This document shows, piece after piece, positions 1-64,000 of a stretch of 64,000 nucleotides of DNA. Numbering within the stretch: the stretch's first letter is position 1; every line of letters begins with the position of its first letter. Made by a program: the position numbers and the translations under genes. Below the pieces are notes generated by a model. The model did no database searches and was not told where the DNA came from. It worked only from the letters and a program-made list of their open reading frames with translations. The DNA lies in NCBI GenBank assembly GCA_001599595.1, contig BCHH01000011.1:889894-953893 (forward strand), written 5' to 3'. This stretch comes from Beverwykella pulmonaria (Eukaryota; Ascomycota; Dothideomycetes; Pleosporales; Melanommataceae).

Positions 1-189
1 CTTCTTTTTTTGCTCATGTGACTCTCTTCTATGTTTGCTCATGTGACTCACCTCTATGTTTGCGATTCACTATCTTGGCAGGCTCCTGACGTGCTTGGTA
101 AGACTATAGATATTTTTTTGGTAGCTCCTCTTCGATAGAATCAATATACAATTATCATCACTCTCTATCAATTTCGTCACATCACGACA
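1..189 (-). mobile_element. LTR fragment, same family as the solo LTR at 11994-12185
   Basis: Read on the minus strand this stretch starts TGTCGTGATGTGACG at position 189 and stays collinear with the solo LTR at 11994-12185 for most of its length, with scattered substitutions and small indels. Shared blocks include GAGGAGCTACC, TATCTATAGTCTTACCAAGCA and GAGTCACATGAGCAAACAT. Near the window edge it carries an extra copy of a roughly 27-bp unit containing CTCATGTGACTC. Its distal end is cut by the window, so the target duplication cannot be checked. Similarity stops exactly at 189, which marks the LTR boundary. Confidence 0.75.
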
Positions 190-645
190 CTAGTACGCCG
201 ACTTGCCTCCGAGGGGAGCTCTTTCTCTCTGAACTCTCAGCGGCAACCTAGTCGTCAATTCGTCTTTATCTAGAGCCCCTTCGCCTGTCTCTTCGAGCAA
301 CGCGAACTAAAGTAATATGATTCGAGCAAGCTCTCCCAACCGACGCCATCGAACCCAACGCAAGAAACCACTATACGCTGAACTAGTTCGAATTGGCCTC
401 TTTTCGATCGTTTGAGCTGCCATGTTCCTGCAGCTCCTGGAACTTGGGAGCCACGCTTCGAGGCCAGTGCTCAGCCGATGCAGGCAGCCTCACGTATCAT
501 GCGGTACCTGTCTTCCCTCTCTGTTAACATATCTGGGTGCGATTTATCACATTACTCCTACAAGCCTACCGTTCCATGTCTCTAATTGTGGATTCACTGT
601 TTTTTACGCCCAAAAAAGTGGCAGGTACGCTAGAGTCCCAATCAC
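190..645. other. Intergenic, no gene seen
   Basis: No reading frame here carries recognisable motifs. Two small overlapping frames enter from about 422 but show no domain signal. They probably represent degraded upstream sequence of the F-box-like pseudogene that follows. Confidence 0.4.
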
Positions 646-1340
646 ATGCACGCCCAAGATCAATCATTGCTCTTCTCGAAACTCCCAGTCAAAATTCGCT
701 TAGAAATATACCGGGTTGTATTCCCATCGAGCGAGGCCGTCTCTGTTAAGCCCAGAGGGCTAACTTGTTCGTCTCCAACTCGCTCTATTCAGTCACTCCA
801 CAGACGGCCGTCAACGCTCCCAGCGACACGATATCACCTGGCATGTTGACAACAGTCCTTTCAACCATGATTCCATGGTGCTAACATATGAAGAAAGTGA
901 GTCTGGTGTTATACTAGTGGTGCCCAAGGGCTATTCTACTGGAAAGAATTAGGTACAATGAGGCAGCCAATATATATTCTACGCGGACTACATGCATCAA
1001 TTCGCCTACTAAACTGATCCATCTGCGTCGCACGCTTCCAAGCAAGTACTTTAATCGTATTAGAAGCCTTGAGATAATCTTTTGTTCCTCATACGCAGCC
1101 ATAGTTACAGAAATCAATCGCCGAACGCTTGAAAAGTACTTCATAGCGCTGCAAGGAATGCAGGCCCTGCGTAATCTGTGTGTGCTACTTCCGCACGAGT
1201 CTAGTGTGACATTTTCTACGAGACAGATCCGGATCGCAGATCAGAGAACCTCAACTGGTATGAGCCAGAGCACAGATTGTATGGGTGTCAACGCGTGTCA
1301 TCTTTACGGAAGGATATGGTGCCGTATCTGGGTTGGTTGA
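646..1340 (+). pseudogene. Decayed F-box/DUF7730-like gene
   Basis: Two out-of-frame pieces together resemble the fungal DUF7730/F-box-like family. The first (frame of 646) has the hallmark FSKLPVKIRLEIYRVVF, where the family has LPxEIRxxIYxxVF. The second (frame of 951 to 1340) contains RYNEAANIYSTRTT, matching the usual (R)IYNEAxxxLYSTNTF block, followed by LPSKYFNRIRSLEIIF, matching the LPxxxLxxIRSLxI block. The first piece ends in a stop at about 849 and the second is open only from about 918, so the gene needs a frame change to be read. No convincing GT-AG intron joins them. Function of the family is not established beyond possible ubiquitin-ligase adaptor roles. Decay close to LTR remnants is common in such expanded families. 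A poorly spliced but intact gene is less likely. Confidence 0.55.
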
Positions 1341-2987
1341 AGGGATGTCGTTGTAGTGGTGATGAAGAACTACAGCGAACTAAGACTGACACCCCTCATC
1401 CCTTTTCGTGGTTATGATTTTATTTGGGTTCAGAGGGTAAGCATTCTTCCTTCTTTCGGCGTCTTCTCTTAAATTTTTTTTTTTTCCCTATTTTGTCTGT
1501 CTGCCTTATGGTTGTGGTGCCGCTACTGCCCCGTCGCGCCCACATCCGAGGTTAGCTCACCCTGCCATCTGCATCATTCCCTCATCGCGGCATTTATTCC
1601 CTGCATTACAGACGAAGGAAGATACTAGAAAACCTTGATATACTAACTGTGAGCCTCCCTCCCTCCCTTCTTTCAACAACACGCCTAACAATGTCTCACT
1701 TAAACCACCCCACCTCTCCTACCCGTGGCACCTTCCCAGACCTTCCGCCCTTCTTAGAAAGCGTGTCTACCGCATCTCTCCTCTGCATCTAACTCAGAAA
1801 TCTTTTAAACGCGACCCGGAAGAGGAAGAACGATGTTAGAATGCTTGCTGTATCTTGTGATTCATCTATCTGGACCTACACAAGTCGGATACTTCGAAAG
1901 ATTTTGACGGGACGGAATCAATGCAAGATGCGGAGCAGTTGTTCGAGGTGATAAAGGCTTCTTTTAGCTACCTGTGGACGAGAGAATGAAGTATAACTTT
2001 GCGGATCAGGGCAGCTATTTGATACAAGGGGTATGGAGCGGGGTCGTAGATGTGAAAGGGATAAGGAATCGTAATGAGTTCAATAACGTATGGAAGCCCT
2101 GGTAAAGCATGGAACATTGGAACAGTAAAAACTGACGTAAAGGACTCTTAGATCTCAGAGGACGACGTTCTTGGCCTAAACCAACGATTGCCTTCCCCGG
2201 ATGTCCCAAATCCGCACTGCTCGCTCTAAAAATCCTACATCACCTCCTCGCACGCAATTTGCTTGCTCATCACTTCACTTCTCTCCTCCCGTCTCTCACT
2301 CAAATCATCCATCAGCGAAACTAGCGTTCTCGCCGCTTTTAGCTAGCTTAACGCCGTTTCGTGCGATCAAATTCACGCTGTCAGGGTACCGCCTCAGGAA
2401 CAGTCATCGGAAGGCGTTGCATTGGGCGAACACAGACTTGGAGGTCTACAAGCCAGGTCATGTACATGGATCTCTCAAGACAGTGAAGTTGGGTGAAGGT
2501 GTCCTCGCAATTCGGGGACTATCCATTCTTGTGTGGTGGCAGGGCCACTAATGTCGATGATTATGGAGCTGCCATACGATATTTACATAATCCTACTTGT
2601 CTAATGAAATCCATGCCGGTGATACTGCGGGAGCAATGCTTCGAACTTGCTGATTTCAAAAAAGGCACGGCTGCAGTGGAGTAGTCTGCGGGAGTGACGG
2701 ATATAATGTCTTCGATGAATCCTCTGTGATTTAATGGTATTGCTGACTAGAAAACCGGCGGTATTTATTGTCTGCTGATAGATTTATAATGCTACCTTGA
2801 AGAGGGAGCATAGCAAGCGGTGACTGATAATTCTTGTCGGAGGATTCAAACATAACATCAGTGACAGTGTTGTCGGGAAGGGTAAGGAGTTTAAATTTGG
2901 TGTGCTGAGCAAACTCTCGGAGCTGACGGTCTCGGACCGTCCGCATTTTCTGCTCGTTTGATGGGATCGACTGGGAGAGTATCCATT
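1341..2987. other. Intergenic, no supported gene
   Basis: About 1.6 kb with only short frames (for example 2201-2551) that lack domain motifs. Pyrimidine-rich runs and a T-run near 1470 are present. No repeat, tRNA or promoter could be supported. Confidence 0.4.
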
Positions 2988-3907
2988 CTACTTCTCTTCA
3001 CGACCCAACTCATCGTCCTCCTCGTCCTCTTCGTCCTCTTCCAAAATGGTAATATCCCGCGTATCTGCATCAGGATCAGCATGTACACTATCTGAAATAT
3101 CCTTCTTGCAGCCCCTTCCATGCACATGCAGCCCCCAGTAATGAATATCACGGACAATACCCACGAGCCGCGCGGGAGCAGGGTGGCAACTGCAATCGTC
3201 GCTATAGATCCTGGACATGATGCAGCCAGTCCACGTCTCCAGCGTCTTGGGCACAGTGCACCAGAGCTCCCACATAGGGCCCGTGAAGATGATACCGTAG
3301 TGGCGCATCTGGTGTTTATCGCTGTCGCGCCATTCCCGTTTCTCCTGCTCTGGCTTATCCTTCTTTCTATTCATCATGGTGATGGCGTCAACCTTCAGGA
3401 GATATCGATTGTACAGGGCGATGGCGGATGCAGTAGCTACCTGGTGACGGGCTGTGATGATAGTGTAGTCGTCCTTTTTAAATTCGATGGTGAGGTAGGA
3501 ACAAAAGGCACGCTTCTGCTGCACTGCGACGTAATTTCGCACGTTACGACGGAAGCCCGATTGGAAAGCTTGGAGGGAGACGTAGTACGCGCAGTCAGGA
3601 CGGATATCCCATGCATACCGTTTCTGAGCCTGCGCAAGAAGAGGGGGAACGAGCCATTTGTTGTCTGGTGGCTTCTGCACGAATTGCAGCAAGCGAACGG
3701 GCTGCCACATTTCATCCCCGCGTTCCACTGGGAGATATGGCTGTTGTGGTTCTTTAACGAATATCTCCTGTAGCGCATGAGCAGAGTATTCAGCCTCGTT
3801 GCTTCCGTAGACTCCCATGGACCGGTACTCGGTCTCGATGCGTTCGATATCGGGCTCAAACCAGACGTTCTTGAGTGGGTATAATTTTCGGTAATGGCAG
3901 ACATTAT
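2988..3907 (-). pseudogene. DUF7924 gene, 3' part, cut by a hAT insertion
   Basis: This minus-strand frame encodes the typical DUF7924 core: YLTIEFKKDD followed by TARHQVATASAIALYNRYL, then MRHYGIIFTGPMWELWC, WTGCIMSRIYSDDC and an I-HYWGLHVHGRGC block. It ends in an acidic tail rich in Glu and Asp. DUF7924 proteins are fungal, have a restriction-nuclease-like look (the conserved I-E-F-K) and no proven role. The frame stays open past the Met at 3818 to the 8-bp duplication at 3900-3907, where the transposon begins. On the far side of the element the same frame resumes, so the gene was intact until insertion. A shortened protein could still start at the internal Met at 3818, but it would lack the N-terminus. 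The family call is fairly sure, the residual function unknown. Confidence 0.75.
3900..3907. repeat. hAT target-site duplication, left copy
   Basis: GACATTAT directly before the left terminus. An identical copy lies at 6987-6994. An 8-bp duplication is the hallmark of hAT transposition. Confidence 0.95.
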
Positions 3908-3927
3908 CATCGTTCCCAATAGTCGGT
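3908..3927 (+). repeat. hAT left terminal inverted repeat
   Basis: CATCGTTCCCAATAGTCGGT, 18 of 20 bases matching the reverse complement of 6967-6986. Confidence 0.92.
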
Positions 3928-4216
3928 CCGACTGTTAGTTACTGTTACTAACAGTCGGATTCCTGGGCAGTCGGTCAGTAAGGGGACCCCCCTCCGTAAC
4001 CGACTGATGGATGAGGCTGTAGTTACTGCAGTAACTGCCCTATACAGACTTTTTATTGGTGTTGAGGCTGGAGATGAGACCTGCCAAGGGCGCCGGTGAT
4101 AAGCTGTGGAGATTTGATGCCGGATTCGTCAAATCTCCATAATAAACTCAACTCTCTCCCCTGGTCACAGCCCGACACCCTTTAATATAAGGTCCTTCTT
4201 GACGTCCCAGAATCGT

Positions 4217-6856
4217 ATGCCTCGCCACCCAACGTTGTCGTCGTCGTTGTCGTCGTCGGCCAGCCCCAGTACTCAAGCCTTGACCACCCACTTTGCGTCG
4301 TCCCACCGTTTTGAGAAGGCAAGGGCGACCTCGCCAACGCCCTCTATATCCTCCTCCATTGTTTTGTTGGGCCTAACGCCCTCAACACCTAAGGCTCTGG
4401 CTAAGTTACTCTTAAAGGCCTTCCCCCGCAAAGTGGGCTAGAACAACAGTGTTAAGTTCCTAGTAGACTAGGGCAATATACACTACGCCAGCAAGCTCCT
4501 GCTCACATTGCGGGTGGGATATTAGGTGCGGGACCTGCGCCAGGTCTCTAGCAAGGCCAAGGCGTTGAATATTTGGCGTTACGGCGCGGACCTAGTTTAT
4601 ATTAACGCTGTTGGCAAGCGCACAAGGCTCTAGCTCTGTAAGACCTGCCACCTAAAGGGGTTGACAACAGCTTGCAAAGCTGTCAATTCCACTGCGCACA
4701 TCACCACCTATCTCTAGAAGGAGCACTCTGTTAGTGTTGTAAATAGCTAGCTGTTCCTAACAGGACAACTAGGGCCACTAGATCTATAGGCAGCGTTGTA
4801 AGCAGCAGGTAGTGCTTTTAGGGGGAGCCATACGCTATAGCAGAAGACGTCGTTGTTGAGAGCGTATGTAGACTAGGTTATACTTTAAGACGTGAGTTTC
4901 AACTTAGCCACCTTAGCTAAAGTCCAGAGTCTTATTGCGTGGAATTGACTTAATCTTCTTAAAGCTCTACTATTATCAACAACTACCCTTTCTAGCTATG
5001 TAGTAGATAGTTTAAAAGCGCGCAAAGCAGAGATTCAATTAATACTAAATTTAGCTGTTAGCAAGGTGGCGTTGAGCGTAGACGTATAGACTTCACCTAA
5101 CTACTTTTTATTTCTAGTAGTAGTTGCTTACTTTGTTAGTATGCTAAGCTCTTGCGCGTTGTCCCTGTAAATTACTGTAAACTAACAACTTATAGATCTT
5201 AACAACCAACCCCAGGATTTGCTTATTAGCTTCAAGAACCTCCTTAGGGACCATACAGGCGCCAATTAGGCTATTGCCATTCTCTCTGTTATCAACAGCT
5301 ACAATATTGCCACCAAGTTTAGCTGCTTTGTAGGCAACAACGCAACAAACAATAACACTAAGCTTATCACAGGCCTTAACCTCCACCCTAACATTTCTAT
5401 TACCTTTAAACACTGTATACACTGCGCGGGCCATATAATTAACCTTGTTGTTAAGGCCCTAATATATAGCAACAGCGTTAACAAGTTTAAAGAAGAGTTA
5501 GCTTAGGCTGCGCCCTAGGATTAGTTTCAACTGTACAGAAAGCATGGGGTTGTTAGAAAGCTGCACAACTTTGTTAACGCTGTCCTTGCGTCCTACAAAC
5601 GCCAACAGCTGTTTAAGACTATACAAACTAAGCTAAGCAACAAGGACCCTCTCTAGCAATTTGGCAGTCTCTATTTAATACAGGACAGCAGGATTAGGTG
5701 GCACTTAGTGTATTACATGCTCTTACGTTGTTATAAGCTTTAAGACCTAATCTCTAGGTTTACGCGTTAGTAGAGAGCCCTGTCAGACGCCAATAACATT
5801 AACAACAGCAATAAGGTTGATAAGGAGGACTAGGAGGAGCTAGACTACAATCTATTAACTAACGCCCTCTCTAACAACAAGTGGGATAAGGTTAAAGAGC
5901 TTACTAACTTCCTTAAGCCCTTCTATTAGATAACTCTAAGACTTAAGGGCAACGTCAGCACCTCTAGGTACAGGAGTCTCTAGCAGACACTTATCAACTT
6001 GCAACACCTTTAGTAGAGACTCTACAAAGTTAAGGACGCTGTTGCCCACAAGTCTAACAAATCCTACATTAAAAGCGCCACTAAGTTTGCCATACAGAAG
6101 CTCACATTGTATTTTGTTAAGCTTGTAATAGACTAGCTGTCCTCACCTTACTGCGTCACAACAGCTCTTAACCCACAGCTTCAGCTACTCTAGTTTCAAG
6201 GGCAGTAGTTAGCTTACCTAGCTTAGTACAAGAAAGCCAAGAGATCCTTAAAAGACGTCTTTCAACGCTACGTTAATGCAGAGGAGGAGGAGGTAGTTAA
6301 GCTTAACGCCTCCGCCCTCTGTCGTCACAAGACTCTAGGTGGCAAATATTACAATAAGGAGTTTAAGGAGACTATAGCTGTCAACCTCTACCTACAGACT
6401 AGCTCTTAGGCCCACAAGAAGGCCCAGACGTCAAACAAGCTTATAACGTATTTTAACAATATACGTAGAGACCTCCTTATTGCTTAGGACAAGGACCTAA
6501 TTTACAGAGACCCCATAACTTAGTGGCATTACGTAGGTAAGAAGCAGTACCCTATTTTGTACAAAGTCACCCTTAATTATTTATCTATACCTGCCACCTC
6601 TTGTAAGTGTGAGAGGTGCTTTAGCAAAGCACAGAGGACTATATCAATAGATAGAAACCTCCTTTCGCCAGCTACAATTAAGGCATTGCAACTCCAACGC
6701 AATTAGATACAAAACAAGGCTGTTAGGAGTGAGCTAAACGAGCTTACATCTCACATCTCCGCCAGAGGGATATTTGAGGATATGGACGACAATTCGGGGT
6801 TTACGACTCCAGTTACTCCAGTAACTACCCCCTTCAGTTACGGAGCTATTGAGTAG
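4217..6856 (+). pseudogene. hAT transposase, multiple in-frame stops
   Basis: A single frame can be followed from the ATG at 4217 to about 6856 (about 880 codons) without a frameshift but with many stops, most of them TAG. N-terminal part: IWRYGADLVYI then a CKTCH pair, fitting the BED-type zinc finger. Middle: SVDV-stop-TSPNYFLFLVVVAYF, where the stop at 5087-5089 replaces the Trp of the D-x-W-T-S-P motif, then FVGNNATNNN (hAT D-N-A-S-N-N-D region) and CAGHIINLVVKAL (C-x-x-H-x-x-N-L). C-terminus: DPIT-stop-WHYVGKKQYP and LSIPATSCKCERCFSKA, the hAT dimerisation domain. Many stops fall where relatives have Trp or Gln, as expected from C-to-T or G-to-A changes. The enzyme would have cut and pasted the element; it cannot be made from this copy. 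Confidence 0.9.
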
Positions 6857-6966
6857 TAAGCCGTTACGGCAGCCCCCAGTTACGGTACCCTCCCGTCCCC
6901 CCATCAGTCGGTCGGTCGGGCGAGACGTTTAGTTACGGCTTCAAATTTATACAAAAGTTACTAGTA

Positions 6967-6986
6967 ACCGACTGTTGGAAACGATG
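6967..6986 (-). repeat. hAT right terminal inverted repeat
   Basis: Reverse complement reads CATCGTTTCCAACAGTCGGT. It is followed directly by the target duplication GACATTAT at 6987-6994. Confidence 0.92.
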
Positions 6987-7073
6987 GACATTATGATAAC
7001 CAGGTATCGATAATTGGACCCCAGCGAGATCACGAATATTTCTTCTGTCGTTCATCACACATGTTTTTTTCAT
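6987..7073 (-). pseudogene. DUF7924 gene, 5' part beyond the hAT insertion
   Basis: On the minus strand the frame that runs into the right duplication reads DLAGVQLSIPGYHNV. The frame on the other side of the element resumes with CHYRKLYPLKNVWFEP in the same phase once the duplicated 8 bp is counted once. The first in-frame ATG is at 7073; the frame stays open to about 7169, so an upstream exon is possible. This exact rejoining shows that the transposon landed in coding sequence. No domain is recognisable in this short piece on its own. Confidence 0.55.
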
Positions 7074-8656
7074 TCGTTTAGTAACAAGATATATCAACTG
7101 TATATTACACACAGAATTCACTTTTTGATACACTCTCACCCTGTTTACAATCTTACCCGTGTACTTCACCTAAGTAACGGGTGTCCGCTTAGGCTGCTCT
7201 GAGTCCCTTTATTTGAGCACCTATACATGTATACTTTTACTAAAGTACCTTTACCTGAGTAGTTGGTGACCACTTGAGATTCCCGCTATTCGTACCTCTA
7301 TAAGAATAGTAAGCCTTTCAGCAGATATTCCGGACAGCTCTCCAATCGTCAGCTACTTTCGTGCTCACATGAGATCTACACCGAGTGTCCGGAAGGTGCA
7401 AGAGAGCTCGTCGATTGGTTGAGGATTGATGAGGGGTTTAATGTGCTCAGTCATCGGGATACACTTGGTTGTAATGAGATGCCACTCGATTGGTTGATTG
7501 CGGACAGCTTCTTGATGCTACGATATGTGTTAATGGAAGGAATGGTGATGGTGAAAATATGATTTACCCAGGTGACTCGATACGGCCTGAACAAACATTT
7601 GTCATCTAATTTTCGACGTCGTCCGGTATCCTGTGGTTCAAAATATATGGGGACAGGCTCACGTCTACATCCCATTCTTTGTTGTCCGTCATCAAACCCA
7701 ACGCCACATTGAGCCTTCAAGTCATTAACTCCTTCAGTAACGGCCAAAAAAGATAAAATTATTTTAAGCCCAGATTTCCAAGCGATCGTACATCCTACGT
7801 TGTTTCGTACAGTACATGTCGATGTTCGATTTGCAATCATTCACTATCTACAGTGACTGAAACCTGCATCGAGCACTCGCATGCAGGATTCACACTTAAC
7901 ATTCAAGGAGAAGTAGAAGTATTATAAGAACAACTAAACTCAACCAACGGCACAGGCTTCAGAAACTTAGCAATATAATTAAAAAAATACTCCCATAGCG
8001 CCTACAACTATCAACTAACATAATGTGCCCCTCCAAACCTTCGCTTACATCAACATCCCCCCCTCCCCCCTCTGATCACTCCTAGCCCCATTTTTAACAC
8101 TGACAAAGAGTCTATCTGAACCGCCCACTGCAGGTCTCTCTTCGGGTATCTCCAAGCTACTTCAAGCGACCTCAATCTCCACTGTAGAGACGACTGGGTC
8201 GAAGACCTTCCAGCAACGCTGCTTGGTGACCCCAACGCTTCAGATATACCGGTATTTAATGACATGTTCACTTATTCGAAAGATCATCAACATCGGCTCC
8301 GAGAACACGACCAGGGATCTGGAAGAATTCGCTAATCCCGGCCTGGGAAAGTCTATCCACATCGAGGATGTGAGTTTTGCTTACATGTACGGTGAGTGAA
8401 TGGGAATTTCTAGGAAAGAGTTTGAGAAAATCTGATATTTTGTAGCGCCTGACACAATGATGCTTGCTAAAGGCACACTTGAAACTTAAGTAGCAAGAAT
8501 GCAATGGAGTTTTCGAGTGGGGAAAACTATGGACCACAAGGAACCCCCCTCTGACATGTACTGCAGAGGTTCGTATGACACTGACAAGCTGTATTGAACT
8601 GATGCGAATTAAGTAATGTAGAAAGTCTATATTGTTCTGTTCTAATGCCGCTAATG
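7074..8656. other. Intergenic, repeat-like, no supported gene
   Basis: Several small frames (for example minus 7451-7840 and 8268-8681) have no domain motifs. A short dispersed repeat core lies just upstream at 7031-7060, with a second copy at 24913-24942. Short motifs resembling ACTAAAGTACC and ACCTGAGTAG recur around 7160-7270. Nothing else could be supported. Confidence 0.4.
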
Positions 8657-10326
8657 CTATGAAAATTGTGAACGCTTCCACCCTCTTACCCGCTCTCCGT
8701 AGATGTAAAAGAGAAGTGGTAGCGGTATCATCCCTAATGCTATGAATGCAAGTAGGCTGTTGCCCCAGCCAAGTCCAAGAGCGTTATACATTTTTAGACC
8801 CCCAAGTGGCAGAAGTGCGCCGGCAAGTGACCGCAGTACCGTTAACGCGGCAGTGACGGACGCTGCGTGACTTGGGTAGGTGTCGAGTAAGTAATTCTGG
8901 ATGCACATCTGTACACTAGTCAGTAAAGCCCGTAATAGATTTACAATCAGGAATAAACGTACCATGACACCCATAAGCCCGATACAAAAGATCACCACAC
9001 CAAGCATAGGCACGATGAAGTGCACACCGTACTGCGCCGTCCACCCATAAATGAACAATCCTGCTGGCAGAAGCGTAGCGCAAGGCAAAAGAACTAGCGG
9101 GTTCAATCGTATCTCCGGCACAATTGGCAGATTCCTCGCCTGCCTCTTCTTGATCATGTGGTCTCCCAGCGGTCCGAAAGTGCCTATACCCAACATCATT
9201 CCTATGCCAGCTGGTAGGAATGTCAACCCGACGGTCCCCTCACCGAATCCATACTGATCAGCATAGACGAAAGAGAAGGTGGAGATGAGAAGGTACAAGA
9301 CGCCGTATACAATAGCGACATACAAAGCTGAGGAGGTGACGAGCGGAACGGTGGTGAGCAGGAGCAGAGGGCGGAAGATGGCGCCTTTGAATTTGTGCGA
9401 TGCCGTCTGAGTCTTGTTCGTGCCTAGAGCGCTGTACAACTTTGGATTGTTCGTTGATTTACGAAGCCTGGTGGCCTTCTTTTCGAGTATGACAGGGGCA
9501 TAGGTTTCCTTGAGGAAGATGATCGACATGGGGATGAATATACCGCCCTGCCGTTCGTCAGTCATGTCACCCAGAGTCCAACAGAGATCATATACTTACC
9601 ACTATTGCAACCAACCAAAACACCCACCGCCATCCCGCACCTGCAATCAAATATCCTCCCGCAATAGGTCCAATACATGGTCCTAGCAGTGGCCCCAAAG
9701 CCCAAGCTGACATCGCCGAGCCCCTCTTTTCCACGGGCATCATATCTGCGATCGTTCCACTGCCGATAGTAATCGGTACCGCGCCCGCGCAACCCATAAG
9801 GAATCGGAACGCGAGCATCATGTCCATATTTTTCGAAAGCGCTGTCGCAATACAGAAGATGGTGAAGAGGATGTTCCCACCGACGTATAGATATTTCCTG
9901 CCGTAGATCTCACTCAACGGTGCTATTAGCAGTGGGCCAAAAGCAAAGCCAAGGATGTAGACGGAGACGACGAATGTTGCGATAGTGGAGGAGGTTTCGT
10001 GGAACTCGGCCATGATCTTTTGTATCCCAGGAGCGAACATGCTGGAGCCGAGAGGGCTGATATGGTCAGTGATTGAAAACAATTATGATGTAAGACCGAA
10101 GGTCGTGGACTCACGTGACAAATGTCATTCCTGAGATCACTGCAATGTGAAACCATTTCGCTCCATCCTTCCAGTTCTTCGGATTATCGGGGTCATTAGG
10201 TCCATCCCAATCCACACGGTCGGGGTCGTGGTCCTGTATCTCTGTCTCAGGGTCCCCGTTCAAGCTCTCGGGATCAATGGAACGTGTGTCGTCCTCCAGT
10301 TTGGGCTCGCCTTTGTGTTCCGTCAT
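8657..10326 (-). CDS. MFS drug:H+ antiporter (DHA1 family)
   Basis: Four exons on the minus strand: 10326-10115, 10056-9600, 9547-8963 and 8908-8657, giving about 501 residues, the usual size for 12-TM DHA1 transporters. The cytosolic N-terminus has the fungal-type DPDNPKNW block before TM1. TM1 opens with TFVTPLGSSMFAPG, and the loop motif A is PLSEIYGRK. WALGPLLGPCIGPIAGGYL matches the antiporter motif C region of the family. Introns are 58, 52 and 54 bp; the last two have standard GTAAGT and GTACGT donors, and the 54-bp one would also read through in frame. Expected role: proton-driven export of small toxic compounds or metabolites at the plasma membrane. Substrate cannot be told from sequence. 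No clustered biosynthetic enzyme lies next to it. Confidence 0.87.
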
Positions 10327-11993
10327 GGTTGAAAAGTTATTAGTTTGTTGACTAGTTGTGTTACACTGGGAACCGAAGGGTAGTGAGTGTACATATAACG
10401 CCCATCAAGTCGGTAGAACTTTAGCCGCGCGAAATGATGACGTGGAAGACTTCAGGGCACGAGACATATCGTGTCATTCACGTCGACAACATTGTATTTA
10501 AAAAGTCGAAGGACTCGGAGGATCGGAGCATCAGTCACAGCAAACGCATCTTAAAGCCTTGAACACCAGTAGAAATTCGCCTTGGCAATCTATTGGCACA
10601 TGGAAGCGAGGCGCTGTAATAGTCGCTCGTATTCGGATTCGCACTCTCTTAGAGAAAGCTCGTATTCGATGATTAGCCCCACTTATTCCCCGGAATTGGG
10701 CGAGACCGAGATCCGGGAATGAATAAATAGTCTGCCGGACCGGCCCGCCCTCTCGCTGCGTTCGAGCTTCATTCTTTTTATCATCGCTTTCGCTCTCGTT
10801 TTCCAATGTTGGATGCCGAAGTTCTTGATACATTGGCCGCTTTGAATGTTACTTTCAGCAGCGCTCGACGATTTTGACGGCATGCGTCTCTCAAGGTCAC
10901 TCTGTTTCCTAAACACCCTTCAGTGTATAACATACATGCCATTTTATGCAGTACTGTGTGGTAAGGTTTTTTGAATCCAAGCGGCTTACCACCTGCTTAG
11001 GTTGTATTAACCAGGCTTCTGCCTATGATATCATCAAGTTGGCCCAAAGAAATGCGACGATAATTTTGGCGTTCACGATACCCTTCAAAGCGCTTATTAA
11101 AGGCCGGAAGTGGCGAATTTGTGTATTTTTCAGCCGCTCCGGCTGTGGCCATGACCCGGGGCGGACCGTGCCCTAAGGTGGCGGATTCACAAAACTTAAC
11201 CCGGAGACCACAGTAGAAACCTAAAAAGGAGCTACATGTGCATCGGCTCTCGTAGTTTCCTTCTCCGATCGCTCTTCACTTCTTCCCCTTCCATGGCACG
11301 TGGTTTCACTCCTCTGGGAATGTCGTCACAGCAACATCGAAAATGAATCCCCCTCTCCCTCCGGACAGGCACCTCTCACCCTCTCTTCAACTCGAACTTT
11401 CCTTCATATTTTCTTCTCCAATTTTACATCCTTGATCTTAGCTCCCCAGGACATTATGTACTCCTTCGTCCTGTCTACATGTTCAACCCTAAAATCCATT
11501 CTATTCCTGCAAGTGACTTGACACCACATACTGCGGGTGCAAATCCTCCACTTTTGCGAAGTTCTCAAATCCATTTAGCGCGTAGCTCTAGTGTGTGACT
11601 TTCCACGAGGTACTGATATTATGAGCTGCACACGACGTCGCCAGCTACGACGAGGGATATAAGAGTCGTGCCTGGCCGCTTTCAACTTGCGCCACTCCGG
11701 CGTGATAAATATTCAACACAAAATGGCTTCTTCTGGCCATGAGGAGAATTCTCTAGCCAAACATCAATTAGTTAGATAACCTCTGGCTAGCCAAGGATAT
11801 AGAAAGGTACAAAAGCTTGGCCTCCTACTTTACACGTCGAAACAACCGTGATTCCCTCTACGCTCCACATATGTTGAGGCCAATGAATCCCAGCCCCCCA
11901 GCGCATCGGCCACTCCCAAAGCGTCATTTTATATACGCGTTTGTTCTTTTGTAGGGTTGGAGCAGCACCTTGCAGACACGCCTTAGAACCAAG
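10327..11993. other. Intergenic, promoter of the DHA1 gene and unassigned sequence
   Basis: About 1.7 kb. The part next to 10327 should hold the DHA1 promoter. Small frames at 10531-10833, 10946-11176 and 11300-11521 carry no recognisable motif. No repeat boundary was found until the LTR at 11994. Confidence 0.4.
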
Positions 11994-12185
11994 TGTCGTG
12001 ATGTGACGAAGTAGATTGAGAGAGTGATGATCGTTGTATTGACTCTACAGAGGAGGAGCTACCGAAGAAATATCTATAGTCTTACCAAGCACTGTAGGAG
12101 CCTGCCAAGGTAGTGATAACAAATATAGAAGTGAGTCACATGAGCAAACATCGAGGTGACTCATCATATGACCCACCGGCCGACA
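11994..12185 (+). mobile_element. Solo LTR, 192 bp, with 5-bp target duplication CCAAG
   Basis: Begins TGTCGTGATG and ends GGCCGACA, so the ends are inverted (TGTCG/CGACA). It is flanked by CCAAG at 11989-11993 and again at 12186-12190, the 5-bp duplication left by LTR-retrotransposon integrase. No internal retrotransposon sequence lies on either side, so it is a solo LTR produced by LTR-LTR recombination. A diverged relative in the opposite direction sits at 1-189. Confidence 0.93.
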
Positions 12186-12449
12186 CCAAGAAAAAAAAGA
12201 CAATGTACCCCAGCGTGGCCACCTCATTCTCCCCAATAGTAACACTGGCGACGAAGGTCTATGCCATAGTTGAAGGAAATAATTTGACGAAAAGGTATGT
12301 TGAATAAAGTCATACAAGAAGACAAATGAAATGGTGGTTCTCTAGCGAATATCTAGCTAACCATTTGTTAAACCCTGCTAAAGACTCCTTGCCTCTCCAC
12401 TACTCCGAGTTCTCTCTGGTCACTCTCGAGTAGCCTTGCCGGCATTGGC

Positions 12450-13805
12450 TTATGAGTTAGATGCATCCTTCTGGCTCTGAGAGCTGGCTCTCATGGCCGG
12501 TTGGGAGGTGGGGAGAACCTGCTTGGACTGCTCCCTCTGCTTCATCTTGCCATAACCGTAGACAAGGCCGCTGAAGAATCCCAGGAGGATAGCCGAGACG
12601 CTACCAAACGTGACGGGCGCATCGAAAAAAACGATACCACTGATGGCAAGCGGGAGCTTGTTTAAATAACCGACGAATGAGTACGTCGTCGACGAAGTCT
12701 TGCGAATGCACCAGGCAGACGAGTACGAGATGAAGATGGCACCCAGGCCAGAATAGAGCATGCCAATCATGAGATTGTTACGTGACTCGGCAGGGAAGTT
12801 CTTAGCCAGGTTGGCCGACGACCAGTTCTCTGTAAACAGGGAGCAGATGATCATGATAGGGAGGGAAAGCAAGTTATTATAGAACATGGCTGGTCGATTC
12901 CGGTTAGTTTGAGTTGCAAAGCTTGGTAGTTAATTGGAAACTTACTGTCCCAGTCCTTGAATTTCAGCGAGGTGATGAACTTGCGCGTGCCCAGGACGTA
13001 CGAGGCTGTGCAGAAGACGTTGAGCCCCATCCACGCATACCCAGCGTTCAAGGTTGAGATAGCAGTGGCAGTCTCCACCGAGTGCCCCACGCCATAGAGG
13101 GCAGCGTGAATATCAGCCCACGCAGCAACGATGGAGCTGAGCACCATGAAGCCGAACGACAGCAGAAGCAGCGGGGTGACGTTGCCGCCGAACCACAGGA
13201 CCTCGCCATAGGCGATGACGATGATAGTCAAGTTCTTGAAGATAGTGTATACCGGAACAGATAGAAATTGAAGAGACTTGGTGCTGGTGTAGATCATGCC
13301 GACGAAGAACACAGACACGGGGAGCCCTGATTCGGTGTTAGCAAGGCCGGGAATTGCACGAGCGTCAGTTGGCTGTCGCAAACATACATCTTTTGGCCTT
13401 GCCACTTTCCAACGCAGCGAGGTTAGGTATGAAACCCATCTGCTTCAAGACCAGAATTGCAGCCGTGCAAATAACGGCCTATCGAATGGGCGTTAGCTGC
13501 GGGGTCTTGATGTGGTGCCAGAGCGTCGCAGCGCATACCTGAATGGCAAGATAAAGGAAATTCAAGTTCCAGGACGAACCCGAAACGACATACTTGTTCA
13601 CGACCGTCATGCTGATTGAGGAGAAGCAGTAGGCCAGAACAGCAGCGCCGGGATTGTTCTCGAGTTGGGAGAGAATGTTACTCATGCCGCTATCGACGTG
13701 TGCTCGGTGATGAGGCGCAGGCTTCAGCAGGAAGCTCTCCCGCTCACCGAACTCCTTCTCATCCACCCCGCTCATCTCGAGATCCTCGTTCTTCTTGTTC
13801 GACAT
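12450..13805 (-). CDS. VRG4: GDP-mannose transporter-like nucleotide-sugar transporter (Vrg4 type) with GYLNK motif
   Basis: Four exons (13805-13539, 13478-13388, 13326-12946, 12889-12450) give 392 residues, the normal size of fungal Golgi GDP-mannose transporters. The sequence follows Vrg4 closely: [31 protein letters not shown] (FYNN motif, about 249-252) and [20 protein letters not shown]. In Vrg4 the GALNK motif binds the nucleotide sugar; here it reads GYLNK (about 320-324), with Tyr in place of Ala. A soluble N-terminus of about 50 residues precedes TM1. Predicted role: exchange of GDP-mannose for GMP across the Golgi membrane to feed protein and lipid mannosylation. Because of the altered motif this may be a specialised paralogue rather than the essential VRG4 orthologue. 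The introns have clear donors and the frame closes exactly. Confidence 0.85.
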
Positions 13806-14448
13806 TGTGGTTTCGTCGTGGGATCGAAAGGTCCAAAACGAAAGGCTCGAGGTTGGGATGACGGGCTCTAATTAACACGAAGCAATTTTCGGGAAATAAG
13901 CTCCGCAGGTCAGTGCGCGTCAGCTTGCCAACACCAAAACACAACAAGACGTAAATTAATCATTATTATCACGTTTTGTACAGCCTGCTCCTCAATTGCT
14001 TATGTATGTCTCATAATTTATCTCCAAAAAAGCTGCGCTTGCACAAGCAATTTTCTACGCCTCCGCCCGTCGTCGCGCAGGGCAAGGATGACGCGCGCGC
14101 GCACAGTTTGAACACCTCAACGCGCTGCAGTATTTGCGGTCCTCTACATACGCAAAAGGAAATAGATTGCTTGATCACTTAAAGATATTTATGGGCACCC
14201 TAAAATCCCTACAACAACGTCCTTAAAGATCCTTGCCTCTAGTCGCGCGCGCTCCCGGGTCGACAAGAAGCAAAAAGTTTGAGGAACATATTTTCCCATA
14301 ACACATTGTAATTAGACTTCAAACTCAATTGTTGCGATATTTTAAGCCCTTTTCTATTGCAGTACAATTCTTAAGCGGTTGCATTCTTTGCAATTTGTTA
14401 AGAAATAAGCTATAATAGTAACGTATCATGCTCGTAACTATAACCGCC
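13806..14448. other. Intergenic
   Basis: The promoter of the transporter to its left lies here (it reads leftward), as does the 3' flank of the sugar porter at 14449. It is AT-rich toward 14280-14450. A GCGCGCGCG run is present near 14094. No gene, repeat or RNA was recognised. Confidence 0.4.
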
Positions 14449-16336
14449 TCAATCAGACTCCGCTTCTGAAGCCTTCACCCATTCCGCCTCTGAAGTCTTC
14501 GCATTGATGACAGGAACATTTGCATCGCCCTCGTCCACACTCATCGCTTCGCCGTTGATTACAATGGCGTTCTCGCTGTCAAAATGATACTCTTTGAACT
14601 TTAAAGTCGGGACGTGATTGTTGAAAAGGTAATCGAGCTGCTCGATAGAGAAACCCTTCATCTCCGGAACCGTGAAGAAGACCCACACTACAGTAACGAA
14701 GGAGAAAGCGGCCCATATGAATCCCTGTCGCATGCGTTAGCAGCTCTCTCGCAATCATGGCCTCATAACTACTCACAATTCTACCGCCCAGATTTCCATA
14801 GCCCTCGCCCTGTATGTACGGAGATACAGAGGTGATCAAGAGCGAGACGCCGAAGCCGAAAAAGCACGCAATAGCCTGCACCTTCTCACGGTTACGCGTC
14901 GGTGCCGACTCCGCAGTCGTGATCCAGATCAGCGGCGACTGTACGCCGAATGAAATTTCCCAGAGGAAGATCAGTGCAATTGAAGCCTTCTTCGTGGCCT
15001 CCAAGGGGGTTTCATAGGCCACGACCAGACTGGAGACTATAGTCAAGCAAATTCCGCAAAAGATCCCTGTCGATATCAAGATAGGACGTCGGCCAACAGT
15101 GTCTGGTAGGAAATGGCCGGTCAGGATGGCTACATAGTACAATGTGTACAAGCCCATGATAACGGGGAACACGTTTGTGACTCCGGTTGATTTGAGGAAG
15201 GAGACGATGTAGCTGTTCATGTAGGAGGAGCCCTGGGCTTGCTGTAGTGATTGGATGCCGACGGCGATAAGGAGACGCCGGAGATCGGGACCATGCATGA
15301 GGTCGACCCAACGGGATGCGTCTTCGCGGATGCGCTCAGTGTCGATTGCTAGCTGGATCTCACTGACGTACTTTGTCGCATCGAAACCATTCGTGTGCGA
15401 GTAAAACAGCCTATTTGCCGCGATGACAGCGTCATCACGCCGTCTTGAGTTACCAGTCAATGAATGCGTATGGTACAATGAGGTGTGAACACTCACCCTT
15501 TCCACACCAGCCACCGAGGCGACTCAGGCAGGAACGGAGATCCCAGAACCATGATGGTTGGCGCAATAAACTGAATGCCCATGGGTATGAGGTACGCCGA
15601 CGGGGTGTTGCTCTTGGACGAGGCGTATACAACACCAGCTGCTAGAATGACACCGAGAATCTGAACGTTCTGATACGCAGTCACCGCGAAACCGCGAGCA
15701 GAACCAGAGGAGGTCTCAGAGAGATAAATGGGGACGATGTTGACAGCTAGTCCCATTGCCACAGATGCGATGGTTTTGCCTCCAACGAACTGGCCGAAGC
15801 GTCCTTTCCCACCTGTGGCGCTTGTGATTTCAATGAGGACTCCAACTATCGAGACAACGCCTGTCATGACAAGAGAAAGTTTTCGACCGAGGATGTTGTT
15901 GAGATACATTGCTATCAAACAGCCGATCACTACAACTAGCCCTTAGTTCTTTTGACCAGTGAGCAGCTTCTAAGCCTTGAACGTACTGATGCCGGCCGAC
16001 TGCACCGAGCTGCCAGCAGAGAGCTGCGGCGTAGATAGATTGCATGTTTGAACGCCGTCGATGTCGGTGCAAGAGCCATAGTCGGACAGGAACCTCTGAG
16101 ATCCAAGAATGGTGCCCCACCAACCATTGTCGAAACCCTGGTCATCGTGTCAGCACGTATATGTATGGCGTGCAAGGCAAAGCACTTACAAAAAGGAAGG
16201 CGCCAACTGAAGCAAGGAACATGCAGCACATGCCCGTAGGCGTCGTGCCGCGGAGGTAGGTAAACATTGCTCCAGCTCGTTCTTGGTTCAAATGAATAGC
16301 CCAAGGCGCGTCTGGGTGCAAGAGTAGTTTCGGCAA
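14449..16336 (-). CDS. MFS sugar porter (hexose/alpha-glucoside permease type)
   Basis: Five exons: 16336-16190, 16137-15987, 15935-15497, 15443-14777 and 14724-14449, about 559 residues. Sugar-porter marks are GAFLFGFDNGWWGT in TM1, NIVPIYLSETS after TM4, LPESPRWLVWKG at the end of the N half and FTVPEMKGFSIEQLD at the C-terminal end. The TM8-9 loop motif reads ESAPTRNREK rather than the usual E-x-P-S-x-x-L-R-G-R. Start choice is uncertain: the Met at 16336 gives a longer head and the Met at 16267 a tighter one. The gene lies head to head with the dioxygenase-like gene at 16702 across 365 bp, with a Zn2Cys6 regulator next in line, which suggests a co-regulated catabolic or metabolite unit. 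Role: proton-linked uptake of a sugar or related polyol or acid at the plasma membrane; substrate unknown. Confidence 0.87.
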
Positions 16337-16701
16337 GAGGCAGCGACCGCCATATTTGACTTCTCAAACACGGCAGATAATGGTTATCGAGACTCTGAAG
16401 CTCAAAAGCCTGTCGGAAGCGACCCTGCCGAAGCGTGGGCCCTTGAATCATGATAGAAGGTTAGTAGCATAACTCGGCCGTGACCCGCCCGAGCGAGACC
16501 ACAGCAGCCAATCGCATGCCCGCTTGGCACATATTCCGGAATTGATCGGTCACTGCCTTCACATTCTCGTTCGTGAGCGAAGAACTTGTGGATAGCATCT
16601 GCGGGGGCAACAAGGCGCATCTCTCGTTCAAAGCCTAGATAAGCTGCTCCAATCCCGTTCAACTTAACCATCTGTGATAACTTATTCGACATTCCTACGA
16701 G
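16337..16701. promoter_or_regulatory. Shared divergent promoter region
   Basis: 365 bp separate the start of the sugar porter (leftward) from the start of the dioxygenase-like gene (rightward). The region therefore must contain both promoters. A CGGCCGTGACCCGCCCG stretch near 16472-16488 contains CGG/CCG triplets of the kind bound by Zn2Cys6 factors, but this is only suggestive. Confidence 0.45.
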
Positions 16702-17909
16702 ATGCCATACTACGAGAGCGAGCCAAAGATCGATACCAGCTTAGCGACTGGCGACTGGCGTGAAGACCTGTTCAGAGACGGCTTCGTCGTTGTGAAGAGC
16801 GTTTTGTCGCCGGAGGCAGCACAAAGCTACAAGGATCGCATGTTCCAATGGCTAGAGACTTTTCCATATGGCTTTAAGTATGACGACCCTTCTACCTGGG
16901 GCAGAGAGCATCTGCCCGAGCACATGAAGTAAGTGCGAGATCGTGTCTTCCACTGAAGCCGAAAAGGCTGATAATTTTGATGCAGAGGTGGCATGTATTA
17001 TGGGTATAAGGTCCAACACGAGAAGGTCATCTGGGACGCTAGAACGTGAGTGATAGCGATAAGATCCGGATGGAGACGCCCCTCGAATTCGTGCGAGGTA
17101 CTGATGAATCGTAGTGAACCTACTATTCTCAATGCATTCGCGAAGCTATGGGGCACGCAGGAGCTCTTAGTCTCATTCGACGGCATGAACCTGACTTTAC
17201 CAACTGCGAACATGCCACCTTCAGCACCCTGGCCACATGTTGACCAGAATCCGAATCGGAAGGGCATGCAGTGCGTCCAAGGTATACTCAATCTTGCGCC
17301 GAACGGTCCGGACGACGGTGGATTGGTGGTGTTGAAGGGCTCCCACAAATTGAACCAGACCTTCTTCAAGCTGCATCCCGAGACCGAAGGAGCTGGCACA
17401 TGGGGATCTATGGATTGGCACGGTTTCAATGATGAGGAGGTAGAATGGTTCAAGACACGAGGGTGTGAGGAGATCAAAGTCTGCGCTGGCCCAGGCGGTA
17501 AGTCAGCGTATATCAACCGTACCGTAAGATCTCAGCTTACATCATTTGCTATGCAGACTTGATCTTGTGGGACAGCCGACAGATCCATTACAACACGCTC
17601 CCCAAATCCGGAAATGTCAGGGCGGTCATGTACATTTGCTACACCCCGGCAGCCTTTGCGTCAAAAGAAGATCTAGAGAAGAAAGCTGGATATTTCCAGC
17701 GACGGGTTGGAACTGTAAGCTTCCATTCGGGCTTGCGCAAGAATGGAACTGACAAGATACAGACTCACTGGCCACACGCAAACATCTTCCAGCAAGAGGA
17801 CAAGCATATGCGGCTTGGGAAACCAGACACGTTTTCGAGGGACCGACCGGCCCAAGAGCCAATAGAGACCGATCTTATCCTCAAACTTGCTGGCGTTAAA
17901 GCATACTAG
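16702..17909 (+). CDS. Phytanoyl-CoA dioxygenase (PhyH) family protein
   Basis: Five exons (16702-16928, 16986-17045, 17115-17497, 17557-17714, 17763-17909) give 324 residues in one clean frame. The Fe(II)/2-oxoglutarate facial triad is visible: WPHVDQNP supplies His and Asp (about 137 and 139) and SRQIHYNTL the distal His (about 234). ILNLAPNGPDDGGLVVLKGSH is the family's central strand pair, and DGFVVVKSVLSPE is the usual N-terminal start. The enzyme should hydroxylate or oxidise an organic substrate with O2 and 2-oxoglutarate; no substrate is predictable. It shares a promoter region with a sugar-type MFS and sits tail to tail with a Zn2Cys6 regulator only 36 bp away, so the three look like one functional unit. 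No targeting signal is evident. Confidence 0.9.
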
Positions 17910-17945
17910 ATAGAACTACGTGGTACCGGATTTCTCAGGTGAGCT

Positions 17946-19607
17946 TTATTCACGTAGGATAGAAAGCGCTTCGCTTGCCAACTTATTTTGTGATTGTACA
18001 CGCTCTAGGAGTTGCTTGCTTTGCGTGATTGCATCAATGAATTGCGAGTCTGGCTGTTCGCTTCTTTGAACTTCTAAGGCTAGAGTGACTGTGACCGAGA
18101 AAATGATCATTGCGAAGTCCCTGTACATTATGAGCACTACTCATTCTATCGTTAACTAGAAATCTCACCAAGAGCGCAACCGCGTGAAGGTTGCATTGCC
18201 GGAGACTGCGGACTTAATTACGCCGATCGCCGAAGAGTGGCATATTGACCTCGCGCGGGCATAGTTTGTAGAGCCCTCCAGCCAATAACCCTGCAATGTA
18301 CGGTTGATAGCTAGCCGATAATAGAGAAGTACGATAGCCAGACTCGTCCTCTGCGTGGCAATCCAGGGCCAGTGGCGCTCCATCTCTTGGTCCTGGAGGG
18401 TATCTGGCTCGTCGTTGTGCAGATGAGGAGGCAGCTGTTCGATGACAGCGGCTAGTTGATCGTCAGCCTGAAAGACGAAATCAGCTACCTCTGATGGAGA
18501 CCATCTGCGCAGTCGAAGTTTCGCATGCAGGTGGTAGTAGATGGTTGCTATTTTGGCCATGACGATGTGATACTGAACAGGATGCGGCTCCCGCTTGGAC
18601 AACGGAAATCTTCCATTGGTAGCCTCGAGGAGCTGTGCATCGCTCACGTCTGCGGGAAGCTGACAACCGAAGTCTACATCGTTGATGAAGGGTGTCCGTA
18701 AAGGTATAGGTATCCATTCACAGATCACTAATGTCCACCAAAGCCGTCTTCGTGATTCTCGTTCCACCATCGTTTCGCCCAGGTTCATCTCGTCAGAGCC
18801 GAGATTAAGCTGTTGCGCAATCCGGATCGCAACAGCCCAGAGATTAGCATGTCGATGCGTTTCGCCTATGGTGGAGGCAACGTTGCCGAGAACAACGATA
18901 ACTCGGACGATCTGGACGCATGATTTCTGCATGAAATCTCCTTGGCTCAGATAAAACAACGCAGCACTGAACCAATTCCTGGTGAGTAGAACGCGTGAAT
19001 CAAGGGGAGCCCCGCTCTCAACGAAGTCTTCATCGCTCATAAATCCCAGCGCAGAGGCGAGGACGGCGAAATAAAGAGCGGGCCAGAATGGATCTGAAGA
19101 GGAGAATGAGCCGCCCTGCAACCAAAAGCGCTCGTGGTCTTGTCGAAAGCTCGGGAAGAAGAACGCAAAATGCACCCACGAGGTCCAAGTGTCCGCGAAA
19201 TCGACGAAGAGATAACTGCAGTGCTCTGTGGGCATGGCGATGTCGCCTACAGATGCCACCATCCGAGGCTCATGAACTTAGCCAACAGCGGTATACAGAC
19301 GCTTCTCGTAGTACTCCGTAAGATCGACGGCAGGTGCCTCAGAGCCTTCCATCGCGTCTGATCTTGACAAGAGCGCAGCTAAACGTGCATTCTCGAGTAG
19401 CAATTCGGCGACTGAAGGACTGGAGCCCGGTATATCGGCGCTGCGAACGCGTCCACGCACAACGACAACCTCGCGTTTGCAGTACGCCGCGGTGCCTCGG
19501 TTGATGCACGCCTGGCATGGGATACTGCGGCTGCATTTAACCTTTCTAGAGGCACAGGAGGTACATGATAGCGGCGCGCGCTGGGTTAAACGGTGGGCGT
19601 TCAGCAT
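17946..19607 (-). CDS. Zn(II)2Cys6 transcription factor with an in-frame stop
   Basis: The N-terminus has a complete binuclear cluster, C-x2-C-x6-C-x5-C-x2-C-x8-C, starting SCTSCASRKVKCSRS. A second long segment (from Met 19262) carries the fungal transcription-factor middle homology region, with WVHFAFFFPSFRQDHERFW, SRRRLWWTLVICEW and INDVDFGCQLP. The last exon joins across an intron (GTGAGA donor at 18168, ending 18121) to add WDFAMIIFSVTVTLALEV and a helical tail to 17946. The DNA-binding and regulatory parts are in the same frame but separated by a TAA at 19278-19280, only five codons before VHEPRMVASVGDIA continues. No GT-AG intron that removes the stop and keeps frame was found. It is therefore either a recent nonsense allele, a sequence error or an unusual gene. 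Likely regulator of the adjacent transporter and dioxygenase. Confidence 0.78.
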
Positions 19608-19770
19608 GTTGGGTCGGTTGAAGTATTAGATTTTCTTGAAATATTAGGAGCGCATTTATACCTAACCACGCTAACGTACTTCACAAGCGAGGTGTCCACC
19701 CCACCAACTTATTGCAGTGCGTCACCTATCAACTACTGTAGCTCAACCAACTACTACTTGATTGCCCTGA

Positions 19771-20010
19771 AATAAAGCAGATATAATCCTTAATACCTCA
19801 TCTATTAACTGAGCCCAAATTACATCTAAGCGACGTGCTGCCTCAACATTTAATGTCTCTCAATCAACCCTCTGCAAACGACGCGCTAGTATTGCTGCAC
19901 AATCTAATTGTGAGCCTAATTTAAAGAAGCTCACCAAGCTAGACGAGGAGGCGATTGTTAGGCATATACTAGACTTGGCTTTACAAGGACATGCTCGGTC
20001 GACCGCGGCC
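19771..20010 (+). pseudogene. Relic of a pogo-type (Tc1/mariner) transposase N-terminus
   Basis: In one frame the sequence reads KRRAASTFNVSQSTLCKRRA then CEPNLKKLTKLDEEAIVRHI. This matches the helix-turn-helix DNA-binding start of fungal pogo/Fot-like transposases (A-A-x-x-F-N-V-S-x-S-T-L-x-R-R and L-T-x-x-E-E-x-x-I-V-x-x-I). An in-frame stop interrupts it upstream, and the frame loses similarity after about 20010. No DDE catalytic region follows. It is a short, old remnant. Confidence 0.7.
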
Positions 20011-20851
20011 CGGACCGTACCCTTCTGTATATAGGATCGTTTTTCCTGAGTACTTCTTCTTTCTCTATCTTACTGTACTTGAAATAGAGTCAGCTTATCT
20101 TTCATTTACCTTCGGCATCTACGATAGTGAAGACCGTGCTTGTCATCACACATGGTATATGAGACTCAGGGAGAAAGTCACGGGCTAACTCCCAGGGAGC
20201 AGTGCGATTCGGGAAGCAGGACGATACTATATAGATAGGGCGCTACGGCAGGTTTCCTACATCTCGTGGTTAATCTCATATCAGTTATCAAGCTCATAGA
20301 CAGGCAGCAATCAGGCAATCATTTGTACTCACTCTTGTTACTGTTGTTATTCCCCAATGAACCCTAGGATTACTCTCTGTGGCACACATGTTACTCTACT
20401 TATGTCACACGAACGATTAAACGGAGCCGTGCGTCGCAGACGCTGTTGCGCAGACATCGACAACGATATGATCTTGAAGCAGATCCGTTAATGCAGGCAA
20501 TTGACGAGGATAGCAAAAAGATGACAGAATGTGATTTGTGCTATATGCCTGTATATATGTGCAAAGAGATTGTGTGTGAAAGGATGCACGATCGAAAGTA
20601 CAGTAGATATGCTCAGATCTAGCCTATTCAGGATCACATGACGTGCGACAACTTACGGTTTTGTGTCACGTGCGAACTGGCAAGGAATACTAACACCGAG
20701 CCAGTGTAAGGATAGTATCATAGGACGATGAGAGGATTAGAGCGCGTTGTATAAAGACTTGTATCATCCAACCAATACTACACCCTTTAACTTACGCAAC
20801 CTTGATGATATGTCCGTCCATATCCAAACACTTGTGGCAAATTGGCCGCCT
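20011..20851. other. Intergenic, no gene seen
   Basis: About 840 bp of moderately AT-rich DNA between the transposase relic and the 3' end of the secreted-protein gene. The sequence looks repeat-like, with phrases such as CTATATAGATAGGG, but no element ends could be defined. Confidence 0.35.
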
Positions 20852-23230
20852 TTAGGCACAATTGCCCACACACCCTGGATCTGGCTCTCCAAATTTGTGA
20901 TACCGACCCGTACAGTTGTAGACCTGCCAGGACCTAATGGCAATGGGCACAGAAGCCCAAAATCCAGGACAGTGCAGCTTGTACCGACCAGGCGTCAGCA
21001 TGCAACCATAGTCTTCGAAAAGAGCCACACAGCAATAATCCGGAATCTCGGGGTTCTGATCGTTCCTTGTCACCCACATCATATTTGACTTGGCTGGAAT
21101 AACGCTAGAGTCGGGAAACGTGGCTCCTTCGCTAGTGAGCAGGACGGACATGCACTGCGTATTGACGGTTGTGCGGCCATCTACTACGATGTAGTCCGTT
21201 TTTGGAAGCGAGATATCATTTTCCCCGTACTGCCAGCCGACTGCTTCGAGAATCCACCCTCCCTTGGGTGATACTCCGGCATTAGGCTGAATCTTTGGTG
21301 CGAATACCTTGGGAGTGTTGGGATCAGGCGGAGTTACGCATCCGTAATTGACACACTGCTGTCCCGGATCGCACTAATCGCTCATGGTCAACATACGAAG
21401 ATACTGACTGAAATCAGGTACACTTACCGCATTTCCACATCGACCGCAATTCTTCGTGTCGCTTGCGGTATTGCCGCATGTTGGTTCGGTCGGAGTGTTC
21501 CCGGCATTTGGCGCTGCTCGCGCTTCGCCAAAAGGGAAACAGTTGCTAGCTCCTGGGAGCGGCTTGCTTAAATCCTACATATACTATCAGCTAATTATAT
21601 CTTGACGTCAGCTCAAAGCCGCACACTCACAAAAACTCGAAATTGGAAGGTAGGTGAGGTCGTTAGGCTCTCGAATCCAGCCTTCAACTTGCCCTCAAAT
21701 CCGGACTTTGAATCGACTTTGACAGCGTGGATATGCTTCTGTGCGTCGTTTGGACACACGCCACTTTCAGCTGCACAAGTTTAGTAACATTTCGTTATGA
21801 TGGGTGTAAATGATCTCACATGTAGCGATAGCAAGCTTAAATTCTAGATAGGCAGTGAGTTCTGCTCCAGCTCCTACATCGTAACCTAAGTAGCTTAGCA
21901 AACGTATCAAAACAAAAGCGTGTTTGTCCGTACTCAAGAAACTCAAGCCAATATCTAGACCGGTTGTCCAACGAGGCTTCAAAGTTCCGGAAATTTCTCC
22001 CGTCAGCTTTAGGCCTTTCGGCGCGACTGACGCGTCCCATCCATTCCATGACGGGACAACTGGCAGGATGGCAGGCGACAGCAGAATCGGCAAGAAATCG
22101 AATGACACAGTAGCTCCGTCCTTGACTTCGGCAACAAACCCCGTTGAAAGGCTGCTCGAGGCTTGCAATCCTTTGAAATCAAAACCAAGTTTTTGTACCA
22201 CCTTAGGACCGACTGTTCCAAGCCCTGGTACAGAAATTGGCGATAGAGACTGGTCAAGCTTCAAGAAGTCTATATCTTTCTTCTGGGGCGATGCACCAAC
22301 AGTCACGGAGAGCCTGGGATTGAATTCTACCGAGACTCCTGAAGAGATTAGGGTAAGCGTTGCCAGAACGGGGATCTTGAGGATCGTCTCAACTTCAAGA
22401 TTGAGGTCGAATTTGCCGTGAGTGCCGCAGGAATCGCAGTCGAGTGCAATATTGTCATCATAGGTGTCTCCAAATAAATTGACTTTGAACTGGGATTTGG
22501 GCAAGGTCCATTCCATGGACAGTGGCGTCTTGTAAGAATAGTCACGCTTCATCAGAGAGCTAAGCTCTCGGGAATTGGGGGGTAGACTTCTCAGATGTAG
22601 ATTGTACGAGTGCATGACCGTCTGCCAGTCTTCTGGTGTTGCGATAAGATGAGCTGAACGGGTGTGTTCGTCGAAGGACACAGAGGTAACTTGGAATGGT
22701 TGCCGCTTGTCATTCCATCCGCAATCTCTAGTGCCTACCACAAAAATAAATCTGCACTGTATTAGCAGATAACAATTCAGGATGGAAGGAGCATGAGTGA
22801 AACGGGTCACATACGTGCGGTTTGCTTGTTCGTTCACCCAGAACCATTGATCTCGAGCACGTGAAAGAGCGAATGGGTCCTTGAACACCAGGTCGACAGA
22901 ATAATTTGAGCATGTAATAGATTGGACCAAGCTCTTGAACCTTTCGAAAGAGGCAATGTGTTCTTCTTCTTTTGAGGTATGTATTGTGAGATTACCAAAC
23001 ATCCCTGCGCCAGTATCTGTTGTCAAATCAGAAATGAATCAATTTCGCAATAATGGGACAAACTTACGGCCCCATAGAAATGTTTCATTATCAAGGAGAT
23101 CTAACGTATGATAGCTAAGATCACGTTTGAGATCAAAAAGTGGAGGGATGTCTTCAAGGATGATATCCGCAGCCACTCTGCGGTGGACGAGAGCTACAAC
23201 AACGAAAAGGATAAAGTAATAGAACGCCAT
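20852..23230 (-). CDS. Secreted DUF7029/DUF7223-type fungal protein with cysteine module
   Basis: Six exons (23230-23068, 23016-22815, 22751-21820, 21770-21631, 21574-21428, 21373-20852) give 701 residues with all phases closing. The chosen start, MAFYYFILFVVVALVHRRVAA, is a signal peptide, so the product is secreted or wall-bound. The next part (about 90-200) follows the DUF7029 pattern: SITCSNYSVDLVFKDP, RDQWFWVN and RDCGWNDKRQPFQV. A middle beta-rich region (about 240-430) resembles DUF7223. A cysteine knot-like module, NCGRCGNAC-DPGQQCVNYGC, follows at about 525, then a Cys-containing C-terminal domain of about 150 residues. No enzyme motif is visible. Proteins of this type are common in ascomycete secretomes and have no settled function; a surface or adhesion role is only a guess. 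Confidence 0.82.
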
Positions 23231-24088
23231 TGTGCTTGAACTATGTTGTTTCCACATAGAGGAAAACGAACCATTTCCATTTATTATAACCCACTGAAGA
23301 GTGACCATATTGCACAAGCTTCACACATTAGTCTGTTGCCGATCATTTCTTGGATACACAGATTAGCAGCTGAGCATCACTCCACGCGCTCTCCGCGTTG
23401 AGGATGCATTCAAAATCTGCTCATGGCTTGGCCATTTTCCGAGCTGGACTGCAGGTTGAGATTTTTTGATTCGTCAGTCATTGCCTCATTAACTCAGGAA
23501 TGGAGGTTACTGCACTCGAATATCTCACCTGACAAGCAAGAAGTCTCTCAACCCGCTGCAAGCCATGGTGCTATCAATTATAGCTAGCGCAAGACTCATC
23601 AGTATCTTCACCAATTAGTGAAAGGGTATATATACTATTCTGCACGCAAATCAGCTTGATGTTGATTATTCGCACCTTTTTGGTTGCAGTGGCGGAGTGG
23701 TGTAGAACCTCGTTCCTAACAATTAGGTCTTAATATGCTACAACAAAGACTATCATACTAAGCACAGTAAAGAGATCTTTTTTATAAGAGCGTATTTCAC
23801 CGCGGTAGCTACCGAAAGATGATAGAAATTCTGCTCGGGTGTATGTATGTCCCGGTGTGGCCTGAACTATGTAAATTCTCATACGTTTAGGAATAATAGA
23901 ATTACTGTCAGCTGAGCATGGCCTGATATTGTAGGTAGTGCGGTGTTTAATAGGTTATAAGAGTTCAGCTGGCGAAGCCACACGGCGCAGGGTCTTATCA
24001 ATAAAGTCATATGATTAGGAAAGTGAGGTCAAGCAAGTTATCTAGACAAGTCTTAAGGCCTAGCTTAGATTGGCCGTATCTTAGTTTG
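23231..24088. other. Intergenic, promoter side of the secreted-protein gene
   Basis: About 860 bp, AT-rich, with no supported gene. The bases next to 23231 must hold the promoter of the secreted-protein gene. TATATATACT occurs at about 23628. The 5-bp duplication GTTTG at 24084-24088 marks the start of the next LTR. Confidence 0.4.
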
Positions 24089-24514
24089 TGTAACGATTCG
24101 AACAATCGTTCCATCACGTGACCGAACCGCTCCCTGCCCGATCCCGATACAGATCCTATTCCTACCCGAACCGGTAGGACTTCGGCTCCCGACCTGGTCC
24201 CCATTCAACTCCGATACAGGCTCTATCCATATCCGAACCTGTATTACCTCGGCTACTGACCAGCTCCTGATGCAACTCCGAAACAGGTTCTTATCCGAAC
24301 CTATAGTACCCCGGCTTCGTGATCTCTCATCTCTCTTCGTGTATATAAGCCAGTCTCTTCGTTAGTTATATCAGGTAGCTTTTGATTATCCTTTCGTACC
24401 CGGCCTATAGGTGTCAATTCTATCTTGGGTATTCGTTCTCACTCGTGCACTCCCATATGCCTCGGTAATGATTCGCACCCGAATCCGATCATTCTGATAT
24501 CCTGCGCCGCTACA
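24089..24514 (+). mobile_element. Solo LTR, 426 bp, with 5-bp target duplication GTTTG
   Basis: Starts TGTAACGATTCG and ends GCCGCTACA (TGTA/TACA inverted ends). GTTTG flanks both sides at 24084-24088 and 24515-24519. A promoter-like GTATATAAGCC lies at about 24350, as expected for the U3/R boundary. The U3-like part is made of three imperfect copies of a 67-bp unit. No internal retrotransposon sequence is next to it. Confidence 0.92.
24141..24328 (+). repeat. Three imperfect 67-bp tandem units inside the LTR
   Basis: Units start near 24141, 24208 and 24275 (the last is shorter). Each has the order TCCGATACAGG-like, CCGAACC-like and CTCGGCT-like blocks. They may be enhancer-like repeats of the U3 region. 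Confidence 0.75.
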
Positions 24515-24677
24515 GTTTGGACATTAATATTTCTTACTACGAAATTTACAGCTAAGCTCCTTTAGGCAATAGCAACCATAAGCCGCAATTTGCAATCACA
24601 GCTTATTAATATAAAGCCATTATAGAAGTATAATTACTATTAGAATCCACTTTAATAGGAGTTATTTGCAGAAATTG

Positions 24678-24743
24678 TAGAGAAAATAGAATATACAACT
24701 TAAAGTTGCTAATCTAAGAATATTTATGTTTCTAGCTTGTTAT
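24678..24743 (+). repeat. 66-bp direct repeat, copy A
   Basis: 62 of 66 bases match 25430-25495. Both copies end TTTCTAGCTTGTTAT. A weaker match upstream (GGAGTTATTTGCAG at about 24659 and GGAGTTATCTGCGG at about 25259) suggests both belong to a larger old element. Confidence 0.8.
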
Positions 24744-25429
24744 TGCGGTGGAGGAAAAGGTGTGATATAGAAAATCACAAGGGTGGAAGGCGACTCACAC
24801 GCATGCGATGTCCGGAGCAGCAATGCACTGAGGGAGGGGGGAATCAAGGTGATGTTTGGCAGTAGACTGTTTCAATTTCGTTATATCTAGCTACCAACAA
24901 AATGAAAGAGAAGTGTGATGAAAGACAGAAGAAATGTTCGTGTTCTTGTTGGAGTGAGGGTCGTGTGTTTCGTGGGTTCGATTGATGGTGATTGCTCCGT
25001 TCATGATGTTTTGTGATTTTTTTCGATGGGCGTGGTGTTCGGATGCCCATATATATGCCGCATTGATTGATGACGAAGTAAGCAGCTGACAGAGAAACCA
25101 AGACCCGTTCCCTGCACCATGCACCCAAGCCTTCAATCCATGCCTAAGGTGGATTTAAGCAAGTTGCTCTTCGCTACGGCGCAATAGTTATTTAAAGGCT
25201 GCTTAGATAATACCCTTATATAGTACTCAAAGTAGTCAATAGTATTGTAGTGTAAGTAGGAGTTATCTGCGGAGAAATTATTATTATTATTATTATTGAT
25301 TCTATTTACCATCTGCTACCTGCCCTGATTAGAGCCATGCAGACTATTGCCATTATTTGCACCAGATGAACAAAAAAAACCGTGTTGGTCATACAAAGAA
25401 GCAGCTCCCGAAGGCTGCAGAAAAGATTA
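24744..25429. other. AT-rich repeat remnant between the direct repeats
   Basis: It contains a (TTA)n microsatellite near 25279-25300 and, at 24913-24942, a 30-bp core matching the reverse complement of 7031-7060 at 28 of 30 positions. The small frame on the minus strand at 24844-25128 has no domain signal. Confidence 0.45.
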
Positions 25430-25495
25430 TAGAGAAAATAGAATTTACAACTAAAAGTTGCTAATCTGAGAAAATTTATGTTTCTAGCTTGTTAT
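25430..25495 (+). repeat. 66-bp direct repeat, copy B
   Basis: Second copy of 24678-24743. Here about 150 extra bases (about 25280-25425) separate it from its upstream GGAGTTATCTGCGG block, as if another insertion had split the element. Confidence 0.8.
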
Positions 25496-25836
25496 CCACT
25501 ATTTTGTGCTGGAAATCATTGGTAGTGTCCGGCCACGGCGGGTGTCCAGTGATGCAGGGACGGATGCTATACATAAACATTAAGACCTGAAAATTTTAGC
25601 TTGCAGTCAAGAGAGGCTATCAGCAGTTTTACGATCAGGGCTTAATTAGCTCAATTGAGATATAGTTATCATACAAGACGTTGCGTAAGGAGCTCGACCA
25701 GAGGTCCTGCGCGTTCAATAAGTACTTGGGTATAGTTCGTGCGTAGACCAAGCCCGCCGTTCGGAGGGTCCGTGTCGTAGAATACGGTACCTTGAACAGT
25801 GTCACTCCGTGGCCCAAGGTCAGGTCGGTTACTTGT

Positions 25837-25971
25837 TGTAAGCTGGAGGGCGGAGGAAAAGGCGTCAAGATGTGTATTGTATGTGATGTATGTACAGCTG
25901 ATATATATATATATGACGGACTGATTAGTCAGTGGTATATCCACGTGACCTGATGGTGTCCTCGGCTTACA
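25837..25971 (-). mobile_element. Short solo LTR, 135 bp, with 5-bp target duplication CTTGT
   Basis: Read on the minus strand it starts TGTAAGCCGAGG and ends CCAGCTTACA, giving TGTAAG/CTTACA inverted ends. The plus-strand flanks CTTGT at 25832-25836 and 25972-25976 are identical. A (TA)n run sits in the middle. Small minus-strand frames on both sides (25669 onward and up to 26237) show no known domain, so whether a gene was hit cannot be decided. Confidence 0.88.
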
Positions 25972-25976
25972 CTTGT

Positions 25977-28013
25977 CAATCTCGTCGTTCGGAGGGTATC
26001 GTAGAATACAATTCGAGAAATTTTTACGAAAGTTTTATGCGCAAGTTGTGTAAGTGTTGTGAGGTCAAACTGAAGTGCTCTGAAGTGCAGTCCGTCTAAT
26101 ATCTTAGGATGCACTTTTAGTAAATCAAGATACTTGTCTAGACACATGGCAGAGCTTTCGGGGATGGTCTTTGTTTCTGCAGTGAAAGTTGACAACGGTG
26201 GCTCCCGATGCAACAAATCCATACTTGCCAAGGGCATGTATTATTAAGTGGTTGGTTCTATATCACGTGGTTGATGCCAAGTCCCGACATGGGCCTTGGT
26301 GCCTTAGGGTAAAACTTCCTCGTCCTTCTCCTCCACCTTGTCCATCTCTCCTCAGCCATCATCAACAGCCTCATTGTACGCCCAATAGACTAATATGGCT
26401 CGATTTCTATCCCCACCTACCATCCCAACAAGTTCGACACGAACTCAAACTACTTGCGTTGTTTTTTGCATTTATTTGATTCTTTGCTTTTCTGTATATA
26501 GTCCGAGGCCGGGTGGCCAGCTCCCACTCAGAGTACTACGTACTACGTACTCTCCAATATCTGTAGGCCCCTGAGTACCCTCGGAGGGTATCTCATCGCT
26601 CGCACGTGACTGGGCCATGAGAGTTCTCACATGAGACTAGACTACGGGAGCTGGCCCTGAGCTTACGCCCCCAAATCAAGCGTTACAAACAAGATAAACA
26701 CCTAATCCCCTGATGATGATGCGTGAGAGATAGATCTGGGTTTATTTCAATAATATGAACTGAATTTAGGTCTATGATAAGTGCAGCTCTAGTTCTACGA
26801 AGAGAGTTCGAAAGCAGTGTGAGCCTCTCTCCTACCGACTAACACCCGGCTGTGTCGCAATATAATCCGTACAAGCGGGACTCGGATTTTGTGACTAACC
26901 AGTGAGTCCAGATAAAAGACGGACATCCGAACGCCTATGAATAGGTGCAGCTAATCAATCCAGCCTCCTCCCTGTCTCATATAACACACATTACCTACGT
27001 TCCAGTAATTTGCAAAAATTTTTATTCTCAGAAAAACTTGGAATTGAGCGGCCACCTTTAATTGATTCATTGTAACCAGAAATGGCAGGGAAATACCAGA
27101 GCAGCTTCGCCGCCGTCAAGCCAACATTGATGTTCCTTAAATTTTTTTTCTTGGTATGTAACTCGGCATTTTGAAACACTCTGCAAGTTCAGTAAGAGGG
27201 GACGCTGAGATGCAAAGTGTCCTTTAAGCGGAAGTGTCGAAGAAAGAGAATCTAAATAAAATTTCGGTCTCCGAAGCTATACGTGAACTGCCCTGAAGGC
27301 GAGTCTTGCCAGAAATGAGATTCTTAGATTGTCTTGAACAGACTAAAACGTAGGCTTCCACTAGGTATGTAAGAGTCGTACAAAGAGTCTCTGACACAGC
27401 TTTCCGCACCTGCACCTGGAGGAGGTGTCAGGGCGCGTAACTCTTAGAAAAGTTTTTTAAATTGCGCGAAAACACTCTCAACTAATTCTTCAGACATGCT
27501 TTTCTAGGCTCTTAGTAGTTCTTTGTCATAGAGCCTCTCTATAACAATGTATGATCTGTTATTGTGCAACAAGGAGCAATAGACCTCTGGGATAGGAATA
27601 GTAGTGTTTTCAGTTGAGTATTTTCGGTTGCACCTTCCGTTAGGTGGACTCGACACACTATTTTGACAATTTTGCGTTTTAAGATCAGGACGCGAAGACT
27701 ATCTCGCAAATAAAACTTCTCCATAGTATGCAGCGCTAGTCGTGTCAAGAAATGGCGGACAGAAGCGCTGTTGAAGGCGAGATGTTCGGTGCCGTTATGT
27801 TGTGTTTTTATATTATATCTAGGCGGAACATATATGGGTATCATTCCGAGATCGTGCGATAAACGGAAAGAGAGCAGATTCTCTCGTGTGACGCAGAGGT
27901 GGAGAACAGAAGCAGTGTTGTGGAGTGAGAGCGGTGTTTTTAATTATCTTCCTTTAATATAATCTTGGATATTATTAGTATTATTCATAGAGTCCCATAT
28001 ATAAATCCATTTA
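25977..28013. other. About 2 kb without a supported gene
   Basis: Only small frames without domain motifs occur. A short repeat GTACTACGTACTACGTACT lies near 26530. The region between 26900 and 27960 is AT-rich and looks like decayed repeat sequence. No tRNA other than the one at 28014 was found. Confidence 0.35.
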
Positions 28014-28134
28014 GCATCGGTGGTTTAGTGGTAAAATTAGCCGTTGCCATCGGCTAGCCCCGGGTTCGAGTAAGTTATTGGCTGGCTTTAAACAAAGCAA
28101 GTAACTAACGCAATGTTAGTTCCCGGCCGATGCA
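28014..28134 (+). tRNA. tRNA-Gly(GCC) interrupted in the T-loop
   Basis: All tRNA parts are present. The acceptor stem GCATCGG pairs fully with CCGATGC, followed by discriminator A. The D-arm GTTTAGTGGTAAAAT also fits the A-box consensus. The anticodon stem AGCCG/CGGCT is fully paired, with loop TTGCCAT and anticodon GCC. The T-stem is CCGGG/CCCGG. The T-loop TTCGATT is split after TTCGA (28065-28069) by 50 bp and continues TT at 28120-28121. The A-box is intact, whereas the B-box is broken after GGTTCGA. A T7 Pol III terminator follows. Without the insertion this is a normal tRNA-Gly. Whether the interrupted copy is transcribed or processed is unknown. Confidence 0.88.
28070..28119 (+). other. 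50-bp intron-like insertion in the tRNA T-loop
   Basis: It starts GTAAGT and ends GTTAG, with a consensus branch site ACTAAC at 28104-28109, ten bases before the end. That is the architecture of a fungal spliceosomal intron. It can also fold: AGTTA/TAACT outside GCTTT/AAAGC, or AACTAAC/GTTAGTT at the 3' end. Ordinary nuclear tRNA introns sit after position 37, not in the T-loop. Confidence 0.8.
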
Positions 28135-28147
28135 TTATAAGCTTCAA

Positions 28148-28154
28148 TTTTTTT
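28148..28154 (+). terminator. Pol III T-run terminator of the tRNA gene
   Basis: Seven T residues, 14 bases after the tRNA 3' end, as expected for RNA polymerase III termination. Confidence 0.75.
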
Positions 28155-28559
28155 ACCTTTGCTTTCAATGTTCCATAGTGACACTCGTCTTAATTTTTGT
28201 CTCCTTCTTCTCCATTTTGGGTACTGTGGGATATGCCAAGAAGCGCAGATAAGCGAGGTGAACGCCACATGCACCGCCACGCCCCACATGTCGCTCCTGC
28301 CACGCGATTCATCAAACCCCCGCCATCTTAATTCCACCTCCATCATTTGATGGCGACGTCTGCCTAAGCGCTGGTACATAGCCTCATAATCCAAACTGTA
28401 GCTCAATTACACGTGTGCTTTTCACTGCCACACAGTCACGCTAGACTCGATGACGTGAAAGTGGCCTTGAGTCCTCTCCATCGCGCGCTGGAGAGCTCTA
28501 CTTACTTCTAAGTGCTAACACACTCACCGCAACTTCCAGATTCCAACCACCCGCTCGCC
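28155..28559. other. Intergenic, promoter of the MUG113-like gene
   Basis: About 400 bp between the tRNA terminator and the CCATGG start at 28560. Small frames on both strands lack motifs. Confidence 0.4.
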
Positions 28560-30146
28560 ATGGCATTCTTTGGACAGACACCAGAGTCGCTCCTTCCACG
28601 ATCCGACTCGAAGAATCCTGCTACAACCTGCAAAGGAATCACTAAGACCGGTCGACCCTGTAGACGCGATATCGATACTGAGAAGGCGTCCCGGAACAAT
28701 GGCGTTTTGGCTGTAGTCTCGGTTGCAAGCGATAGCGATGAGGATGACACAGGAGCCGCGGCATTCTTCTGCTGGCAGCACAAGGATCAGGCAGAGCAGT
28801 TGGCTGCCGCCAATGCTGTGGCGCCACAGGGACATGATACACAGCTGTATCCCCTGAAAGAGCGGAGTAGTATTGATACGCTGGTTGCACGGCTAGGTGT
28901 ACTCGAGGTCAATGAACCTGAGCAGGCGCCCGAGCGAAGGAGGAGGAAGAGCAGGCCCGAGGACAGGACCTCTGGGAATAGGCCACCGAGGAGGGTCAAC
29001 CGCCCACCGACATGGAATACGGTTCAAGGTCCATTGATGTCGGTACCGAGCGATCTGATGGCAGAGGGAAAGCAACTTCATCAGCGGTCGGGAGGACGAC
29101 CTATCCAAAAGAAAAAGTTGGGATTTTGGGCAATGTGCTGTGTGGGGAGCGCAGATGATGACTACGTCGAGGTGGTAAGACATAAGAGAAGGACTCAAAA
29201 CCAGGCTCCCCCTCCGAGTCAGGATACCTCGGATCCATTCGCACAAGCCCCGCCTCGAGTCCGCCACGGACGGACTAGCCGACCGAATGGCAGTTCCTCA
29301 GGCCAGACATCCACCGCAAGGCCAGTGAGCAGCGTGCCGGCACGGAAACCACTGGGCGAGAAGCCCGCTCGACCGCTCAACAAGATCTCACCGGGCAACT
29401 CGGAAACAGCGAATCTCCTTGCGTACATCCCAAAGGCCCTCACACCCCAATTGACTTCTCTACTGCTGGCCGAACTCTCAAAGCCCATTTCGCCGTCCGA
29501 CGACGAAGGCTACATCTACATATTTTGGCTGACTCCAGAATCCTTGGGTCCTGCGCCATCTTCCGAGGCTTCCACTCTACTTACTCCTCCCTCACGACCA
29601 GAACAAGGACGACGGACATCAGATGTACTCCGACAATACTCGGTGAAATCTCCTCGACAACCTCGACCTAATGCGCCTCAAGCTAAGACAGGCGATTCGA
29701 ATACCGACAGCAGCGACAAGAACACCATTTTTCTCAAGATCGGACGAGCTTCCAATGTTCATCGCCGTATGACCGAATGGACGCGCCAATGCGGGTACTC
29801 ATTGTCCTTAGTGCGGTTCTATCCCTATGTTTCTTCTACTCCTTCGCCGTCACCGAATGCATCGCCTCAGACGTCACCAGCGCACTCTCGTCGACAATCG
29901 TATCAGAACAGACCTGCGGACCCAGTTCGACGTGTTTCGGAAGGCGTGCGCAAGGTACCGCATGCGCATCGCGTTGAGCGATTGATTCATATTGAACTCG
30001 GCCAACAGCGCGTTATGAAGAAGTGTGAGGCTTGTGGAAAGGATCATAGGGAGTGGTTCGAGGTGGATGCTTCTCGCGAGGGCGTCAAGGCGATCGATGA
30101 AGTCGTGAAGAGGTGGGTTTCATGGGCCGAACGGGCAAATAACTGA
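28560..30146 (+). CDS. GIY-YIG/T5orf172 domain protein (MUG113-like)
   Basis: A single uninterrupted exon; the Met at 28560 sits in a CCATGG context and gives 528 residues. The N-terminus (about 20-90) has a small Cys/His motif, CKGITKTGRPCRR ... FFCWQHKD, typical of this fungal family. A long low-complexity Arg/Pro/Ser linker follows. The C-terminal T5orf172 domain (formerly DUF1766) shows GYIYIFWLTPE, FLKIGRASNVHRRMTEW, VERLIHIEL and CGKDHREWFEV, covering the Y-Y, R and E positions of a GIY-YIG-like nuclease fold. A serine/proline-rich insert of about 40 residues splits the fold before the Glu helix. The S. pombe relative is known only as a meiotically induced gene; a nuclease role is plausible but unproven. 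Confidence 0.85.
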   Translation: MAFFGQTPESLLPRSDSKNPATTCKGITKTGRPCRRDIDTEKASRNNGVLAVVSVASDSDEDDTGAAAFFCWQHKDQAEQLAAANAVAPQGHDTQLYPLKERSSIDTLVARLGVLEVNEPEQAPERRRRKSRPEDRTSGNRPPRRVNRPPTWNTVQGPLMSVPSDLMAEGKQLHQRSGGRPIQKKKLGFWAMCCVGSADDDYVEVVRHKRRTQNQAPPPSQDTSDPFAQAPPRVRHGRTSRPNGSSSGQTSTARPVSSVPARKPLGEKPARPLNKISPGNSETANLLAYIPKALTPQLTSLLLAELSKPISPSDDEGYIYIFWLTPESLGPAPSSEASTLLTPPSRPEQGRRTSDVLRQYSVKSPRQPRPNAPQAKTGDSNTDSSDKNTIFLKIGRASNVHRRMTEWTRQCGYSLSLVRFYPYVSSTPSPSPNASPQTSPAHSRRQSYQNRPADPVRRVSEGVRKVPHAHRVERLIHIELGQQRVMKKCEACGKDHREWFEVDASREGVKAIDEVVKRWVSWAERANN

Positions 30147-30956
30147 TCAACGATCACGATAAATGAATTCACCGTGAAATGGGAAGGGTACAATATATAA
30201 GGAACGTCTGCACGTTACGATATCTTCCCCAATTCAGCAGTAATGACGAACAGCAACATCAAAAAATGTATGATCAGTTCCTTGCCAGTCACGTATCAGG
30301 GCACAAAACTTAATAATACCGGTACTATTGACTAGACTGAACAGGAAGATTAGCGACGCCCTCACGGTCAAGCAATCTTTATGCAAAGCACCTCCCTGCG
30401 TTCGGACAATTCCACTCGGATACTTTCACCTCCCACCCACAATGGGTTCCACACTTGATGAAAGCTTGACTGCAACCACTGGTTTTGGCACTTTCTCAAA
30501 TTAATAAATCTGTAGGCCATTACCCGTTCTCTCTATATAAACTTTAAGCCCCAAGCGCCTTCCTGCATCTTCTGAGCGTCTAAGGCGCAACTCCAACATT
30601 TCTTTCGGAGTGGCTTATCCACGACGTCAATGCAACACCACAAAATCCTCTAACACAAAACATCATCGACGAATCAAACAACCGCCTCAAATCCAAAAAT
30701 GTGACTCAACCGCAAACCGACACGCGCAACGTTTGAAGGTTGCACAAGAAGAGCCCGGGCTCCGACATAGCCCCCAACCCTCAGGTTCGCCTTTGGGTTC
30801 TTGTAAAGTCCGGCACCGGCGGAATCAAGCAGGCTTGCGGGACGCTAGGCCGTGTAACAATGTTAAGTTAGAGAGATCCTTCCTTGTATCGTGCGTTCGT
30901 ATTGATTTTGTCTCTCGACGTCTCTGTTCTTCGTACTTTTGTCGCCGGTCGACTCG
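30147..30956. other. Intergenic
   Basis: About 800 bp between two genes on the plus strand. The promoter of the membrane-protein gene should lie in the right half. A frame at 30610-31041 is out of phase with that gene and has no motif. Confidence 0.4.
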
Positions 30957-32108
30957 ATGTCTCCTCGTCGACTGCGCCCTGACCTACCATCGTCCCTTCT
31001 CTCCGTTTTCTTCCTCCTCCTATCCATTGCTACGCTCGTGACAGCGCTAGAAGTAACCGCCGACTCGCCCTGCTCAAGTTTCTGCATCGATCGTGCCTCA
31101 GCCAACGCCTCAGACCCTGTGAGCTCCGCGACATTCTCGCGGGACCTCAGCTGTCTAGATTCTGACTACAATGGCATGAATAGCACCGCCATCGGGCGCA
31201 AATTCAGAACTTGCGTCAGCTGCGAGCAAGGCAGCGATGCGACGGGGGTCGGCCAAGTCGGTGAGGGAAACGAAAACGACCAGTACTGGTTTCTCTTTAA
31301 TATTAAGAGCACGGTGGCGTGGTGCGTGCAAGGCTTCTTTGGCACCGAGCAAAACCCCAATACGACGCTCGCGAACTCGGTCTGCGCTTCGGCGTGCGAT
31401 CCGATTGGCACCGCGATCAATGATAGGTTGTTGCAGACGAATGAGAGTTTGCAATATAATTACTGTGAGAGTGATGGGGGTGCGTTTGGGAAAGGAGTGG
31501 ATACATGTAGGACGTGTTTGGAAGGTGTGAAGAGTGCGGGGATCATGGCGAATTGTATGTGCCAGATAATTGTTTAATTTCTTCCGACATGGGAATGATG
31601 GAACAGCTAATAAGACGTAGTTCTATCCGCGCTCAAAACCGCATGTGCACAAACACCCGCTCCAGGATCCACGCTCTCGCTCTCTACAAATGTTTTTGAT
31701 GTCCCCACGTTTACGTCTTCAGCCACAGCTACGGCCACTTCAGCCCCTCCATCATTAGCACCTTCGTCTTCGAATACGGCCGAGTCGGGTGGTGATTCAA
31801 GCCTCTCCACGGGCGCAAAAGCGGGGATCTCCATCGCCGCAGTAGCAGGCGTCGCATTCATCAGCTCAGGCTTACTATTCTTCCTGAAGAGGCGGAGGAG
31901 GTGGACCGTAATGAAGGGGTACGAGCTCGACAGCCAAAGTCACGGGCAGGCGAGAATGATGGGTGAAGGAGTGGCGAGGGCAGGCAGTAGTGACGTGAAG
32001 ATGCAGTACCAACAAGAAATTATCGGGATGAATGGAAGACTTGGGGAGATGGAAGCTGAGCGAGCGCCGGTGGAATTAGAGGGAAGTTTGGGGAAGAACA
32101 GGCCTTGA
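30957..32108 (+). CDS. Cys-rich single-pass membrane protein (fungal, unknown role)
   Basis: Two exons, 30957-31554 and 31621-32108, give 361 residues. The ATG at 30957 opens a signal peptide (leucine-rich, cleaved near TALEVTA). The ectodomain has about 12 cysteines, including SPCSSFC, RTCVSCEQG and ANSVCASACDP, plus NDQYWFLFNIKS, a pattern seen in a fungal family often labelled LPXTG-domain protein. A Ser/Thr-rich stalk follows, then one TM helix (about GISIAAVAGVAFISSGLLFF) with a basic stop-transfer run and a cytosolic tail of about 75 residues containing KGYELD. The intron has a GTATGT donor and a GCTAATA branch. The design resembles wall sensors, but no signalling motif is evident. Confidence 0.8.
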
Positions 32109-32509
32109 AGAATAAGATGTGTAAAAAATGGTGGCGTTTTCGGCTGTTTTGGACGGTTGGGCGCGTGCTGGATACCCTCGTTGTGGATAAATGATTAGGC
32201 GTGCTTGGAGTCAAAGGTGGGGATCATTTTCGTTCTATATGGAGACTATCCATGAGGCTCAGGGTTGGTATAAAGTGACTGAATGGTATGGCATCGGCCA
32301 TTGGCGACTGGTGGGCAAACACTTGCGGCAGCAGAGAAAGTCAAATTTCTTTTCAATTCCACTTAGTAGCCAGTTTTTGTACAAGGATATATTATGATAT
32401 TCGCCATCATGGAATGGTTATTGGAGTAGGAGGAGCAAGTAGCGTTCATGAACCGACCTTACCTCAATCTAAATATCTCCATTCTCAAAGGTCATGTTCG
32501 CCAATACCA
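32109..32509. other. Intergenic, convergent gene ends
   Basis: About 400 bp between the 3' end of the membrane-protein gene and the 3' end of the uncertain gene on the opposite strand. No motif-bearing frame was found. Confidence 0.35.
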
Positions 32510-33515
32510 TCATCTCACCACACCACTCCCAAACCATTTCTTCCCCCATGACACCTCCTCGCTCCCACCTCCAACAGTCCTGCTCAACAGAAAAGCGACC
32601 AACCCTGCGACCGCAACCGCAGCCGCAATACATATCTTCGCTCCCAAAATCCATTTCAACATCCTCCCAACAAGTCTCTTCTTAAACCCCTCACTCGCTG
32701 CCCCTGTCGCGCTCAGCGCGGTAATATTCCTCGCAACACTCGCAGTGCTCTCACCCTGGGTTTGCGTAGCCATCTGCGAACTTTCCGATCCCATATTCAC
32801 ATCATTTGGTCTGTTTCTAGCCGGGATGTTGCCGGGAATATACGTATTACTCCGGCTGGGAGGGAATTATCCCACACTGCTCGGAAGCACGCCCGGCAGG
32901 TTAAAAGAATTGATGTCGGTAGGTAGAACTAGTGGAAGTAATCGGCGATGTTAGACAGACAGTCGTACTTTGTTAGCGTGGACCCCGGCTCCTTACCCAT
33001 GGCACAGAGATTCTTGAGTATGAGAGAGGTGGTGCATGTGTCCGTTGTATGGGTGGGGCAGTAGGAAGTCAGACATTTGGCAAAATTTGGATAGAGCTGA
33101 TCTGATTTGGATGATGAATGGAGGTTGGGGAAATAGGTAGAGAGAGGGGAAGAGATATTTACCTGAAACAGGAGTTTGCGAGGAAACAGGTGCAGCCCAG
33201 GTCGTTGGAGTCGTATGCGTTGATATTGGAGGAGGTTGATGAGGAGCAGGATTCGTATTTGCTGACCATATATCAGTAAGATGAGAAGTGAAAGGGAAGG
33301 GGGGGAGGAAGAACGAATGATCGAGCATCCCCAGTTGCGCAGGCCAGGAAGGCGGAGGATGTAATGGTCGAGTCCTGGTATTGATTATTTTCGTCATCAT
33401 GTGCGTGGACAAGGGCGGTGGTGTAAGCTAGGAGGAAGGCTGAAAAGACGGAAGAGGGGGGCAGAATGAATGAATGGCAGTTGACGTGCAGAGTAGCGGC
33501 TAGGCTTGAGGTCAA
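32510..33515 (-). pseudogene. Possible small membrane-protein gene, unresolved or broken
   Basis: Three minus-strand pieces could belong together: a signal-peptide-like start near 33515 (SVFSAFLLAYTTALVHAHDDE), a Pro/Thr-rich piece ending SSQTPVS before a GTAAATATC donor at about 33163, and a terminal piece with one TM helix (AKICIAAAVAVAGLVAFLLS) ending at 32510. The last piece is preceded in frame by a TAA near 32862, and no clean splice joins the first two. The layout echoes the neighbouring single-pass protein. It may be a decayed relative or a gene whose introns I cannot resolve. The promoter would be to the right. Confidence 0.35.
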
Positions 33516-33808
33516 GTATGAGAGGCGAGGCTGAAGAGGTGGATATTTTTCATTCCGTACTACGTTGTTACGTTGTCACCAGCCTATGCCCCATTTACTG
33601 GATCGTGAGATTCAATGTGAGCGAATGGCTGGTGCATGTCACGCCCGGCCTCGCGTTGATGGGAATGGAGTGCCCACCCATTTCCCATGTACTTTTCGAG
33701 GGCAGGCAAATATTGCTAAGAGGGCTGAAGAGGAGACGCAAAATGTAGAATGCAATGAAGTCTAATCGATGAATGTATACTAATATTTGTGTCGCTTGGG
33801 TACACCCA

Positions 33809-35569
33809 TCATAAGGTGTCGCTAGCAAGGTCTTCAGCCAAGCCTTCTAACTCTTCCTGTCTAAACGGAATCCATAACCTCTCCGTCCCCATGGCATCCT
33901 TCCTACTCTCCACCATCTGATGATCATGGAACTCCTTCAATAGCGTCCTGAAACCGACCTCGCTGGAACAAACAAACTGTTCCACAGCTTTGATATACAG
34001 GACCCTGTACTCGACACCTTGAGCAGACTCGGTGCTCATATGTTTTGCGCGTACGATCTTCTTGTTTCGTGGTGTGGCTGGCTCGTCATCTTGGTCAAAA
34101 TCTCGAACGTCGTCCATGAGAAGCAGGCCAAGCTGCTCTTCAACGAGGATCTTGAAGAGGGATCGGGCATTCTCAGGCAGAGAGCGGAGGACAAAGCCTA
34201 CGCCATCTCTGCCTCCAACCCTTTTGCCACTACGGCCCAAGAGCTCGTTCACAGTCTCTACGACGTCTATTTCAGCATCATAGGGTGCGAATGTCGTGGC
34301 ATCATGGAAGAGGAACTTGTACTGGGCTTTCAGTCCAACATCCCATAGCAAAGGGAAATTAGGCGTGTCAGCGGTGCAGATAAGGTTGATTTGTGGATGT
34401 GCAGCGAGTGTTGCAAGCATGGATGGTGTAGGTGATTTTCGAAGTAGAGGCGAGTCGATCGAGTTGAAGATGATGGGAATTGGGTGCGGCGGCGGGTTCT
34501 CCATCAGATAATCGAGAAGGTAGGCAAGTAGGGACGTGGGCTGATTAGGCAGTTTTAGTTTGGAAGGGATCGCTACTGATGCCACAGTCGTTAAAATCTC
34601 CTTCATGCTTGTCCCGGATGTATACCCATTCACGACAACAATCGGCGGAGTTTTCTTCGTCCCCTTGTAGGCTGCGTGTCCTGCTAAATGTTCGTAAAGA
34701 TGGGCAGCGAATGCATCCGCTATGGATCGTTTCGAGCCATAACCATAAAGGCAAATGTTGAAGCCCTCATCCAACTCAAATATCCACTGGTCGTAGGCAC
34801 GGCTGTGCAGTTCCAACAAAAACTCCTTCTCCGGCTCGTGTCGATCCCGGTGCGCCTGTGTTGCCTGAAAGTATTCATCGTGATTTAAAAGACTCCCAGA
34901 AGGCAGAGTATTGTTGGATGTCTTTGAGCCACCCGGCCGATTCTGCCAGAAATACTCCTCATGGGAAGGGAGGTCTTGAGGCGGTGTTGGCGAGCGCTGC
35001 TTCCGCGGTCGGCCTACCTTTCCTTTTCCTGATCCTTTTGGTCGACCACGTCCGCGCTTCGATGGTGTATCCGGTACTGCTAGCTCTTCTAGTGCGCCAG
35101 CCTCTGCGTCATCGCCTTCGCCTTCGTCGTCGTCGTCGTTCAAGATCTGCTGCGCCAGGATCTCCTCCTCGTCCAATGCCTCCTCATCACTGTCAACCCC
35201 GTTTATTGTGCGTTCGATGAGCTTCCTGTTGCTTTTTCGTCGCGCGCTTCGGTCTGCATTGTGGACGATAGTCGGGGCACCATTACGTGTCTCGTCCTTG
35301 GCCGACTTGGTGGGAGTTTCGAAGACAAGTTTACGACTTGACCTTGGTGTCCCCCCATTAGCGCCGTTTATCAGCCCAGTCTTTTTGAGAATCGACCTGG
35401 GGGTTCCATTTTCTACGAGTTGCAGTGTTCTCGTCTTTCGCGACGGTGTCTGCACCTCAGGGGCGGCCTCTTGCCCGTCTGATTCATCGTCGTGCGGGAG
35501 GCGGGTGCGCAGTTTTCGTGGTGTGGATGCTTCTGGTTCGTCTTCGGTCCGCTTTCTTTTTGCACTCAT
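33809..35569 (-). CDS. ORC2: Origin recognition complex subunit 2
   Basis: One exon; the Met at 35569 (MSAKRKRTED) gives 586 residues, near the family norm. The disordered basic N-terminus includes two AT-hook-like runs, KRGRGRPKGSGKGKVGRPRK (about 170-190). The ORC2 core follows: DEGFNICLYGYGSKR (degenerate Walker-like loop), VVVNGYTSGTSMKEIL, IPIIFNSIDSPLLR, NLICTADTPNFPLLWD and FLFHDATTFAPYDAE, then the winged-helix C-terminus with GFRTLLKEFHDHQMV. ORC2 is a core subunit of the nuclear complex that marks replication origins and loads MCM helicase. The frame stays open upstream to 35641 but without a further ATG. Neighbours are unrelated, as usual for a housekeeping gene. Confidence 0.95.
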   Translation of the reverse strand: MSAKRKRTEDEPEASTPRKLRTRLPHDDESDGQEAAPEVQTPSRKTRTLQLVENGTPRSILKKTGLINGANGGTPRSSRKLVFETPTKSAKDETRNGAPTIVHNADRSARRKSNRKLIERTINGVDSDEEALDEEEILAQQILNDDDDEGEGDDAEAGALEELAVPDTPSKRGRGRPKGSGKGKVGRPRKQRSPTPPQDLPSHEEYFWQNRPGGSKTSNNTLPSGSLLNHDEYFQATQAHRDRHEPEKEFLLELHSRAYDQWIFELDEGFNICLYGYGSKRSIADAFAAHLYEHLAGHAAYKGTKKTPPIVVVNGYTSGTSMKEILTTVASVAIPSKLKLPNQPTSLLAYLLDYLMENPPPHPIPIIFNSIDSPLLRKSPTPSMLATLAAHPQINLICTADTPNFPLLWDVGLKAQYKFLFHDATTFAPYDAEIDVVETVNELLGRSGKRVGGRDGVGFVLRSLPENARSLFKILVEEQLGLLLMDDVRDFDQDDEPATPRNKKIVRAKHMSTESAQGVEYRVLYIKAVEQFVCSSEVGFRTLLKEFHDHQMVESRKDAMGTERLWIPFRQEELEGLAEDLASDTL

Positions 35570-36688
35570 CGTGTGGCTATGTGTGGCAAGGTGGTTGCTG
35601 AGGGTCGAGCTGTCAACGCGACTTTTCGCGTTCGCCGGCAAAACGTTTCACCATGCCCGAGACTTAGCGGCTCCAGTTAAAGGATCTCCCACAAGCGGCT
35701 GGGCACGGTGCCTCAACACTACGACGAACACCCTTACCGTATCGGTAACCCCAGTTGCAACTCCTGCTGAGGTTGCCTTCACATGAACGGTGTTGATGCA
35801 TCCATGCACCCTCTTTGGCGCTTCTGGCCCAAAGTCCGTAGCCTGCAATCACTCTGAAAAAAAAGAGTTTGCAATGATCAACAGCCACGCTTGGCGAGGA
35901 CTGCGACAAGACACCCAAGAGAATGTCGTCTGAGTCTTAAAACAAGGCTAACTTGACTGTGCGACTTGGCATTGCAGTTTCTGAAGCCTTGATCGCAGAG
36001 ACTTAATTCAGACCTCGGAGGACGCCTCGGAAGACCCCGTTTTTTACCTCTCGAAATGCGGATCATCTCTGGCTAGCTCGCTAGCGCAATATGAACAACT
36101 ATTTTGACTGGCTGGGAGCTCTACGACTCCAAGTTTCGGCACCGGCCAAGGTTCGGGCAAACCGTGCAACAACGTCACAGACATGCCGAACACCAAAGAT
36201 CTGCAACACTTTTCCATCTTTTCACAAGGATGCGGCTCAACTTGGATGTACGCAACGGGCAAGCCGAGGAAGCGTGCCTCGCTACCTGCCTCTTCTTATC
36301 AAATTCACTTACCGCCGCCTCCACCACATGCTAAATCGTGCTAGGGTCCATACCTCAACACCTCCAGTGCGGAGCATCACCGGTGGTATTCTTACCCTAT
36401 GACGTCGTCGGGGTTCCATTTGTGGAACCTCCTCCACCTCGGATGCAATCTGCATTCTCTACGGGCAGACACCGACTCTGTGCCAGCATCTGGGGGGTGG
36501 TGGACTGGGTACCGTCATGAGAGGGTAGAGTGAGTAGATAAGAGACCACAACTCCCCCACAAAATAGAACATCCCCACCATCTGCCCTACCTGTCACGGA
36601 AGTATTTGATTTTCCGTACACGTTTTGGACCTTGTTCACATTTCCTCGCCACCAGGACTGGCTGGCACCAGCAGAACACCACTCCATC
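35570..36688. other. Divergent intergenic region between ORC2 and a sugar MFS
   Basis: About 1.1 kb. Promoters of both genes must lie here, ORC2 leftward and the MFS rightward. Frames at 36091-36402 and 36397-36690 have no motifs. No repeat was found. Confidence 0.4.
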
Positions 36689-38486
36689 ATGTCGTCTTCG
36701 GATACAGAGAACTCTCAGGTGTCACTGAACGATGTCGGTAAATGTCCGAGTTACATGGGCCTTGCAGGCCGGAATCTCGGTCTAGCAGTGTCTGTTGTTT
36801 CTACCACGGGCTTTTTGCTCTTCGGGTATGATCGTAAGTAGCTGCCCTCACACCGCTCCCTCCCCGCATACTGACAACACGCTCAGAGGGTGTCATGTCT
36901 GGTATCATCTCCGCGGACCCCTTCATGGAATACTTCCCCGAGACCCTTCACAATGCCACCTGGCAAGGGTTCGTGACTGCCATTTACGAGATTGGATGCT
37001 TGATCGGGGCCATTGCAATCCTCCTCTTTGGCGATGCGTTAGGTCGTCGTCGGGCCATGATTTTCGGTGCCGCCATCATGATCCTAGGAGTTATCATCCA
37101 GTGCTCTGCGATCAAGGGCTCCAAAGCAACTGTGCAATTCATCATTGGTCGCGTCGTCACGGGAGTTGGAAATGGCATCAATACCTCGACCATCCCTACG
37201 TACCAAGCCGAATGCTCTAGGACTACAAACCGAGGACTCCTCATTTGCATTGAGGGTGGTATCATCGCGTTTGGCACTTTGATTGCGTATTGGTTGGACT
37301 ATGCGTGCACATATGGACCCCCGGATCTCACATGGCGGTTAGTTGATGCAATTCAACAGCAACAACTCTTTAGCTAATGCTATCCCAGCTTCCCGATCGC
37401 ATTCCAAGTCGTTTTCGGCCTCGTAGTTCTGATTGCTCCCATCTGGCTCCCAGAGTCACCGCGTTGGCTCTTAACCAAGGATCGAACGGACGAAGCCGTG
37501 CACGTTATTGCAGCGCTCCGCGGTCTACATGCGGGCGATGAAGAGACTCGACAACAAGCCCACATCATCATGGACAGCATTCGTGCCTCGGGTCACAAGG
37601 GTGGCATCACCCCGTTCTCTGCTCTGTTCACTGGTGGCAAGACTCAGCACTTCCGCCGAATGATGCTCGGGGTCTCGTCGCAGTTGTTCCAGCAGATTGG
37701 CGTAAGTTGGCAGGCACCCATAATTGAAAAAGCATCGCGCTAACGAAAAATCAGGGCTGTAACGCTGTCATCTACTTCTTCCCTCTTCTCTTTGAGAACT
37801 CCATCGGCACGAATCACAATATGGCTCTGCTTCTCGGCGGAGTGAACATGGTCGTTTACTCCATCTTCGCAACCGTGTCCTGGTTCATCATCGAGAAAGC
37901 GGGACGACGCAAACTGTTCCTCATCGGCACCGTCGGGCAATGTCTCTCCATGGTTCTTGTCTTCGCATGCCTCATTCCCGGCACCAAGTCGGCAGCCAAC
38001 GGAGCGGCTGTGGGCCTGTTCACCTACATCGCCTTTTTCGGTGCGACATGGCTCCCGCTCCCCTGGCTGTACCCGGCCGAGATCAATCCCATCAAGACGC
38101 GCGCCAAGGCCAACGCCGTCAGCACGTGCTCGAACTGGCTCTTCAACTTCACTGTGGTCATGCTGACCCCCGTCATGCTGGATAAGATCGGTTGGGGCAC
38201 CTACCTCGTTTTCGCGATTGTCAATGCCTGCTTCTTCCCGGTGATTTACTTCTTCTACCCCGAGACGAAGAAGCGCTCGCTTGAAGAGATCGACTTGATC
38301 TTCGCAAAGGGGCATATTGACAACATAAGCTATGTGAAGGCCAGCAAGGAGCTGCCGTATCTGGACGATGCAGGCATCGAGGAGATGGGCAGGGCGTATG
38401 GGTTCCCTGGCGCGGACGAGCGGGCTGGTTCTACGCAAGAGGAGCGTATTGGGGAGAAGGGGGAGGTGCCGGTAGAGTTGGCGTGA
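36689..38486 (+). CDS. MFS sugar porter (hexose transporter type)
   Basis: Four exons (36689-36833, 36887-37337, 37389-37701, 37755-38486) give 546 residues. Sugar-porter signatures are all present: TGFLLFGYDQGVMSG in TM1, GDALGRRRAM (motif A), GRVVTGVGNGINTSTIPTYQ, LPESPRWLLTKD, QLFQQIGGCNAVIYFFP in TM7 and FFYPETKKRSLEEID at the end of TM12. Introns are 51-53 bp with regular donors. The protein should carry hexoses or related monosaccharides across the plasma membrane by proton symport or facilitated diffusion. Compared with the porter at 14449-16336 it is canonical at every motif, so it is the better candidate for a true hexose carrier. Confidence 0.93.
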
Positions 38487-39423
38487 GACGCGGCATCTCA
38501 CGTGTCGAACGTAAAGTTGGGGGTTTCGGTGGACGTTGGTGCCTGGTGGACGGGAATGCCACGAGTAGATGAGCAGATGAACAGGCTACGTCACAGCCAC
38601 TTATGATTTCTTTTCCAGTTTTATACCGATAGAGCTCGCTAGTGACAGCGTAAGCACGGGCATGGGCGGCGTTCAGATAGAGGTCTTCCGGCCATACAGC
38701 CTTCTGGCGCATTATATAACCATTTCCGTAACCCACCCTTCCCTGCGCGCAAAGAAAACCTGACGGCGATGCGAAAGAAAGAATTCCATCCCAATACAGC
38801 CAATAACGTAACGGTGATTACATGCGCGAATACGTCAATAGCCTCTAGCGCCGCATACCCGCGTTATTGGTTATTGGTAAGAGAGAACAGCCCTGGCGTA
38901 CCCGGGTGTAAGCGACAAATACGGCAGATGCCACAAAGAGGATTTGTGCCAGAACTCGAGGGCGCAGTGTGATTCACGTTTGAGGGCAGATGATGTGGTG
39001 GTGGGCGTCATGTGCGGAAGTGTTTCAGGCACGTCAGCATCATGTACTGTCCAGGCGTGGCGCATGCGCAGGAGAAGGCTTCTGAGAGGTTTGGTTTCTC
39101 GGGGCGACTCTTCTCATCTCACGGCTGTCGGGGCGTCGTTCGTGTCTTTGGGCCCAAGTCCGCTGTTCCGCGCGCGAAACAAAAAGGCCCCGCAGCCACA
39201 ACCATCTCAGCTTTCGGCATCACGGAGGCCACCGTTCTTCATTCTTTCCACAAACCACATACCACTCACTCACTGCACACACGCACCACCACGCGTACGC
39301 GCCTGCGACCGACATACGTTATTTGCGAGAAAAAACCAGAGCAGAGAGACGGAGCGTGCCGTTGCTGCGTCGTCGGTTTCCCGGTCCGCGCGCAGCCTGC
39401 GACTGCGGGGTCTAAATGCCAGC
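38487..39423. other. Intergenic, promoter of ATG101
   Basis: About 940 bp. A frame at 39012-39917 overlaps ATG101 in another phase and is a shadow. CACACACGCACCACCACG-like pyrimidine/CA-rich DNA at about 39270-39300 precedes the gene. Confidence 0.4.
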
Positions 39424-40227
39424 ATGGACCAAAGACGGCCTCCAGAGTACATCCTCGAGGTCTTCGCCGACCCGGCGTGCGTGAAGGATGTCGTGAAGGG
39501 TACGTACGCACTGCTCTCCATCCCGTCGCGGCCGTCGAAGAAAATCAACGCGCCACCGCAATGGCTCGCCGGAACCTCCCGCTGACAGGCCGCCTGACAG
39601 CAATCCTCCACACCATCTTCTTCCACCGCTACTTCACCTCCATCTCCCCGCTCACACGCGACCTGCTCGACCTGACGCTGCCGGCCATCGACGACGTGGA
39701 TCTGGAGACGCTGATCGACCAAAGGACGATTGCGCTGGTCAGGGCCATTGAGAGCACACACCAGCAGAGGGGGCGAGGGCAGCTCGTGGTGCAGTTCTTT
39801 GAGAAGAGGAGGAGGAAGACGTATTTTTTTGGGAAGGCGGACGAGGAGGTCTGCTGGGAGCAGTGGACGCTCGATGTTACGCTTGCGACCCCACGGACAG
39901 AGACTGGTGCGTCTTGATCACTCTGCACACATACACACACACCTCTTTCCCCATCCCACCCACGGCATACGACCACGTCTGGGTGAGACTGGTACACGTT
40001 GAGCAGAAGCTAACAGCATTTGGTTTGGTTTAGATGTCCTCAAAGTCCGCCGTGCAATGGAGAAATCCCTCCAAAAAGCCGCCATGAAAATCGTAAACAT
40101 CGTCAACCGCGACAAAGACCACATTCCACCCATCACCACCACAGACCAGAATCCGTTTCCTTACACTGTCATTGTGAATCCGAAGGCGGCGGCTGACACG
40201 TGGGGGCCGCGGATGGGCATCTTCTGA
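39424..40227 (+). CDS. ATG101: Autophagy-related protein 101
   Basis: Three exons (39424-39499, 39601-39906, 40034-40227) give 191 residues with matching phases. The match to ATG101 is continuous: RRPPEYILEVFADPACVKDVVK, AILHTIFFHRYFTSISP, GRGQLVVQFFEKRRRKTYFF, ADEEVCWEQWTLDVTLATPRTE, AAMKIVNIVNRDKDHIPPI and an NPFPYTVIV ending. ATG101 is a HORMA-fold protein that pairs with the ATG13 HORMA domain and stabilises the Atg1/ULK kinase complex at the start of autophagosome formation. It is found in fission yeast and filamentous fungi but not in budding yeast. The 101-bp first intron, which splits codon 26, is the longest in the window. Confidence 0.95.
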
Positions 40228-40960
40228 AACATGAACCGCGAGAGATGTCATAATGTGTGCGAGTGGGGGCGGGGTATTTGTATATATGTTAAGGAGGAGG
40301 AGGAGGGGTGGAAGAGATGAAAAGGGCGGTTCAACACCGCCGGCACGAATGAACGAACGAACGAACGGAAAAGTCTTGGAACTATCACGGCCGCCATCAT
40401 AGAAGCACGACTGTCGGGCTCTGGCGTCCCGGATCATCCCTAACCCGCTCCCCAAAAGCTCGCAAAAGTCAATATCTGTACAGTGCCCTCTCCATTGGGC
40501 AAGCAAAAAGCAAACCTTTCTTTTGTCACAGTCTCTTATGCCTTCTTGTTATGGCTGTCCATTTCTTTTTTTATTTCAGCTTGTTGGCTTGTATGTAAGA
40601 CACAAAGATACCCCCTTCCCCAAATAAAATTATATTCACTTTCAAGATCATTGTTAATTTTGTGTTTGCATATCTTTTGTGTATCTTACCCCGCCAGACG
40701 AAGGAGTGGGGACTTTGCAGCACCTTTGTCAGCACCAGGGGTACCTACAAATCTGCGTTTACTAACGCTAGGATGCAGTGACAAAGACATGCATGGACAA
40801 ATCATGTTGAAGGATAGTGTGCTACATACTTGCGTATCCAGGTATCCGTGTGTGGCAATGTAGCAATGCGTTTGTTGTTCTGCATTTATATTCCTATCAT
40901 TCCTTTCATCATGTTTTCCACATCGGGCCTCCTGGTACTAACTACCATCAATTATTGAAA
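40228..40960. other. Intergenic
   Basis: About 730 bp between ATG101 and the decayed dehydrogenase. A GAAC microsatellite (ACGAACGAACGAACGG) lies near 40347. T-rich DNA around 40500-40700 may be the ATG101 3' flank. Confidence 0.4.
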
Positions 40961-41931
40961 CTACCTAGCAGAAGCAAATGCCTTTCCATTGTCCACGACC
41001 AAGCTGGCATCCGTCACATAACTGGCACCAGGCCAACGCAAGAAAAAAACCACTTAAGCAATCTCACGAGCCTGGGCCACCCGTCCCCCCAACGGAATCC
41101 GCTCAAGCATGGACAGCATGTACGGCGTGCGGCTAATCTCTCCCTTCGTCATAGGTGCGTCTATCGACCCAGGGCAAATAAAATTGATACGAATACCACC
41201 GCGAGCGTGGTCTTGAGCTGTTGCTCTGGTCTCCCAAGACGCCGTGCTTGGCTGCTGTGTACAACACTGCTCCCGGTCTAACCATAGACGAACATATGGA
41301 GCCTATATTAACGACTGCACCGCATCTGGGACTCCGAGGTGCAGAACAAAGTGTGTCTTTTGGATCCAACATCCGGATTTCTTGGACGCTCATTACATGA
41401 GTACGGCGCGCATACGATATACCGTTCTCTTCAAGTTGATGTCTATCGTGCCCTCGAACGAGTCTAGGTCGACGTTTGTATTCAATCTTAGACTATTCTC
41501 ATCGATCTAGAAAATGTCGGAAAGATATTGTCTTTGCGGGAAGAGATCGGAAGATAACTTACGCTAACACAATTCACATTGTGGTCAATGCGCCCAAACT
41601 CTCCCTTCACCCGGTCCAGCATTTTCTGTACTTTTCCTGCATCGCTGCTGTCGACTCGGATGCTGAGGGCACGGTAATCTTTGTGCTTGGCGTACTTCTT
41701 GCTCTCTGTAGCCAATGACTCGGCATTCATGATGCCGAGCTCGGCGAAGACCACACCCACCCGGCTTCGGACGAATGTGAGGGCTGTTTCTTTTCCGACC
41801 CCTGAGGCGGCCTGACAGATATGGCGAGCTACTTATCAAAGGAACTAAGGGCATCTACAAACCCCAGTAACTAATGTTATACCGCTTGGAATCTGTAGAA
41901 TGGCCCTTATTCGACCGACCGAAGATGCCGT
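40961..41931 (-). pseudogene. Short-chain dehydrogenase/reductase pseudogene
   Basis: All SDR blocks can be found on the minus strand but not in one frame. They are the cofactor loop GITLVTG-AASGVGKETA (across a GTTTGT...CAG intron), AKHKDYRALSIRVDSSDAGKV, the VNC block, TIDINLKRTVYRMRAV, VVNIGSICS, the active-site VLYTAAKHG (Y-x-x-x-K), GGIRINFICPGSIDAPMTK, GRVAQAREIA and SYVTDASLVVDNGKAFA. Damage: no ATG upstream of the cofactor loop, a frame change near 41395, another near 41240 and a TAA at 41054-41056 inside the C-terminal part. The family uses NAD(P)H to oxidise or reduce alcohols and ketones. This copy cannot make a full enzyme. Recognisable blocks along its whole length point to fairly recent loss. 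Confidence 0.85.
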
Positions 41932-44370
41932 CTAGGTATTAGGACTAGCACTTCTTCAGCCAAATAGACTAGTTCCAGTTAGAGAAGGACCCCTGTTGAG
42001 TATCACGTACGCAATGTGAGTGTTAAGCTGAATTGAGGCGTGGCGGATGTCAATGATCCGTCCTAAAAGAGGGGTACCTAAAAGGGGAGGATCTCTACCG
42101 ATTTTGTGGCCGGTGTACGCAGATACCAGCAAACGCTTCTCGCCAAAGAAGCGCTCAGGTCGATGACTGTCGTACCATATACATGTACATATATATATCA
42201 CATGAATGTAGTCATAGCTTGCCCGCTATCCGGATACGTCCGGTATACCTACGCGTCGAGATACATATCATATACAATATCATCATATTTCATCTACAAC
42301 CTCACGACAACCAGTCCTTACTAATAAGCAAGTTAATTAACTGGAAGTCTTTATCTACTCTTCTTGTACATGCCATTGATGAGCTATTTCTGCCTTGCCA
42401 CAGGACCTTTGTAGGGGGTTTTTGGCCCAGGTGTACCCTTAGGGTTAGGAATGCAGAGCCCAATTTCCCTTTTAGACAGGGGTTACTATTGAAGCACTCT
42501 ATTTCAAAGGATTTGATGGGGCGCATCCCGTCTTACCTGCGTTCTTATTCCCATCAAAAAGCCCGACATGCATGTTCGAGGAAGGACTCACGACTCACAA
42601 CACCATTTCTTTCGTTTTACCCTGTTGCGGAAAGACAGCGTGCAAGATGAACGTGACACAACGAGAGCATTCTCTTCAGCTTCCAGCACTACGCGCGCCC
42701 CAAGGTACCTAACCGAACTTTTCCAACCATATTGATATGCATAACGCTACAATGACGTCTGTCATCGTCACGACCATTCTCGCTACTATTGCCGTGGAAG
42801 TATGAACCTTTACTACTGTCAAGATCGTGCATCGCATGCTTCTGGAGGATTGTGAGCTTAGCATTCCATTGGGCGACAAAAGGTTTCTTATAGACATTCG
42901 TAGATCTTTTACTCGTCGCTTGGGTGACTGAATCGATCTCGGATTATCTTGTCACAAAACTTAAGTTCTTGTTAGGCTAACTTTGCCAATGGGTACCAAA
43001 CAGGTTTTAATCTACTAGAACCTACCCATCAGCGCTCATCAGTGAGAAGCAGCCATGGGTGAACTCATCCGTAACGTACGGGTTCGTGAAAAGCTACTAC
43101 TCCGCATAGCTCGTCTACCTCTTAAAAACTTACGTACGCACCCGGAATCTTCTACTCAAGAGAGTCCATAAACGTGCAGCGTCTGCGAATGTTCTGCCCT
43201 GCTGGCGCACGCGGCCTCTCCTTCTTTCTTTCTCTGGCACGCCTTTCTTTGGAGAAAATTTATTTTCTATTTCAGTACGACACTTTGTTCGATTTTCCCT
43301 TCTCGACTAATCAACAGGTCTTGGGATATATCGATCACGACGGGGCATTGTGTTAATCGATGATGGAATATGTTTCAGCTGCCGTGCCGAATAGAATTTC
43401 AGATATTCTAATGGTGTTTATATATCGGAAGGTTATTTGGAGTTTGAAGATGAATACCATGACCAAGCTTGGTACCTCATCCTTATTCCTTGTCGGTATA
43501 ATGTAAGATTTTTTCTCGTTTATTTTCGTTTCATAGGGAAAGGCTACAAGTGTAATGTTCTTATAGCGTGTATGTTCGCTAGTATGCGCATTCCAGTCGC
43601 CTTGACGGCTTGCTTGCCTGCCACTCCCAAGTTCTTCCTATTTGTAGCTTCATAGCCTCTGGTCGGAGGTTCAAGGGCAGAATACAACATGCATTCGAAG
43701 CTTTACCATCCCGAATAGCCTCGACCTCCGAGGGGTCATCGAGCAACAAGCCCAACATACGACTGAAGAACGATACCATGATCGGGGATGTTGAGTTTCA
43801 CGAGCTCGTGTACGCAACATGTTAGCATCATGGTTTTTGAATTCGCGGAGCCTAGTGAACCGATCACCATTGGATACGGGGATTTGAAAGTTGTCACACA
43901 GGCTGCAGTTTGAGTCGTGTGATGGGCGGATACCTGAGAGCGATAAAACGTCGAGACTCAATGATAGCACCGATGGAGATGTTCCTAATGAGATGCATCT
44001 TGCAAGCAACTCAATGAAGAAAATTGGAGGAGACTAAAGTCTGATATGGTTGGACGTAGAGACGCTGCTTCTACTGAGGTACTTTGCCTAATGTGAGACG
44101 GTTTTATGACACCGACATGACGTAGCGTTTCCGACGCTCCTTCGATTTTAGCTGTTAGCACGCTGGTATGCTGCACTAGTGCCGCCATGCTCCTTCGGCA
44201 CCCCGACTAGACGAGGCTCGAAAAGATAACTCATTTGTTATAAGTGGTAGTACAGCTAACGCTATCTATATTAGGTTAGCGTGCGCCGATTCTAGATAGT
44301 GAATAATTCTGTTGCCTTGGACACAGCACAAACTTTAACACAAACCTCCAACACAACACAATATTTAAAA
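41932..44370. other. About 2.4 kb, gene-poor, with one LTR-like segment
   Basis: The segment 42168-42309 starts TGTCGTACC and ends CTCACGACA, with a TA-rich centre, and resembles a short solo LTR, but its 5-bp flanks (ATGAC and ACCAG) differ. Minus-strand frames at 43579-44188 have no domain I can name. AT-rich DNA near 44220-44370 includes the promoter of the amylase gene. Confidence 0.4.
42168..42309 (+). repeat. Candidate short LTR without target duplication
   Basis: TGTCGT/ACGACA inverted ends, 142 bp, TATATATATC in the centre. No matching 5-bp flanks, so it is only a candidate. Confidence 0.35.
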
Positions 44371-46011
44371 ATGAGTGACAACCCGGTGATTTTCCAGTCT
44401 TTCGAATGGAATCTCCCAGCGGACCAAAAACACTACAAGCGTCTACTGCGAGTTCTACCGGCCTTGCATTCCATCGGCATCACGGCGTTTTGGCTCCCAC
44501 CTGCTTGTAAAGCTGGAAACCCAAGAGGAAATGGCTACGACATATATGACTTGTATGACCTTGGGGAATTCAAACAAAAGGGCTCTCGGGCCACGAAATG
44601 GGGGCCCAAAGAAGACCTGCTAGCGCTCACAGCAAAAGCAAAAGAGCTGGATGTGCATCTGTACTTTGACGCAGTTCTTAATCATCGCTGCGGTGGCGAC
44701 AGGAAAGATGCAGTCACAGCCGTACAAGCAGACCCCAATGATCGAACCAAGAATCTGTGCGCACCGAAAGAAATCGAAGCCTGGCTACGCTTCGATTTTG
44801 CAGGCAGAGGTGGGCAGTACAGTAATGCAACTTACGATTGGCGGTATTTCAACGCGTCGGATTGGGATGATCGGAGTCACAATCATGGAATTTGGAAGAT
44901 TGTTGACGAGGGAAAGGACTGGGCGAAGGATGTCTCTCATGAGTGGGGCAATGGTGATTATCTGATGTTCAATAACCTCGATTACACGAACAAGGAGCTA
45001 AGAGATGATGTGAAGCACTGGGGTTCCTGGATCACCAAGCATCTAGGACTATCGGGCTTCAGGCTCGATGCTATGCAACACTTCTCGCACGCCTTCTCTA
45101 TGGGTTGGATGAGGCATGTTCGGCAAAGTGTTGAACATGAGATGTTCTTTGTTGGAGAGTACTGGTGTGGGAATGTCGACGTCTTGAATGCATACCTTGA
45201 GAGGAGTTGGCCGTACCTGTACCTATACGACGCGCCGCTGCTTTACAATTTTGGGCGACTTTCGTGGTCGAAGAATCCGGATCTGAGGACTGTCTTTGAG
45301 AGATCGCTCGTCCGGTCGAGGCCGAACAATGCTGTCACCCTGGTGATGAATCATGACACCCAGTAGGTCCTGGAGTCTTCTATTCGTCCACTGGCTAATT
45401 TGAGTAGGAAAGGTCAAGTCATGGATACTCCGATAGCGCCCGCTTTCACGGCCCTGGCTTATGCTCTAATTCTCCTTAGAGAGGATGGCTATCCCTGTGT
45501 CTTCTACGGGGATCTCTATGGGACCTCTTCACCACACGTCTCCCATCCGACATGTGGTGGAAAGCTTGCCGATCTGATATTGGCGCGGAAGATGTACGCC
45601 TATGGTAAACAAGAGGATTACTTCACGGACCCACACTGTATTGGGTGGGTGCGCAGAGGCGTGTCTGGAAGTGATGATCATAAAGCAGCTGGCATGGCAG
45701 TTGTGCTGAGCTGGGCCCCAGACTTGCGAGAAAGCGTTTTCGAACAACATCCATTCAGGAGATCTGGTTGGATAAGAAAACTGAGCGAAATATTCGGACT
45801 GGTGCACGAGAGCCACAGTCGATCCCAGACGATGAACGTTGGCAGAGAACATATTGGTGAGGTATGGTCCGACCTTTTGGGAGGGTCGAAACATCAAGTC
45901 ACCATCGGCCATGATGGTCGTGGCGTCTTTCCATGTCCCAGGAACAGTGTTGCAGTTTACGTTTCGGAGCGCGTCGAGGGAAGAGATCGCTTTCCCGTTC
46001 TCTTCAGCTAA
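44371..46011 (+). CDS. Cytosolic GH13 alpha-amylase (GH13_5-like)
   Basis: Two exons (44371-45362, 45408-46011) give 531 residues. The ATG at 44371 follows an A-rich leader, and no signal peptide precedes the barrel, so the enzyme is intracellular. GH13 regions: HSIGITAFWLPPACKAG, FDAVLNHRCGGD (region I), GFRLDAMQH with the nucleophile Asp (about 233), FVGEYW with the acid Glu (about 263) and VMNHDTQ with the stabiliser Asp (about 329), then CVFYGDLYG. The pattern fits the GH13_5 group of bacterial-like fungal amylases, whose characterised members (for example Histoplasma Amy1) support synthesis of cell-wall alpha-1,3-glucan rather than starch digestion. The 45-bp intron splits the Gln codon after the third catalytic residue. 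All active-site residues are intact. No alpha-glucan synthase gene is nearby. Confidence 0.93.
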
Positions 46012-46300
46012 GGTATATTCTCAACTTAATCCATACATCACAAAGCTTGATTTTAGATTTTGCACATGATTTTTGGGGCCAGCGGAAAATTCATGCAATG
46101 GATGACGTACCACCCCAGACGTCTTGGCGCGCTGGCTAGCCGAAAAGAATCGGCACCTCGACACGGCCCGACATGTCGTGTGGGCAATTTGAGCATGCCG
46201 TAAGCACTTTTAATACTACTGTCCCAGTACCAACCTCTCTTCATGTGCATTTCCATCTCCATACACTTTCATCCTTGATCTTGCGGGGTTCGCCGGCGAT

Positions 46301-49300
46301 ATGGCAAGCGACGACGACGTCATCTCCAAACAACACCTCTCACCTTCAATATGGGAAAACACAAAAGATAAACTCGGCCTAGACCTAGACACCTTCATTA
46401 AAATGGTCAAATTCGCTCTCCCGCCCACGATATCCCTGTGCATGTTCCAAACTGATGCCGTGGCCAAGACATACTCCACCGTTGGGTATCTCATAGCCGT
46501 GGGCTCTGTCTTGTCAATCGTTTTGCAACCTAGAGCTGCATTCCTGCAGACCATGATGATCAATGCGTTCGCTATTTCGTTGACGGCGGCGGTAGCGACG
46601 CTGGCGATGTGGACGTCGATGCAGGCACGGAAGCACACGACGCCGCCCGGTGCACCCGAGGGGAAGTATAATTCGTCAGCTTCGGCGGTGTCGGCAGTCT
46701 GGTTATTCTTTATGATTTATGTGATCAATGTGAGTATCGAAGTGGAATGCGCTAGAAACCTGATGTGGTTGACTTGTGACAGTCTCTTAAGTTCTCCAGA
46801 CCAGGACTCCGCTTCGCATGTGTCCTATCATCTATCGTAGCCATCATAACGCAGACCTACGGCGCGCAGAACCCGACCATGGCCGCATCCCTAGTTTTAG
46901 TACGCCATATCTACGGCGCTACCATGACAGGCGTAGCGATTGCCACGGGAGTAAACATCTTCTTTTTTCCGCTCAGTTGCCGGAAGCTAGTGTTCGGCCA
47001 CATTGAGAACTACATTGAAGGCATGCGCAAGGTTCTCAATGCTCAGCTGGAGTACATGCACACGGTAGAAGACCATAACATGTTCCACAGCACACCGGAA
47101 GCTGCAAAACTAAGAGCAGAGGTTCATGGGCTGCGTGACGTGTATGGGAAGTTGTATGCTGATCTGTCGTGGGGAAAAAAAGAGTTTGCGTATGGGAAGT
47201 TAGATGGTGCGGATCTTTCGGCCATTCATCGGTTATTTAGGAAGGCTTTCCTACCTCTTACGGGGTTCATCACTATGGCGGATGTGTTCGATCGAATCGC
47301 GAAGGCCCATGGGTGGGATTTACAAGACCAGGACCAGGAACAGCACGCTGCAAAGACAGATGATATTGATGAGCAGAGAACAGTGGACGAGTATCAGCAT
47401 ATCATGAAGAACCTTCATAAACCATTCGAGGACCTTGGGCAGACGATAAATGAGGCTCTTGATCATATTCTGATGAGACTTGACCTTGGGAAATATCACT
47501 CAAAGCTCTTTTGGCGGAAGATGGATGTGGAGTCTCCGCCCAGTGCGACGGATGCCGGAGGTGCGAAGTTCGCAGAGCGTTTCCGGAAAGACCTCGAAAC
47601 TTTCTACCAGCGCCGAGAGCCGGTTTTAAGAACTTGGTGTATGGAGCAGGGCATTCATCTTGCTGAAGATTCGTTCCAGTCGCAGTTTAGCTGGCTACAT
47701 GGCGGACCCGAGGCCGCACTGTTTAAGACGCATCGACAACGACAGTTGTTCGTTCTGCTAGACGTAAGTTCCCCGCCCCCCAACCACACCTAAGATACTA
47801 ACCGAAGATAGATACAACTTCTAATGTACAGCTCGGGCCTCGCGCTCCTCCGCATCGTAGAATGGACTGATTTCCAATTCTCTTCTGGAAAATGGGCCCA
47901 CAACCGCCTCCTGATCCCCGCACACAAGCAAATCATGAAGTTCCTCGCACCTTTCACGCACCAACAATCGAACACCTCCTCCAGCGAGCAACTCACCATG
48001 GAAGACTCCGGCTCCACAGACCTGCACTTCGGTGAAGCCTACCACTCGCGCAAAGACCCGGACCATCTCCCTGCGACCCGCAGCCTCCAGCACATTGGCA
48101 TCTTTCTTCGAATGATTGCGTCCGCATTGCGGTCTCCACACTCAGTATTCGGGTTCAGAATGGCGTGCGCGTGTATGAGTATTGGCATTGTGGCTTTCCT
48201 GAGGAGTACGCAGGATTTCTTTGTTGAAAACAGGCTCTTCTGGGCTGAGATCTTCGTGGCTGTTACCATGGTCAGGACCAGTGGCGAAGGTGGGTTTATA
48301 TACTTCCTGCGCATCTGCGGCAGCGTCACTGGCGCTGTGCTCGCGTACCCGATATATTACATTGTCGACGGTAAGACGCCCGGTGTGCTGCTCCTCTTCT
48401 TCGTCGCCATCACAGCCGTAGCGTGGATACCCGTCAAGCGGCCGCGGCTCATCCTCCTCGGAATGCTGACGACCATTACGAATGTGATTGTAATAGGGTA
48501 TACGTTGCAGGTGAGGAAGATTGGTGAGAAAGTAGCGACAGAGAACAAGCAGAAGTACTACCCTATCTACCTTCTCGCGCCGTATCGGCTGATAGTAACC
48601 ATGGGCGGTATCTTCGTCGCTTTCATCTTTACCTTCTTCCCGTTCCCGACGTCGGAACGCTCAGAACTGCGGCAGAGCCTAGGCCACGCCCTGCATCTCA
48701 CAGCACGGCACTATGCCGTCGTCCAAGAAACTGTAGCTGCGCGCGTGCGCGGCGACGAAGGCGACGTACTCCTCAAAACGAGCCCAGGATACCATCTAGA
48801 GAGAGAGCGGACAAAATTGCTAAGCAAGTCCATGCTGCTCATTGCACAGATGAAAGCGCAATCCGCCTTCACGAAATGGCAGATCCCCATCGACTGCGCG
48901 TTTCCAAAGGCCACGTACGACGCGCTGATCGCGTGCGTCGATCGCATCACCTCTTACACCGCACTCATCGGATGCTCGTCCACGGCGTTTGCCATCGATG
49001 GGGATAAGGCGCATGGGGAGTGGCGGGCGGCGTTCAAGAACATCCTCACGAGTGTGGAAACTTCACATAATCAGATTACTAGCTGTCTGTGTTTATTATC
49101 GAATAGTGTGCTGAATGCGCAACCGCTTCCCCCGTATTTAAAGTTGCCGCTGCCGTACGGCATAGTGCAGGTTATGCAGATGATGGATGGAGATATTCTG
49201 GGCATCAGACATGTGGCGGAGCCGGGGTATTCGGGGTTTGCCATGCTGCAGATTTCGAATCGCGCAATTATTGCCGATCTGCATGAGTTGACTGCGTAAG

Positions 49301-49422
49301 TGAATAAGGACGTTGGGAGCGTGATTGCGTATCGCTAATGCAATAGCAGGCTTGTGAAGGAACTCGTCGGCGAGTTGGACTTCTCGTACAAGTTTATCAA
49401 CGAGAAGAGCAAAGCATCTTGA
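46301..49422 (+). CDS. ArAE/BRE4-type large membrane transporter
   Basis: Four exons (46301-46729, 46783-47763, 47812-49295, 49350-49422) give 988 residues with all phases closing. An N-terminal membrane domain of about 6 TM helices (about 25-215, with TYSTVGYLIAVGSVLSIVLQP and QTYGAQNPTMAASLVLVRHIYG) fits the ER-transporter-like ArAE_2_N family. A long soluble region follows, then a second membrane domain (about 610-770, FWAEIFVAVTMVRTSGEGG and FLRICGSVTGAVLAYPIYYI) of the FUSC type, and a C-terminal DUF2421-like domain. The two-halves design is that of aromatic-acid-exporter-related proteins such as yeast Bre4, linked to brefeldin A sensitivity. Substrate and exact membrane are unknown. It lies 289 bp after the amylase on the same strand without sign of functional linkage. 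Confidence 0.88.
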
Positions 49423-50112
49423 GAACATCTGTGGAAGAGATTGCTGCGCCGCGTTAGACTTTGTTTCCACATCCTCGCTACATAAAAGCGGCAGTAGAAG
49501 AGCTGCATGACGTCAAGCACTTGTTTTAGACTCAGACTTGAGCAGTTCCATATCACGACAACTCCAATCTTGAAGAAACCATGTCTAAGTGATGGCTCGC
49601 GAGCTACTGTGAATATCTGATTTTATAAAGTTTTCAAGCAGGAGCGAATGCAAGTGTCGAATGGTATAAGACCCGCAACTAAAGCCATATGGCCTGGGCA
49701 AATTGATCTGTACAAGTTTCATTCGAATGGAGTGAATGCACGATGGTATGGTGGCCTCAGGTCCTTCACGGCTACGTGTACAATAAATTTGTGAGCTATA
49801 TGGCGGTGGGCTGATTCAGTGGAGTCAGGTTGGATACTCATCTTCAAGTTGTGTCTGCCGATATGACAGCACTCCTTTTTTTATGAGACATGAAAGTGAG
49901 GATCCAAATTCCAACAACCGCAAACTACAAGTAAGGAATATATAGTGGAATAATGGGAAAATGGAATCGAATAGCGACGTTGAGGTGCTGGAAGGATGTC
50001 ATTTGATAAGAATTCATTCGTGTCAGTAAGAAGAGTAGACTAGACATTTATATGAGTAGCCCAACTTTAGGCGTCCGCCCAACTCATCAATCTCTTCGAA
50101 TCAAACCGGCTA
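49423..50112. other. Intergenic, convergent 3' ends
   Basis: About 690 bp between two genes that end toward each other. Small frames only. Confidence 0.4.
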
Positions 50113-52389
50113 TCAATAGATCTGACGGCGGTGTCTATGTCTGACTGAAGGACTACGCTCGAAATGAACATGTGGAGAGCCCCGAGGCCGTGGCGCATTG
50201 GATCTTGATGCGCGGTGGCCGCGCAAATATAGGGTGTCCCAACTCGGCGATCTGTACAGTGAGGGAAGTGACTGATTTCTTCGACGCCGTTGCTCTCGTC
50301 TTCGTGATCTCCCTCTCCGCTCATCGGGAGATGGAGATCTGGATAGTTCTATGAACGGAGGTGGATCTAGAATGTGTCTTACTGAAGAGCTTTGGCGGTG
50401 TCTCGGGCGCCCTTCTCGTTCCATGAGATGCCATTCCTCTTCAAGCGCTTCTTTTGCTTCCGCCTCAAATAACCGTTCTTGTAATTCGTGTAATCGGGCT
50501 TCCAATCTCTCTTCACTTCGCCAACGCTCGTTCTCGGCCTTGCAGAGGTCATCCTCAAGAACTATTTCCTCGTGCGTTGGTGTAGTGTTATGCCGAGCAT
50601 GATGTTGCACGCGACTTGCCAAAAACCTTTCTAACTGTTCTTTTTGTTTTTTTCGTGCATGTTCTCGCTCCCTCCTTTCTCGCTCATACTCTGCACACTG
50701 GCGGACTCGTTTCTTTTCAATTGCCGAGAGTGTGCGTGACCTTGGCCGTATCCTGTTGTCGGCCTTTTCAGAGTCAGAGCTGACGTGGTAGGTATGTCGG
50801 TGCGAACATCCTGCATGCTCTTCGTCCATTTGGTCTTTTTGCCTATGCTCATGTATGCTGATATTGGATTCTCCAAATCCTGTACTGATACGATATTCGT
50901 CGACTATGGAACTAGTTGTTGGGCTTTCGCTTTCACTTCTGGAATGCGAACGACTTCGACTTCGACTTCGACTTCCTTTACATCCACATCTTTCACACCA
51001 ACATCTTGGGCACGGGCTTGCTGAGCGAGAGTCTCTTAAAGGCCACCTTCTGCCATGCGCCTTCTCTTCTTCTGCCATCCACTTGTTGTAATTCTCATTG
51101 GATCGGGTATATGCAGCTTGTGCAAGGTCGTAGTACGTAGGTAACCTTGGGGGTGGAGCACGGCCGCTCTTAGCTTCCTAAGGATTGTTAGAAAACAACA
51201 GCATTCGGCATTAGAGAGTGACGGTTTTGGTGAATTACCTGTTCCAGATAAATCCTGGTCATCTTGTGCAAATCTTGTGTTTCCCCCAAAGGCCAATTCT
51301 TCCCATAATCCGAGAATGTGGCAAAGATGCAGAACGCACTATGGTCAGCTCCCAGAGGCCAGCCGGAATCATGTTTGGCACGTGTGTCGGGTGGCTTCGT
51401 CCCGCGCGTGAAGAAATTGGTCCATCTCCCCAGCTCGCGAACATTGACTTCGACTTCAAAGTCAAAGTGCAGACATCTCAACTCCGATTCACCAACCCAT
51501 GAGCGTTCCGGGACGAAACCGTTCAGTTCGCCGTGGCTGTATTCGCGAGTGATGGTAATGGGGAAAGAGACACTGTCGTAAACCTCGGGAGTCCACATAT
51601 GCATGTCCCAGTTTGTCTGCCAGAACCAGTGCAGGGCACAGCTATATCCGTATCTCTCGGATGATGCCCACCGAAAGTGACGACATCGTTTACCGAAATC
51701 ATGTTCAGGATCGTCTTTGGGTGAGTGGACTTGGAAATGGTGTAGTGTCCGGCACGGAGTCGGTGATAAGCTATTCGTGATCCATGCGCGACTCGATTGT
51801 GTTGAGGGGACTCTCTCTGGGGGATCTTTCGGGTGATCGTTAGTGCGGAGGCTAATATTGGGTTGGTCACTTACAGTGCTCATTTGAAACGCCACGTCTC
51901 CAGGCTCGCATATCTCGTTCGATTGTAAGGGTATCATTGTTTTGGATATGGAATTGCGCACTTGGAGTGATTCCAGGGAAACTGCTGCCTTCCACTCCCA
52001 GCGTCACTCCCCTTTCTTTCGCCGATTCATTCGTAGCGTGCATCGAGGCGGGCTTATCTGAATGCGGTGCATAATCGTGTACCTCACCAGGGTTAAATAA
52101 GTATCTGAGAGAAATCGAGTCGAAGAACCTATTGTACTTCTGGAAACTAAATGATCGTCAGATACCCGAATCTTGAAGTGTAGCCACCTATTAACACTTA
52201 CTTTTCATCAAAGCCAATGATAGCCACTTCCAGGTTGAAACTCGTTGTTATCCGGTAAGCTGCTTTCGAAGTTCTTCCTACAAAGATCACTGGCTTGGTG
52301 ATGCTGATGTTGGAGAAATGCCCGCTGAATTTTGGTATCTCGTCCGCAAGGTCGAGATGACGTGGTCGATGAAGTTGTTTGATCGACAT
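50113..52389 (-). CDS. Unrecognised protein with Arg/Ser tract and charged coiled coil
   Basis: Four exons (52389-52202, 52146-51875, 51825-51239, 51177-50113) give 703 residues with phases that close; the first two joins are less certain than the last. The N-terminal half (about 1-350) is folded-looking, rich in Trp and aromatic residues (ALHWFWQTNWDMHMWTPEVY), with LRCLHFDFEVEVNVRELGRW, and matches no domain I know. The C-terminal half has a cysteine patch (CPRCWCERCGCKG), then a run of alternating Ser and Arg/Glu, a strongly charged helix rich in Arg and Glu (about 480-580, likely coiled coil) and a basic Arg/Ser-rich tail. RS-like tracts suggest RNA-linked or nuclear roles, but that is only analogy. 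An alternative start at 51937 (MIPLQ) would drop the first two exons. Confidence 0.65.
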
Positions 52390-55300
52390 GTTTTGAGATT
52401 ACAAGTTGGTTGTAACAGTAGCATATAAGACGGAGTCTAGCTTAGATGGGAGTGAATCCATTAATGAGTTTCCCATGGTTCATAAAGTGCTGGTGTTCGT
52501 AGCCGTCGTGTGATCTCGCAAGGCTGAAATGCACCACATCACACTTGCTTTCCACCCTATCAGGAGACGGAAATGCAGAGTGGCATGCAGCGTGCGGAGA
52601 TCTCGTCAATGTGGAGAAGGCGTTCTTGGTTGTTGCTAGTGGATTTACGATATTTAGGTGGAGTGAGAACGGAAACGTACTTGCAGTACTAAACATGCGT
52701 AGCCTTGATACCAGCAGGGGTAAACGAGAAATCTAGCAACGGACGACTTAGCGACCGAATGAATATCTCACACGTGTTGCCCTCGCTTTTTGCGGCTGAA
52801 AGTGAGGCCCGCACAGTTCGCATCATGTGCTCCATTATTAGAAGTCACTTGTAGCCATACAATGACATTATTTCGTATTTTCGACGATCATGCTATGTAA
52901 TGAATTGCTACATTCGGGCTGATGAAGAAAGAGCACTGAGATTTCGACGCACCTAGCTTGTTTGCCAAAGGCAATTTCCACCACCACCTATTAGAGCTTC
53001 TTCGTCGAGGCCTCACATGTACAGAGACTGCAACTAACGCTACACCTTCTAATCGAGAAAAAAAAATGGCCTCATGCCTTACCAAAACATGACCACGTCA
53101 GTTGATCTTAGGCACATTATAGCATCTGCACAGCATCAATTCTCGTCCCACCAATGGCTAATGTACTTGATGTGCAGTAGCATCGAGCTCCAGACGTTTG
53201 TTTTGATGAAGACCGCAATGTAGAATTAAGTTTGAACCTACAGCAAATCTACGACAGATATCTTTTCCTTCACACCTTCAATCAGCACACCTTCAATCAG
53301 CAGAGCGGTAGACGCGAGAAGTGTTGTGGCCGGGATCGTGTTCAGAAGTCTCGGTTATGCTATTCCCTTCGGTAAAAGTGCCAAGCAGCTTCTTCGTCAT
53401 ATAAGGATTTTGGTCAGGCCAGGTTTCTAGATTGGGAAAATTGACACGCGATCTTTAAAGCTTTTTGAGTTAGGTTGTAGATACTTGGCTGCCTGCGTTT
53501 CTGCGAGAATACCTCCTTGTCCTTCGTCAGACAGTTGCTCTAGTTTTCTGAGGAATCGTTATCGGCACAGCCAGCCGACATCAGTCGTGCGTTGAGCTGG
53601 AGCTAGGCGAGCACCGATGGGCAGGTAGGACCATCCAACAAATAGCAGATACATTTTCACGTGTCCCTGGTCATTTTAAAGATGAACATAGAGCTCAGTG
53701 TCCCCACCGCTCTGTTTGGTTCGATCAATAGCGCCGAACTCTTTGTATCCAGTTGACTGAAAGAATTGCAGTCCGTGATATCTTCCGATCATCACCAGAT
53801 AGCTCCAGACACTCTGCTAGATGAAAAAACTGAAGTTCTGGAAACGTCTAAGATTCATTTGATAGGTGTTAAACCATACGGTGTTTGGGGTAATTCCTCG
53901 GTTGGGCTTATCTGCTGTCGATGCGATGTCTCGACAGGGGCATTGTCTACAAGAGGTTAAGCATGTTTGTAAACAACTGACAGATTTTAAATGAATGCCC
54001 TTTGATTTCCAAATTTACAAAAATGCTGGAGGAAATAGGGTTCTCTGATATCTTGAAAAAAGACTCTTCGCAGTAAGATAATGTGTGTGGAAGGCTGAAA
54101 AGGAAATAATGAAAGAGCGTTGCGCTTTGTACGAAGCCGGTGTTAGATCTCAAGATCAGTGTAAGCCCAGGATATCACAAACAGTCACATGGATATGCCA
54201 TGATGAATCAAGTCCGCTACCATATACATATCAATAGTATTTCCACCGCCAGGAGTAGGGGTTTTGGCGAGCCAGCTGGCTGAGCGGCGGATCAGCCAGA
54301 CCTCTGATACCACATTCTCAATGCAGAACGATAGGATTGGCCAGCCTTCGTCCTAGAATAGTTTCACATTGTACAATACCCCGTGTGCCGGCTTTCGCTT
54401 CCTTTGCACTATTAAGAATGTAACAACGCTTTCACTTGGGACTGCAGGCTGCAAGAAGGGCTTGGTTTTCGTCGCTCGGTATGGAGATTCCAATTTTCCT
54501 GGACCTGTAATGCTGTAATGGTTTTGATTTTAGTTTAGATGTGCCCTTTTGTTTGGAATTTCGGTTCTTCTGAACGGCTTTGGCTCGCTAAAAATTGTAA
54601 TGTCGGACTAATACATTAATTTAAGTAGCGATGGCACTGGCATTTCGTACTGGCCGTATCTGTATTCGAGCCCAAAGATTGTGGCCGCGATGATGACTAG
54701 TTATATGATACTTGGTAAATAATATGTACATACCTCCCTGATAATGGACTCTAATCCTGTGTGAACTCGGAATTTATAGATTACATGAAATCGTAAGTTT
54801 ACAATAGCATTCAATTACTACTTATGGTACGTCATCAACTGCTCTCTCTGTTCCGAGATAGGGCATATGTGGGGCGACTCCTGCTTGCGGAAGATCCATG
54901 TGAGGGAGAGTCGTTTGACTGGTCAATAAAGTGTGATCATTTCAATGAAGAGGACAGAAAATTGGACGTGAGTACGTTTTTTGTAAGTTGTAAAGCCTTA
55001 ACCGTACAGTTTACATACCAATAATTTTATGCAACCAACGAACGTCTTCGAGATCATCGTCATTTACTCCGCGTTATTGACAGCTTTAACGTGGGAAACT
55101 TGACTCATGGGCGTATTGTTGCCAGAGCCAGGATCAGTGGCGGTGTTTCGAAACTCCTTTTCTGTGCTTTATACCACATCAGGCGGACTCATCCACGCCT
55201 CGTTCATGGTACCATTGTAAAAACGTCAAAAAGTATCATCCGATTTCTAAATACTATCAAATTGGCTGGCCATGTCTGTCATGGCGGAGTCTGATTTGAG

Positions 55301-55705
55301 ATATCGGGGGTTGAGAATAGGGTTTGGCCGAAGAAGTCACTTTCTTGTGGAAGTGGTCGAGAACCTCGAGAACCCAAAAGGTGTACAAGATAATGATGGA
55401 TGAATGGGGTGAGGCGGTAGGATCGACATGCTTGTGGATTAGAGGACATTGATTTTTCGAGGTGGGGAAAGGATTAGAGACATAAAGGAAAAAAGACTCG
55501 GGTGTGAATCTAGATGCAGGGCGGAAAGCGCCTCCAACAACCACCTGAATGCCGCAGGCCGCTTCAAATTTCCTTTTAGCGTCAAGAAGCTGACCCCCGG
55601 CTCCGACGAATACGATCTAAACATAAGTGACATATCAGCTCGCACTTGAACATCTGGGTATACTTTTACATATTCATCGCTTTTAGACTTTTGTACATCG
55701 AGATT
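52390..55705. other. Long gene-poor stretch (3.3 kb)
   Basis: Apart from a possible acetyltransferase fragment at 53676-53815, no frame carries motifs. There is a short tandem phrase, CACACCTTCAATCAG twice, at about 53270-53300. Sequence around 54200-54700 looks like degraded repeat DNA. The first bases after 52389 must hold the promoter of the gene on the left. Confidence 0.4.
53676..53815 (-). pseudogene. Possible GNAT acetyltransferase C-terminal fragment
   Basis: The minus-strand frame reads GLQFFQSTGYKEFGAI then GGDTELYVHL and stop, resembling the last helix and strand of GNAT proteins (A-x-x-F-Y-x-x-x-G-F and a final D-T-E-L-x-x). Nothing upstream restores the acetyl-CoA-binding motif, so it is either a remnant or a chance similarity. 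Confidence 0.35.
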
Positions 55706-56990
55706 TCACAATCTTCTATCTAGCCTCAAGTCTCTTCCAATCACTAAAGCATTCATAGGAAAGCTCCCCTCCTCAAATCCATCTCTGTCGTCCATACCAT
55801 CTGGATGCGCCAACTCCCTCTCACTCCCCGTTTCAAACTCCCTGCCCGCATCGGCTGACCTGTACAGGTTCCTCTTCCCCGAGCTAAAGTATCCACTTGA
55901 GCCATTTGATATTTTTGACGGGCGCGATGCAGCGGTGCTGGAGCTGGGTGTGTGGCCGGTAATCAGGCGGGCAAGAGGGCGCAGCGTGGGGAGGCAGACG
56001 GCCGTGATTGCGCTGCGAATTTGTAAGCAGCCACTCGATGTGACGTTTGGGGATAACGAGAGGAATGAGCATACCAGTAAACCTCCACCGCTGTCCACTT
56101 CATCAGAGTAACCGTATCCCACGTCGGATCTGCTAACGAGAAACTAGTTAAAATGTTCCCTAGTCTCACTGCCGAAACCACGCAAGTTGCACAGCCCATA
56201 AACAGCGTGACAGCAACGAGTAACTTTTGCTTGACGGAGATGTGCAGCATCCAGACGTACGGGATAGGAATCAGCGTGATGGCGAAGTCGGTAAGCATGT
56301 TCGGGAATGTGATACCCAGGTACATTTTGTAGATGTCGAGGCATTTTCGGGGCGTGATGCTGAGGTCCCAGAAGGCCTGTACGGGGACACATACGAAGAT
56401 GAAAGCGAAGACCTAAGATGGTAAGCTTGGTGCGTGGTGACAAAGTAGAGCGGTGTCGTATGTAAAGTAGAATGCAGAGACTCACGACGGCAATCTGCCA
56501 GCAAATTGCGACGCCAATAATTCCCACAAGCCAGTACCTCATAGTTGTCGGACTAAATATTCTCCACAGAAACGCCAGTATGGATAGCTTCGACGACGTA
56601 ATCGCAGTCGCATACAACAACTCCAACACCAGGAAACTCTTCAGCAGTCGCTGCATGATCTCAGGTCCAATTGTGGCTAGAGGCACGACAACGTGGCGCC
56701 CATATCCGACGTTTTTCCACATCGTCGATAGCACTCCGAAGATGGCGACGCCACATGCCTTGAGAAAGGTTAGGCATGGCAAGGCGAGGGAGAGGGAGAC
56801 TCACTCCTGCGACACCAGCGGCAAAGTCGTCATACCAAAGGGACCTTTTCCCAACGAAAGCGGATAGGAATCGAAGTGTGACGGCTACCATGGAAAGTGC
56901 AAAGGTGATAGTCGTAGGCACATAAAACTCACTCCACCGATTCGCGTCGAGATACGCAGGCGGAAACGCAACAGGCGCTGTCCCATTCAT
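55706..56990 (-). CDS. Fungal rhodopsin-domain 7TM membrane protein (PTH11-like class)
   Basis: Four exons (56990-56805, 56758-56486, 56412-56075, 56012-55706) give 367 residues. The order fits the fungal Rhodopsin domain family: extracellular start, TM1 ending LRFLSAFVGKRSLWYDDFAAGVAG (family motif R-x-x-x-x-x-x-x-x-x-x-x-x-D-D), YATAITSSKLSILAFLWRIF, WDLSITPRKCLDIYKM, FPNMLTDFAITLIPIPYVWML, VSAVRLGNIL and the closing ITAVCLPTLRPLAR. No CFEM domain is present. A cytosolic Ser-rich tail of about 85 residues ends the protein. Members are often called integral membrane or PTH11-like receptors and many flank biosynthetic clusters; direct receptor function has been shown for only a few. The gene lies between a long empty stretch and the hydrolase/PKS pair. 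Confidence 0.88.
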
Positions 56991-57672
56991 TGCTGTCTCT
57001 TCTTCCTATCTTTTAGCTTCAGTGTTGGTTTCCCGCAGGGAAGGTCTGAATCTACATGCGAATTAGAGAGAATGCACAAGTGCGGCGCAGTTGCAGCAAA
57101 CTCACGTTTATCGTGCGATCAATCCTTCCGTTACGGCACGGCGGCATCCTTCGGGGTACCGCCATACTGGTCGTTCCGCTTTCCGTGGCGCCATATAGAT
57201 TGCTAGCGAACCGCATGAGTTAGAAATCTGCACACGTGAAATCCTACTGGTTGATAGTGTTTCTGCTTGAAGGCAACATGCCGATCAAGGGTGTGAGTGA
57301 TGGAAATACGCTCCTACCTGCCTACTTGGGCTATAGCGCGTTCAGCTATAGCGAAGGAGAAGCGTGAGACGTTCTCTCAAGCCGGTGTCCAAAAAGCATG
57401 ATGGCAAGTACTTGCCGTCTGCTGCTCGGCTTTGCGGCTTGCTTTTTTCGAGACTGGATTACGTCATGCGAGCGAAAGCCGTTGGTATTCACGGCTAACG
57501 ACACGATTCGTTCGTTCCTGGAAACGGATGGGCTGCTTGGCCCATTTAGTTTTTGCGCTCCAGAAGCCACGAAGGCGTACAATAACCGCACTGCAAGTAA
57601 CTCGTATGTGAAGGATGAGTTCTGCACTGCCGTACCAGCCAGTGTACTACACCCTCCCCTTCCATAGAAGTC
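56991..57672. other. Intergenic
   Basis: About 680 bp between the start of the rhodopsin-domain gene and the 3' end of the hydrolase. Frames at 57346-57627 and 57398-57667 are antisense to each other and lack motifs. Confidence 0.4.
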
Positions 57673-58515
57673 TCACTTCCTGAACCCTTCAACAAAACCC
57701 ACAACCGCGTCCACCACGTCCCCCGTGCTTTCCGCGTCAATCCCATGGCCTCCCCTGATTGTTTTTGTCAACGTTATCCCGCTCGTCTCCAGGTACGCCT
57801 TCTTCTTCTCCTCTGTAATAATGGCATCGTTTTCCAAGCCAATAAACGCAATCTTCCCCTCATATCCCTGGTCCCGGTACGGCGCGTAACGAACAGACGA
57901 TGGACTTGCAATGGCCGAAATGGACGTTGGCTTCATCTTCGCAATGCGCTCTTTCCCTTCTTGCGGCGAGAGAGAAGGCCAGAGAGCACGTGGGTCGGTG
58001 AAGGTGAGTGTGCCGGGTTTCTCCTGTGGATGATCAAGATCAACCGGAGTCCCAAAAAATGGTGATAGGACAACATGAAGAGCGCAAACACGTACCGCAG
58101 GCTCAATCCCACACGCCTTCAAATCACTCAGCCCTAATGCTTCAAGCGCACTTTGCCCCGGCTCCGTGACAAAGCTCGCCACGTACACGATCCCAACCAC
58201 ACCTCCTTTCTCTCCCTTGCTGCTTCTTTCCCTCTTGCTCAGTCCCTGGGCTGCGGCGGCTCCGTATGCGCCGCCGTAGGAATGCAGAAGCAGAACGACG
58301 TCTTTGCCTTCTGCGAGAAGCGGCGCCAAGACCTCGAGCGTGACGTATGCAACATCCGTATCGAGTGTAACGGTTGACGCATCTTCGGCCGTGATGCTCG
58401 GCGGCTCACTGACAACAGCGGGGTATCCTTTCTTTTTAAAAGCGTCGCGGAGTGGCGCGTACAGTTCGGGGATCGTGGACGCGCCGGCCATGACTGCGAT
58501 GGTAGGGCTCGTCAT
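57673..58515 (-). CDS. Alpha/beta hydrolase
   Basis: Two exons (58515-58096, 58023-57673) give 256 residues; an upstream in-frame Met at 58623 would add 36. The intron of 72 bp (GTACGT donor, CACAG acceptor) is a multiple of three, so the frame also reads through it. Fold marks: TIAVMAGAS at the first strand, LLLHSYGGAYG as the nucleophile elbow (His-Ser-Tyr-Gly-Gly), IGLENDAII with the likely acid and RGGHGID with the catalytic His. This resembles small salicylate-esterase-like or AB hydrolase-6 proteins of fungi. It is divergent from the PKS gene, about 1.3 kb apart; such hydrolases often release, trim or cyclise polyketides, but the link here is inferred from position only. Confidence 0.85.
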   Translation of the reverse strand: MTSPTIAVMAGASTIPELYAPLRDAFKKKGYPAVVSEPPSITAEDASTVTLDTDVAYVTLEVLAPLLAEGKDVVLLLHSYGGAYGAAAAQGLSKRERSSKGEKGGVVGIVYVASFVTEPGQSALEALGLSDLKACGIEPAVRVCALHVVLSPFFGTPVDLDHPQEKPGTLTFTDPRALWPSLSPQEGKERIAKMKPTSISAIASPSSVRYAPYRDQGYEGKIAFIGLENDAIITEEKKKAYLETSGITLTKTIRGGHGIDAESTGDVVDAVVGFVEGFRK

Positions 58516-58623
58516 GGTTCCAGGAGGCCAGTGCTGCCACGAAGCAAGCAGAGCAGTGATGGATGGGGGAAGCTTGTTCCTGGACTTTTTGAGTGCAGGC
58601 GGACTCTGGCTGAATGGCTGCAT

Positions 58624-59789
58624 AGGAGTTCAGAGGATTGCGTCAGGAACACGAATTGGCCAATCATTTCGCCCGCGGCAAGCGTATGCGCCCAGGTGGC
58701 GTGAACGGACATTAAAAGCAACGCCGCAACGCCGTTCCCTAACCGAACCTGGTCCCGGCAGTTCGTACCGAATTCAGGAACCAGTTCGCCCAAACAACGC
58801 ACCCATTTTCGAACCAATCCTGCTGCCCACCGTCGCGCCTTCGCAACACCGCTAGCGCGCGGCTGAGCTCACCTTCCTATCCGAGGCCTTGCTGCACGAA
58901 ACCACGCGCCTTATCCGCACCCGCGTGCTCGGCCCAGCCGCCAGCGCCCAGTCCCGAGGTTTTGGCACTAAAGCCCGCCCCGGACGAAGGCGCCCCGGCG
59001 GGCCCGGCGGGAGGGGACTGGTAGCTGGCATTTCATGCAGCACCATGTTGACGTCTGCAGTGGGAACGCACTTGGACACGGTAGTACGGTAGCGTTCCTT
59101 GGTTTGCCCCATGCAATTGACCGAGGAAGGCCCTTTCACTTGTATGAATGGAATCGTTCTTGCGTGCCGCTGCCGCTTCCGCCTTCCTCGCTTGGGACAA
59201 GAGGACGCTTGCTCTGCGTTGTTGGAGGTCGCCGACCTGCCCACGTGCCTGCATAGGTAGAACACGGGAAGGCGGGTCGGTGACTGGCTGGGGTCCTCGG
59301 GGTGCCACCACAAATTGGGAAGATAGCCGCTGGCGACGAGGAAATACGCGGCACGCGCGGCTCGCGGTGATTAATATGGCGGGAAAATGCGGTTTTGCTT
59401 CTGAACTGGTGACGGCAGCTCGCGCTTACCCTCCCCTAGTGGCTTTCACGTGTGGAGCCCCTGGCCCATAGTGAAAGTTAGAACGCCCCGCCGTATCCCG
59501 CACCACCCCACGGCATCTCTTGACCGTGCCTCTCTTTCCCGGGTCCGCGAACTCTTTTCACTGCCCACGTACTGGGGACGCCAATGGCTGGTTTTTTAGA
59601 AAAGTCCGGAACCGCCTCTCGCAGCTGATGATTCAGATCGGCACGCCATCGGTGGCACTCTTCACTTCGACCCTCACCCAAGGAAGAACCGCTGGAGCCA
59701 GACCCGCGCACACGACTTCGATCGCCGTGGAATATGCCTCGAACCCTCTAGCCATTCCCGACCACGACAGTTCTTGCAAAACCGCCGCT
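58624..59789. other. Divergent promoter region, hydrolase and PKS
   Basis: About 1.2 kb, GC-rich in 58860-59020 (CCCCGGCGGGCCCGGCGG near 58994). Several long shadow frames arise from the GC content. An in-frame Met at 59628 would extend the PKS by 54 residues. Confidence 0.4.
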
Positions 59790-62700
59790 ATGGAACCCTC
59801 AAACCACATCCCAACTCCAGGCCGCGAAATGGATACCGACCTACTGGACCCAATCGCAATAGTCGGCCTCGCCTTGCGATTCCCCGGCGACGCCCACTCC
59901 CCGGAATCCTTCTGGCGGATCATCTCCGAGCAGAAATGCGCGTCTTCTCCCTTCCCGAACGACAGGATCAACATCGACGCTTTCTACCACCCAGACAAGA
60001 CGCGCAGCGACTGCGTGCCGATACGGAATGCGCACTTCCTCTCCCATACCGGCGACGGTGGAGTGAAGGAGGACTATGGCGCCTTCGACGCGCCCTTCTT
60101 CTCACTCACGCCCAGCGAGGCGCTGTCCATGGACCCACAGCACCGCGGCCTCCTCGAAACCGCATACCACGCCCTCGAATCCGCCGGCTTGCCCCTCCAC
60201 ACCATCGCCGGCACCAAAACGGGCGTCTTCACCGGCACGTTTACCGACGACTACCGGATCAGCTCGTTCAAAGATGTTGCTGACATGCCCAAGCACAGCG
60301 CGACCGGCGTAGGCCAGAATTTCAGCGCGAATCGACTGAGTTGGGCGTTTGATCTCAAGGGCCCGAGTTTGCAGATCGATACCGCGTGCTCGAGTAGTTT
60401 GATTGCCGTGGATCTGGCATGCCAGAGTTTGAGAGCGGGCGACTCCAACATGGCCTTGGTCGGAGGGTCGAATATCATTTCCAGCATTGAGATGACCATG
60501 GCGCTGTCGTCTATGGGGTTTCTCTCACCAGACGGCCGCTGCTATTCATTCGACAGCCGGGGCAATGGCTATGCGCGCGGTGAAGGATTCGGCGTGCTGG
60601 TCCTCAAACGCCTTTCCTCGGCCCTAGAAAATGGCGATGTCATCCGCGCCGTCATCCGCTCCACCGGTTCCAATCAAAACGGGCGAAATCGAAGCATCAC
60701 CCAGACGAGCGAAGAGGAACAGGTTCATCTCATGAGAGACACGTACGCGAAGGCGGGGTTAAGTTTAGGTGTGACAAGGTTCGTGGAGGCGCATGGAACA
60801 GGTACAGCCGTGGGCGATCCAAACGAAGCGAATGCCATCGGTGAGGTGTTCGGCAAGTTCCGGAGTAAGGAGCAGCCACTGTACATCGGTGCCGTGAAAT
60901 CCAACATCGGCCATCTGGAAGGCGCCTCAGGAATGGCCGGCCTCATCAAAGCCCTGCTCGCGCTCGAACGGGGCGTCATCCCTCCGAATACCAACTTCTC
61001 CACCCTGAATCCGAAGATCGACGCGGAGGCGCACCATCTGGAATTTCCCATGGCGAGTACCCCATGGCCAACCGACGTACGGATTCGACGAGCGTCGGTC
61101 AATTCGTTCGGATTTGGAGGAAGCAATGCGCATGTAGTCCTGGACGACGCGTATAGCTTTCTAAGGGATAGGGGGCTAAAGGGAAATTGCGTGACGGTGC
61201 CTATTCCAGAAATTCCGGTCGTGGCTGAGACTGCATCGTTCGTACATGGGGACTCGAACGGGAGCGAAAACGCAGACGATCATGTCGAGAGCTCCGAAAT
61301 ACCCAACGGCTGCCTGGCACCCAGAGAACTGCCAAACGGTCGTCTGGAGCCCGTCTTGGTACCCAACAGTTATGATTCCATCACCACCACAGCGCCACAC
61401 CTCCTTGTTTTCTCGGCCTTCAATTTGGATGCCACAAATCGCCTCTTCTCGGCCTACACATCTTTCCTTAGCTCGGCTTCGTCCACGCTCTCCCTTCCAG
61501 ATCTTGCCCACACCCTTTCAACCCGACGAAGCATATTCCCCTCGCGCTCCTTCGCACTCATAGACTCCGTCTCCTCCCTCCCATCCCTATCCACACTTCT
61601 CAGCAAGCCAACACGAACGACGTCGGATATGGGGCTGGCCTTCATATTCACAGGCCAGGGCGCGCAATATGCACGCATGGGCGCATCATTGCTACGGTAT
61701 CCGGAATTCAAGAGCACGATGGCAAGGTGTGAGAAAGTCATGGAGAGCTTGGGGTGCCAATGGTCGGTTCTGGAAGAAGTCACGGCCCCAAAGAATACCT
61801 CGCGCATCGACAAACCAGAGTTTAGCCAACCTCTCTGTACTGCCTTGCAATTATCTCTGATCGAGCTGTTCCGAAGCTGGGGCATTCGACCCCAGGTCGT
61901 CGTCGGCCATTCGAGTGGGGAAATCGCAGCTGCATACGCGACGGGTGCGCTGTCCTTTGAGTCTGCGGTCAAAGTGTCCTATTTCCGGGGCAATCTGACT
62001 GCCTCTCTGTCTGGGAGCAAGACGAGACGTGGTGGCATGCTGGCAGTCGGTCTCTCGGAGACCGAATTGGAGCCGTATTTCTCGAAACTCAAGCCTGGCA
62101 GCGTGGTCGCGGCCTGTATCAACAGCCCCAAGAGCGTCACCGTATCCGGGGATGCGGATGCGATATCTACTCTGAACAGTATGCTTGATGACGATAGCGT
62201 CTTCAACCGGAGGTTGAAAGTCGACGTTGCCTACCACTCTTCGCATATGGCGGTCATCGCTGATGCATATGCCACGTCCCTCGCCGGCATGGTGCCTGGA
62301 GAAGAAGGCCCAGAAGCTGTCGTCATGATATCTTCAGTCACCGGACAGCAGATCTCTAAGGCGGAGCTCTGCACCCCCGATTATTGGGTCCGGAACCTTA
62401 TCTCACCTGTCCGGTTCAGCGATGCGATATCGAGAGCGGGTGCGCCTGCCAATAAAACTTCGCCAGTACCGCCGATATACCACATGATCGAGCTCGGACC
62501 ACACTCCACTCTCCAAGGTCCTATCCGGGACACACTTGGTGAAATCTCGCCCGGAAAAGGGATTAGCTACATGTCGGCTATCAAGCGCACTTCAGATCCG
62601 ATCGAGACCGTCCTCAGCGCGGCTGGTACATTGTGGTGCCACGGCTATACTATCGACATTGGTGCCGTAAACTCTGCCTTCACATCCCCATCTGATCCAA

Positions 62701-64000
62701 AGCCCAAGCTCCTTATCGGCCTCCCCTCGTACCCATTTGACCACAGTCAATCCTATGTCCACCGCCCGCGCCTCCAGAAGGATTTCCTTCTTCGTCAATT
62801 CCCGTCGCTGGATCTTCTTGGTGCGCCCGTCATTGGCTTTAATCCCCTCGAACCCGCGTGGCGCAAGTTTCTCCGCATTAGCGACACGCCCTGGATAGAG
62901 GACCACCGCGTCAATGGCACCATATTATATCCTGCGGCAGGCATGCTGGTCATGGCCGTTGAGGCAGCGAATCTCATGGTGCCAAAAGATCGAGCCATTA
63001 GAGGGTTTATAGTCAAGGAAGCTGCATTCAACAACTCGCTCGCGATACCAGAGGATGAGCGGGGCGTGGAGACGCAGGTGCATCTGAGGCCAAAGATGAA
63101 CGATGGGGACAAAGCCACCGATACATTTGAGTTTAGTTTGTGCTCATACGTCGATGAACGCTGGATTCGAAATTGCCATGGCACTATTGTTATCGAGTTC
63201 GTGGAACGAGAGAACGACGCTATTCATCCAGGCCCTTCCACGGCATTCCAAGATGCGCAGCGTTACGACGAGTGTACGAAATCGGTAGACAGGGCAAAAG
63301 TGTACTCGCACTTCAAAAAGTCCGGATTTCAATACGGCCCAACATTTCAAGGCATGAGGGACATCCGCTGCGGCAAGAAAGCAGGACGTGCGCGAGCAGA
63401 AGTCGGCTTATTCCCATGGAGCGAACAGGCAGAAGCGAATCATGCCCAGCCGCACGTCATTCACCCTACGACCCTCGATACCCTCGCACAACTCGCGCTC
63501 CTCGGTTTGACGAACGGCGCCACCGAGGTCCCGCCGGTCAATTTGCCAACAGGCACCAGGAACCTCTGGATTTCCGCGAGAGGCTTGTCGCATCCTGGGT
63601 CTGACGCGGTGAAGGCATACGCTGAGACCAAGTTCCGCGGCGACCGCCATAATGACTTTACGATTACAGCTACGGATGCTGTTACTGGAGATGTGCTTCT
63701 CTCGTGGGCCAGCCTCGAGACGACCAACATTGGACAAGCGGAAGAAAGCACAGCAGTGGCGAAGAAACAACAAACATACTTCTTTGACTTGAAGCCCGAT
63801 ATTTCGTTTTTAGACCAAGAAAGCGCGGGTCGCTATTGTAATGTAATAGAACAAGAGTCGAATTCGAGCTTCAGAAACAACCTGGAGCTTTACATGATTA
63901 TGACTTTTAAGAAGGTTGTCAAAGGTTTACAGGAGTTCGATAGAGAAGGATTAAAGCCGCATCACCGGAAGTATGTCGCTTGGATGCATGATCGATTGTC
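59790..64000 (+). CDS. Highly reducing type I polyketide synthase, 5' part (runs off the edge)
   Basis: One frame is open from the Met at 59790 to the window end (1,403 codons) with no intron. KS (about 15-440): PIAIVGLALRFPGD, MDPQHRGLLE, active-site DTACSSS (Cys about 200), EAHGTGT (His about 335) and SNIGHLEGASG (His about 375). A linker of about 150 residues follows. AT (about 610-930): FIFTGQGAQYARMG, nucleophile elbow GHSSGE (Ser about 708), AYHSSHM. DH (about 985-1300): WIEDHRVNGTILYPAAG (His about 1039) and HPTTLDTL (Asp about 1230). The last residues, YVAWMHDRL, resemble the stretch before a methyltransferase domain. KS-AT-DH order marks a fungal highly reducing iterative PKS; ER, KR and ACP should lie beyond 64000. 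All visible catalytic residues are intact. The product cannot be predicted. Confidence 0.95.
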   Translation, partial: MEPSNHIPTPGREMDTDLLDPIAIVGLALRFPGDAHSPESFWRIISEQKCASSPFPNDRINIDAFYHPDKTRSDCVPIRNAHFLSHTGDGGVKEDYGAFDAPFFSLTPSEALSMDPQHRGLLETAYHALESAGLPLHTIAGTKTGVFTGTFTDDYRISSFKDVADMPKHSATGVGQNFSANRLSWAFDLKGPSLQIDTACSSSLIAVDLACQSLRAGDSNMALVGGSNIISSIEMTMALSSMGFLSPDGRCYSFDSRGNGYARGEGFGVLVLKRLSSALENGDVIRAVIRSTGSNQNGRNRSITQTSEEEQVHLMRDTYAKAGLSLGVTRFVEAHGTGTAVGDPNEANAIGEVFGKFRSKEQPLYIGAVKSNIGHLEGASGMAGLIKALLALERGVIPPNTNFSTLNPKIDAEAHHLEFPMASTPWPTDVRIRRASVNSFGFGGSNAHVVLDDAYSFLRDRGLKGNCVTVPIPEIPVVAETASFVHGDSNGSENADDHVESSEIPNGCLAPRELPNGRLEPVLVPNSYDSITTTAPHLLVFSAFNLDATNRLFSAYTSFLSSASSTLSLPDLAHTLSTRRSIFPSRSFALIDSVSSLPSLSTLLSKPTRTTSDMGLAFIFTGQGAQYARMGASLLRYPEFKSTMARCEKVMESLGCQWSVLEEVTAPKNTSRIDKPEFSQPLCTALQLSLIELFRSWGIRPQVVVGHSSGEIAAAYATGALSFESAVKVSYFRGNLTASLSGSKTRRGGMLAVGLSETELEPYFSKLKPGSVVAACINSPKSVTVSGDADAISTLNSMLDDDSVFNRRLKVDVAYHSSHMAVIADAYATSLAGMVPGEEGPEAVVMISSVTGQQISKAELCTPDYWVRNLISPVRFSDAISRAGAPANKTSPVPPIYHMIELGPHSTLQGPIRDTLGEISPGKGISYMSAIKRTSDPIETVLSAAGTLWCHGYTIDIGAVNSAFTSPSDPKPKLLIGLPSYPFDHSQSYVHRPRLQKDFLLRQFPSLDLLGAPVIGFNPLEPAWRKFLRISDTPWIEDHRVNGTILYPAAGMLVMAVEAANLMVPKDRAIRGFIVKEAAFNNSLAIPEDERGVETQVHLRPKMNDGDKATDTFEFSLCSYVDERWIRNCHGTIVIEFVERENDAIHPGPSTAFQDAQRYDECTKSVDRAKVYSHFKKSGFQYGPTFQGMRDIRCGKKAGRARAEVGLFPWSEQAEANHAQPHVIHPTTLDTLAQLALLGLTNGATEVPPVNLPTGTRNLWISARGLSHPGSDAVKAYAETKFRGDRHNDFTITATDAVTGDVLLSWASLETTNIGQAEESTAVAKKQQTYFFDLKPDISFLDQESAGRYCNVIEQESNSSFRNNLELYMIMTFKKVVKGLQEFDREGLKPHHRKYVAWMHDRL

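Follow-up and report, generated by a model that had tools for sequence, protein, structure and literature searches.

The tRNA-Gly(GCC) gene on the forward strand at positions 28014–28134 of the window (the whole 64,000-nucleotide stretch of Beverwykella pulmonaria DNA analysed here) raises the question of what interrupts its T-loop between A58 and T59: an insert of 50 bases that looks like an intron of a protein-coding gene. The sequence-only reading had proposed a U2-type intron in a spliced Pol III transcript, with a one-off insertion, a silent pseudogene or an introner-like copy as further options. Searches of the genome (45.6 Mb in 31 contigs) support the first proposal: the insert is very likely one of a set of U2-type spliceosomal introns residing in nuclear tRNA genes transcribed by Pol III and spliced by the spliceosome. 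The intron type itself is known and the U6 gene provides a Pol III precedent; as a tRNA intron it would constitute a new class.

The features of the gene are collected in Table 1. Direct reading confirms the insert, its splice-site-like ends and its branch-site-like motif as described earlier, along with good stems (acceptor 7/7, D 4/4 with one G-U pair, anticodon 5/5 and T 5/5, read by eye). The junction cannot be slid: the first base of the insert is G and that of exon 2 is T, while the last base of the insert is G and that of exon 1 is A. The expectation that precise GT-AG removal leaves a standard tRNA is borne out, as ARAGORN calls tRNA-Gly(gcc) after the excision and nothing before it. 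Scanning of the window by ARAGORN and by Rfam at its cut-off found no tRNA; with relaxed thresholds the Rfam model gives the gene 16.7 bits against a cut-off of 29. A weaker upstream element, ATATAA, is found at -57. The gene neighbours a T5orf172/MUG113-domain protein gene (28512–30146, plus strand), and the window also holds an ORC2 gene (33809–35641, minus strand) whose protein is 83% identical to ORC2 of Melanomma pulvis-pyrius (Pleosporales, Dothideomycetes) and 81% to that of Pleomassaria siparia.

Table 1. Features of the interrupted tRNA-Gly(GCC) gene and its flanks (positions in the window).
Feature	Position	Strand	Basis or remark
TATATAAA, -16 to -9 of the gene, putative upstream element	27998..28005	+	closer than the usual ~-45 of other genes
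tRNA-Gly(GCC) exon 1 (positions 1-58), up to and including TTCGA in the T loop	28014..28069	+	sequence reading; ARAGORN
Anticodon GCC	28046..28048	+	read from sequence
50-base spliceosomal-type intron at 58/59: GTAAGT ... CTAAC ... TTAG	28070..28119	+	signals common to 28 other Pol III-gene introns of the genome
CTAAC, resembling a branch site; its A (28108) lies 11 bases before the intron end	28105..28109	+	sequence reading
tRNA-Gly(GCC) exon 2, positions 59-73	28120..28134	+	sequence reading; ARAGORN
T7 run resembling a Pol III terminator, 13 bases 3' of the tRNA	28148..28154	+	sequence

A search for Gly(GCC) genes with the same insert shows that the two remaining ones in the genome are both interrupted at 58/59 as well, next to ordinary 37/38 introns; their inserts have the same signals and a different sequence. 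Since both other Gly(GCC) genes carry different inserts with the same signals at the same place, the window insert is beyond chance. The suggestion of a one-off proved wrong on a larger scale too: genome-wide searches revealed at least 24 tRNA genes with 28 spliceosomal-type introns, and with the intron of the U6 snRNA gene the number reaches 29. Beside these 24 genes, 30 tRNA genes without such an intron were found. The census combines the search with the window gene, short patterns, the Rfam tRNA model, spliced exons and arm patterns; it is a lower bound, as 63 of 1174 candidates were scored in the Rfam search, whose list lacks at least two intact genes (L083 and L172) known from other searches.

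The short T-arm patterns gave 46 matches with 12 interrupted tRNA genes among them, and a second pattern set gave 77 with 12, one of which was new. Patterns with GT after TTCRA are not enriched as such (46 matches against 76 for the reversed control and 77 against 135), and their counts were dropped as a proof of introns because the reversed controls gave more matches. Two A-box patterns yielded mostly chance matches, one of seven regions fetched being a tRNA (L175); a tRNA-Tyr pattern found no gene in the genome, and a 25-base tRNA-Gly pattern had no match in viral contigs. Two candidates from the T-arm script, L134 and L072, were rejected as being without tRNA context or without the branch motif. 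A tRNA-like sequence with an ill-fitting acceptor stem (L167, G000:C17:711695-711764, minus strand, 31.1 bits) was left out of the counts; it may represent a further interrupted tRNA gene or a fragment of organellar origin.

With the spliceosomal-type introns removed, ARAGORN recognises every one of the 24 genes as a tRNA; unspliced, all 24 are missed or misread by it. The anticodon given by ARAGORN differs from the assigned one in 6 of the 24 spliced genes (Arg-2, Val-2, Pro-CGG, Asp-2 and two Leu-TAA), which is ascribed to its placing of the 37/38 intron. Anticodons of the intact genes were read by eye.

The signals are uniform among the 29 introns (28 in tRNA genes and one in U6). The start is GT in 28 and GC in one, with the reservation that four of the 58/59 introns (L017, L022, L045 and L146) were found only by patterns requiring GT and their GT is not independent; the end is AG in all 29. 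The 5' splice site follows GTRNGY, with G at +5 in 29/29, T (25) or C (4) at +6 and a purine at +3 in 25/29. YTNAY with its A 8–15 bases from the end is present in every intron (at 9–12 in 27 of them) and would be expected in 23.5% of shuffled interiors (run on 28 introns); the stricter CTRAY/TTAAY branch motif occurs in 28/29 against 9.3% in shuffles. The lengths are 47–58 bases with one of 72. This longest intron belongs to the His(GTG) gene (L058), and the GC-AG one (GCAAGT...AAG) to Leu(TAG) (L170, minus strand).

The same anatomy is seen in introns of protein-coding genes. Among 38 ORF-bridging mRNA-type candidates in the window, 16 were kept (those no longer than 70 bases and with the donor GTRNG(T/C)), 20 being dropped as longer and 2 for other donors. 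The strict branch motif is present in 10 of the 16; these ten introns are 45–66 bases long (median 52.5) with the branch A 8–14 bases from the end, while the tRNA introns in the same comparison (n = 27) have a median length of 52 and the branch A at 9–14. The tRNA introns resemble fungal protein-coding U2-type introns in length near 52, in both splice sites and in having the branch motif some 10 bases before the intron end; they differ from them in the host, a tRNA gene with a Pol III terminator-like T run. The classic 37/38 introns, which are substrates of TSEN and often share a gene with the spliceosomal-type ones, are of another kind: their place is fixed, none of 18 has GT/GC..AG ends, and 2 of 18 have a branch motif. 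T4 runs were found in 1 of the 29 introns against 24.7% in shuffles (p 0.003); their avoidance was dropped as a proof of Pol III transcription, being non-specific, as 1/11 mRNA-type and 0/19 classic introns have such runs.

The 28 tRNA introns occupy ten places, often alongside an ordinary 37/38 intron, and none of them is at 37/38 (in the Leu genes the gap recorded at 37/38 also takes in part of the variable arm). The site 58/59 is used 14 times: in Gly(GCC) three times, in Ala(AGC), Arg(ACG) and Asp(GTC) twice each, and once each in Val(AAC), Pro(TGG), Pro(CGG), Cys(GCA) and Ile(TAT). Four introns are at 53/54, in His(GTG), Trp(CCA), Leu(TAG) and Lys(CTT), and one is at 52/53 in a second Val(AAC) gene. 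The D arm is interrupted at 10/11 in Leu(CAG), 12/13 in Arg(ACG), 15/16 in two Asp(GTC) genes, 17/18 in Phe(GAA) and 20/21 in Pro(CGG), the acceptor stem at 6/7 in two Leu(TAA) genes, and the variable arm once, in Ser(GCT). Four genes (Arg-2, Pro-CGG, Asp-1 and Asp-2) have two spliceosomal-type introns each in addition to the 37/38 intron.

Transcription of these genes cannot be taken for granted, as the A box is divided by introns in the D arm and those at 58/59 break the B box at its end. The earlier concern that the insert breaks the B box holds as far as the box is split at or beside its edge, but its TTCRA core is whole in every T-arm case. An intron placed before T54 or G53 can be read as replacing the missing B-box edge by its own terminal AG. 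Fission yeast Pol III genes lean on an upstream TATA, and here a TATA-like element at -60 to -28, usually at about -45, precedes 20/22 interrupted and 19/30 intact genes (Fisher p 0.028), with 22–23% in shuffles.

The U6 snRNA gene (L173 69-301, G000:C3:4042637 region) also has an mRNA-type intron, in which GGATGACA is followed by GTAAGT...CTAAC...CAG and then by CGCTCAATC; the junction was judged by eye against GGATGACACGC, which we take to be the U6 sequence. The gene carries TATATATA at about -30, a T11 terminator and a B-box-like element (GGTTCGAATC) just beyond the terminator, and Infernal scores the unspliced locus at 61.6 bits. U6 introns have reportedly been gained repeatedly in fungi, according to a 2016 paper. 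According to the consulted parts of two papers, the fission yeast U6 intron is removed by the spliceosome (PMC8917221; PMC10484740). The introns of the tRNA genes, hosts that are probably transcribed by Pol III, share with those of U6 in fission yeast and others the order of GT, branch motif and AG and would likewise be removed by the spliceosome; the difference is that here the hosts are tRNA genes, at least 24 of them, and that there are several introns per gene.

If RNA polymerase II read these genes within longer transcripts, spliced like mRNA before the tRNA is cut out, this would explain both how the spliceosome gains access and why interrupted A and B boxes are tolerated. Such a reading appears very unlikely in view of the T runs (at least T5, no more than 30 bases past the 3' end, in 25/25 genes, that is 24 tRNA genes and U6), the TATA-like element near -45 in most genes, and U6, which follows the same scheme.

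A still smaller chance is given to ectopic introns of the archaeal or red-algal type, which are cut by the tRNA endonuclease via a bulge-helix-bulge (BHB). Their places are indeed similar: in the consulted part of a 2014 review (PMC4090602), archaeal introns are located at 53/54, 20/21, 45/46, 59/60 and others, and ectopic tRNA introns are reported for nucleomorphs, while an excerpt on the red alga C. merolae (PMC9602550) describes tRNA-Ile(UAU) introns at 12/13 and 53/54, two sites used here too. As here, such introns lie at non-canonical D- and T-arm sites and may number up to three per gene. Nevertheless the BHB helix is lacking in our introns: pairing of intron +2..+5 with 3' exon +2..+5 gives four pairs in 0/29 and three pairs in 2/29, much as upon random re-pairing (0.7% and 7.0%; the test covered the full central helix). 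The structure of the introns is not unusual (mean z of +0.48; -1.91 for the window intron), and a BHB would leave GT-AG, G at +5 and the branch motif at a fixed distance unexplained. The spread over ten places is also not what a single enzyme reading tRNA structure would predict.

The pseudogene reading, in which the inserts silenced spare tRNA copies, deserves even less credence. It agrees with the 2014 review, where, in the part consulted, insertions in D and T arms of eukaryotic tRNA genes are mostly regarded as pseudogenes (PMC4090602), and with the uninterrupted gene kept for Ala(AGC), Lys(CTT), Ser(GCT) and Asp(GTC). It fails because in several families all found copies are interrupted: three of Gly(GCC), two each of Val(AAC), Arg(ACG) and Leu(TAA), one each of His, Trp, Cys, Ile(TAT), Leu(TAG) and Leu(CAG), and also Pro(TGG), Pro(CGG) and Phe, though Pro and Phe were searched less fully. 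The search with spliced exons recovered intact Ser, Ile-AAT, Gly-TCC and Ala genes at 97–100% identity and, at 76%, the intact Asp gene L172. Genes whose exons are very short (Leu-CAG, Asp-1 and Asp-2) and the diverged Arg-1 escaped it, as would strongly diverged intact copies. Intact stems, terminators and splice signals, with inserts unlike in sequence and alike in signals, also speak against silencing. That the mature tRNA keeps the insert, either with a larger T loop or by folding around it, has a practically negligible probability: the sequence would still let the T stem close round a 58/59 insert, but the same signals occur in acceptor-stem, D-arm, T-stem and variable-arm inserts, where retention would break the cloverleaf, and paralogues vary by 0 to 72 bases at one site.

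Splicing by the spliceosome would proceed as follows. RNA polymerase III would produce a precursor tRNA with the spliceosomal intron and, in many genes, also with the classic 37/38 intron. The former intron would be taken out by the spliceosome, which would recognise it by GTRNGY, by CTRAY as the branch site and by YAG; TSEN and tRNA ligase would presumably remove the latter, and the joined exons would fold into a standard tRNA. On balance it is probable that a large part of the tRNA set depends on the spliceosome, including every found His, Trp, Cys, Phe and GGY glycine gene, that intron gain in Pol III genes is ongoing, probably by reverse splicing into precursor tRNA, and that the capacity for translation is tied to that for splicing.

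According to a 2026 review (PMC13149111), in the part consulted, tRNA splicing relies on neither the spliceosome nor GT-AG signals; if spliced as their sequence suggests, the introns described here would be an exception on the scale of a genome. No report of spliceosomal introns in tRNA genes was found in the mainly open-access journal literature searched, exact phrases included; the closest precedent is the fission yeast U6 gene with its spliceosome-removed intron. The consulted portion of the tRNAscan-SE 2.0 paper (PMC8450103) mentions non-canonical introns for archaea and holds no word beginning with "spliceosom". Standard tRNA finders would overlook or misinterpret genes of this kind, which happened here with ARAGORN for all 24. 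The genome would also offer a natural system for the action of the spliceosome on Pol III transcripts that are short, lack a cap and have exons of as little as 6–20 bases, and its translation would be dependent on splicing.

The origin of the introns can be approached through filled and empty sites. The intron-free Ala(AGC) gene L007 has the same exons as the intron-bearing L016 and L052, and the Ser(GCT) genes L061 and L068 are one exon base and the intron apart. In the Lys(CTT) genes L063 and L175 all exons and the 28-base 37/38 intron are identical, and the 53/54 intron is present in L175 only. Since the paralogues match in exons (Ser except for one base) and differ in the intron, the introns were gained, or lost exactly, after the copies arose; exact loss sparing the 37/38 intron would require a spliced RNA intermediate. 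Such sites in otherwise identical genes (Lys, Ala) would bear on spliceosomal intron gain in general. For U6 introns the usual idea is that reverse splicing happens by accident close to the catalytic site of U6; as tRNA is not a component of the spliceosome, this idea does not extend to tRNA genes. Introners and introner-like elements are a form of recent intron gain in fungi, to which filled and empty paralogues with identical exons are similar; they differ from the present case in that no repeated intron family was found among the introns compared. The window insert has no copy elsewhere in the genome, and in 378 pairs of the 28 introns only two Asp pairs, with scores of 33 and 25, lie above the 99.9% null score of 20 (the next pair scores 19), the likeness being limited to the Asp gene pair, so the proposal of an introner-like copy finds no support. 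The flanks of the Lys(CTT) genes L063 and L175 are unlike (13/37 bases match upstream and 19/45 downstream), and the two genes form a clean filled/empty pair for work on intron gain.
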